Positions 1 to 39,257 of a stretch of 39,257 nucleotides of DNA are shown here, one piece after another. This stretch comes from Thermoflexia bacterium. Its GTDB lineage: Bacteria > Chloroflexota > Anaerolineae > B4-G1 > SLSP01. How positions within the stretch are numbered: position 1 is the first letter of the stretch; each line of letters opens with the position of its first letter. The DNA lies in NCBI GenBank assembly GCA_011192175.1, contig DUEJ01000122.1, forward strand, positions 1 through 39,257. Reading direction: 5' to 3'. The notes under the pieces are model-generated. The model ran no database searches and was not told the DNA's origin. It saw nothing but the letters and a program-made list of their open reading frames with translations. The position numbers and the translations under genes were made by a program.

Positions 1-2
1 AG

Positions 3-47
3 ATAGTTTTAGACGAGCTCCCGGCGCCGGAGAAAGCAACTGTCTAG
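3..47 (+). CDS. C-terminal end of an upstream gene (partial)
   Basis: One frame from the window edge reads IVLDELPAPEKATV and then TAG. It is followed 16 bases later by a strong intrinsic terminator, which is what the end of a plus-strand gene should look like. Too little is present to name the product, and another frame stays open to about position 135, so the assignment rests mainly on the terminator position. Confidence 0.35.
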   Translation: MVLDELPAPEKATV

Positions 48-63
48 GCGGAGTTGGAATCGC

Positions 64-97
64 AGTCCCGGAGGCCTTCAACCTCCGGGACTTTTTG
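64..97 (+). terminator. Rho-independent terminator
   Basis: A perfect 11-bp stem (AGTCCCGGAGG / CCTCCGGGACT) with a 7-base loop is followed by TTTTT. It would end the transcript entering from the left edge. Confidence 0.85.
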
Positions 98-214
98 CGT
101 GGTGAGAGTGGTGGTTTGGCGGGGCGTCTTTCTTAGTGAGCCAAGTTTCTTGCTTCCTCTTTGAATCGAGATTATAATTTAATCATAATCCGGGTAGGGG
201 AAGGAGGCCGAGCC

Positions 215-1468
215 ATGCAAGAGCCACTTTGGTTAAGATACCTGCTGCTGGGGAGCATATTCTCCTGGTTGCTGGGTGGCTGTGGATTATTAGCAAAGGG
301 CGTATTCCCCGTACATTCTCCTCCCGGCGCTACCGCGTCAGTGGAACAGGCTTCTCCCACTCCGTTCGCGCCACCCTTTGTGGCGGATCTTGAACCACCG
401 GTGGGGTTTGAGATCACCGTCATTGTCAAAGAGCTGCACGAGCCGCGTATGATGGCGCTAGGGCCAGAGGGTTGGATTTATGTGGTCGAGAGGATCGCGA
501 GCCGGGCGCGGCAAGGCCGGGTTTCGCGTTTTGATCCGCAGAGTAGGGTGTTGGAAGAGGTGGTTGCTGACGGGTTGCGTAATCCCTCTGGATTGGCTTT
601 TGATGCGGCCTGGGACCTCTATGTGGCGGATGAAGATCGGGTGGTGCGCTATGCTTATGAATATAATGAGTGCCTGGAGAAGAAAAAGTTTGTCAATGTG
701 GCCGAACCGGTAATCTCCAATTTGCCGGCGGGGAGAGGGCACTCCACCCGGACCATTCTCTTTAGCCCTGACTATACGGCGTTATTGGTCTCCATTGGCT
801 CTTCGTGCAACGTGTGCGAGGAGCGAGATGGGCGGCGGGCAACGGTCATGCGCTATCCGGTAGCTTACATAACTTCCACACGGGGACTGACCAGCCGGAT
901 CACCGAGGCGGAGGGAGAAATCTATGTGGCCGGCGTGCGGAATGCGGTGGGTTTGGCTTTCCACCCCGACACTGAGGAACTTTGGCTGACTAATTGTGAG
1001 CGCACTTGGTTGGGGGATACGCTGCCGCCGGAGAGTATCTACAAGATCGCGGCGCAGAGCGACCTGGGGTGGCCCGGCTGTCATGCCGGTGTCATCATCG
1101 ATCCGGATTTCGGTGACAAAGACGCCTGCCGTGGTATGATAACTCCTACGGTGACGTTGCCGGCCCACGTCAAGCCGTTGGGCCTGGAATTCTACACTGG
1201 TAAGCAGTTCCCGGTGGAGTACCAGGGAGGTCTCTTCGTGGCGTTATCCGGCTCCTGGAGCCGTAGCATTCCGCGAGGGTATGAGATAGTGCATATTCCC
1301 ATCGCTGCGGATGGAGAGCCAGAAACTTTTGTGCGCGGTTGGTTACGACCAGACCACACGCACACCGGCCGGCCGGTGGATATTGTCACCGGTGTGGATG
1401 GGTCTCTCTTTATCTCTGATGAGAAGAAAGGCGTTATTTATCAACTCTCTTACTTGGGTGAGCCATAA
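215..1468 (+). CDS. Glucose/sorbosone dehydrogenase-type beta-propeller lipoprotein
   Basis: Predicted exported six-bladed propeller of the PQQ-dependent sugar dehydrogenase (GSDH/sorbosone dehydrogenase) family, which oxidises aldoses outside the cytoplasm in characterised members. The ORF track starts at TTG 161, but ATG 215 has the ribosome site GGGGAAGGAGG just upstream and begins directly with a lipoprotein signal (MQEPLWLRYLLLGSIFSW.. LLGGC), so 215 is preferred, giving 417 residues. Typical segments follow in order: LEPPVGFEITV, a blade beginning EPRMMALGPEGWIYV, GLRNPSGLAF, a GHSTRTILFSPDYTALLVSIGSS region, AGVRNAVGLAFHP, SDLGWPGCHAG, and a final GRPVDIVTGVDGSLFISD blade. Extra cysteines (SCNVCEE, TNCERT, PGCHAG, DACRG) may form disulfides outside the cell. 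Substrate and cofactor cannot be told from sequence. It is 32 bases upstream of a cvpA-like gene and probably shares its transcript. Confidence 0.85.
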   Translation: MQEPLWLRYLLLGSIFSWLLGGCGLLAKGVFPVHSPPGATASVEQASPTPFAPPFVADLEPPVGFEITVIVKELHEPRMMALGPEGWIYVVERIASRARQGRVSRFDPQSRVLEEVVADGLRNPSGLAFDAAWDLYVADEDRVVRYAYEYNECLEKKKFVNVAEPVISNLPAGRGHSTRTILFSPDYTALLVSIGSSCNVCEERDGRRATVMRYPVAYITSTRGLTSRITEAEGEIYVAGVRNAVGLAFHPDTEELWLTNCERTWLGDTLPPESIYKIAAQSDLGWPGCHAGVIIDPDFGDKDACRGMITPTVTLPAHVKPLGLEFYTGKQFPVEYQGGLFVALSGSWSRSIPRGYEIVHIPIAADGEPETFVRGWLRPDHTHTGRPVDIVTGVDGSLFISDEKKGVIYQLSYLGEP

Positions 1469-1500
1469 GAGTGCTAGGTGGGGAGATAGAAGGAGGGGTA

Positions 1501-2037
1501 ATGTCAATTTTTGATATTCTCTTGATTTTGGTAGGTTTAGGGATGGTAGCGTTAGGTGCCTACCGCCGTTTTATCGGGTCCCTATTCTTGCTAGTCGGGG
1601 CCTACGTGGCGTCGTTATCAGCGGCTATTATTTATGAGCAGGCCGCTTATGGCCTCTCCGCCATAGGCAAGGGAGCGCATTGGTTTGAAGGGGTGGTCTT
1701 CATAGTGCTCTATTTTCTCATTTTCACCATCTTCTTCATCGTGAGCCTCTTTACTTACTCCGATACCTCACTCCCTCAGTTGCGTTTTTTAGATCCGCTC
1801 TTGGGGGCGGTGGGCGGCTTGGTGCCGGCCGCGATTAGCATGGCGATGCTCTGGGTCGGATTTAATTTTATAGTGAGTGAGTATTGGGAGCCTTATACTT
1901 CGTACACAAATTTATATAACTTTCACACTGGGGCCAGGTTGGGACCGCTTGTGCGGCAGATGCTCTCTTTTTATTTGCCCTTGCTCTATCCTTTCTTCTG
2001 GATAAGCGGTTTACCGCCTGTTTTCTTGAACTGGTAA
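1501..2037 (+). CDS. CvpA-family integral membrane protein (first copy)
   Basis: A 178-residue protein with about four hydrophobic helices and the CvpA/colicin V production layout: an N-terminal FDILLILVGLGMVALGAYRR segment, a middle helix pair, and a conserved small-residue segment FLDPLLGAVGGLVPAAISMAM. Family members are inner-membrane proteins linked to envelope processes; the molecular activity is not established. ATG 1501 is chosen over the track start (GTG 1471) because AAGGAGGGG lies 2 to 11 bases before it. A second CvpA-like protein of similar size follows immediately and mutS2 comes next; a cvpA-mutS2 neighbourhood is also seen in Firmicutes. Confidence 0.75.
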   Translation: MSIFDILLILVGLGMVALGAYRRFIGSLFLLVGAYVASLSAAIIYEQAAYGLSAIGKGAHWFEGVVFIVLYFLIFTIFFIVSLFTYSDTSLPQLRFLDPLLGAVGGLVPAAISMAMLWVGFNFIVSEYWEPYTSYTNLYNFHTGARLGPLVRQMLSFYLPLLYPFFWISGLPPVFLNW

Positions 2038-2041
2038 CTTC

Positions 2042-2076
2042 CGACTCTCAACATTTGGCTTTCGACATTCGACTTT
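2042..2076 (+). repeat. Degenerate 7-bp tandem repeat upstream of second cvpA-like gene
   Basis: Five consecutive heptamers read CGACTCT CAACATT TGGCTTT CGACATT CGACTTT. The array ends 15 bases before the ATG of the next gene. The same heptamer family (sense CGACTTT/CGACCTT) precedes tkt and the trmO-like gene in the same orientation relative to the gene. Confidence 0.75.
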
Positions 2077-2091
2077 AAGTTTGAGGTGTTT

Positions 2092-2655
2092 ATGTTAGGT
2101 GTCTTAGACGTATTTATGATTCTATTGTGGTTAGCAGTAGTCATTTGGGGGCTTTCCCGTCAGACTATAGGAACCTTGATCTCTGGGGGGGGATTTTATC
2201 TAGCTCTGATCCTGGCGGGGACATTAGATTTAACGATCAGTCGGGCGCATAGCTTCGGGATGAAGACCGTCCTGGCTCTCTGGGGAACGACACGCTCCAT
2301 CCGCTTATTGGAAGTTATAATATTCTCTATGGTTAGCGGCGGGGTCTTTGTGATTTATCATCTGATCTTCTACCTGGCGCAGGAAGAAAGGAGCTATCCC
2401 GAATTTGGGATTATTGACAATATATTGGGCGGTGTGCTCGGAGCGCTGCTGGGATTGGTAATGGTCGCCTTGTTCGCTAATCTCTGGTGGTTAGCAGCTA
2501 GCGTTCCCTGGTCGCCGTATAATTTGCAACAAGGCATGTTAGCTAGCTATCAAGCCAGTCTACTGGCCCCTCAACTACGAGGGGTATTACGTATCTTTAA
2601 CAGAACCCTGCTCCCTTTTTTCTTCTACCAACATCCGCCCGTGTTTTTCCCCTGA
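2092..2655 (+). CDS. CvpA-family integral membrane protein (second copy)
   Basis: A 188-residue hydrophobic protein with the same plan as the preceding gene: an N-terminal LDVFMILLWLAVVIWGLSRQ helix, a central loop with acidic and aromatic residues (EERSYPEFGIIDN), and the CvpA-like ILGGVLGALLGLVMVALFAN helix. Both copies end in a similar aromatic, proline-rich tail (PFFW..GLPPVFLNW versus PFFFYQHPPVFFP), which suggests an old tandem duplication. The track starts at GTG 2086; ATG 2092 is preferred because TTGAGG sits five bases before it. Function is unknown beyond the family link to the envelope. Confidence 0.7.
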   Translation: MLGVLDVFMILLWLAVVIWGLSRQTIGTLISGGGFYLALILAGTLDLTISRAHSFGMKTVLALWGTTRSIRLLEVIIFSMVSGGVFVIYHLIFYLAQEERSYPEFGIIDNILGGVLGALLGLVMVALFANLWWLAASVPWSPYNLQQGMLASYQASLLAPQLRGVLRIFNRTLLPFFFYQHPPVFFP

Positions 2656-2680
2656 ACTACCCATCTCCAGCCCCTGTTTA

Positions 2681-2720
2681 CTCGCCCACTCGCTGACTCT
2701 CCTACTCGCTCACTCGCTTT
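2681..2720 (+). repeat. Degenerate 8-bp tandem repeat upstream of mutS2
   Basis: Five octamers read CTCGCCCA CTCGCTGA CTCTCCTA CTCGCTCA CTCGCTTT. The array stops 16 bases before the mutS2 start, directly ahead of the ribosome site GAGGAAAG. Three related octamers lie at 34003-34026. Confidence 0.75.
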
Positions 2721-2736
2721 ATCACTTTGAGGAAAG

Positions 2737-5151
2737 ATGAATCGTCATTGGGAAACATTAGAATATCCGAAGATTTTAGCACGTTTGGCCCGCCACGCCG
2801 ATTTTTCCGCCGGGGTGGAGTTGGCCTTGAATTTGGAGCCAGCTTCTGAGTATCGGGAGATGCGGGAACGGCTTGAGCTTACCCGCGAGGCCCGGCTGCT
2901 CTTGGAGGCGCGGCCGGATTTCGTATTGGGCGGTATCCATGATATCCGCCCGGCAGTGGCGGAGGCGCGACGGGGTCTGGTTTTGGAGACCGGGGTCTTG
3001 ATGGAAGTCTGGCAGACGCTTCTGGGAGCGCAGCGTATCGCTCGTATTTTGAAACGCTTGGAGCTGCAATTTCCCGGCTTGGCCGCTATTGCGGCCCGGA
3101 TTATTCCGCAGAGGGCACTCACCACGGCAATTGACGCTATTTTGGATAAACGCGGCGTGGTGCGGGATGCTGCTTCGCCAGAGTTGGTCCGCATTAGACG
3201 GAAGTTCCAAGTTGCTCAAGCTAGTATCCAGCAAAAACTGGAGCGGATGATCACTTCTTCCTCTGTATCCCGTTATCTGCAAGAGGCGGTGATCACGCGC
3301 CGCGCGGGACGCTACGTCCTCCCGGTGCAGGCTAACTACAAGGGGAAAGTGGAGGGCATTGTGCATGATCGCTCTTCCAGCGGCGTGACCTATTTCATGG
3401 AACCGTTGGCGGTAGTTGACCTTAACAATGAACTGCGGGAGCTGGTGCTCGCCGAGGAAGCAGAAATTCACCGGTTGCTCTCCATGTTGACGTGGCAGGT
3501 TGGGGCGGTCGGGGATGAGCTGGCGGCCACGATCGTCGCCTTGGCGGAACTCGACTTGATTTTGGCGCGGGCGCGTTACGCGGAAGAGCTCGACGCCACC
3601 GTTCCGGAGATCATTCCGATTCCCGCGTTACCGCCACGGGTTGCAGGTGCCAATCTGCACTCCCAGACGGTGGTGCGTTTGCGCGCGGCGCGGCACCCGC
3701 TCTTGGACCCGGAAGAGGTGGTGCCGGTGGATGCTGTGCTTACTGACGAGACCCATATTTTGATCATCACCGGCCCCAACACCGGCGGCAAAACGGTGAC
3801 GCTCAAGACCGTGGGCTTGTTGGTCTTGATGGCGCAGGCCGGGATGCACCTCCCGGTAGCTGCCGGCTCGGCGCTTTCCTCCTTTAGAGAAATTTACGTT
3901 GATATTGGTGACGAACAATCCATTGAGCAGAACCTTTCTACCTTTTCATCACATCTCACCAATATCATCTCTTTTCAGGAGCAAGCGGATCATCGCTCCC
4001 TGGTGCTCTTGGATGAACTGGGCGCGGGAACCGATCCCGCCGAAGGCTCCGCGTTGGCGCGCGCGCTGTTGGAGGCGCTCCGCGAGCAACGTTGCACGGC
4101 TCTGGTAGCCACTCACTACCCCGAACTTAAGCTCTATGCCAACGATACGCCGGGGGTTTGCAATGCCTCCATGGAATTTGATACCGAGACCCTGGAGCCG
4201 ACTTACCAGCTGACCATCGGTCTGCCTGGGCGTTCCAATGCGTTTGCCATCGCGCGGCGTTTGGGGTTATCTGAAGTGGTGGTGCAAGCAGCTGCGGGGA
4301 TGCTTTCTGGCGAGGCCTTGCGGGCAGATGAGATGTTAGATGATCTGCATACCCTGCGCATCCAGGCGGCCCAAGCGCGCGATGAGGAGCGGCGGGCGCA
4401 ACAGAGCGCGGAGGTGCAAGCCGCTGAGTTACGGGAGCGCTTACGTGATATCGAAGCAGAACGGCGGGAGATTTTGGAGCAGGCCGCGGAACAAGCAGCG
4501 CTGGAGTTGGACGCCTTGCGCCAGCAGATCCGCGATCTGCGGCGCCGGGCGCAGCTTGGCTTTGCGACCAGCGTAATGGCCAAGGAATCCCTCGTCGAAT
4601 TGGCGGCTGAAGTGGAAGAATTGGAAGCGGAGCTGCCCCAACCAGAGCGGAGCTCGTTGGCAGCTGAGATTTCTTTCTTAGCAGAATCCGAGCCACGCAG
4701 GAGGTTGAGGGTAGGAGATACCGTACAGGTGCTCTCTTGGGGGATGGAAGGGAAAATCATCAGCATCTCTGGTGCTGAAGTGGAGGTGCAGGCCGGCGCC
4801 CTCCGTACACGGGTGGCGCTGGACGCGGTGTCCCTGGTGGCGCGTGAACCAGAGCCGTCCCCGCCTGAGTGCATTACTACCGATATCCCGCGTCCCAATT
4901 CGCCGGGTGTGGAGCTGGACTTGCGCGGGATGCGGGCGCTGGAAGCCCGCCACCAGTTAGCGCGTTACCTGGATGCTGCCGCGCTGACCGATCTCCCCTG
5001 GGCGCGGATCATCCATGGTAAAGGCACGGGGGTATTACGTCAGGAGGTGCGGAATTTTCTAGCGCAATGCTCACTGGTGACTTCTTACCAATCCGCCCCG
5101 GCCCGTGAGGGGGGCGAGGGAGTGACGATTGCGAAGCTGGCGCAGGGCTAA
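2737..5151 (+). CDS. mutS2: Endonuclease MutS2 / ribosome rescue factor RqcU
   Basis: An 804-residue member of the MutS2 family, close to the usual length of about 780. An N-terminal helical region is followed by the MutS-type ATPase with Walker A GPNTGGKT (about residues 345-352), Walker B LVLLDELGAGTDPAEGSAL, and the ATHYPELK segment. A long charged coiled coil (about 520-640) comes next, then a KOW-like segment (GDTVQVLSWGMEGKIISI). The C-terminal Smr nuclease domain (VELDLRGMRALEARHQL ... IHGKGTGVLR) completes the family architecture. Known roles are suppression of recombination through branched-DNA cleavage and, in Bacillus, splitting of collided ribosomes. The start has GAGGAAAG next to ATG. 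A bidirectional terminator follows the stop codon by ten bases. Confidence 0.95.
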   Translation: MNRHWETLEYPKILARLARHADFSAGVELALNLEPASEYREMRERLELTREARLLLEARPDFVLGGIHDIRPAVAEARRGLVLETGVLMEVWQTLLGAQRIARILKRLELQFPGLAAIAARIIPQRALTTAIDAILDKRGVVRDAASPELVRIRRKFQVAQASIQQKLERMITSSSVSRYLQEAVITRRAGRYVLPVQANYKGKVEGIVHDRSSSGVTYFMEPLAVVDLNNELRELVLAEEAEIHRLLSMLTWQVGAVGDELAATIVALAELDLILARARYAEELDATVPEIIPIPALPPRVAGANLHSQTVVRLRAARHPLLDPEEVVPVDAVLTDETHILIITGPNTGGKTVTLKTVGLLVLMAQAGMHLPVAAGSALSSFREIYVDIGDEQSIEQNLSTFSSHLTNIISFQEQADHRSLVLLDELGAGTDPAEGSALARALLEALREQRCTALVATHYPELKLYANDTPGVCNASMEFDTETLEPTYQLTIGLPGRSNAFAIARRLGLSEVVVQAAAGMLSGEALRADEMLDDLHTLRIQAAQARDEERRAQQSAEVQAAELRERLRDIEAERREILEQAAEQAALELDALRQQIRDLRRRAQLGFATSVMAKESLVELAAEVEELEAELPQPERSSLAAEISFLAESEPRRRLRVGDTVQVLSWGMEGKIISISGAEVEVQAGALRTRVALDAVSLVAREPEPSPPECITTDIPRPNSPGVELDLRGMRALEARHQLARYLDAAALTDLPWARIIHGKGTGVLRQEVRNFLAQCSLVTSYQSAPAREGGEGVTIAKLAQG

Positions 5152-5160
5152 CTAGCAAGC

Positions 5161-5190
5161 AAAAAGGGGCAGCATTAGCTGCCCCTTTTT
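5161..5190. terminator. Bidirectional terminator between mutS2 and the FmdB gene
   Basis: A perfect 13-bp stem AAAAAGGGGCAGC / GCTGCCCCTTTTT with loop ATTA. The A-run on one side and T-run on the other let it act for both the plus-strand mutS2 and the convergent minus-strand gene. Confidence 0.9.
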
Positions 5191-5206
5191 GGTCAGTGCG
5201 ATCTTG

Positions 5207-5515
5207 TTACTCACTATCAGTCGCTGGAGAAGTGGAATCTGAGTTTGTCTTCGAACTTGAGTCTGAGGAGCTCTCTGCGCTTTTAACTTTTGATTTATCT
5301 TTAGTTTGTCGATCTCCGGGTAGCGCCGTTGAAGATTTGGCACGATTATCGGTGACATAAAAACCGGAGCCTTTGAAAATGATCCCGGCAGGTTGAATCA
5401 AACGGATAACCTCCCCCGCACATTCTGGACAGCTCTTGACAGGTGGTTCTGAAAAACGTTGACGACGTTCAAAGCGTAGTCCACACTCGTTACATTTATA
5501 TTCGTATAGCGGCAT
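5207..5515 (-). CDS. FmdB-family zinc ribbon protein
   Basis: A 102-residue protein starting MPLYEYKCNECGLRFE, with two CxxC pairs (CNEC near residue 8, CPEC near residue 34) that form the FmdB/CxxC_CxxC_SSSS regulatory-type zinc ribbon. The ribbon is followed by GIIFKGSGFYVTD, also typical of the family. The C-terminal half is a low-complexity Ser/Lys/Asp tail, probably disordered. The start is well supported by CAGGAGGT seven bases before ATG. FmdB was named from a formamidase operon where it was suggested to be regulatory; no activity is proven, so only the fold is assigned. It converges with mutS2 and shares its terminator. Confidence 0.85.
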   Translation of the reverse strand: MPLYEYKCNECGLRFERRQRFSEPPVKSCPECAGEVIRLIQPAGIIFKGSGFYVTDNRAKSSTALPGDRQTKDKSKVKSAESSSDSSSKTNSDSTSPATDSE

Positions 5516-5605
5516 TGAAATTACCTCCTGAAGCCTACTCCATCTGAGCCATTATAAGTCATTTGTGGTAGTTGGCAAGAGCGCATCCAGAGATTTGCAG
5601 CTGGT

Positions 5606-5633
5606 TTGACAAACTTTCGCTTTCCGCTATCAT
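5606..5633 (+). promoter_or_regulatory. Sigma-70-type promoter of the SRP RNA gene
   Basis: TTGACA (5606-5611) and TATCAT (5628-5633) are separated by 16 bases. The expected start near 5640 lies just upstream of the paired ends of the SRP RNA. Confidence 0.8.
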
Positions 5634-5656
5634 AGCGCCGGTATGGGCTGGTAAGG

Positions 5657-5803
5657 TCAGCCGATGATCGAGAGGTGCTGAGGGCTGGGGGCTGTGCGGC
5701 AGAGTCCTCCGAACCCCGCCAGGTCCGGAAGGAAGCAACGGTAAGGTACGACTTCTGGGTGTCGCAGTTTTCTGGCTTTCAGTACCTCTCGGAAATCGGC
5801 TGA
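5657..5803 (+). ncRNA. ffs: Signal recognition particle RNA (4.5S-type)
   Basis: Contains the hallmark apical helix of SRP RNA, CCAGGTCCGGAAGGAAGCA, with the GGAA tetraloop and the asymmetric AGCA loop bound by Ffh. The outer ends pair as TCAGCCGAT / ATCGGCTGA and then CGAGAGGT / ACCTCTCG, which sets the likely boundaries of the long hairpin. A matching promoter lies upstream and a terminator downstream, so the primary transcript is probably about 5640-5855. A small hairpin (GGCTG..CAGCC) before the main helix could be extra 5' structure. The RNA works with Ffh and FtsY in co-translational targeting. No protein is called here; the ORFs listed across it are shadows. Confidence 0.92.
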
Positions 5804-5820
5804 GTGCAAGAGAGGCCCAC

Positions 5821-5855
5821 AAGGGGCGATGGGAATCTCTATCGCCCCTTTTTTT
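5821..5855 (+). terminator. Terminator of the SRP RNA gene
   Basis: Stem AAGGGGCGAT / ATCGCCCCTT with a 10-base loop, then a T-run. Confidence 0.85.
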
Positions 5856-5895
5856 CTTGGAGGAGATACTTGCTAGCTCTAAAATTGGCGGAGGC

Positions 5896-7266
5896 ATGAG
5901 ACGGCGGAATCGCGGACTAGCTTTGTTAGCATTGTTGGCCTTAACTGGATTGGCGGCTGGCTATCGGGCTACGCAGCTTCCCATCACGTTAGTGCTAGCT
6001 GGCGAGTCTAGGGAGATCTACACACATCAGCCGACCGTTGAGTTACTCTTAGCCGATCTGGAAATTCCCTTGCGTGAAGAGGATTGGCTTTCCCCGTCCC
6101 CTGAGACCCTCTTGACTGCCGGGATGACGGTGCAGCTCACCCCGGCGCGCCCGGTGCTCTTCATGGTAGATGGGCGCGAGTATCTGCGCTACGTGCATGG
6201 AGGGAGTCCGGCGGACCTGTTGGCAGAGGAAGCTATTTATCTGCGGCCACATGATACCTTTATGGTGCGTTCCCCCCTGGCCAGCGATCCCCCCGGGACG
6301 CGCTTCCGCTTGGTGGTGGATAGAGCTCTGCCGGTGGTGCTAGTTGCCGGAGCTGTGCAGACCACCTTTTACACCAGCGCGGCTACGGTGGGGGAGGCGT
6401 TACTGCGCAAGGGTATTGAGCTCTATCGCGCTGACCGGCTCTTCCCTGCGCCAAGCACGCCGGTGCAAAGCGGGATACGCATTCGCTTGGAGCGTTCGGT
6501 GCCTGTGCGCGTACAGATTGATGGGCATACTATCCGCACGCGCACGCATCGTGACCGGGTAGGGGAGGTCCTGGCGGATTTGGGTATTCTCCTCAACGGA
6601 TTGGATTACACTACTCCGGCATTGACGGCGACTCTGGGCGAAAATACCGAAATCCGGGTGCATCGGGTGACGGAGAGCATCTTGGTTGAACAAAGTCCGA
6701 TTCCTTTTGAGGCTGTTTGGCGACCCGATCCTAATATGGAATTGGATCATCGGGGCATCACGCAAGAAGGTGAACCGGGGGTGCTAGAGCACCGGATTAG
6801 ATTGCGTTATGATGATGGCGAGCTGGTGGAGCGAAGAGTAGAGGGCGAGCTGGTGGTGCAAGCGGCCGTTGATCGAGTGATGGGCTATGGCACCAAAGTA
6901 GTGGTGCGTTCCCTGGAGACTCCCAGCGGCGTGGTGGAATACTGGCGCGTTTTTCGCGTGCTAGCCACTTCGTATAGCGCCGCCACAGCCGGTGTTCCTA
7001 AGAGTTCTTTATCTTATGGCTATACGGCTACCGGAGTCAAGATGCGTGATGGGATTGTAGCCGTGGACCCCTACATGATCAGCTTGGGCACTAATCTTTA
7101 TATCCCGGGTTATGGATTAGGATTGGCTGCCGATACTGGCGGGTCCATTGGCGGCAAACGGATAGATTTAGGTTATAGTGATGAACATTTGCAACTCTGG
7201 TATTCTTGGGTTGATGTTTACCTATTGACCCCGGTACCAGGGCAGATTAACTATTTAGGCCCATAA
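5896..7266 (+). CDS. Exported DUF348/G5/3D-domain protein (RpfB/YabE-like)
   Basis: About 456 residues. It has an N-terminal signal/anchor helix (RRRNRGLALLALLALTGLAAGY) and three repeats of the DUF348 ubiquitin-like domain (PITLVLAGESREIYTHQPTVELLLADL; PVLFMVDGREYLRYVHGGSPADLL; PVRVQIDGHTIRTRTHRDRVGEVLADLGI). A G5-like segment (QEGEPGVLEHRIRLRYDDGELVERR) follows. The C-terminal 3D domain carries the conserved GIVAVDPYMISLGTNLYIPGYG and AADTGGSIGGKRIDLG motifs. 3D domains are related to MltA-type lytic transglycosylases and act on peptidoglycan; RpfB/YabE proteins are linked to resuscitation or wall remodelling. Start is uncertain: the track begins at TTG 5857; ATG 5896 sits just before the signal segment but its GGAGG is only one base away. 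It is four bases upstream of rsmA, a 3D-rsmA neighbourhood also known from Firmicutes. Confidence 0.85.
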   Translation: MRRRNRGLALLALLALTGLAAGYRATQLPITLVLAGESREIYTHQPTVELLLADLEIPLREEDWLSPSPETLLTAGMTVQLTPARPVLFMVDGREYLRYVHGGSPADLLAEEAIYLRPHDTFMVRSPLASDPPGTRFRLVVDRALPVVLVAGAVQTTFYTSAATVGEALLRKGIELYRADRLFPAPSTPVQSGIRIRLERSVPVRVQIDGHTIRTRTHRDRVGEVLADLGILLNGLDYTTPALTATLGENTEIRVHRVTESILVEQSPIPFEAVWRPDPNMELDHRGITQEGEPGVLEHRIRLRYDDGELVERRVEGELVVQAAVDRVMGYGTKVVVRSLETPSGVVEYWRVFRVLATSYSAATAGVPKSSLSYGYTATGVKMRDGIVAVDPYMISLGTNLYIPGYGLGLAADTGGSIGGKRIDLGYSDEHLQLWYSWVDVYLLTPVPGQINYLGP

Positions 7267-7269
7267 GAA

Positions 7270-8151
7270 ATGGCTCTAGAGCTAGAGAATCCCCGCCATA
7301 TTTTAGCTCGCTATGGATTGCATCCTCGCCGTTCATTGGGGCAGAATTTCCTCGTTCACCCTACGGCCCCGGGGCGCATCGCCGCCGGGGCGGAGATTGG
7401 GCCAGAAGATACGGTGCTAGAGGTAGGCGCCGGGGTGGGGACCTTGACTGCGGCGCTCGCCGAGCAGGCCAAACGGGTAATCGCCGTGGAGACCGATCCA
7501 CAACTGGTGTCGGTATTGCGGGCGGAGTTGGGCGCGCGCGAGAACGTGGAGATTGTGCCGGGTGATATTCTGGAACTAGATCCGGTCGATTTGTTAGGAG
7601 TAACCCCTGCGGAATCCGCTCCTTTGTGGGGGGAGCGGATTGAAAATTACTTGGTGGTAGCCAATCTACCTTATTACATCACCTCGGCAGTTATCCGGCA
7701 CTTGCTAGAAGCGGAGATTCGACCGGCGCGGATGGTCTTTACCGTTCAATATGAGGTGGCTAAACGGATGGTCGCCGCTGACGGCAAGCTGAGTATCTTG
7801 GCCCTCAGTCTCTATTTTTACGGCAAACCAGAGTACCTCTTTCGGCTCAAGCGGGGCGCTTTCTATCCTGCCCCTCGGGTAGATTCGGCGGTAGTGCGCT
7901 TGGATCTGTATAGAGAACCACCGCTAGTTCTCCCTGGGGTTGAAATTTTCTTTCGGGTTGTGCGGGCCGGGTTTGCCCAGCGGCGCAAACAGTTGCGGAA
8001 TACATTGGCGGCTGGTCTACAGCTGGCTCCCCAATCCGTTGAGGAAGCATTTGCCGGCCTGGACGTTTCATATACTCGCCGTGCTGAAACTCTTGCTCTA
8101 GAAGAATGGGAAGCCGTGATTCAAGCATTATATCCGCTCTTACAGGCCTGA
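7270..8151 (+). CDS. rsmA: 16S rRNA dimethyladenosine transferase RsmA (KsgA)
   Basis: A 293-residue S-adenosylmethionine-dependent methyltransferase that dimethylates the two adjacent adenines in the 3' hairpin of 16S rRNA during small-subunit assembly. Visible family marks: RSLGQNFLVHP at the N terminus, SAM motif I LEVGAGVGTLT, the acidic ribose contact IAVETDPQLV, the catalytic NLPYYITS motif, VQYEVAKRM, and FYPAPRVDSAVVRL. Length is normal for the family. The start follows the stop of the 3D-domain gene by three bases with no clear ribosome site, so translational coupling is likely. Confidence 0.96.
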   Translation: MALELENPRHILARYGLHPRRSLGQNFLVHPTAPGRIAAGAEIGPEDTVLEVGAGVGTLTAALAEQAKRVIAVETDPQLVSVLRAELGARENVEIVPGDILELDPVDLLGVTPAESAPLWGERIENYLVVANLPYYITSAVIRHLLEAEIRPARMVFTVQYEVAKRMVAADGKLSILALSLYFYGKPEYLFRLKRGAFYPAPRVDSAVVRLDLYREPPLVLPGVEIFFRVVRAGFAQRRKQLRNTLAAGLQLAPQSVEEAFAGLDVSYTRRAETLALEEWEAVIQALYPLLQA

Positions 8152-8259
8152 TTTTCATCACTGGTGGCATAAGTTGAACAATAATTTGCTTTTTGGAGCC
8201 TTCTCGGATAGTATAAAGTAAGTTGATGAATGTTTCTTGGGTTTCTGGGATGGAGAAAG

Positions 8260-8964
8260 ATGATGCGGCGGATAAAGTGGGTCTGGTTGATAGTGGTAAT
8301 AGTGCTGGTGGGAGTGCGCTGTAGTGGCGAGGCGATCCCCACGGGTGTCGTAGCTCCTCAGAATGGAAAAGAAGCAGTGGCAACATTGTCACCCACGCTG
8401 ACTTCTTCCTCTCCAGAGAACGTCATCCCCATGATCGGATTTGAAGGCTCCGAGATTGTTCACGTGGGCGAGCGCACTTTATTGAACGTGAAGATTTGGG
8501 GGACGTATCCAATCAGCGAGCTGACCCTGGAGATCAGAATTTCCTTAGACTCTCTCCAGATCAATACGCCTGCCGGCCTCACCAATCAAGTTGTGATTCC
8601 GGAAAATTTCCCTCAGAGTGCAGAGATCAAACGTAATGAAGTGGATGCGGAGGGTATATTACATTATCAGGTGAGTGGGTTAGGGGAGAGCATGATTCCT
8701 AATGGGGTGCTATTAATCATTCCTCTGATCCCGCGCCAAGCTGGGATTGGGTTGGTGGAACCTTTGGAAGCGCGAGTGACCACTGTGAACGGTGAGCCTA
8801 TTCCGGTACAGATAGCTTCTGCGTGGCTCTTGGAAATCCAAAATAGTTCTGCCGCCGCGCCCACTCGATATCCCCTGCTCTGGATGGCGAAGTTGGTACC
8901 GGGTTGCTTGTCTAGCACCGCCCCGGGTATTTGGAGAAGAGCAACCGCAGAGTTCATAGATTAA
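8260..8964 (+). CDS. Exported cohesin-like domain protein
   Basis: A protein of about 234 residues with a basic N terminus and one hydrophobic helix (RRIKWVWLIVVIVLVGVRC), then a Ser/Thr/Pro-rich linker. One beta-rich domain follows: FEGSEIVHVGERTLLNVKIWG, ELTLEIRISLDSLQIN, DAEGILHYQVSG, NGVLLIIPLIPRQAG. This pattern resembles cohesin-type or related Ig-like modules found on surface proteins, and the similarity is only moderate. The cysteine after the helix could be lipidated but the lipobox is weak. ATG 8260 or 8263 is preferred over the track start because GGAG lies just before. The last 30 residues do not look like the domain and could come from a late frameshift; this cannot be settled here. 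A bidirectional terminator follows. Confidence 0.6.
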   Translation: MMRRIKWVWLIVVIVLVGVRCSGEAIPTGVVAPQNGKEAVATLSPTLTSSSPENVIPMIGFEGSEIVHVGERTLLNVKIWGTYPISELTLEIRISLDSLQINTPAGLTNQVVIPENFPQSAEIKRNEVDAEGILHYQVSGLGESMIPNGVLLIIPLIPRQAGIGLVEPLEARVTTVNGEPIPVQIASAWLLEIQNSSAAAPTRYPLLWMAKLVPGCLSSTAPGIWRRATAEFID

Positions 8965-8997
8965 GAGCGTCGTAGCTCCAGGCAATTGCGTACACCC

Positions 8998-9028
8998 AAA
9001 AACGCCCCTTTTATCAGGGGCGTTTTTT
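8998..9028. terminator. Bidirectional terminator between the cohesin-like gene and gltX
   Basis: Stem AAAAACGCCCCT / AGGGGCGTTTTT with loop TTTATC. It lies between two convergent genes and has A/T runs on both sides. Confidence 0.9.
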
Positions 9029-9050
9029 GATGGAATAGCTAAAGATTAGC

Positions 9051-10532
9051 TTAATATTTCTCACTGGCGATCAGTTGCGTCAGGGCTTCTTCTGCGCGGG
9101 AGAGTCGTTGCAAGGTGCGCTTGCGTCCAATAGCCTCAATACTCCCAAAGAGCGGGGGCGCCACGCGCTTATTGCTAGTGGCTACGCGCATGATGTTAAA
9201 GAGCTGCCCAGCCTTCAGGCCTAGATCTTGGGCCAGTTGTCGCAATGGCGGCTCCATGGTGGCGGCATCGAAATTCACCAGGTTGGAGAGTACTGTTTGC
9301 ATGGCTTGTACTGCTTCTAGGCTCTCTAGGGGAGTCATCTTCTTGCCCACTAGTTTCTCGGCCGGCGGAGTTTCTATCTCCGTGAAGATGAAATCGGTGA
9401 GCTCTACCACATCCTTCAACCGCTTGAGGCGTTCCTGGATCAAGGGGACGACTTGCGCTAGCGTCTCGAACATCTCGGATGGAACGGGGCTGGGGACTAG
9501 TCCCGCAGCTTGCCAGAAGGGGACTAAGCGTTTGAGTAATTCCGATTTCTCCATATTGCGAATGTATACTCCGTTTATCCAATCCAGCTTGTCATAAGAG
9601 AAGACGGCTGAACTTAATTTGACGCGGGAGAGCTCGAATGTGGCTAGTAATTCCTCACGGGTGAAGATTTCCCGTTCGTCGCCCTCACCGGGGGCCCAAC
9701 CCAACATGGCCAAGAAATTTAGCACGGCTTCTGGCAAATACCCTTGCTGGCGGAAATCTGCTACCGAGACCGCGCCGTGGCGTTTGGAGAGTTTCTGGCC
9801 ATCTTTCCCCATCACCAGGGGGACATGCACAAAAGTGGGGGGCGTCCAGTCGAAAGCCTGGTACAGAATGACGTGTTTGGGGGTGCTGGATAGCCATTCG
9901 TCGGCCCGGATGATGTGACTGATTTGCATTAGATGGTCATCCACCACTACCGCTAGATGGTACGTGGGGAACCCGTCGGATTTGAGCAGGATCTGGTCAT
10001 CAATGCGCTGGTTCTCGAAGGTGACAGCGCCTCTTAACATGTCGGGAACGATGGTTTCACCTTCCCGGGGAACTTTGAGGCGGATCACGTGTGGCTCGTC
10101 GGGCGAGATCGCCCCCGGAGGTAGGTCGCGGCAATGCCCGTCATACATGGGCGTATCTACCCCCGCGGCCCGTTGCATTTCTTTTACTGCTTTTAGGCGT
10201 TCGGGGGTGCAGTTGCAACGATAGGCCCATCCTTTTTCAAGTAACTCATTGACTTTTTCTTGGTATAGGGGCAGCCGCTTTGATTGTGTGTAGGGGCCGT
10301 AAGGGCCGCCGATATCGGGGCCTTCATCCCAATCAAGCCCTAACCACCTGAGACTCTCCTCGATGATTTGGACGGCGTTGGGGGTATAGCGGGAACGATC
10401 AGTATCCTCTATACGGAGGATAAATTTTCCATTATTCTGACGTGCGAAAAGCCAATTGAAGACGACCGTGCGAATGTTGCCGATATGGGGGTTGCCGGTA
10501 GGGCTAGGCGCAAAACGAACACGTATGGTCAT
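9051..10532 (-). CDS. gltX: Glutamyl-tRNA synthetase
   Basis: A class I aminoacyl-tRNA synthetase that charges tRNA-Glu, and in organisms without GlnRS also tRNA-Gln. The protein begins MTIRVRFAPSPTGNPHIGN, containing the HIGH-class signature as HIGN. The KMSKS-class loop is KLSKRHG in GKDGQKLSKRHG. A zinc-binding-like stretch CNCTPERL ... YDGHCRDL is present. The track ORF runs further upstream (to 10619), but the conserved start motif and the site AAGGAG six bases before ATG 10532 fix the start, giving 493 residues. It is alone on the minus strand between a terminator and the SEDS gene. Confidence 0.96.
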   Translation of the reverse strand: MTIRVRFAPSPTGNPHIGNIRTVVFNWLFARQNNGKFILRIEDTDRSRYTPNAVQIIEESLRWLGLDWDEGPDIGGPYGPYTQSKRLPLYQEKVNELLEKGWAYRCNCTPERLKAVKEMQRAAGVDTPMYDGHCRDLPPGAISPDEPHVIRLKVPREGETIVPDMLRGAVTFENQRIDDQILLKSDGFPTYHLAVVVDDHLMQISHIIRADEWLSSTPKHVILYQAFDWTPPTFVHVPLVMGKDGQKLSKRHGAVSVADFRQQGYLPEAVLNFLAMLGWAPGEGDEREIFTREELLATFELSRVKLSSAVFSYDKLDWINGVYIRNMEKSELLKRLVPFWQAAGLVPSPVPSEMFETLAQVVPLIQERLKRLKDVVELTDFIFTEIETPPAEKLVGKKMTPLESLEAVQAMQTVLSNLVNFDAATMEPPLRQLAQDLGLKAGQLFNIMRVATSNKRVAPPLFGSIEAIGRKRTLQRLSRAEEALTQLIASEKY

Positions 10533-10562
10533 ATAATTCTCCTTTTCTCTGACTGCGCGCTG

Positions 10563-10589
10563 ATTATAACACGGAACAAGGAATGTAAA
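10563..10589 (-). promoter_or_regulatory. Probable gltX promoter
   Basis: On the minus strand, TGTTATAAT forms an extended -10 element (hexamer at 10563-10568). A weak -35 TTTACA lies 15 bases upstream. The predicted leader is about 20 bases and contains the gltX ribosome site. Confidence 0.55.
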
Positions 10590-10743
10590 GTTGGGGTTGT
10601 CTGGGGAGCTAGCTGCCATTCCCTAGCTGGTTCCAGGGGAGCATTAGCTGGGACCAACAACGTGTAAAGAACGTGAGGGGAACATTTTCCCTTAAAAATA
10701 ACGTGGCGGGAGGCTATGGGGAAACGGGAAACCTAGGGGGAAT

Positions 10744-11838
10744 TCAGAGTTCCAAACGGCGGTGGTGCATAGCCACGCTTTCTACCAGCCCCAAACCAAT
10801 ATAGGCGACGACCAGGGCGCTGCCGCCGCTGCTGATGAAGGGGAGCGGTAATCCGGCTACGGGAAGCAGGCTGAGGTTCATGCCCAGGTTGACGATTAGC
10901 TGGTAGAAGATGTAAGTGCTGACGCCGACCACGATCAGCTGTCCGGTCAGATCGGCGGCGTGGGCCGCGATCTGGAGTAGCCGCCAGAGTAACAGTCCAA
11001 AGAGAATCAGCAAGAGTAGCGCTCCGCTGAACCCCAGCTCTTCGCAGATGACCGAGAAGATGAAATCGGTGTGGCGTACGCGGAGGAAGTGTAATTGGCT
11101 CTGTGTTCCGGAGGCGTAGCCTTTGCCCCAGAGACCGCCTGACCCGATGCTGATGAGGGCTTGGTCGAGATTGTATTGCGCCCAGAGGTCACGGGTGGGA
11201 TCTTGGAAATTATAAATGCGTTCTTGCATGTAGGGGGGGAGATGCGGCAGAATCAGGGGGATGGTGGTGAGGACTCCCAGACCTAACCCTCCCAGATAAG
11301 TCAGATTAACGCCAGACCCAAAGAGCATGGCACCCCAGACGGCGGCGTAAAGCGTGGCGGTACTTAGGTTAGGTTGTCGGAAAACGAGAAACCCGGTGAC
11401 GCCAATGAGGGCTAGCGAGAGAGCCATTTCTTGCCAGCGGGGGGAGTGGGGGGCGTTGCGGGCTAGCAAACTGGCTTGACTGATGATGAGGAGCAGGAGC
11501 CCGGGGAAAGCCGGTTGTATGGAGACCCCTCCGATGTAGATAAAGCGCCGGACGGAACTAATTTCACTGCTGCCGAAGAGCAAGGTGAAAAGTAGGATGA
11601 GGATGGTGATAGCGTAAAGGAGCCATTGGAGACTTTCTAATAAGCGATAGTTGATAAAGGCGGTGAGTAGCATTAGCACCAGCCCGATGGCTCCGTAAAG
11701 AACTTGCTTGCGCCAGGCATCTAGGAGGTCTTGACTGCCGATGGTGGCGCTGTAAATCATGGCTACTCCGATAATGGTCAAAAGCAGCGCGATGATGAGC
11801 AGTCCCCAATCGAAGTGTTGCCAAAGCGATCTGTGCAT
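10744..11838 (-). CDS. SEDS-family peptidoglycan polymerase (RodA/FtsW type)
   Basis: A 364-residue polytopic membrane protein of the SEDS glycosyltransferase family, which polymerises lipid II in elongation (RodA) or division (FtsW). Supporting segments are the N-terminal DWGLLIIALLLTIIGVAMIYSA helix, RVRHTDFIFSVICEELGF (with the conserved Asp of the TDFIF motif) and the C-terminal GLPLPFISSGGSALVVAYIGLGLVES signature. Odd: the usual QPSE(F/L)xK motif after the conserved RxWI/lG segment reads SIQPAFPGLLLLI, so Ser-Glu and Lys are missing. The gene starts ten bases after minE and is the last of minC-minD-minE-SEDS, so a division or shape role fits. RodA versus FtsW cannot be decided from sequence alone. 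Confidence 0.88.
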   Translation of the reverse strand: MHRSLWQHFDWGLLIIALLLTIIGVAMIYSATIGSQDLLDAWRKQVLYGAIGLVLMLLTAFINYRLLESLQWLLYAITILILLFTLLFGSSEISSVRRFIYIGGVSIQPAFPGLLLLIISQASLLARNAPHSPRWQEMALSLALIGVTGFLVFRQPNLSTATLYAAVWGAMLFGSGVNLTYLGGLGLGVLTTIPLILPHLPPYMQERIYNFQDPTRDLWAQYNLDQALISIGSGGLWGKGYASGTQSQLHFLRVRHTDFIFSVICEELGFSGALLLLILFGLLLWRLLQIAAHAADLTGQLIVVGVSTYIFYQLIVNLGMNLSLLPVAGLPLPFISSGGSALVVAYIGLGLVESVAMHHRRLEL

Positions 11839-11848
11839 AGCTCAGAAA

Positions 11849-12121
11849 TCAAACCCTTTTTGAGCGTCCAGTGTGTTTTTTGAGCGGAATGTCTGCTACT
11901 AGGCGCGTTTCCCGGTAATTTTTTTGGAAGTTGACGCAGACTTGATCGGATTCAATATCTAGATGCTTGGAAATCACGGCGATGATCTCGTCTTTTAGTT
12001 TTTCCAACATACCAGGTGAGATGTTGGCGCGGTCGTGAGAGAGTACCAGTTGTAACCGTTGAGTGGCAATTTTTTTGTCGGAATCGGGACGACGTTGTCG
12101 AAATAAGTTCGCAAATCGCAT
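11849..12121 (-). CDS. minE: Cell division topological specificity factor MinE
   Basis: A 90-residue protein of normal MinE length. It has a short basic N-terminal membrane-binding segment (MRFANLFRQRR), the MinCD-antagonising region ATQRLQLVLSHDRANISPGMLEKLKDEIIAVISKHL, and a dimerising beta domain (SDQVCVNFQKNYRETRLVADIPL). MinE stimulates MinD ATPase and keeps MinCD away from midcell. GAGGAG precedes the ATG. It lies between minD (125-base gap) and the SEDS gene in one minus-strand cluster. Confidence 0.93.
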   Translation of the reverse strand: MRFANLFRQRRPDSDKKIATQRLQLVLSHDRANISPGMLEKLKDEIIAVISKHLDIESDQVCVNFQKNYRETRLVADIPLKKHTGRSKRV

Positions 12122-12246
12122 ATTCTCCTCACTTGGAATAGCTCCAAAATCTGATTAGGGGTTTACTAGTTTCAAGCAGTCAAGCTAAAAACGGTCTAGG
12201 GTTTGAAATCTGAGGGGGTAGGGGATGGTAAAGTGCTCCTTCTGGT

Positions 12247-13035
12247 TTACCGTTGAAATCTAAATATCCGTTGGAGCCACGATGGCGCCTGGAGGGACAT
12301 GAAAGGTATCTCCTCCCCGGTTAAACGACGCCCGATGTTGCGGAAAGATTTGCCGGCCAGGGACTGTTTATCCAGCACCACTGGCTGCCCCCGGTTCCCG
12401 GCTATCAGGATGGCGGGGTCTTCGGGCACAATGCCTACCAATTTGATCGCTAATAAATTCACGATTGAATCGGCGTCTAACATCACATCCCGACGCACTA
12501 ATTCGGGATTTAAGCGGTTGATGATGAGTTGCACTGGCGCGCGTCCCGCGGCCTCGAGTAGCCCAATTACCCGATCGGCATCACGGACCGCTGGGACTTC
12601 CGGGTTAGTTACCAGGAGCACCAAATCGGCCGGCTTAACGGCGTAGCGAAAACCGTGTTCAATGCCGGCTGGCGAATCAATGAACACAAAATCCGCTTGT
12701 TCCGCCGCCTCTCTGGCAATCCGCTCCATTTCGTCTTCGCTGATGGCGCTCTTATCGCAAATTTGGGCGGCCGGTAAGAGGGCAAGGTTGGAGCAGTGCT
12801 TATCCCGCACCAGGGCTTTGCGTAAAGAACATTGCTTTGTCACTACATTGATAATGTCGTAAACAATCCGGTTTTCCAAACCGAGCATTACATCCAAGTT
12901 GCGCAACCCGATATCCGCATCAATGCAAATTACGCTTTTGCCCAACAGGGCTAAAGCTATTCCCAGGTTAGCGGTAGTAGTTGATTTTCCCACCCCGCCT
13001 TTACCTGAAGAGATCGTGATAATTTTCCCGCTCAC
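12247..13035 (-). CDS. minD: Septum site-determining ATPase MinD
   Basis: A ParA/MinD-type deviant Walker ATPase of about 262 residues. The deviant Walker A is SGKGGVGKSTTTANLG, followed by CIDADIGLRNLDVMLGLENRIVYD and the switch FVFIDSPAGIEHG. The C terminus ends in an amphipathic membrane-targeting helix (PSWLQRIFRFQR). MinD-ATP binds membrane, recruits MinC and is released by MinE. The track starts at TTG 13056, but GTG 13035 has AGGAGG suitably spaced and begins the conserved VSGKIITISSGKGG; its first base is shared with the last base of the minC stop (TAGTG), indicating translational coupling. Confidence 0.95.
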   Translation of the reverse strand: MSGKIITISSGKGGVGKSTTTANLGIALALLGKSVICIDADIGLRNLDVMLGLENRIVYDIINVVTKQCSLRKALVRDKHCSNLALLPAAQICDKSAISEDEMERIAREAAEQADFVFIDSPAGIEHGFRYAVKPADLVLLVTNPEVPAVRDADRVIGLLEAAGRAPVQLIINRLNPELVRRDVMLDADSIVNLLAIKLVGIVPEDPAILIAGNRGQPVVLDKQSLAGKSFRNIGRRLTGEEIPFMSLQAPSWLQRIFRFQR

Positions 13036-13709
13036 TATTTGCCTCCTCCTGACCAAGGTTCCACAACGATGCTATTCTCTTGGATGTACGCTATCTCTGG
13101 CTCGGAGGGACGTGGTTTTGTCCCTTCTGGTGAGCGCGTGATCAACCCGGCGATACGCAGTTGGGCTGGATTTAACTCTAAGGCGCGGATGGTGGCGAAT
13201 CTATCACCAGTTGCGCCGGCGTGGGCGGTTCCTAGTACTCGTCCCCAAACGATGATATTGCCATTCGCCACTATCTCTCCGCCCGGATTGACATCTCCTA
13301 CCAAGATAACGTGTTGGGTGGCTTGCAATCTCTGCCCAGAGCGCAACGTGCGTTCAACCAATTGGGCATTTGCTTCCTTAGCGGCAGCGTCTCTGCGAGG
13401 AACGGGGGGTTGCGGTAATTTGGTCCGTAATCCCTGTTGTCGAACTAGGCGTTGTACTTTAAGGTTCCCCCCGGTGACTGCCCACAAAGTGAGCTCGTAT
13501 TTTTCTACCAACTCACGTAAAGTGGCTAAAGTCACCTCATTCAGTGAATGTTGCGGGGAGAGTTCCAGGATTACCCGGCCACCGCGAAAGAAATCTCCCG
13601 CTTCTTGGAGAGAATGCTGTAGCGTGTTTAGTACCTGTTCCCAATTATTGGAGCGTGGTTGTAGCCGCAATCCCTGGGGAGTTCCTTTTATGACTATAAA
13701 CTGATTCAT
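13035..13709 (-). CDS. minC: Septum site-determining protein MinC
   Basis: A 224-residue FtsZ-assembly inhibitor. The N-terminal domain begins FIVIKGTPQGLRLQ. After a linker, the C-terminal beta-helix domain shows the MinC signature (RSGQRLQATQHVILVGDVNPGGEIVANGNIIVWGRVLGTAHAGATGD), which binds MinD and the septum. First gene of minC-minD-minE-SEDS. There is no normal ribosome site in front of the ATG; an extended -10 element ends only nine bases upstream, so the mRNA may be leaderless. A long antisense ORF on the plus strand (13039-13704) is a shadow. Confidence 0.93.
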   Translation of the reverse strand: MNQFIVIKGTPQGLRLQPRSNNWEQVLNTLQHSLQEAGDFFRGGRVILELSPQHSLNEVTLATLRELVEKYELTLWAVTGGNLKVQRLVRQQGLRTKLPQPPVPRRDAAAKEANAQLVERTLRSGQRLQATQHVILVGDVNPGGEIVANGNIIVWGRVLGTAHAGATGDRFATIRALELNPAQLRIAGLITRSPEGTKPRPSEPEIAYIQENSIVVEPWSGGGK

Positions 13710-13718
13710 TTGCGGCTC

Positions 13719-13727
13719 ATTATAACA
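13719..13727 (-). promoter_or_regulatory. Extended -10 element of the min cluster
   Basis: The minus strand reads TGTTATAAT, a perfect extended -10, ending nine bases before the minC ATG. No good -35 is seen, as expected for an extended -10 promoter. Transcription would begin about two bases before the start codon. Confidence 0.55.
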
Positions 13728-13890
13728 TAAGTCCTCCTAAGAAAAAAATAACGATTGTGCTACTAATTTGTTAAGGGACGCGCGCTAATGAATTTGATTG
13801 AGGGACGCTGGCAATGAGCTGAGAGCTCTGTCTCTAACCGGAACACGCTACTAGGGAATATCCCGTTCCACCGCCTTCCTAATTTCCCCC

Positions 13891-13919
13891 TTGTGATATA
13901 TCCTCTCCCATGTTAAAAT
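13891..13919 (+). promoter_or_regulatory. Candidate promoter of the GAF histidine kinase
   Basis: TTGTGA and TAAAAT separated by 17 bases. The predicted start near 13926 falls inside the AGGAG used by ATG 13936, so if this promoter is real the later ATG 13948 (GGAGG five bases before) may be the start used. Confidence 0.45.
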
Positions 13920-13935
13920 GGATAGGAGTTTGTAT

Positions 13936-16245
13936 ATGGAGGATAATATGGGGAGTGCTTTCCCTGATTTATGTGCATCCGTGGTGCAACGCCGTGATGC
14001 GGAATTAAAATCACTGCATCTGATTGCCCAGGCTGTCAATTTTACGATATCGATGGATGATGTGCTAGAGCTGATTTACACGCAGCTCTCGCGGGTTATA
14101 GACTTACCTAATTTCTATATCGCTTTTGCTGATTCGCGGCGCCATTGTTTCTCCTGTGCCTTTTACGTACAACAGCAGGAACGTATCTACGATGAAGAGG
14201 AATGGGGCCTTGAAACCGGGTTGACGGGGTATCTTTACCGCAAAGGGGTTACCATTCGTTCCCAAAGCTACGTGACTGAGTGTGAGGCGCGGGGGATACA
14301 ACCTAGCGGGAAAAATGTCCAAGCTTGGATGGGCGTCCCGCTGCTGGCGGAAGATCGGACGATTGGAGTGATGGTGGCTTCTAGCCGTGATACAGCGACG
14401 AGCTTCTCCGCAGAGGATGAAGATTTCTTTACGACTGTGGCTTCGCACCTGGCTTCGGGTATTGAGCGCCGGCGGCTCCATGAGCGCTTGGAGACCCGCG
14501 CTCGCCAACTCAAGACCTTGAACGAGATTGGCAACTCATTGGCTTCCAGCCTAAATTTGGATGAGGTGTTGGATTTAGTAGTGCGTAATGCGGCTTCGTT
14601 GCTGGATGCGGAGGCCGGTTCATTGCTTTTAGCGGATGAAACGAGCGGCGACCTGATCTTCCGGACCTCCAGTGGGCCGGTAGGCCCGAAATTGGTGGGT
14701 TTGCGGGTTCCGGCGGGTAAGGGGATTGCTGGGGAGGCTTTTGCCGAGAATCGCCCGGTGATCGTCAACGATATGGAACACGATGCCCGGTGGTATCAAC
14801 TCTTTGATGAGCAAGCTCATTTCGTCACTCGTTCCCTCTTGGCGGTACCCCTCAATGCTCGCGGACGGAATATCGGGGTGCTAGAAGTGATCAACCACCA
14901 GGCGCAACATCCTTTTGAAGATGAGGATGTGAGTCTCTTGCAATCCTTTGGGGCGCAAGCAGCGATTGCGATTGAGAACGCGCGGCTCTTTACCACCACT
15001 GACCAGGCATTACAAGATCGGGTCGAGGAGTTGACCACTTTTCAACAGATTGATCGGCAGCTCAACGCTACTTTGGATTATGAAAAGGTGCTGGAGCTGA
15101 CGTTGTCCTGGGCTATTCGGATCACCGGCGCGGAGTTGGGTATTATGGCGGCTTTATACGAGCAGGAAGACGGGGTGCGCGGATTACGTCTTCTGGCTAC
15201 GGAGGGTTATCCGGAGGAGTTTGTGGGGCAATATACCGGGGATGAGTTATGGCCCCTGGAGCGGGGCTTGATCGGCCGGGCAGTCATTTTGGGTAAGCCC
15301 TTGCTAGTCCGTGATGTTACGTCTGATGCGCATTACTTTGAGGCCGTCGCGGGGATGTGTTCTCAATTTAGCGTTCCCCTGCGGCGTGAAAACCGCGTAA
15401 TTGGGGTAGTGGGTATAGAATCATCAGACGCGGACTGTTTCTCTGAGGAGAAGATGGGTTTTATCACGCGCTTGGTGGATCACGCCGCCATCGCGATTGA
15501 CAATGCGCGTCTTTTCCGCCAGGTGCAACGGGCCAACGATGCCAAGACCGAGTTCATAGATTTTGTCTCCCATGAGCTAAAGCAACCGATGACTTCCATG
15601 AGAGGTTATATTGATCTGCTTAAGAAAGGATTGGCTGGGCCTCTGAACGAACAACAAACGCAGTTTCTAAACGTGGTGCGTTCCAATGTGCAGCGTATGG
15701 ATAGATTGGTGAGTGATCTTCTGGCCATTTCGCGGATCGAGGCGGGACGAGTACAGCTTTCTATGGATCTCATTAGTCCGGGTCAAGTTGTTGTTGAGGC
15801 TGTAGAATCTTTTCGCCAAGCATTTGAAGAGAAAAATCAGACATTGGTAGTTGCTGATTTTGCGCAGTTGCCGGCAATTCAAGGAGATCAGGATCGATTG
15901 GTGCAGGTGCTCACTAATTTGCTCAGTAATGCTAGTAAATATACGCCAGAGGGCGGACGCATCACGCTCTCTCTGGAGCGCGATGAATTGGAGGGACGGG
16001 CGTATATTCGTTGGCAGGTGGTGGATGATGGTATCGGGATGACGCCGGAGGAGCAGGGGAATCTCTTTACCAAATTCTACCGGTCCGATAACCCGGAGGT
16101 GCGGAAGCAGCGCGGCACCGGGTTAGGTTTGGCTATCAGCCACCGCATCGTCGAAATGCACGGGGGATACATCCAGGTGGAAAGTGAGCCGGGACAAGGG
16201 AGCACCTTCAGCTTAGGTATTCCGGTGGCAGAGGTTGAGACATAG
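13936..16245 (+). CDS. Three-GAF-domain sensor histidine kinase
   Basis: A soluble kinase of about 769 residues without membrane helices. Three GAF domains occupy roughly residues 25-180, 195-350 and 370-525; the repeated V(P)L..(R/E)(D/G)R.IGV motif is visible in each (GVPLLAEDRTIGVMV, AVPLNARGRNIGVLEV, SVPLRRENRVIGVVGI). The HisKA dimerisation helix has the phospho-acceptor in FVSHELKQPMTSM (His near 546). The ATPase domain has the N-box LLSNASKYT, G1 VVDDGIGM, F-box LFTKFYRSD and G2 RGTGLGLAIS. GAF signals could be nucleotides, tetrapyrroles or redox state; the ligand cannot be read. No intact response regulator adjoins it; the nearest, at 17176-17536, is decayed. Start: AGGAG is seven bases before ATG 13936; ATG 13948 is an alternative. 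Confidence 0.92.
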   Translation: MEDNMGSAFPDLCASVVQRRDAELKSLHLIAQAVNFTISMDDVLELIYTQLSRVIDLPNFYIAFADSRRHCFSCAFYVQQQERIYDEEEWGLETGLTGYLYRKGVTIRSQSYVTECEARGIQPSGKNVQAWMGVPLLAEDRTIGVMVASSRDTATSFSAEDEDFFTTVASHLASGIERRRLHERLETRARQLKTLNEIGNSLASSLNLDEVLDLVVRNAASLLDAEAGSLLLADETSGDLIFRTSSGPVGPKLVGLRVPAGKGIAGEAFAENRPVIVNDMEHDARWYQLFDEQAHFVTRSLLAVPLNARGRNIGVLEVINHQAQHPFEDEDVSLLQSFGAQAAIAIENARLFTTTDQALQDRVEELTTFQQIDRQLNATLDYEKVLELTLSWAIRITGAELGIMAALYEQEDGVRGLRLLATEGYPEEFVGQYTGDELWPLERGLIGRAVILGKPLLVRDVTSDAHYFEAVAGMCSQFSVPLRRENRVIGVVGIESSDADCFSEEKMGFITRLVDHAAIAIDNARLFRQVQRANDAKTEFIDFVSHELKQPMTSMRGYIDLLKKGLAGPLNEQQTQFLNVVRSNVQRMDRLVSDLLAISRIEAGRVQLSMDLISPGQVVVEAVESFRQAFEEKNQTLVVADFAQLPAIQGDQDRLVQVLTNLLSNASKYTPEGGRITLSLERDELEGRAYIRWQVVDDGIGMTPEEQGNLFTKFYRSDNPEVRKQRGTGLGLAISHRIVEMHGGYIQVESEPGQGSTFSLGIPVAEVET

Positions 16246-16290
16246 TGTTGCAGTTCTAACGAATTATCCAGGACTTGGGAGGAGTTACAG

Positions 16291-17136
16291 ATGGCATCAC
16301 ACGTTGAGGATATCTTTACTGCTTCAGACGGGTTGGAACTTTTCCAGCAGTGTTGGTTGCCGGAATTTAAGGCCAAAGCTAATTTGGTGGTGGCGCATGG
16401 GTTAGGCGAGCATAGTGGACGCTACCGTGATTTTGCGGCCTGGTTTGTGCCGCGTAGCTACGCGGTACATTCCTATGACCACCGCGGACATGGCAAATCG
16501 CCGGGACAGCGTGGTCATATCAATGGTTGGGCTGAGTATCGGGAGGATTTGCGGGTTTTCTTAGCTCAGGTCAAAGGTAGATTCCCCCAGACCCCTACTT
16601 TTTTAGTGGGGCACAGTATGGGCGGTTTGATGGTATTGGACTACGCTTTGCACTACCCGGAAGGGTTGTCAGGCGTCGTCTCTTCTGGCCCGGCCCTGGA
16701 GTATGGCGCGGATGTATCGCGCCTCTTGCTCTTCGCGGCCCGTGCAATGTCGCACGTCGCTCCCCGGATGCGGATGGATAATGGGTTGGATGCGGAGGGG
16801 CTTTCACGTAATAAACAAGTTGTCCAAGCCTACCGTGAGGATCCGTTGGTCCACGGTTGGGTTTCGCCACGTTTTGTCACTGCGATGGGGGAGACGATGA
16901 GCTCAACCTTGCAAAATGCCGGGCGGTGGCCGGCTGACTTGCCGCTATTCATTATCCATGGGGGCGCCGATCCCATCTGCCCGCCGCGCGGCAGTCTCCG
17001 TTTCTTTGAGCAAGCCGGCGCGCAGGATAAGAGCCGCCAGGTGTACTCTGGCTATCTGCATGAGAGCTTCAACGAGATTGGACGGGAAGCAGTGTTGGGT
17101 GATGTAACTGCGTGGTTGGAAGCGCGGCTAGGGTAA
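16291..17136 (+). CDS. Alpha/beta hydrolase, monoacylglycerol lipase-like
   Basis: A 281-residue serine hydrolase of the monoglyceride lipase/lysophospholipase (Hydrolase_4) group. Visible features: oxyanion region VVAHGLGEHSGRY, the typical YDHRGHGKSPGQRGH segment, nucleophile elbow GHSMGG with Ser109, catalytic Asp227 in IIHGGADPICPP, and His257 in GYLHESFNE. No signal peptide, so a cytoplasmic or membrane-peripheral lipase acting on monoacylglycerols or lysolipids is most likely; the exact substrate is inferred from the family. GGAGGAG lies six bases before ATG. It is 45 bases after the kinase gene and could be co-transcribed. Confidence 0.88.
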   Translation: MASHVEDIFTASDGLELFQQCWLPEFKAKANLVVAHGLGEHSGRYRDFAAWFVPRSYAVHSYDHRGHGKSPGQRGHINGWAEYREDLRVFLAQVKGRFPQTPTFLVGHSMGGLMVLDYALHYPEGLSGVVSSGPALEYGADVSRLLLFAARAMSHVAPRMRMDNGLDAEGLSRNKQVVQAYREDPLVHGWVSPRFVTAMGETMSSTLQNAGRWPADLPLFIIHGGADPICPPRGSLRFFEQAGAQDKSRQVYSGYLHESFNEIGREAVLGDVTAWLEARLG

Positions 17137-17175
17137 TGTTAGTGGCCCTGTAAAAAGGGTCGGCCAGGAGAGAAT

Positions 17176-17536
17176 ATGGAAGACAAATTGAGGTTGCGCT
17201 TCGCGCAACCTCCTCCGGCGGGAGGGGTTTGAGGTGCTCTTGGCGGATGATAGCGAAGTCGCGCTCCAACGTTGGGCTGTTGAGTCGCCGGATATCATCC
17301 TCCTGGATGTGAATCTGCCCAAGTTGGCCGGCTTTCAGGTCTGCCGGCGTATTCGGGAGCAAGCCGATACCCCTATTATCATGCTTACGGTGCGCGAGGA
17401 AGAGAAGGACATTTTGGTCTATCGGTTACGGGGGAAGCTCTCACTAGCGCGTGGCTTGCCAGACTCTGATGCTGAAGACTCATATCTTGAGACGGTACCG
17501 GGTTTAGGTTACGGCTTTATGCTCCGCTCGCAGTAA
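17176..17536 (+). pseudogene. Decayed OmpR-type response regulator
   Basis: The stretch GFEVLLADDSEVALQ..SPDIILLDVNLPKLAGFQVCRRIREQADTPIIMLTVREEEKDI is the middle of a receiver domain, including the phospho-acceptor Asp (LLDVNLP). It then jumps directly to a C-terminal end typical of winged-helix regulators (YLETVPGLGYGFML), so roughly the last third of the receiver and most of the DNA-binding domain are gone. Upstream, ATG 17176 with AGGAG opens MEDKLRLRF.., which looks like the original start but is in another frame and stops after 18 codons, so the N-terminal part is also damaged. A 10-bp perfect hairpin (GAGGTTGCGC / GCGCAACCTC, 17190-17212) lies at the damaged junction. The gene is almost certainly inactive. 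Confidence 0.8.
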
Positions 17537-17799
17537 TCAGGATGAGATACCTGATAGTCTCAGGCGATAGGACGCGGACAAGCACGGACGAGCGTGGACA
17601 AAGCAAAGGGGTTTTGGAGATTGGTGTGATACGTGTTAAAATCCCTTACTGTATTGGTATCTTGCATCAAACGCAGGGTCTTGTTCCCCCATTGCATGAG
17701 AGTTCTCACTTCGTTTGGAGTGACAACTCCCCCAATTTGTTTTTCTTAGCGTCTTCGCGCCTTAGCGGTGAAAATCCTGTTTTTTCAGCAGCCTCAAAC
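17537..17799. other. Intergenic stretch, no gene recognised
   Basis: Between the regulator remnant and the tRNA promoter. A track ORF (17542-17832) has no recognisable protein character. Near 17570-17600 there is a degenerate run of words like AGCACGGACG / AGCGTGGACA, also seen near 27945-27980 and 28090, a roughly 10-bp periodic family. Confidence 0.5.
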
Positions 17800-17827
17800 T
17801 TGCCAAATTCTAGGGGTATGGTATATT
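17800..17827 (+). promoter_or_regulatory. Promoter of the tRNA-Gly/tRNA-Cys transcript
   Basis: TTGCCA (17800-17805) and TATATT (17822-17827) are spaced by 16 bases. The expected start near 17834 is eight bases before tRNA-Gly. Confidence 0.7.
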
Positions 17828-17841
17828 ATTAGCCGTTACAC

Positions 17842-17914
17842 GCGGGCGTAGTTCAGTTGGTAGAACACCTCCTTGCCAAGGAGAAGGTCAAGGGTTCGAG
17901 TCCCTTCGCCCGCT
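17842..17914 (+). tRNA. tRNA-Gly (anticodon GCC)
   Basis: Acceptor GCGGGCG / CGCCCGC, D-arm with TTCAGTTGGTAGAA, anticodon loop TTGCCAA flanked by CTCC/GGAG-type pairing, and T-arm GGGTTCGAGTCCC. Discriminator is U. No 3' CCA is encoded; a T-run follows directly. Confidence 0.97.
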
Positions 17915-17922
17915 TTTTTCTT

Positions 17923-17994
17923 GGCGACGTGGCCAAGTGGTAAGGCAAGGCTCTGCAAAAGCCTTATTCGTCGGTTCAAATCCGACCGTCGCCT
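17923..17994 (+). tRNA. tRNA-Cys (anticodon GCA)
   Basis: Acceptor GGCGACG / CGTCGCC with discriminator U, anticodon loop CTGCAAA, T-arm CGGTTCAAATCCG. It starts eight bases after tRNA-Gly, so both are on one transcript. CCA is not encoded. Confidence 0.97.
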
Positions 17995-18013
17995 TTGCAT
18001 AATTGGTCACACT

Positions 18014-18037
18014 GGGCATCTGTGATGCCCGTTTTTT
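18014..18037 (+). terminator. Terminator after tRNA-Cys
   Basis: Stem GGGCATC / GATGCCC with loop TGT, followed by G and six T. It separates tRNA-Gly/Cys from tRNA-Leu, although read-through is possible because tRNA-Leu starts eight bases later. Confidence 0.8.
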
Positions 18038-18044
18038 ATATCAC

Positions 18045-18128
18045 GGGGCGGTGGCGGAATAGGCAGACGCCGGGGACTTAAAATCCCCTACTTTTACGAG
18101 TGTGTGGGTTCGACTCCCACCCGCCCTA
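18045..18128 (+). tRNA. tRNA-Leu (anticodon UAA)
   Basis: Class II tRNA: acceptor GGGGCGG pairs with CCGCCCT (one G-U at the end), D-arm TGGCGGAATAGGCAGACGC, anticodon loop CTTAAAA between GGGGA and TCCCC, a long variable arm, T-arm GGGTTCGACTCCC and discriminator A. CCA is not encoded. Its own promoter is not obvious, so it may be transcribed by read-through. Confidence 0.96.
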
Positions 18129-18139
18129 CTGATAATGAG

Positions 18140-18175
18140 AGCCTCCTGTCGGTAATATCGACGGGGGGCTTTTTT
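18140..18175 (+). terminator. Terminator after tRNA-Leu
   Basis: A 12-bp stem AGCCTCCTGTCG / CGACGGGGGGCT with two G-U pairs and loop GTAATAT, followed by six T. Confidence 0.85.
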
Positions 18176-18209
18176 GTATCCACTCAATAATCCGGGATAG
18201 TTTTCACCG

Positions 18210-18312
18210 CAGAGTTGCAGAGAGTACGGATTTGTTTATTCGCATTATGGCAAAAGTGACACCTTTCTCGCTGTGTACTCGGCGCAACTCTGGGTAAGGT
18301 GCTACTTTTACC
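18210..18312. repeat. Interleaved inverted-repeat element
   Basis: Two imperfect inverted repeats are interleaved as A-B-A'-B'. A is CAGAGTTGCAGAGAGTAC (18210-18227) with A' GTACTCGGCGCAACTCTG (18275-18292), 15 of 18 matching. B is GGCAAAAGTGACACC (18249-18263) with B' GGTGCTACTTTTACC (18298-18312), 12 of 15 matching. The order allows a pseudoknot rather than a simple hairpin. The rest of 18176-18469 holds no recognised gene. Confidence 0.6.
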
Positions 18313-18469
18313 CCTAGGTGTTTATTTTATCCGCGTGCCATACTATTTTCACTTGCTGGGGCGACTCCAGGGCTAGCCGTGGTAGGAAAACGATCCGCTT
18401 TGAACGATTGCAAGGCGTTTCCGCGCTCGTCCGTGTCCCAACGCCTGAAACTAGCGAGCTAGCTCTGCC

Positions 18470-21022
18470 TTAGCACCAGAGCAGCTCAGAGAGCGCCACC
18501 GGTACTCCCCGCGCCCACCCCCGGGCACGGCCAAAAGAGCTCAGATAGCCACCTAGATCGAATTTCGGCCCGACCACTAGCTCGGCCTGGAAAGCCTGCG
18601 CGGTCTCATGATAGCTGCCGGCCAGCAGGATATGTTTCTTCAGGATTTTCTGCGCTAACCTGAAGTGATAGTGCTCACCCTCCCGGCGGACGTTGTTGGG
18701 GAGATGCTGCGCTTGCAAGTAGGCGCGGAGCCGTTTGCCCGCCGCCGGGAATTGTTTTGCGGGCAGCGTGAAATTCAGGCGTAGCTGGCGGAAGTTACCG
18801 GGTTCAAAATCAGCCGCCACGCCCAAGTACACGCTCTTTTCCAGCAAGGATGCCTCTCCTGGCCCGGATAGTTCCCAGAGCAGGTCATCCACGTCCCAAG
18901 CCTGGAGTGCGAAGACGGTCTCTCCATACCAGCTGCCGTACTGCGACTGCAAATCGGCGGTGGTGAAGAGTCGCTCTTGCACCGCGAGCAAGTTCTCTGC
19001 CAGGGCCGGATAAGTACGCAACAAGTAACGGAAAACCCAAGCGTTCAGCCAAGCCGGTTCCACGCCGGCCGTGAGCAGTGGTACGCACATCTTGACATAA
19101 AGCGGCTTCAGTCGCCATTTAGTCCGCATCAACGCGGGCAGACGTTGCCCATAGTCCGGCGCGGTGGGCGGGAGGATACGGTGTTGCGTGAGTGATGTGC
19201 GTTGCGCTGGGGTTTCGCAGGCCCCGCAGCCCAAGCAATCCTGGCCCAGACAGTAACCCATATCACGGCCCGCCAGTGCTCGCTGATAGGCGCGGTAGAG
19301 AAAGCGCGGCGAGACGCCCCCCGCCACGAAATCCAACGCGAAAGGATAATCTGGCCCCTTGGCCCCCAGGAAAGTCTCGTTCCATTGCCCGTGCGTTTGC
19401 ATCCAGCCACGCAATGCCTTCCAATAACCTCTCGGGAGGCGCAGGTCATAACAATACCCGGCCTCTGCCAGTTGCTGCAGCGGCTCGTGGAGCCAATAGC
19501 CGCCCAACGCCAAAACTTGCGAGACAGCGTAGTCGGGCCAGGACGTCGCCAAGCGAAACTCGAAGCCGTTGGTCTCACAAATTGATTGGACCGGGTCGCT
19601 AATCTGCCGCCACTCGTCCGCGTCTAGGAAGAGCCGGTCGTGGCGGAGCGGCGTGCCGGGCATTCGCACCAAACGTCCCGCGCTGACCACCACGCGAATG
19701 CCGGGGTTGAGGCGCCGGTGCAGCTCCCGGAGGTCGCGCATGAAGTCGTGGAACTCAGCAATATCCGCCGCGTCCTCATGCCCGGTGAGGATGTAGAAGA
19801 GTTTGATTTCGCGGATCTTCGCACGCAGCAGCGCCGTCAGAGTCGCCATGAGCTCCTCGGTGGTGAGGGTCTTGTTCAAGAAAGCCCGCTGGCGGGCGCT
19901 GAGCCCTTCAATGCCCAGTGTGAAGCTACGCTTGTCGGCGGCGACTTCGGCGCGCAAGAGGCCCGGGGTGGAGTGGAGGATGTCCACACGCTGGCTCTTG
20001 AAGCTAACCCGGTCGAAAATACGGTTGAGTGCCAGAAGTAGGTCGAGGATGGCGGTGTGTGTGTTGAAGTTAAAGCTGTAGAGCTCCAGCGTATCAGCGC
20101 CGTGCTGGCTCTTGAGGCGCCAGGCAGTCTCCAGAATGTCGTCCAGGGGCAATTCGCGGTACGGTTTGCGGTCATAGCCCTCGAAGCAGAAGGAGCAGAA
20201 GGCCGGGCAACCGTAGTTGATTTGCAGCCGCGCGGTCCCGGCATGGGGACTGTTGAGCAAGGGATACTCCGTGATCTGGTCTTGAGTCTCTGGCGAGGCG
20301 TAGAGAGCCTTCACGACCGGCTGCTCCAGGCCACTTCCCGCAACCCAGAGGGCAGTGGTGGACGCGGTGGCACGTCTCATCCGTTCCCGTTTGGGCAACT
20401 GAGAGCCGGCGCACAGCGTTTGAAGTAATGCTCCCACAGCAACTTCGCCTTCTCCCCAAAAAATAGCGTCGACAAAACTATCACCGGTAGCAGTAATCAG
20501 GGCTTGGGCAGCTAAGACGTTGGAACCGCCCAAGATGAAGAGCGGCCAGGCAGCGTCGCGCTCACTCGCCAGCAGGGGAATACCGGAGCGGTGCAGCAGG
20601 TAGGGCAGATTTATCAGTTCCAGAGTGTAGGAGTTCGAGATGAGCACCAGGTCAAAGTCCGCAGCGGAGCGGTAGGACTGGCTCCCCACCAAGTAGGGCA
20701 ATTGCGCGGCGGCCAACCGCTGGCGGTCGTGTGCTGGGGGTAAGAAGGCCATATCAATATAAGCGGCCGGCAACTCGCGGCGGGCTGCCTGGTAGAGGAA
20801 GAGGTGAGGGGTGGAGAGATAGACATCGCGAAAGGGAGATAGGCGCACAATCAAGACCCGGAAATCCGCCTCGGCGAAGGCCGGGTTCTGAAAAGTAGGA
20901 TTGTCGCGCGGCAAGTAGGCGGCCGCGCTCTGGAAAAGCGGTTGCTGCTCAGCGAAAAATTTGTAATAGGTCATAGTTAGTCTGGTAGGCTGCGCGCTCC
21001 TCGGGGGGGGCGTCTCGGCCAT
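18470..21022 (-). CDS. B12-binding-domain radical SAM protein (TIGR03960-like)
   Basis: An 850-residue protein. After an N-terminal region, a B12-binding-type Rossmann segment is visible (DFRVLIVRLSPFRDVYLSTPHLFLY, FDLVLISNSYTLELINLPYLL, FILGGSNVLA, DAIFWGEGEVAVGALL). The radical SAM core has the cluster motif CPAFCSFCFEG (CxxxCxxC), preceded by LQINYGCPAF. A later region, FVAGGVSPRFLYRAYQRAL..CLGQDCLGCGAC, matches the tail of TIGR03960-type enzymes and may hold a further cluster or zinc. About 230 residues follow with no domain I recognise, perhaps a diverged DUF2344-like module. Substrate unknown. Start: ATG 21022 gives the full track ORF; ATG 20974 (MTYYKFFAEQQPLFQ) is an equally plausible start. 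Neither has a clear ribosome site. Confidence 0.8.
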   Translation of the reverse strand: MAETPPPRSAQPTRLTMTYYKFFAEQQPLFQSAAAYLPRDNPTFQNPAFAEADFRVLIVRLSPFRDVYLSTPHLFLYQAARRELPAAYIDMAFLPPAHDRQRLAAAQLPYLVGSQSYRSAADFDLVLISNSYTLELINLPYLLHRSGIPLLASERDAAWPLFILGGSNVLAAQALITATGDSFVDAIFWGEGEVAVGALLQTLCAGSQLPKRERMRRATASTTALWVAGSGLEQPVVKALYASPETQDQITEYPLLNSPHAGTARLQINYGCPAFCSFCFEGYDRKPYRELPLDDILETAWRLKSQHGADTLELYSFNFNTHTAILDLLLALNRIFDRVSFKSQRVDILHSTPGLLRAEVAADKRSFTLGIEGLSARQRAFLNKTLTTEELMATLTALLRAKIREIKLFYILTGHEDAADIAEFHDFMRDLRELHRRLNPGIRVVVSAGRLVRMPGTPLRHDRLFLDADEWRQISDPVQSICETNGFEFRLATSWPDYAVSQVLALGGYWLHEPLQQLAEAGYCYDLRLPRGYWKALRGWMQTHGQWNETFLGAKGPDYPFALDFVAGGVSPRFLYRAYQRALAGRDMGYCLGQDCLGCGACETPAQRTSLTQHRILPPTAPDYGQRLPALMRTKWRLKPLYVKMCVPLLTAGVEPAWLNAWVFRYLLRTYPALAENLLAVQERLFTTADLQSQYGSWYGETVFALQAWDVDDLLWELSGPGEASLLEKSVYLGVAADFEPGNFRQLRLNFTLPAKQFPAAGKRLRAYLQAQHLPNNVRREGEHYHFRLAQKILKKHILLAGSYHETAQAFQAELVVGPKFDLGGYLSSFGRARGWARGVPVALSELLWC

Positions 21023-21036
21023 GAATTGTCCCGGCA

Positions 21037-21060
21037 GCCGTCCCCGAGGACGGGGACTTA
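21037..21060. repeat. Short GC-rich hairpin upstream of the radical SAM gene
   Basis: GTCCCCG / CGGGGAC form a perfect hairpin with a four-base loop about 20 bases before ATG 21022 (minus strand). Octamers TTTGATAG and TCAGGTAG follow at 21082-21097; the same two octamers, in the opposite order, occur at 33885-33900 before another gene. Confidence 0.45.
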
Positions 21061-21224
21061 GAGCGTTTTTAATTTACTGAGTTTGATAGTCAGGTAGTCC
21101 GCTTCTAAGGAGCGCCTGAACGCTTGTTATTTTTTCTCTGTGTCTCCGTGGTGAATTGTTACTGTACATGCAGTCATAAGCAATTATAATGAGTTGCTGG
21201 TAAGCTGTCAATGGGAGGAAAAGC

Positions 21225-22790
21225 ATGTCACGTGCGGATATTTACGGGTTAGTGTTGTCTTACGTTTACGCTTTTGGATTGCTCTTTGGGGTGGAGGCCG
21301 TGGGCAAACATCTTAAATGGCCGCTGCGGGTGACGCGCAAGCTGGTCCATATCGGCGCGGGGATGTGGGCCTGGGGCATTCTCTATTTTTTCACCAAGCC
21401 AAGCTACGGGATCATCCCCTTCGCCACCTTTATCGTGCTAAATTACATCTTCTATCGCCAGCAAGCGTTCAAGGCGATGGATGGGCAAGAAGAGACGTTA
21501 GGCACGGTTTATTTTGCTATCTCCATCACGCTACTCTTCGGGTGGCTCTGGCGCACTGAGGGAGGAGTAGACCGCGTTCCGCTAGCGATGGCGGCGGTAA
21601 TGGCGATGACGTGGGGCGATGCGCTGGCCAGTTTGATCGGGCAGCAGTGGGGGCGGCATCAATACACGACCTTCGGGCATCAGCGTTCCTGGGAAGGGAC
21701 GGGCGCAATGGCGCTGGTCAGTTTCGCGGTCATGCTGCTGACGCTCTGGTGGCTGCCCGGCTCAAGGCTGAGTCCCCACAGTGTTGCGCCCCCCGCGCTC
21801 TGGTTGATGTGCGCCGCCGGGGCGCTGGTAGCGACGGTCGCCGAGGCGTTTTCTCCCGCCGGCACGGATAATTTGAGTGTGCCGCTGCTGACGGCGCTGG
21901 TATTAGTCGGATGGGATAGATTTGGGGCGGTGACGCTAGCACAAAACATCGTCTTAGGAATAATCATCAGTTTGCTGATCGGCGTGGGAGGTTATCTGAA
22001 AGGCGCGCTCTCGCGCACGGGGGTGCTCGGCGCAATTTTAGTCGGCGCCATCATCTTTGGATTCGGCGGCTGGGTCTGGGGAATGTTGCTGATCACGTTC
22101 TTCCTCTTCTCCAGCGCGTTATCGCGCTACAAAAAGCAGTTCAAGGAGACGCTGGCGGAGAAGTTCGCCAAGGGATCACAGCGCGATCTGGGACAGACGT
22201 TAGCCAACGGTGGGGTGGGCGCGCTGCTCGCGCTGCTCGCGTGGTGGCAGCAGGAACCGCTGCTCTTCGCGGCTTTCGTCGGCGCGCTAGCCACGGTCAA
22301 CGCCGATACCTGGGCCACCGAATTAGGAGTTTTGAGCCGAAGGCCGCCACGGCTGGTGACAACCGGGGAAGTGGTGGCTCCGGGTACTTCTGGGGGGATC
22401 TCCTGGCTGGGGACGTTAGCGACCGTGGCGGGAGGATCGTTCATCGGAGTGGCGGCCCTGCTGCTCCAGCTGGCCGCCGAGCATTGGAGCGGCCTCGGAT
22501 ATGCTCAAATTGGGACATGGTCGCGGGAAGCAACGTGGATGTTGCTGCCCGCCGCCACGCTGGGCGGTCTGTTGGGCGGATTCTGCGATAGCTGGCTGGG
22601 CGTGACGGTGCAAGCTAGTTATTATTCTTCAGCACGTCAGAAGGAGACGGAGAAAGAATTAGAGCTTGATGGCACACCCAATAAATTACTGCGCGGCTGG
22701 AAATGGTTGAACAATGATTGGGTCAACGCGCTTAGCTCGATGGTGGGGGCGTTGACAGCGCTGGGAGTGGTCTGGTGGCTGGCAAGTTAG
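21225..22790 (+). CDS. Phytol/dolichol kinase-like domain fused to DUF92 (VTE5-VTE6-type fusion)
   Basis: A 521-residue polytopic membrane protein made of two known modules. Residues 1-245 match the CTP-dependent polyprenol/phytol kinase family (Sec59/VTE5): RKLVHIGAGMW near 38-48, MTWGDALASLIGQQWG near 128-143, FGHQRSWEGT near 150-159, and VAEAFSPAGTDNLSVPLL near 205-222. Residues 250-521 match DUF92/TMEM19 (VTE6): LSRTGVLGAILVGAIIFGFGG, RDLGQTLANGGVGALLAL, NADTWATELGVLSRRPPRLVTTGE, FCDSWLGVTVQ, NNDWVNALSS. In plants and cyanobacteria VTE5 makes phytyl phosphate and VTE6 phytyl diphosphate, so the fusion predicts stepwise phosphorylation of an isoprenoid alcohol in the membrane. The real alcohol is unknown. 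GGGAGG lies five to six bases before ATG 21225. Confidence 0.85.
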   Translation: MSRADIYGLVLSYVYAFGLLFGVEAVGKHLKWPLRVTRKLVHIGAGMWAWGILYFFTKPSYGIIPFATFIVLNYIFYRQQAFKAMDGQEETLGTVYFAISITLLFGWLWRTEGGVDRVPLAMAAVMAMTWGDALASLIGQQWGRHQYTTFGHQRSWEGTGAMALVSFAVMLLTLWWLPGSRLSPHSVAPPALWLMCAAGALVATVAEAFSPAGTDNLSVPLLTALVLVGWDRFGAVTLAQNIVLGIIISLLIGVGGYLKGALSRTGVLGAILVGAIIFGFGGWVWGMLLITFFLFSSALSRYKKQFKETLAEKFAKGSQRDLGQTLANGGVGALLALLAWWQQEPLLFAAFVGALATVNADTWATELGVLSRRPPRLVTTGEVVAPGTSGGISWLGTLATVAGGSFIGVAALLLQLAAEHWSGLGYAQIGTWSREATWMLLPAATLGGLLGGFCDSWLGVTVQASYYSSARQKETEKELELDGTPNKLLRGWKWLNNDWVNALSSMVGALTALGVVWWLAS

Positions 22791-22905
22791 TCAACCGGCT
22801 GAGAAACCAAACCTTGCGCCACGGAGAGCACAGAGATTTTAATCTATTTATTGGACGTAGATAAATGTTGATTTATCATTTTTAATCTGCGAGCGGAGTC
22901 TGCGT

Positions 22906-23949
22906 TTATCTGCATCCCTTACAAGCGGGCAGTTCCACGGTGATCACGAGATCATCTTGCTGAGTCTCAATCACCAACTGGCCGCCCATCTCCCGGCAAT
23001 AACGTCTGGAGGTGACCAAGTGCATCGCCTGTTCCACTGCTAGCATCGTTACCGAGGATGCCAACCCCACTCCCACCATCCGATACGTTAGATAATCTGC
23101 TCCTGCTTGCGCAGAACGAGAAACTTCCAGCAGCAATGTAGCGTGTTCGGCCTGACGCCCTAAGACCAACAACCCACTGAGAATAACCCACCGGAGCAAT
23201 GAGAGCGGAGCGGTCATCTTCCCCAACATTCCGATCGCTCGTACCATCAGAATCTGCTCCAGCGCCGCCAACAATGGTTGCGCTGTCTTCACTATATCCC
23301 CTAAGAGCACCGCCACGTCAAAGGTGGTAGAATCCAGAGCTGCTTTTTCCTCGTCGCGTATTACTACCGAGGTAAGATCATCCAACATCGCCAATAATTG
23401 CCGCCCCGCCTCAAAAATTGCCGTCAGGTCCTCCTGCTGGAAATCGGTAATCGGGCCATCAATCCCCTTCAAAATCACCTTGGAGAAACCGGTGATGGCA
23501 TTAATAGGAGTTTTAAGATCATGTTTTAGATTGTGGAGAGAACGGATATTGAAGGTGGTAGCTGTATCTGCTCTGGCCGTGAGGAAACCTAAAGTCATCT
23601 CATTCAAAGCCTGCCGCGAGGGGGAAGGAAGTTTACCTCTCTGCTGGTCATCAGGAAATAAGTCATCAATATATTCCAGCAACGCGGCTTGCAAAGTAAT
23701 TATCTCTATGGAAGAAGACGCCGTTAGCTCAAAGAGCGCCGCTCCTAATTTGCAAGCGTCGCCATCAACAACCACAGGTTGCGTAACCACTAGCACGGCT
23801 TCGATCGCCAGCTCTTCCACCCGTGACTTCAGCTCTGCAGAGAGTGGTTCCGGGGCGGATTGCGAGAGTATTTTCTCCCAACTAGTCGCCAACGTAGAAA
23901 TAGACTCTAGAATGCGCTGATGTAATCGGCCTGACTTCAATTGAGACAT
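22906..23949 (-). CDS. Histidine-kinase-like protein with degenerate ATPase domain
   Basis: About 347 residues, no membrane segment. A HisKA-like helix is clear: NIRSLHNLKHDLKTPINAITGFSKVILKGIDGPITDFQQEDL, with the candidate phospho-His in KHDLKTP (near residue 143) and the usual Pro. The C-terminal half lies where a HATPase_c domain should be, and ends RRYCREMGGQLVIETQQDDLVITVELP like one. I cannot find the N-box asparagine, the DxGxG motif or the GxGLGL motif. It may be a phosphotransfer protein, a pseudokinase or a signalling scaffold. ATG 23949 is preferred over 23952 because AGGAG is five bases before it. Confidence 0.65.
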   Translation of the reverse strand: MSQLKSGRLHQRILESISTLATSWEKILSQSAPEPLSAELKSRVEELAIEAVLVVTQPVVVDGDACKLGAALFELTASSSIEIITLQAALLEYIDDLFPDDQQRGKLPSPSRQALNEMTLGFLTARADTATTFNIRSLHNLKHDLKTPINAITGFSKVILKGIDGPITDFQQEDLTAIFEAGRQLLAMLDDLTSVVIRDEEKAALDSTTFDVAVLLGDIVKTAQPLLAALEQILMVRAIGMLGKMTAPLSLLRWVILSGLLVLGRQAEHATLLLEVSRSAQAGADYLTYRMVGVGLASSVTMLAVEQAMHLVTSRRYCREMGGQLVIETQQDDLVITVELPACKGCR

Positions 23950-24032
23950 CATTGCTCCTCATCTAATAGTAGCTGAACAGCTATTATTATTACCTAGATT
24001 TCCAAAACTTCCAAACGAGCCGTGCGATAAGC

Positions 24033-24067
24033 AAAAAAAAGAGTCACCTGACTTAGCCAGGTGACTC
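24033..24067 (-). terminator. Terminator of the first cold-shock gene
   Basis: Perfect 10-bp stem GAGTCACCTG / CAGGTGACTC with a 7-base loop; on the minus strand it is followed by eight T. The terminator of the second csp gene has nearly the same stem, so gene and terminator were duplicated together. Confidence 0.9.
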
Positions 24068-24088
24068 TCGGAACATTGAATTATCTAT

Positions 24089-24343
24089 TTACCAGAAATT
24101 CGTGGGGCTTGAGGGCTCACTTCTGGAACCACCACCAATTATCTCAACATCAGCAGCTTGTAGCCCCTTCGGGGACTCTTCGATATTGAATTTAACGCGC
24201 TGTCCCTCTTCAAGGGAGCGGAAGCCATCCGCAGTAATCGCGGAATAGTGAACGAATACGTCTTCGCCTTTCTCACGGGAAATGAAGCCGTAACCTTTCG
24301 CGGCGTTAAACCATTTGACAGTTCCAGTTTCTTTCTCACTCAT
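24089..24343 (-). CDS. Cold-shock domain protein, copy 1
   Basis: An 84-residue single cold-shock domain protein: [19 protein letters not shown] contains RNP1 (KGYGFI), and DVFVHYSAI contains RNP2 (VFVHY). It binds single-stranded RNA and DNA and typically acts as an RNA chaperone. The track ORF begins eight codons earlier, but ATG 24343 (MSEKETG) is the family start. The purine-rich stretch AAGAAGGAAGAAGAA in front is probably the ribosome site. A short Gly/Ser/Pro tail ends in NFW, as in copy 2 (SFW). The two copies differ at only a few positions in the domain and share leader and terminator. Confidence 0.95.
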
Positions 24344-24486
24344 AGTATTTCTTCTTCCTTCTTGCACCTACATGCAAATAATTTTACACGAGCGAATTTA
24401 TTTATTCAGCTAAAAAACGAACCACCTAGCTGTATAGAACTCCGTGGTTCGTTTGCTGAAGTCCAAAACCCACTCTATCCCAATAC
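24344..24486 (-). promoter_or_regulatory. Long structured leader of cold-shock gene 1
   Basis: About 143 bases between predicted transcription start and ATG. It contains an 11-bp perfect hairpin AAACGAACCAC / GTGGTTCGTTT (24415-24454) that on the minus strand is followed by a run of six or more T, so it has the form of an intrinsic terminator inside the leader. The 70 bases between hairpin and ATG are almost identical to those in gene 2. It could be a cold-regulated attenuator or RNA thermosensor. Confidence 0.65.
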
Positions 24487-24492
24487 CTTTAT

Positions 24493-24521
24493 AGTATAAC
24501 GCATTTATGAAAACCTGCCAA
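24493..24521 (-). promoter_or_regulatory. Promoter of cold-shock gene 1
   Basis: On the minus strand TTGGCA, 17 bases, TATACT. Confidence 0.75.
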
Positions 24522-24580
24522 CTTGAAAGAGGCGGCTCAAATCTTTTGGCTTGGTCCTTACAAGTTACAATGAGGCACAA

Positions 24581-24612
24581 AAAAAAGTCACCTGGTTTAG
24601 CCAGGTGACTTT
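24581..24612 (-). terminator. Terminator of the second cold-shock gene
   Basis: Stem AAAGTCACCTGG / CCAGGTGACTTT with a 5-base loop; the minus-strand transcript then runs into T's. It separates the two csp units, each of which has its own promoter and terminator. Confidence 0.88.
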
Positions 24613-24632
24613 CGGAACATTGAATTATCGAT

Positions 24633-24887
24633 CTACCAGAAGCTCGTGGGGCCGGAGGTCTCACTCCCTGAACCACCACCAACGATCTCGACATCAGCAG
24701 CCTGTAACCCTTTCGGGGTCTCTTCGATATTGAATTTAACACGCTGCCCCTCTTCAAGAGAGCGGAAGCCATCCGCAGTAATCGCGGAATAATGCACAAA
24801 TACGTCTTCGCCTTCCTCTCGGGAGATGAAGCCGAAGCCTTTCGCAGCGTTAAACCATTTGACGGTCCCAGTTTCTTTCTCACTCAT
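24633..24887 (-). CDS. Cold-shock domain protein, copy 2
   Basis: An 84-residue cold-shock domain protein with RNP1 KGFGFI and RNP2 VFVHY, nearly identical to copy 1 downstream on the same strand. Differences lie mainly in the C-terminal tail ([15 protein letters not shown] versus [15 protein letters not shown]). Start ATG 24887 is chosen as for copy 1. Its promoter is a full consensus, better than that of copy 1, so this copy is probably the more strongly expressed. Confidence 0.95.
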
Positions 24888-25027
24888 AGTATCTCTTCTT
24901 CCTTCTTGCACCTACATGCAAATAATTTTACACGAGCGAATTTATTTACTCAGCTAAAAAAATAACCACTTGGATGTGTAGAGCCAAGCGGTTCATCTGC
25001 CGAAACTCAAAACTCACTCTATCCAAC
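24888..25027 (-). promoter_or_regulatory. Long structured leader of cold-shock gene 2
   Basis: About 140 bases, parallel in layout to the leader of copy 1. The hairpin on the transcript is AACCGCTTGG / CCAAGTGGTT (24964-24993, one G-U pair) followed by ATTTTTTT. Its stem sequence differs from copy 1, yet pairing, position and T-run are kept. The promoter-proximal segment TTGGATAGAGTGAGTTTTG matches copy 1 (TTGGGATAGAGTGGGTTTTG). Confidence 0.65.
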
Positions 25028-25033
25028 TGCGCT

Positions 25034-25061
25034 ATTATAGTATCCCTTCAAAAAATGTCAA
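25034..25061 (-). promoter_or_regulatory. Consensus promoter of cold-shock gene 2
   Basis: On the minus strand TTGACA, 16 bases, TATAAT: both hexamers are exact consensus. Confidence 0.85.
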
Positions 25062-25299
25062 ATGACTAAAAATCGGTGGCTGCTGGAAAGCTGGTAAACC
25101 GAGTATGGACTAGTACTCTGTCAGGTCTGATTTGATGGGTAGCGGTATTATCTCCATAATCACGGCATAAGCATCTTACCACTATATGTGGGGTGTCTAG
25201 CTGGTATTGAATTACTATATGTAGTAGGTAAATAGATCTTGTTTATTCTCTTTTTCACAATGTCTACCTATCATTTGACGCTTGACAGAACACTAGTGT
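25062..25299. other. AT-rich intergenic stretch with a short dispersed repeat
   Basis: No gene recognised. The repeat CTAGTGTTCTGTCAAGYGT occurs here in reverse (25278-25296) against the stop codon of the DUF2723 gene, again at 36971-36989 (18 of 19 matching), and more loosely at 25110-25128. Confidence 0.5.
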
Positions 25300-27855
25300 T
25301 TAACGCATCGGGAACGTCTCTGCGCCCAGACGGCTGCCGCGAAAACGCTCATAGACCACTACCGTGACTTGCGTAGGCGTCTCTGCCAGCGGCGTGCAGG
25401 GATGTGGATCTAAGAACCCGGCGCCGCGCACCACCCATTTAAGCGTCGGCAACGCACCCAACCCCGGCTGCATATCATGAATGCCCAGCACGGCCCCGGT
25501 CGCAGCCTGCAACCGCACGCTGACAGCGTAGTCGTCGACCAATGGCCGCACACTCTGCCAGCGCAAATCCACCACGGAATACCCACCGCGCTCGACAGTC
25601 TCTGCGCTCACCAGGACGATCTCGTCGCCAAAGGGCACATAGCGCGCGCCGGCGCGCGGCGCGGGTAGCGGCAGCGCAAGCAGCTGCGCAGGGTTACCAT
25701 CCAGCCGCGTGAAGGTGAGTTGTGGCCGGCCGGCCGTGGATACGGGCAGGCTCACGGTGCGGCACTGCCCCGGCCAGAGCCGCCCAATAGCGACCGCAGT
25801 CTCGCCGTTACTGACCTGCCATCCCTGGCCCGGCCCGCAGAAATGGAGGTATGCCGTGGCCGTCTCATCCCGTATATCGTAATCCACGCCGCGCAAGAAC
25901 GGCCCCGTCCACATCAGCAATCCGGGCCACGGGTGCTCCGTCGGGAGCGTGGGGAACTCGCACGACATGGGAATATCCGGCAACGTCACCTCGCCCAAAT
26001 TCTTGAAGACGCCCTCTTCCACGGTGTAAGCGCCCACCATCAGGCGCACGTTCCCTGAACAGGTTTCTAACGGCAGCGGCAGCGACAGCTCGGTAAAAGA
26101 GATCTCGCCGCCCACCGCGTCGCCGCCCAAAAATTGATCGCTATTGGTCAGCAGCGCGCCCCCGGCATCCAGAAGTCGCACGGTGAGCGAGGGAGGCGGC
26201 TCCTGCGGCCCCGTCGCCTGCCAAGCCAGCTGCACCTCCAACGTCCCGCCGGGCCGCGCATCCCCCGTCACGCGATAGCCCAAAAGCTGTACCGCCTTCC
26301 AGCCGGCCTCTAAGGGCAGATAACCTAATTCTGACGGGAGTTTTTTTAGGGGGGAAATAAAAAGTTGGTATCCACCGCCCACTGGCGCGCGCGTCCATCC
26401 CTGCCACCGATAGGCGTGGGTGACGAAGAGAGCGCGCTCACCGGCACCCTCGGCGCGCGCCAACCAGACTTGCTCGTACTCCTCGCCCGCCACGGGATAG
26501 ACGTAAGCCACCTCCACCGCGTCGCCTAAACCCTCCGTCTGCTGCAAAACCCAGAGCGGCGTGGCCCAACGCCAATCGGCCAGAATCAGGGCGTCAGGCG
26601 GGGCCGCTGCCAGCAGCGGCGCGACGCGCTCGCGAACTGAGGTATCCGTTGCCAGCAGCATAAAGTCGGAGAAACGCCGGGGAATTTGCCCCGCCGAGAG
26701 GAGCAAGATCGCGACCGCCGCCCCACGTAACCCGCGCCGGCTCATGGCCCGGCGTTGCTCATGGGCGACGTGCAGTAATCCGGCCAACCCCAAGCCCGCC
26801 GCCAGCACTACCGGCAGGTACGCGGGCATCAGGTACTCAACGGTCTGCGGGGCGCGGTAGGTGATGGTCACAAAGGTATGCGCGGCCCAGGAGAGAAACA
26901 GGGCGAGCGCCAGCCGCCAATGGCTCCGAAGAAGCCAGAACCACGCCAGCAGCGCGCCCCCCAACATCCACCGGGGGAACTGCAATCCAAAGAGGGTTTT
27001 AAGCAGCGGCAAGCGGAGCGCCAAATCCGTCGGGGAAGCGAAAGCGAACATATCGCCGGAGAAACCGCGCGCCAGGACGTGGAACCAGAAACCGTGCCAG
27101 GTATTCAAGCTATCGCCAGCGAGCGGCACATTCGCCATGCTGCCCCGGAGGGGCAGGTAGAGCTGGGGCAACAGCCAAGCCAGCGCCGCGACTACGACTG
27201 CGCGCCACCAACGCCGGGGCGACCAGAGAAGCGCGGGATCAAGCAGAAGCAAGTAAACCACCCAGCCCCCGGCCACAAAAACTAACGAGGGATGATGGCC
27301 GACGCCCAACCCGATCACCACCGCCAGCCGGACGAGAGTGGGTTCCAGCGTGGCACGCTGCGCACGGAGAGCGGCTTGGTATTCAGCCAGCAGATAAAAC
27401 CCAGCCGAGGCAAAGAGTAACGTGGGCATCCGGATATTGGCCGTCGTCGCCTGCGCCCAAAAAGTAGGAGCGCCGCCCAGCAGCAGCGCCGCGCCAAGTC
27501 CGCCTAGCAGGGCGTGCCGGCGCGCCAGCCCCCAACTCTCAGCCCAGGAACGCACCGCTCCTAAGACCAGGAGCAAGGTAGTGGCCGCCAGCGCCGCGCT
27601 GAGCAGATTGAGCCGCCAGGGAACGCTCCCTAGCGGGATGAGGCGCACCCAGAGCGCGCCCAGTACCGTGTAGAGCGGGTAGCCGGGCGGATGCGGGATG
27701 CCCCACCCAGCAGCCGCCAGCTGGAACTCACCGGCATCCGCGGGTAAGATGTCGCGGGCGGTAGTCAGGGCGTAGACAGCAAAAAAAGCCAACCAGAGCA
27801 GCGGTACAGCGGCGCGGCGCAGTGGCACCTTAGTGAAATAGCGTTTTAGCGGCAT
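25300..27855 (-). CDS. DUF2723 (TMEM260-like) multi-pass membrane protein
   Basis: An 851-residue protein whose N-terminal half is a GT-C-like membrane region. It has the DUF2723 hallmark DAGEFQLAAAGWGIPHPPGYPLYTVLGALWVRLIPLG near residues 40-80, preceded by a first helix, and about ten further helices up to about residue 390 (ending PQTVEYLMPAYLPVVLAAGLGL..). The C-terminal half (about 400-851) is soluble and probably outside, with repeated beta-rich segments (GGTLEVQLAWQATGPQEPPPSLTVRLLDAGG; YSVVDLRWQSVRPLVDDYAVSVRLQ). Human TMEM260 is a protein O-mannosyltransferase of this family; a lipid-linked sugar transfer role here is an inference. Start ATG 27855 is inside an 8-bp repeat array, so the N terminus MPLKRYFTK is partly encoded by repeat units; no normal ribosome site is seen. 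Confidence 0.8.
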   Translation of the reverse strand: MPLKRYFTKVPLRRAAVPLLWLAFFAVYALTTARDILPADAGEFQLAAAGWGIPHPPGYPLYTVLGALWVRLIPLGSVPWRLNLLSAALAATTLLLVLGAVRSWAESWGLARRHALLGGLGAALLLGGAPTFWAQATTANIRMPTLLFASAGFYLLAEYQAALRAQRATLEPTLVRLAVVIGLGVGHHPSLVFVAGGWVVYLLLLDPALLWSPRRWWRAVVVAALAWLLPQLYLPLRGSMANVPLAGDSLNTWHGFWFHVLARGFSGDMFAFASPTDLALRLPLLKTLFGLQFPRWMLGGALLAWFWLLRSHWRLALALFLSWAAHTFVTITYRAPQTVEYLMPAYLPVVLAAGLGLAGLLHVAHEQRRAMSRRGLRGAAVAILLLSAGQIPRRFSDFMLLATDTSVRERVAPLLAAAPPDALILADWRWATPLWVLQQTEGLGDAVEVAYVYPVAGEEYEQVWLARAEGAGERALFVTHAYRWQGWTRAPVGGGYQLFISPLKKLPSELGYLPLEAGWKAVQLLGYRVTGDARPGGTLEVQLAWQATGPQEPPPSLTVRLLDAGGALLTNSDQFLGGDAVGGEISFTELSLPLPLETCSGNVRLMVGAYTVEEGVFKNLGEVTLPDIPMSCEFPTLPTEHPWPGLLMWTGPFLRGVDYDIRDETATAYLHFCGPGQGWQVSNGETAVAIGRLWPGQCRTVSLPVSTAGRPQLTFTRLDGNPAQLLALPLPAPRAGARYVPFGDEIVLVSAETVERGGYSVVDLRWQSVRPLVDDYAVSVRLQAATGAVLGIHDMQPGLGALPTLKWVVRGAGFLDPHPCTPLAETPTQVTVVVYERFRGSRLGAETFPMR

Positions 27856-27899
27856 AGCGGGTTAGCAACATAGCATGTCAGCGGGTTAGCGTTTTAATG
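27828..27899 (-). repeat. 8-bp tandem repeat spanning the DUF2723 start codon
   Basis: Nine octamers on the plus strand: ccttagtg aaatagcg ttttagcg gcatagcg ggttagca acatagca tgtcagcg ggttagcg ttttaatg. The start codon (CAT on plus, 27853-27855) falls inside the fourth unit, so four units lie partly or wholly in the coding region. Confidence 0.75.
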
Positions 27900-27980
27900 A
27901 TATTGTGATGGGGTTCATCCACACTGGTCCCATTTTTGCTCAGCACGCGGACGAGCGCAGACCAGCACGGATTAAAACCT

Positions 27981-28030
27981 AGTCCATGCAGGTGGACTTC
28001 GCCAAGGTGGCCGCGACTTTAGTCGCCAGG
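27981..28030 (+). repeat. 50-bp dispersed repeat, copy A
   Basis: Begins AGTCCATGCAGGTGGACTTC and ends GCCGCGACTTTAGTCGCCAGG. Copies B (33902-33951, reverse) and C (37028-37077) align without gaps; A differs from C at about six positions. The repeat contains two small inverted repeats, GTCCA..TGGAC and GCGACT..AGTCGC. Confidence 0.8.
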
Positions 28031-28091
28031 GCGGGCAGGACGGACCTCTTTTTTTCCGCGTTCATCCGCTTGACTCAGGACGCGAACAAGT

Positions 28092-28138
28092 ACAGACCAG
28101 CACGGATGTTAGCAAATTTTTGCTCCGTGCTGGTCTGT
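28092..28138. repeat. Long perfect inverted repeat after transketolase
   Basis: Perfect 15-bp arms ACAGACCAGCACGGA / TCCGTGCTGGTCTGT, with an inner AGCAAA / TTTGCT pairing that nearly closes the loop. It lies about 30 bases past the tkt stop and may end its transcript, although there is no T-run on the minus strand. The arms are built from the same AGCACGGA words found in degenerate 10-bp repeats nearby. Confidence 0.65.
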
Positions 28139-28166
28139 GTCTTTTTCTTTCATTCAGCCGGCAAGC

Positions 28167-30173
28167 TCAGCTCTTCATCAGATCACGGGCGCGCGCGGCG
28201 ATGCGCTCCGCTGCGAAGCCGAACTCTTCTTTGAGCCGTTGGTAAGGGGCCGATGCGCCAAAGGTATCTAGGCCCACCACTGTGCCTTGCTCACCGGTGT
28301 AACGCTCCCAGCCTAGAGTAACGCCGGCTTCAATCGCCAGCCGGCGCTTCACGTCGGGCGGGAGCACGTTGAGGCGGTAGAAAATCGATTGGGCATCGAA
28401 GAGCTTCCACGAGGGCATGCTCACTACCCGCGCGCCGATCTTCTCCGCGGCCAGTATCCGCTGCACCTCCAGCGCCACGGAGACCTCGGAACCGGTGGCG
28501 ATCAAGATAATATCAATGCGGGGGAACGCCGACTCACTCAAGATATAGGCTCCACACGCGACGCCTTCGCTGACTTTCTTCTTCGTTGCCTCCAGAATCG
28601 GCAACTTCTGGCGGGAGAGAAGCAGCGCTACCGGGCCAGTGGTACGAGTTAGCGCGACCCGCCAAGCGGCGGCCGCCTCGTTAGCGTCGGCGGGACGGAT
28701 CACGGTCAAGTTGGGGATGGCGCGCAGCGACAGCAGTTGTTCCACCGGCTGGTGCGTGGGACCATCTTCGCCCAAGAAGATTGAGTCATGCGTCCAGACG
28801 TAGGTAACGGGCACGCCCATCAGCGCAGCGAGCCGCACTGCGGGCCGCATGTAGTCGGAGAAGACGAGGAAGGTTCCGCCGTAGACCTTCAAGCCGCCGT
28901 AGAGCGCCATCCCGTTGAGAATGCCGCCCATCGCGTGCTCGCGCACGCCAAAGTGGAAATTCCGCCCCTCACGGCTTTCCGGTTGGAAGAAGGGCAGATC
29001 ATGCAAGGTAGTATTGTTAGAGGGCGCCAGGTCCGCGGAACCACCCAGTAATTCTGGGATGATGGGCGATAGAGCGTTGAGCACCCGTCCCGATGCCGCG
29101 CGCGTCGAAAGTGGTCCCTCTCTTTTCTGGAAGACCGGTAACGCGGATTCCCAATCCGCGGGTAATTCTTGGGCCCAAAGCCGTTTGAGTTCCGCGCCCT
29201 CTATGGGGTATTCTCGCTCGTAGTGCGTCAGCAAATCGCGCCAGCTAGCCTCGGCCTGGGCGCCTCGCGTGATGGCGGTTCGATAATGAACCAGCACTTC
29301 CTCCGGCACAAAGAAAGGTTCCTGCGAGGGCCAACCCAACGCCTCTTTGGTCAACCGGATCTCTTCCTGGCCCAACGGCGAGCCGTGAGCACCAGGCGTA
29401 TCGTGTTTGTTGGGGCTACCGTAGGCTAGATGAGTGTGACAGATGATGAGATGCGGTTGCCCCTTGGCGGCCTGAGCGGCCTTGACAGCGGCGTCCAAAG
29501 CTTCGATGTCATGGCCGTCCACTTCTTGGACGTGCCAATGGTAAGCCCGAAAACGCGCCGGCACATCTTCGGTAAAGGTGATGTCGGTAGAGCCTTCAAT
29601 AGAAATGTCGTTATCGTCATAGAAATAGATCAAGCGCTCCAAAGCCTGGCAACCGGCAAAGGAGGCCGCCTCGTGTGAAACGCCTTCCATCAATTCCCCA
29701 TCAGAGACGATGGCGTAGACGTAGTTATCAAAGATCGCGTAGCCCGGACGGTTAAATCTGGCCGCCAGATGCGCTTGGGCCACGGCCATCCCCACACCGG
29801 TGACAAAGCCCTGGCCCAGCGGGCCGGTGGTGGTCTCGATGCCCAACTCCGGCGCGTATTCTGGATGGCCCGGCGTCTTGCTCCCCCACTGCCGGAACTG
29901 TTTGAGGTCATCCAGCGAGAGCGGATAGCCGGTCAAGTAGAGCAGGCTGTAAAGTAAGATCGAGCCATGCCCCGCCGAGAGGATAAATCGGTCACGGTTG
30001 ATCCAGCGCGGATTGTGCGGGTTATGTTTGAGGTGCCGGGACCAGAGGACGTAGGCGATTTCCGCCGTCCCCATTGGCATCCCCGGATGTCCAGAGTGGG
30101 CCTTTTGTACCCCGTCCATCGCCAGGACGCGCAGGGCATTGGTGCTCAGTTGGTCAAATGTAGTTACTGACAT
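28167..30173 (-). CDS. tkt: Transketolase
   Basis: A 668-residue thiamine-diphosphate enzyme that moves two-carbon ketol units between sugar phosphates in the pentose phosphate pathway. Features: substrate/TPP residues in MDGVQKAHSGHPGMPMGTAEIAY, RDRFILSAGHGS, GPLGQGFVTGVGMA, and the TPP motif running from SDGELMEGVSHEA to YDDNDISIEG. The pyrimidine-binding domain has FHFGVREHAMGGILNGMAL and THDSIFLGEDGPTHQPVEQL, and the C-terminal domain has LIATGSEVSVALE. Length and domain order are normal. TAGGAGG six bases before ATG 30173 sets the start. A heptamer repeat array ends 21 bases before the start codon. Confidence 0.97.
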   Translation of the reverse strand: MSVTTFDQLSTNALRVLAMDGVQKAHSGHPGMPMGTAEIAYVLWSRHLKHNPHNPRWINRDRFILSAGHGSILLYSLLYLTGYPLSLDDLKQFRQWGSKTPGHPEYAPELGIETTTGPLGQGFVTGVGMAVAQAHLAARFNRPGYAIFDNYVYAIVSDGELMEGVSHEAASFAGCQALERLIYFYDDNDISIEGSTDITFTEDVPARFRAYHWHVQEVDGHDIEALDAAVKAAQAAKGQPHLIICHTHLAYGSPNKHDTPGAHGSPLGQEEIRLTKEALGWPSQEPFFVPEEVLVHYRTAITRGAQAEASWRDLLTHYEREYPIEGAELKRLWAQELPADWESALPVFQKREGPLSTRAASGRVLNALSPIIPELLGGSADLAPSNNTTLHDLPFFQPESREGRNFHFGVREHAMGGILNGMALYGGLKVYGGTFLVFSDYMRPAVRLAALMGVPVTYVWTHDSIFLGEDGPTHQPVEQLLSLRAIPNLTVIRPADANEAAAAWRVALTRTTGPVALLLSRQKLPILEATKKKVSEGVACGAYILSESAFPRIDIILIATGSEVSVALEVQRILAAEKIGARVVSMPSWKLFDAQSIFYRLNVLPPDVKRRLAIEAGVTLGWERYTGEQGTVVGLDTFGASAPYQRLKEEFGFAAERIAARARDLMKS

Positions 30174-30194
30174 ATTATCCTCCTAGGTTAGTTA

Positions 30195-30236
30195 CAAGTC
30201 GAAAATTAAAGGTCGAAAGTCAAAAGTCGAAGGTTG
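30195..30236 (-). repeat. 7-bp tandem repeat upstream of tkt
   Basis: On the plus strand: CAAGTCG AAAATTA AAGGTCG AAAGTCA AAAGTCG AAGGTTG. Read in the direction of tkt the units are CAACCTT CGACTTT TGACTTT CGACCTT and so on, the same family and orientation as upstream of the second cvpA-like gene and the trmO-like gene. Confidence 0.75.
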
Positions 30237-30309
30237 ACTCCATTAAAAACGATATCTCACCGCAAAGGCGCAAAGACGCTAAGCAAAAAAGAATCTGTGT
30301 AAAAAAGGG

Positions 30310-30341
30310 CTAACCGCTAACCGCCAACCGCTAACCGCTAA
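30310..30341 (+). repeat. 7-bp tandem repeat CTAACCG
   Basis: Four near-identical units (CTAACCG CTAACCG CCAACCG CTAACCG) plus CTAA, ending ten bases beyond the stop of the unknown gene at 30352. The nearby run CACCGCAAAGGCGCAAAGACGC is another degenerate repeat word. Confidence 0.7.
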
Positions 30342-30351
30342 TCTGCTAAAA

Positions 30352-30993
30352 TCAGTACTCCACGCCAGAGAGGACGCGCAGGGCGACGGTGATCCGGCGC
30401 GGACGCTCGTCCGTCAGCAGGCCCAACTCTTCCCATCGCTGGGCCAGCTCGGAGAGGCTCCGGCGCGAGATCCGCTTCGGAAAGGCGGCATGGAGCTCCT
30501 CCAGGTGAAAAGTCCCATCCAACTGGAAGGCCGCATGTTTTACCAGCGCGCGCTCCAAGATACCCAGATCGGGGAAAGCGGCCGGCGGGCGGACTTGCGG
30601 ATCAATGATAGATGCGCCCAACATCTCCAGCCAGAGCACCGCATCGTTGATCAGATCGCCCATCTGAAAGTAGAGCCGATTCGACCACTCCGCCCGGCCC
30701 TCCAGCTCGTGGATAAAGGGCGGCGAGGTGAGCACCGTCCCATAAGCGGTGAAGGGAAAATCCGCACTGCTGAAGACGCCCACATTGGGAGAGGCCGCCT
30801 CCGCCTGCAATAGATCCCAACGCTGCTCAGTAACCGTGTAGTGCAACGTAAAGGTGACGAGGATACCGCCACGCAATCGCCAATACCAGGCTACACCGAT
30901 GCGCCCCTGGTAGCCTACGGTGCGGGCCGCAATGGCCTCCAAAATCTGGTCAGCTAAGTCGAAAGTTTCAAAGGAAGGGTAAAAATGCGCCAT
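30352..30993 (-). CDS. Protein of unknown function with possible C-terminal winged helix
   Basis: A 213-residue soluble protein I do not recognise. The N-terminal half is aromatic-rich and beta-like (YQGRIGVAWYWRLRGGILVTFTLHYTVTEQRW). The middle is helical with a charged segment (HELEGRAEWSNRLYFQMGDLINDAVLWLEMLG). The last 60 residues (LDGTFHLEELHAAFPKRISRRSLSELAQRWEELGLLTDERPRRITVALRVLS) look like a winged helix-turn-helix, so DNA or RNA binding is possible. Codon use and GC match neighbours. Upstream, before ATG 30993, lies a run of GACTAAC-like words (30999-31030). There is no clear ribosome site. Gaps to tkt and to the nucleotidyltransferase gene are filled with repeats, so an operon cannot be assumed. 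Confidence 0.6.
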   Translation of the reverse strand: MAHFYPSFETFDLADQILEAIAARTVGYQGRIGVAWYWRLRGGILVTFTLHYTVTEQRWDLLQAEAASPNVGVFSSADFPFTAYGTVLTSPPFIHELEGRAEWSNRLYFQMGDLINDAVLWLEMLGASIIDPQVRPPAAFPDLGILERALVKHAAFQLDGTFHLEELHAAFPKRISRRSLSELAQRWEELGLLTDERPRRITVALRVLSGVEY

Positions 30994-31073
30994 GGGAAAT
31001 AGTCCTATTTAGTCGTTAGTCAGATTGTCGTTAGTCGGGTCTACCCAGCTAGCATCTTGGTTCTGCAAATCCT

Positions 31074-31217
31074 TGTCATTCCGAGCAAGCGCAAGGCGTT
31101 GTCTACCTGTAGCGCAGCGAGGAATCTACTACAGCTGACGATAATTTTGAAACGAAGTCGAGAGATTCCTCGCTGGCGTACTCCGCGCACAGCGTGTCGC
31201 TCTGGCTCGGAATGACA
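31074..31217. repeat. Nested palindromic (MITE-like) element
   Basis: Perfect 13-bp terminal inverted repeats TGTCATTCCGAGC (31074-31086) and GCTCGGAATGACA (31205-31217). Inside them a second perfect 13-bp pair is CAGCGAGGAATCT (31115-31127) and AGATTCCTCGCTG (31163-31175). No transposase is present. It lies between the unknown gene and the end of the nucleotidyltransferase gene. Confidence 0.75.
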
Positions 31218-31243
31218 GAACTGGTGACCACGACTCCGCCAGC

Positions 31244-33868
31244 TTATTGAGCGGAGTCGTCCAATCCCGCAATCTGCTGCACCAGCTCCTCTTCCTCGGC
31301 GCGGGTGGAGATTTCGCCGTTGAGACGCGCGGCCCGCAGGGCATCTAAGATACGCCGATAGCTGGGGCCGGGAGGCAACCCCCACGCTTGCAGATCGTTA
31401 CCGGTGACAAGCGAGCGGACGTGCCGCCATTCTTGCCAATAACGGACAATCTTTTCCCGCGCGACTGCCTCTGTAGATAATAACCAGGCCGCGGCCAGTA
31501 GCGGGGAGGTCAACGACTCCAATAAGACGACGATCTCCGCCGGTTGTTCTAGGTAGCTTAATTGCCTCAGCCGGCACTGCAAATCAGGTAATTGAAATAA
31601 CGGTTCTGAAAGCGCGCTGGGCATAATCAGACGCTTGGCTATCCGCTGCAGAACAGGAGCATCCAGGCTATAGAGGAAAAGGACCCAATACAAGGTTAGC
31701 AAATCCTCCGCGTCCAGCCGCCAGAGATCAACGTCCAACTCGGCGCGCAGCCGTTGGAAGCGCTGCGCTACTTCTTCATCAACAACCAAAGCTGGATCGA
31801 GCTGCTGCAAGGCTCCCAACATCTGCAATCGGGCCAATGCCGCTTCCGGTCGCGCTTCATGGAATATCTGAGCCAGCTCATGGCGGAGACGCCCCCCGGT
31901 CACGCGATCCAGCAGCGGCAGCGCGCCAGCAATCAACGCTTCACTGCGTGGATCGAGGTGGAAATCCAGTCGCGCCTCAAAGCGCGCCGCCCGCAAGATG
32001 CGCGTGGGATCGTCCACAAAGCTGAGACTGTGTAGCACCCGAATCACGCCACGTTTTAGGTCAGCGCGCCCATCATAGAAGTCCAATAGCTCGCCCCAAT
32101 GACCGGGACTGAGACGAATCGCCAGGGTATTGATGGTAAAATCGCGCCGGTGGAGATCTTGTTTGATAGAGCTCCATGCTACTTTAGGCAACACGGTCGG
32201 TTGCGTGTAAAATTCCGTCCGCGCGGTCACAAAATCAATAGCCGTGGGCAGCTCCATAATCTCCTCGCCGGTGATGGACGGCAGCACCTGCTGCCAGACT
32301 GGCGGCGTCAGCAGCCACTTGGCCGTCCCGAAGCGGCTATGCGTGCGCACCTCGCCGCCATACGTGCGGGTTAACCCTCGGCAGAGCTGGATAGCGTTGC
32401 CTTCTACCACCAGATCCACATCCACCACGGGCCGTCCCAAGAGCAGGTCGCGCACAATCCCCCCAACGAAGTAGAGCCGGTCAGAGCGTTCCGCAGCCTC
32501 CTCGCCGATCCGGCGGATCAACGTCAGGAGGTGCGCCGGGAAAGCCTGTCTCATCAGCAAGGCGTGTTGCTGCCGCTCGCTCTCCCGCTCCGAAGGCGGC
32601 AAGCGAATCAGATCGGTGCGCGTCACCACGCCGGAGACCACCCCCTCAATAACCACCGGGACCTGTCCCCACCCTTTCTGGATCATCAGGGAGCGCACAT
32701 GCTCCACAGAATCGGACGGGGAGACGCTCACCGTGCCAGCATCCATGACACGGCTCACCGGCTCGTGCTGCCAGCGATGTTGGAGCGCGCGATCCACCGC
32801 GTTGCGCGTCACCAAGCCCACCACGCCCCCCCCCGCGTTGACCACGGGGAAGCCTTCGTGCCCGGTACGCAACATTCGCTCCGCCACATCTTTGATCAAC
32901 GTCTCTGGCTTGACAGTGCGTACACTGTGAGACATCAAATCCCGCACCTGGAGCTTGGGGCGGACGAAACGCGGCAACTCCGCGCGCAGTTCAGCCAACA
33001 CCGAGTTGAGCGACCGGTCGCGCAAGAGTGCGGCAGCCGCCCGGTCATGCCCGCCGCCGCCAAAATGGCGCGCCACTTCCGCCACGCTGATATCGTCGGT
33101 CGTGCTGCGCGCGATAAGATGCGTACTACTGCCCATCTCCACCACCACCAAGAGCGCGGAGGGTTCCACCAAATCGCGTAACTTGTGCGCCAGCGGGGAG
33201 AGCTCCTCATCCGCCCCTGGCGGCGCCTGCGTCCCGGCCAGCACGACCGTGTGACCTTTCAGTTTCAGCGTCTCCAGGTTGTGCAAAAGAGTCTCGTAGA
33301 TCTCGCGCTGGGTCACGGTCAGGGGATACTGGAGGAAATCATTGGCGATCTCTAGGCTAGCGTCATGCTCCAATAGCCAGGCCGCCGCCCGCAGGTCGCG
33401 GGCTGTGGTGGAGGAGAAACTCAACCTGCCGGTATCCTCATAAATGCCGGCTAACATCAAGGTCGCCTCAATGCTGCTAAACGGCATCAGCCGCGCGGAC
33501 ATCGTCTCCACCAACAGCGTGGTTACTGCTCCCAGCTCCTCGCCCTGGAAAATCCAGTTGGCGGGCCAATCCGCGCCTTGCGCATGGTGATCAATCACCA
33601 GCACTTGATCCAGTTCCGGCCCCATGCCGCGCACCGAAACCAGGCTCTGGGTATCCACCAGGATAACGCGACGTACATGCTGTCCTCTGGGCAAAGTGGC
33701 CGGGGCGACAAAAGGTAACTCGGTACGATAGAGCGAGAGGAAAGCTTGCACGTTGCGGTTAATGCGGTGCGGCAGCACCGGAACGGCGTTGGGGTAGAGC
33801 TTATGCGCGCCCAGCAAGCTGGCGATGGCATCGAAATCTGCATGTTCGTGCGTGAGAATAATTTGCAT
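31244..33868 (-). CDS. tRNA nucleotidyltransferase with N-terminal DHH and CBS domains
   Basis: An 874-residue multidomain protein. Residues 1-310 form a DHH/DHHA1 phosphoesterase module (THEHADFDAIASLLGA, VDTQSL, VIDHHAQG, and GGGGHDRAAAALL). Two CBS domains follow (about 315-430: VRDLMSHSVRTVKPETLIKDVAERM; VSRVMDAGTVSVSPSDSVEHV). The class II polymerase-beta-like nucleotidyltransferase then has YFVGGIVRDLLLGRPVVDVDLVVEGNA (metal-binding DxD), RRDFTINTLAI and DPTRILRAARFEARL, and ends in a helical tRNA-binding region. Enzymes of this architecture add CC, A or CCA to tRNA 3' ends; which one cannot be told here. The DHH module may remove nucleotides or degrade small nucleotides. All three tRNAs in this window lack encoded CCA. 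ATG 33868 directly abuts an 8-bp repeat array and has no ribosome site. Confidence 0.9.
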   Translation of the reverse strand: MQIILTHEHADFDAIASLLGAHKLYPNAVPVLPHRINRNVQAFLSLYRTELPFVAPATLPRGQHVRRVILVDTQSLVSVRGMGPELDQVLVIDHHAQGADWPANWIFQGEELGAVTTLLVETMSARLMPFSSIEATLMLAGIYEDTGRLSFSSTTARDLRAAAWLLEHDASLEIANDFLQYPLTVTQREIYETLLHNLETLKLKGHTVVLAGTQAPPGADEELSPLAHKLRDLVEPSALLVVVEMGSSTHLIARSTTDDISVAEVARHFGGGGHDRAAAALLRDRSLNSVLAELRAELPRFVRPKLQVRDLMSHSVRTVKPETLIKDVAERMLRTGHEGFPVVNAGGGVVGLVTRNAVDRALQHRWQHEPVSRVMDAGTVSVSPSDSVEHVRSLMIQKGWGQVPVVIEGVVSGVVTRTDLIRLPPSERESERQQHALLMRQAFPAHLLTLIRRIGEEAAERSDRLYFVGGIVRDLLLGRPVVDVDLVVEGNAIQLCRGLTRTYGGEVRTHSRFGTAKWLLTPPVWQQVLPSITGEEIMELPTAIDFVTARTEFYTQPTVLPKVAWSSIKQDLHRRDFTINTLAIRLSPGHWGELLDFYDGRADLKRGVIRVLHSLSFVDDPTRILRAARFEARLDFHLDPRSEALIAGALPLLDRVTGGRLRHELAQIFHEARPEAALARLQMLGALQQLDPALVVDEEVAQRFQRLRAELDVDLWRLDAEDLLTLYWVLFLYSLDAPVLQRIAKRLIMPSALSEPLFQLPDLQCRLRQLSYLEQPAEIVVLLESLTSPLLAAAWLLSTEAVAREKIVRYWQEWRHVRSLVTGNDLQAWGLPPGPSYRRILDALRAARLNGEISTRAEEEELVQQIAGLDDSAQ

Positions 33869-33900
33869 GGGATTAGTCTGTTAGTCAGGTAGTTTGATAG
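33869..33900 (-). repeat. 8-bp tandem repeat abutting the nucleotidyltransferase start
   Basis: Four octamers on the plus strand: gggattag tctgttag tcaggtag tttgatag. In the sense of the gene they read CTATCAAA CTACCTGA CTAACAGA CTAATCCC, then ATG immediately. Confidence 0.7.
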
Positions 33901-33901
33901 C

Positions 33902-33951
33902 CTGGCGACTAAAGTCGCGGCTACGGTGGCGAAGTCCACCTACGGGGACTA
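33902..33951 (-). repeat. 50-bp dispersed repeat, copy B
   Basis: Reverse orientation copy; differs from copy C at two positions over 50 bases. It starts next to the octamer array upstream of the nucleotidyltransferase gene. Confidence 0.85.
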
Positions 33952-34002
33952 GCGCTTTGTCAGATACATTGTGAGCAGTGGCCGAGGTTTGCGTATCACT
34001 TA

Positions 34003-34026
34003 CTCGCCTTTTCGCTTACTCGCTCA
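34003..34026 (+). repeat. Orphan 8-bp repeat (CTCGC type)
   Basis: Three octamers CTCGCCTT TTCGCTTA CTCGCTCA, the same type as the array before mutS2, but with no intact gene directly downstream. Confidence 0.55.
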
Positions 34027-34332
34027 TTATATCACGATGCTCTTTAGAGAAAGCGAGCATCGGTGCCAGAGTATTTACCCTGTCTGAAGAGAAGTTGACA
34101 AATCTTGGAAGGAGAATTACACTGTTACACTGTGTTCAACCACTTCTCAATAAGAGGGTCTTACTACAAACACGCCTTGATAAGTTAAAATTATGATACG
34201 CTAACGCATCGCCCCAAAAACACCTAAATTATGAGTAACACACGTTTTTGCCTATTACTGGGCAAAACGGTGTCTCAATGTATGATGTATAATTCCGGTT
34301 CGCTATCAGTCTACTTTTAAGGAGACTTAAAT
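34027..34332. other. Upstream region of the restriction-modification pair
   Basis: No gene recognised; a 72-residue track ORF (33978-34196) has no clear family. An imperfect hairpin CGTTTTTGCC / GGGCAAAACG (34243-34269) lies about 20 bases ahead of a candidate -10 TATAAT (34288-34293), 40 bases before the restriction gene start. There is no convincing -35. GC drops sharply from about 34190 onward. Confidence 0.45.
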
Positions 34333-35109
34333 ATGCGGAAGAAACAGCAAGTTATCAGTAAATTATTCGAGATATGCAAAAAGAGAAATGATTTTGTCTT
34401 TGACAACAGACTCGTCAAAAAGACCTGTGCGGAAATAGGTTTTAAAAACCCTTACGACGTAACAAAAATTGATAATTCTTCTATTTTACCCGCTGACGTT
34501 CGAGAGCAAGATTATTTTGTAATTCATTTAGGTATGGGAAACCATCAGTTTGTCAAAGGTATTCATTTTGGGTATCATGAATTTGAACCAATAAACGATG
34601 CAGAGAGAATTAGATGGAAGTATCGCAAAAGTTTGCTCAATGAATTTGATACCAGCGAATCGAACATTCTCTCTGTAGCCAATAACCAAAGGATATTACA
34701 TGATTTTTTATATAAAGATATGGTCGCCTCCCCAAAAGCATACAATTCACGCCGCACGAAAAAATCAATAACCTATTTCGTCGGGGATGAGTTTATCGAG
34801 ACAACCAACTTGCAAATGGAAATAGATTTTACATTTGAGTACCATGGAAATGTGACGGTTATTGAAGCCAAAAACAAATATCCTGAAGATTTTGCTGTTT
34901 ACCAACTTTTTCATCCTTACAAGTATTATCGTCAGTTGAAAAAAGAAGAGAACATAGATATAAAACAGATAAATAGTTGCTACATTTTGCGCAGACAAGG
35001 GGAGGAAGGGTCTGTCTTGCGGTTATACAAATATACCTTTGATGATGAAAATCAAATTAGCTCAATACGACTGGTGGAAAAAGCAGAATACGCTCTTGTA
35101 AAACGATAA
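34333..35109 (+). CDS. Type II restriction endonuclease (PD-(D/E)XK fold)
   Basis: A 258-residue protein encoded in AT-rich DNA unlike its neighbours. The likely nuclease core is MEIDFTFEYHGNVTVIEAKNKYPEDFAVYQL: Asp165, then Glu178-Ala-Lys180 (the ExK of PD-(D/E)XK nucleases), followed by a helix with Gln191. The N-terminal part (about 1-150) probably contacts DNA and sets specificity. The immediate downstream partner is a DNA methyltransferase gene, which makes a restriction role the best reading. The recognition site is unknown. AAGGAG seven to eight bases before ATG supports the start. GC content and gene pairing suggest horizontal acquisition. Confidence 0.75.
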   Translation: MRKKQQVISKLFEICKKRNDFVFDNRLVKKTCAEIGFKNPYDVTKIDNSSILPADVREQDYFVIHLGMGNHQFVKGIHFGYHEFEPINDAERIRWKYRKSLLNEFDTSESNILSVANNQRILHDFLYKDMVASPKAYNSRRTKKSITYFVGDEFIETTNLQMEIDFTFEYHGNVTVIEAKNKYPEDFAVYQLFHPYKYYRQLKKEENIDIKQINSCYILRRQGEEGSVLRLYKYTFDDENQISSIRLVEKAEYALVKR

Positions 35110-35145
35110 ACCTGACAAATTTCTTGCCTCAGAAAGAGTGAAAAT

Positions 35146-36012
35146 ATGTCCAATAAAATAACCAAATATCTTAATCAAGTTTATTTTGGCGATATTATGG
35201 AGCTACTTAAAAAATTACCCGACCAAAGTGTTGACCTAGTTTACAGTGATCCGGATTACAATGTGGGGATCAAATATGGTAGTCAATCTTACACGGTCAG
35301 TTTTAACGAGTATATCGACTGGTATATTGAACTCAGCAAAGAATCTCTGCGTGTACTCAAAGATAGCGGCAATATGTTTTTAATCAATTATCCAAAACAG
35401 AACTCACATTTACGAGTAAAATATCTTGATGACGCTTGTTACGATGTATTAGATTATGCCTGGGTATATAATTCAAATATAGGACATAGCCCTAGCAGAT
35501 TTACCACCGCGCATAGAAGTATTCTTCATTGTAGAAAAACTAAGAAGAATAATTTCTATAAAAACAATGTTGCCCTGCCCTACAAAAATCCAAATGATAA
35601 ACGCATCAAACAAAGGCTTGCAAATGGCTCCAGAGGAAGAATGCCTTACGATTGGTTTTATTTTGATTTAGTAAAAAATGTTAGTAAAGAGAAAACATTC
35701 CATGCTTGCCAAATTCCTCAAGCTCTATCAGAAATGCTTATAAAATCATCCACTATGCCTAATGACAATGTCTTAATTCACTTCGGGGGGAGCGGTTCCG
35801 AAATAGAAGTTTGTCAAAGAATAGACAGAAACTTTATCGCGGCTGAAATTGACAGAAAGTATTACAAAATGATTGTTGATAGACTCGATTCAGGAAAAAT
35901 CAAACCTGAATACCGACTTGAATTTCGACGAGCAACAAACTTTGCGCGACAACAAGCTCGCTTACTAGAAAAAGAGAACGAATACATAACAGATAACAAG
36001 ACTGACAGTTAA
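35146..36012 (+). CDS. Beta-class DNA methyltransferase (N6-adenine or N4-cytosine)
   Basis: A 288-residue methyltransferase with beta-class motif order. Near the N terminus are FGDIMELLKKLPDQSVDLVYSDPDYNVG (motif IV at residues 34-38) and the motif-V to VIII-like LSKESLRVLKDSGNMFLI. A central target-recognition region follows. At the C-terminal side are motif X-like KTFHACQIPQALSEMLIKSST, motif I HFGGSGSE (about 212-219) and the acidic IAAEID. Odd: motif IV reads DPDY where nearly all members have (D/N/S)PP(Y/F/W), so one proline that shapes the catalytic pocket is Asp. It would protect host DNA against the adjacent endonuclease. It begins 36 bases after that gene, same operon, with a weak ribosome site (AGAGTG). 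Confidence 0.88.
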   Translation: MSNKITKYLNQVYFGDIMELLKKLPDQSVDLVYSDPDYNVGIKYGSQSYTVSFNEYIDWYIELSKESLRVLKDSGNMFLINYPKQNSHLRVKYLDDACYDVLDYAWVYNSNIGHSPSRFTTAHRSILHCRKTKKNNFYKNNVALPYKNPNDKRIKQRLANGSRGRMPYDWFYFDLVKNVSKEKTFHACQIPQALSEMLIKSSTMPNDNVLIHFGGSGSEIEVCQRIDRNFIAAEIDRKYYKMIVDRLDSGKIKPEYRLEFRRATNFARQQARLLEKENEYITDNKTDS

Positions 36013-36386
36013 CAAACGATAGGAATATGGCGTAGCCGGTACAAAACGAAACGAACGGACAGGTCTCTAAAACAAAATCTCTCAGTTAAGCGGTTAATTG
36101 CCGTGAGACGAGAAGCGCAAAATGAATAACCGAAGTTGTTATCTCTGCTGGGTGGAATGATAGTGGCCATATTTATTGCTCTTGATGGGACGTAGGTCTT
36201 CTGAAACTCCCTCCACGACTGAGACCCCCGTCCCACCCACGGCGAGCACCCCTCCCCGCCTAACATGCTTGTCACGGAAAAGATACCTCTCTCCCCTTGT
36301 CCTGGAACCAACCGCCATTTGATACGCAAAGCTTCGTGCTGATCATGGACGCTCCCGATGCCGTAGCCGCAATCTGGAAACCGCAG
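36013..36386. other. Intergenic stretch after the restriction-modification pair
   Basis: No gene is supported. A minus-strand ORF (36009-36329) has no start signal or recognisable domain and crosses the composition boundary between the AT-rich island and normal chromosome. It may be the scar of the island's insertion, but no flanking direct repeat was found. Confidence 0.4.
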
Positions 36387-36878
36387 CTACTCCGTTGTTA
36401 GAAAGCGATCATCGGCGTGGGTGGTCGTGGCGGCGCGTGATTTGCCGGTCAGCCAACCGAGGCGGATCTCATCCGTGCTGCGGAAGAAGGGTACGTAGGG
36501 TTTGATATCCAAGAGCGGCGTGCCGTCCACCATATCCACATCCAAGAAGTGCAATGTCGCGCCCTCAATCCGTTCCAGCCGCACCAACGAGAGACCGATG
36601 GGATTGGGTCGCCGGGGAGCGCGCATGGCGAAGACGCCCCGTGGCGTCTCATCCATGTAGGGCTGGGCTTGTAAGCTATAGCCCTCCGAGAGGTGAAAAT
36701 GGTAGAGGAGCAGGAGATGAGAGAATCCCGCCAGGTCTTTTAAGCCGGGGAGATATTCCGGTTCCAGAGTGAGATAGCCGTGCAGGCCGCGTCCCGCCGT
36801 GGGCTGGATGGGGACTCCTACCTGCTCCTGGAACGGGGTGTGGATGATACCAATGGGTCTGTAGATGATTGTTTGCAT
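36387..36878 (-). CDS. trmO: TrmO-like tRNA methyltransferase (TsaA/UPF0066 family)
   Basis: A 163-residue protein of the TsaA/YaeB family. Motifs: RPIGIIHTPFQEQVGVPIQP at the N terminus, GLKDLAGFSHLLLLYHFH, RAPRRPNPIGLSLVRLERI, and VDGTPLLDIKPYVPFF. The E. coli member TrmO methylates N6-threonylcarbamoyladenosine at position 37 of tRNA-Thr using SAM. The protein is shorter than TrmO of E. coli and lacks its C-terminal extension, as do many family members, so exact substrate is inferred. ATG 36878 has AGAGGTG just before it. A heptamer repeat array ends 13 to 20 bases upstream of the start. Confidence 0.85.
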   Translation of the reverse strand: MQTIIYRPIGIIHTPFQEQVGVPIQPTAGRGLHGYLTLEPEYLPGLKDLAGFSHLLLLYHFHLSEGYSLQAQPYMDETPRGVFAMRAPRRPNPIGLSLVRLERIEGATLHFLDVDMVDGTPLLDIKPYVPFFRSTDEIRLGWLTGKSRAATTTHADDRFLTTE

Positions 36879-36891
36879 GGCACCTCTAATT

Positions 36892-36954
36892 CAAGTCTAA
36901 AGTCGAAGGTTGAAAGTCAAAGGTCGAAGGTCGAAAGTCGAAAGTCGAAGGTTG
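36892..36954 (-). repeat. 7-bp tandem repeat upstream of trmO-like gene
   Basis: Nine units on the plus strand: CAAGTCT AAAGTCG AAGGTTG AAAGTCA AAGGTCG AAGGTCG AAAGTCG AAAGTCG AAGGTTG. This is the longest array of the heptamer family in the window. Confidence 0.85.
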
Positions 36955-37027
36955 ACTTTGCTGAAATAAGCTAGTGTTCTGTCAAGTGTAAAATTAGCAG
37001 GGGGCTACCATACGCCGACCGCTCACT

Positions 37028-37077
37028 AGTCCACGTAGGTGGACTTCGCCACCATAGCCGCGACTTTAGTCGCCAGG
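37028..37077 (+). repeat. 50-bp dispersed repeat, copy C
   Basis: AGTCCACGTAGGTGGACTTC ... GCGACTTTAGTCGCCAGG. It sits in the gap between the divergent trmO-like and small membrane protein genes, together with the CTAGTGTTCTGTCAAGTGT repeat at 36971-36989. The rest of 36955-37255 shows no gene. Confidence 0.85.
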
Positions 37078-37255
37078 CTAGTTGGCCGCTAAGCCGCTAA
37101 GAAAAAAAATTAAGTTTCGAATTTTTGCGCCTACGTGGTGAAGGTCTTGGTTCTTACATTAGAACTATGGTATGGTCGGAATGACATTCCGTTGTCCCTC
37201 GTAAGTGTGTCATTCTGGCCTAGCAAGATTATAGAGGCAAGCTGGATGAAAGCAA

Positions 37256-37283
37256 TTGCTCCTCTTCGTGTTTGAGTTAAGAT
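37256..37283 (+). promoter_or_regulatory. Candidate promoter of the small membrane protein gene
   Basis: TTGCTC and TAAGAT with a 16-base spacer, about 30 bases before the start codon and ahead of the ribosome site AAGGAGG. Confidence 0.5.
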
Positions 37284-37314
37284 AACAGAATGTAACCAGT
37301 CAGAAGGAGGATTG

Positions 37315-37518
37315 ATGGCGCGACGTTCCAAACGGAAGTTTAGATTGTACGGAGTTGAGCGGCCGCTTTTCATCGGCGGGGCGACGCTCTACGTGTTGGG
37401 TCTTTTTGGGGGATGCGGGTTGTTAGCAATGTCCACTCGCACTGCCATCAGCTTGTTGGCTTTGGGGGGCGGATTGCTATTGGTAACGCTCTTCTCGATC
37501 ATCGCTCACAAACGCTAG
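37315..37518 (+). CDS. Small two-helix membrane protein
   Basis: A 67-residue protein with a very basic N terminus (MARRSKRKFRLYG) and two hydrophobic helices (FIGGATLYVLGLFGGCGLLAM and AISLLALGGGLLLVTLFSII) ending IAHKR. Charge distribution suggests both ends face the cytoplasm. I do not recognise a family. The start is firm: AAGGAGG lies six bases before ATG 37315 (the track adds one TTG codon). Confidence 0.65.
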   Translation: MARRSKRKFRLYGVERPLFIGGATLYVLGLFGGCGLLAMSTRTAISLLALGGGLLLVTLFSIIAHKR

Positions 37519-37651
37519 GGGAGCTGGATGAAGGAAGTGAGAATTAAGGTATACTGCGCTGCGGCAGGGCCTGGACGAGAAGCGTAAGTGAGTATGGCTA
37601 ACAGACCCCCACGGTAAAATTCCCAGAAAATTAGTTGGAAAAGAGGTACGC

Positions 37652-38236
37652 ATGGATAAACCAGAGGCGCGGCAGAATGGTTGGCAGTTGTTGCGGACGG
37701 AGTACCCTTTTGAGCATCCGATGTTCCGGGTGCGGCAGGATTGGGTGCGCTGGCCCGACGGGGTGGAGCGCTCATACACGTACATGGAGGCGCGGGGGGC
37801 GGTGTTTGTCGTGCCGGTGACGCCGGAGGGCGAGGTGGTCTTGATCCGGCAGTTCCGCTACACGGTGGATCAGTGGAGTTGGGAGATTCCCGCCGGGGGC
37901 TGTCACGATTTTGAGGGCGCGGATCTGGCGGATTTGGTGCGCCGCGAACTGCGTGAGGAGGTCGGCGGTGTGCCGGACGAGGTGCGCTACATGGGGAAGT
38001 TCCGGCCGGGCGTCAGTCTGATCGACGAGGAGTTTTTCGTCTACTTGGCGACGGGTGTGCGCTTGACAGAGGAACCTACTCCAGAACCGGGCGAGCAGAT
38101 CGAGATACATCTGACTGCGCCGGAGCGCGCGTTGGAGATGGCGCGCAACGGGGAGATGTTCGATGGGCCGTGCGCTTACTCGTTGTTGCTCTGCGAAGAG
38201 GAATTGGTCGGGGAGACAGCAGACGGGAGACGGTAG
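37652..38236 (+). CDS. Nudix hydrolase (ADP-ribose pyrophosphatase-like)
   Basis: A 194-residue protein similar to ADP-ribose pyrophosphatases: VVLIRQFRYTVDQWSWEIPAGG, then a Nudix box with the metal-binding RELREEVGG. The box departs from GX5EX7REUXEEXGU: counting back from RE, the position of the first Glu is Ala (GADLADLVRRE) and the loop is one residue longer. The catalytic REUXEE part is intact. Downstream FRPGVSLIDEEFFVYLATGV is also typical. Likely substrate is an ADP-sugar or ADP-ribose, by family only. GAGGT lies about five bases before ATG. The last codons (GETADGRR) lie in a run of repeat-like words GAGACGG TAGGCGG TAGACAG, so the true C terminus may have been changed by repeat growth. 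Confidence 0.87.
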   Translation: MDKPEARQNGWQLLRTEYPFEHPMFRVRQDWVRWPDGVERSYTYMEARGAVFVVPVTPEGEVVLIRQFRYTVDQWSWEIPAGGCHDFEGADLADLVRRELREEVGGVPDEVRYMGKFRPGVSLIDEEFFVYLATGVRLTEEPTPEPGEQIEIHLTAPERALEMARNGEMFDGPCAYSLLLCEEELVGETADGRR

Positions 38237-38404
38237 GCGGTAGACAGGTGGTCGGGTTTACTACCGGATATTTTTTAGAAGACGTTGAAAAGCAGCCACA
38301 CAGAGCACTCGAAGCAAGCCCAGAGATACATGGAGAAGTTAAAAAAAAGAAATAATCAGTAAAAATCTGTGCAATCTGTGGTTAAAATGCGTGAGGTGAA
38401 AGGT

Positions 38405-39199
38405 ATGGCAAATGAGCAAGTTACGATAGAGAAAGAGCGCGGTTTCTTTGCCTTGTTGAAGGGCATACTCTGGCGTCCGCGCACGACGCTGGACTATCTA
38501 AGCGGGGCGCGGCGACGTTGGTGGGCGTTGTTGGCGTTGGCAGCATTGGCGGCGGGAGCACTGCAAGGAGTCGCTTTCCGGTTGACCGACGCTGAGTACC
38601 GGCGCCAACAACAGGCGGAGCAGTTAGCGGATTCTCCCCCGCCGGGAATTGAAATGCCCATGGAAGAATATGCATCTCCACATCCGTTGACGATCTGGGT
38701 ACCGGTTTTGGGCCAGATGTTAGGCTCAATAGCGAGCTGGCTGATCTGGGCCGGGGCATTCTATCTGGCCGGCACCTTCTTTGGTCAGAATGGAGCCAAA
38801 TTCGGCGCGCTCTTGGCGCTGACGGTCTGGGCCGGGACGCCGTATCTGCTGCGCGACTTGCTACAAGGGATTTATATGCTCATCACGCGCACGCCCATCT
38901 ACAACCAGGGGTTGGCGGGGCTAGCTTGGGATAGTACGCCACAGGCGCTGGCGTTCAGAAAAGGCGTTTTTATGCCGACAATGCCGGCCACGGGACAATT
39001 AGTGGGGGCAGCGCTGCTGAGCAAGATGGATCTTTACTGGTGCTGGAATATCTGGCTGCTGGTGCTGGGAGTGATGGCTTTTGTGAAGCTCTCGCGCAAA
39101 AAGGCCCTCTTAGTAACACTGGGCCTCTGGCTTCTCTTTACGCTCCCCTCGCTCTTACCTGTGCTGGTGGGATTAGGTGGGAGCAGGACGGCGTTCTGA
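38405..39199 (+). CDS. YIP1-family membrane protein
   Basis: A 264-residue membrane protein with about five hydrophobic helices. It begins with the Yip1-type start (FFALLKGILWRPRTTLDYLSGARRRWWALLALAALAAGALQG), then a proline-rich loop (SPPPGIEMPMEEY), IASWLIWAGAFYLAGTFFGQNGAKFGALLALTVWAGTPYLLRDLLQG, and two more helices at the C terminus. Bacterial YIP1 proteins have no established activity. ATG 38405 is chosen over the track start because GAGGTG is five bases before it. One base separates its stop from the next start, an ABC-type ATPase, so it may be linked to a transport system. Confidence 0.75.
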   Translation: MANEQVTIEKERGFFALLKGILWRPRTTLDYLSGARRRWWALLALAALAAGALQGVAFRLTDAEYRRQQQAEQLADSPPPGIEMPMEEYASPHPLTIWVPVLGQMLGSIASWLIWAGAFYLAGTFFGQNGAKFGALLALTVWAGTPYLLRDLLQGIYMLITRTPIYNQGLAGLAWDSTPQALAFRKGVFMPTMPATGQLVGAALLSKMDLYWCWNIWLLVLGVMAFVKLSRKKALLVTLGLWLLFTLPSLLPVLVGLGGSRTAF

Positions 39200-39200
39200 G

Positions 39201-39257
39201 ATGCTAGAGAAGCTGAACCCCGCTTTGATCCGGGTGGAATCGCTGCACCGCGACTTC
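39201..39257 (+). CDS. Start of an ABC-type ATP-binding protein (partial)
   Basis: Nineteen codons, MLEKLNPALIRVESLHRDF, run off the window. The pattern ALIRVESLHRDF is the first strand and A-loop region of many ABC transporter ATPases (compare LIRLENLxKxF). It starts one base after the YIP1 gene stop. The identification rests on this short segment only. Confidence 0.5.
   Translation, partial: MLEKLNPALIRVESLHRDF

Follow-up and report, generated by a model that had tools for sequence, protein, structure and literature searches.

Degenerate heptamer arrays of a Thermoflexia bacterium run outward from the start and stop codons of unrelated genes

STRR sequences of heterocystous cyanobacteria have a degenerate 7-bp unit and form many dispersed arrays in intergenic DNA. 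Among cyanobacterial repeats, the G-rich Nostoc subset is the only one for which we found a polarity rule described. This subset, GGGGA(C/T)T in Nostoc/Anabaena, and the Xanthomonas heptamer GGGAATC were described by Rehm et al. in 2015 as having a gene-outward layout, which was discussed by way of G-quadruplexes (PMC4692102). The Rehm repeats are mostly intergenic and lie at genes of general metabolism, their length varies between related genomes, and inverted pairs occur (PMC4692102). In marine Beggiatoaceae, most TAACTGA repeats read forward and stand immediately ahead of start codons; a minority is oriented toward stops, and the genes concerned have no common function (MacGregor 2015, PMC4679880).

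Here we describe arrays of the degenerate heptamer RGTYRAA (YTTYRACY when read in the sense of the downstream gene) in a Thermoflexia bacterium of the Chloroflexota. The gene-outward layout itself has already been published for other repeats; what is new is that a heptamer without G-triplets obeys it. The arrays share with the Rehm repeats a heptamer period, an intergenic enrichment and the placement of the unit on the non-coding strand upstream of starts and on the coding strand at stops. Those repeats contain G-tracts and form G-quadruplexes, put forward by the authors as a possible basis. By its unit position frequencies, RGTYRAA does not go beyond GG, and its arrays have a median length of 6-7 units (the longest about 33 to 36), whereas the Rehm repeats prefer four. 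An outward layout in a unit free of G-triplets means that G-quadruplexes are not needed for it. With the TAACTGA repeats the arrays have in common the forward orientation directly ahead of start codons and an AACT core of the sense unit (GATAACT versus TTTAACT), although the TAACTGA unit is nearly invariant and different in sequence. The TAACTGA repeats also mostly occupy the place of the Shine-Dalgarno sequence, whereas the present arrays lie just outside it, a Shine-Dalgarno-like site being found at 31 of 36 array genes. An initial annotation of this DNA had likened the arrays to STRR. The likeness holds for unit length and, by description rather than by unit sequence, for degenerate heptanucleotide arrays in non-coding DNA, but the Rehm-type and TAACTGA repeats are closer published matches.

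The window, meaning the whole stretch of 39,257 nucleotides that was analysed, is contig 27 of the source genome (G000; 2.40 Mb, 169 contigs, 86% complete). Its arrays and their genes are as follows.

36894..36956, minus strand: start-adjacent array of trmO, nine units; YTTYRACY sense on the minus strand and RGTYRAA on the plus strand, outward from the gene
36387..36878, minus strand: trmO-like gene, Pfam TrmO_N (PF01980) at 7.7e-38; start codon ends at 36878
30190..30238, minus strand: start-adjacent array of tkt, six to seven units, sense YTTYRACY
28167..30173, minus strand: transketolase gene (tkt), by Pfam
30309..30341, minus strand: GGTTAGC array (unit on the minus strand), about 10 nt past the stop codon of ORF 30352-30993 and outward from that stop
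2042..2075, plus strand: start-adjacent degenerate array of the second cvpA-like gene, about five units, sense strand
2092..2655, plus strand: second cvpA-like gene, Colicin_V (PF02674) at 1.2e-6, 29.0 bits against a cut-off of 29.3; ATG at 2092

The CvpA/Colicin_V match, from a Pfam scan of the window genes, is weak and slightly below its cut-off. All three start-adjacent arrays were also listed by Tandem Repeats Finder, and a scan of the window for three consecutive RGTYRAA units with up to three mismatches gave 13 matches against 0.12 expected, a number reached by no shuffle. Each of the three reads YTTYRACY in the sense of its own gene and ends 13-15 nt (trmO), 16-21 nt (tkt) or 15-17 nt (second cvpA) before the start codon, the ranges depending on the chosen array end. 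These are the three arrays of the initial annotation, all real and at most a few bases from where it had placed them. They belong to a genome-wide population that it missed, as it missed a second class, opposite in sense, at stop codons; the GGTTAGC array at 30309-30341 is an example, and it gives the tkt gap an array at each end, the two facing each other.

In the 2.4 Mb of the source genome there are 179 exact three-unit RGTYRAA matches, against 4 for the reversed pattern. Arrays were further detected with a log-odds array finder in the window and 60 further stretches, together 0.75 Mb and enriched for array-bearing contigs, where starts and stops were computed with our own dicodon-model gene caller and are uncurated. 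In this sample, 65 of 68 arrays are intergenic, although only 14.5% of bases are (P about 1e-50). A search blind to the unit agreed with the period of 7 first proposed: periods 7 and 14 dominate the intergenic tandem repeats, period 8 less so, and periods 5, 6 and 9-11 are nearly absent. The downstream genes inspected are unrelated and mostly housekeeping, such as trmO and tkt (a formal domain scan covered the window genes) and others resembling sufS, hutI and rdgB. Unlike phase-variation simple sequence repeats, the arrays had no link to surface or contingency genes among those inspected.

A single rule describes both classes of array: the RGTYRAA strand leads away from whichever gene edge is closest, be it a start or a stop. 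In gaps between co-directional genes, start-adjacent arrays point outward versus inward in a ratio of 29:0 in the source genome, 11:0 in a sister species of the same genus (G001) and 11:0 in a member of another genus (G009); for stop-adjacent arrays the ratios are 10:1, 4:1 and 4:0, respectively. All compared genomes are draft assemblies. Between a start-adjacent array of the source genome and the start codon lie 18 nt (median), and the Shine-Dalgarno sequence follows the array after about 8 nt. Stop-adjacent arrays carry RGTYRAA on the strand of the gene and mostly begin between 14 nt inside and 12 nt past it; they are outnumbered by the start-adjacent arrays by about 2.5 to 1. Outward-anchored arrays number 51 of 61, 29 of 39 and 19 of 21 in the three genomes, and maxima of 28, 17 and 14 were reached when arrays were put at random, on a random strand, in their own gaps. 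The same outward tendency is seen, with smaller numbers, in related units such as GGTTAGC and AGTTGCA. A generic purine bias outside genes was rejected as an explanation: away from arrays it amounts to only about 0.52 beyond the Shine-Dalgarno sequence and to 0.51-0.56 following stop codons, and lone heptamers that are not part of an array have no polarity. The initial annotation had staked itself on a genome-wide orientation bias and on enrichment near start codons, and both were found; the bias and the location just outside the ribosome site were correctly described. Its wording of the orientation as sense relative to the downstream gene has to give way to outward from any edge, stops included.

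The constant place of the start-adjacent arrays and their exceptionless sense orientation would suit a translational leader, in which a pyrimidine-rich array just outside the Shine-Dalgarno sequence serves the ribosome as a standby or S1-type binding tract and its unit number tunes output. Leaders conserved in other respects do differ in unit number (L275 and L288, for example), binding of S1, Csp or Csr was proposed by MacGregor for the TAACTGA repeats (PMC4679880), and the excess of start-adjacent arrays would also fit a start-specific function. We regard this explanation as unlikely. It leaves the stop-adjacent arrays unexplained, unit number is unconserved, the genes are unrelated, and the predicted accessibility of the initiation region differs neither from that with the natural upstream sequence (P 0.94) nor from that with a reversed array (P 0.45). 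The hypothesis of an unstructured leader was rejected on the same folding comparison, in which the array brought no gain over either sequence. Because the rule extends to stops and the layout is outward, a reading based only on leader length or translation cannot explain the polarity. Expression tuning by the arrays, which the initial annotation had raised, may still take place; as the cause of the polarity it found no support, and folding gave no hint that the initiation region is opened by the array or by its orientation. The outward rule, here obeyed by a heptamer lacking G-triplets and without exception at starts in the co-directional gaps examined, separates the layout from quadruplex formation and from a purely translational role.

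About a quarter of the start-adjacent arrays in the stretches read lie within a dispersed element of roughly 130 bp, of which the source genome and the sister species together hold 32 copies, nearly all directly before start codons of unrelated genes (e.g., L045:6457-6595, L052:5130-5261, L280:2140-2292 and L277:2129-2253, and 28 others). Its consensus is AGGAGTCCCCATGTGGGATTCCACACCAACAATAATGAAAATGCTTCACTAACGCCAACACCTTGGTCTTGAAGCAGACTTTAG-(heptamers, variable number)-ACTTATTTTCAGAGGAGG, with the first third missing or divergent in several copies. The head is often palindromic (GGARTCCC-N5-GGGATTCC) and the element ends in the Shine-Dalgarno sequence; one copy lies tail-first at a stop (L034, 12035-12114). 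The heptamer tract is the variable part, orthologs L275 and L288 differing by four units (28 bp). The core pattern has 18 exact matches in the source genome (one, on C1, seemingly by chance), 9 in the sister species and almost none elsewhere; the element is genus-specific. The tail TATTTTC is present at 13 of 36 array genes versus 13 of 518 others, and the head is absent from all three window arrays. A structured RNA was rejected, as only one of eight predicted pairs covaries, covariation does not rise above that of shuffled controls and Rfam has nothing matching. A promoter/operator regulon and a MITE are both candidate identities for the element.

Comparison with the sister species, which is mostly 85-95% identical along shared stretches, shows how the arrays change. 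The initial annotation had held that unit number can change without touching a reading frame and had proposed comparing it between strains; compared here between two species, 13 of 14 common arrays differ in unit number, and orthologs differ by 7-bp steps and by presence or absence of whole arrays. At trmO, 9 units in the source genome correspond to about 4-5 in the sister species, and past the array the two sequences have little in common; at several sites the distal part of the gap is almost wholly turned over. At equal thresholds, two arrays of the source genome are absent from the matching edge in the sister species and four the other way round, with one clean array-absent site at L039. 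Retention between the two species appears high, in stretches of the sister genome that were picked for having arrays. In the wider family most genomes have no matches and two have many, G003 (85) and G009 (76); here and there in the class, above all in a distant family (f29), genomes reach up to about 64. At tkt, most genera of the family have no array, and G006 has a degenerate sense array of its own. In G004, of another genus, a long 15-bp tandem array (GAAGCCTTAGCTTTCT-like) lies directly before tkt (L257).

Neighbouring arrays on opposite strands, counted in four lineages, are facing in 27 cases and back-to-back in none. In family f29 they form tight, hairpin-like inverted pairs with gaps of mostly 5-14 nt; in stretches L231-L250 these read (RGTYRAA)n-loop-(TTYRACY)n, and some lie within called ORFs. 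As the outward rule is strand-symmetric, a DNA-level process is indicated. On balance we favour, with some reserve, slippage-prone, STRR-type heptamer arrays with a built-in outward polarity that arise and spread as DNA. They would probably do so as arms of inverted, facing repeats, which would fill intergenic gaps up to the functional gene edges and later lose or expand one arm. Such an inverted-pair origin is extrapolated from G009 and family f29, and single arms prevail in the source genome and the sister species. Arrays would be kept only where neither coding sequence nor ribosome site is touched, and their length would drift by slippage. Upstream copies would inevitably end up as the final portion of the 5' region ahead of the ribosome site, and effects on expression would be a by-product or a later co-option rather than the cause of the polarity.

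Two other explanations were considered. If the arrays were boundary elements that start, pause or stop transcription, a polymerase leaving a gene on either strand would make the same purine-rich RNA, the facing pairs of family f29, set 5-14 nt apart, could serve as terminator-like hairpins, and there would be a parallel in Xanthomonas, where transcripts began or ended in the G-rich heptamers more than in controls (PMC4692102). A single arm alone cannot form a hairpin, however, and in the trmO gap a search for promoters and terminators gave nothing above chance level, and we consider such a role decidedly improbable. Still harder to credit is that the arrays are ends of mobile elements or 3'-end additions by a telomerase-like reverse transcriptase, outward at both kinds of edge. 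Strand-symmetric polarity, presence or absence of arrays between sister species and the dispersed leader element with its genus-bound core matches would all agree with it. Reverse transcriptase (PF00078) was not found in the incomplete assemblies of the source genome and the sister species, the units are degenerate, unlike templated copies, and counts of Y1 transposase do not track array abundance. Neither the array-absent site L039 nor the enzyme searches tied a target-site duplication or a mobile enzyme to the arrays. REP/RAYT elements combine palindromic arms with an associated TnpA-REP (Y1) transposase; here facing pairs occur, and Y1_Tnp counts do not follow the abundance of arrays.

The outward layout in a heptamer without G-triplets turns an odd observation in three groups into the general and testable question of how intergenic repeats gain polarity relative to genes. 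It is conceivable, if doubtful, that a single DNA process or form of selection, for the most part independent of sequence, marks gene edges and gives the unrelated heptamers of distant bacteria their common polarity. If so, explaining the earlier cases by G-quadruplexes or translation signals would become secondary.

Several further features were noted in the window and its surroundings. Intergenic 8-bp families (CGCAAAGR, ACTCGCTC and others) occur at 30261-30283 and in many other gaps, a recurrent sequence, CTSTACTGAAAAAACCAAG..TTTCACCRC, adjoins arrays, and the gaps have the look of a patchwork built from several repeat families. At 34333-36012, a DUF6996/DUF6997 gene adjoining an N6/N4 DNA methylase is probably a restriction-modification cassette, seemingly absent from the sister species between the same neighbours (L206). 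The window also holds a small SRP RNA gene at 5683-5780 and a cluster of tRNA-Gly, tRNA-Cys and tRNA-Leu at 17842-18129.
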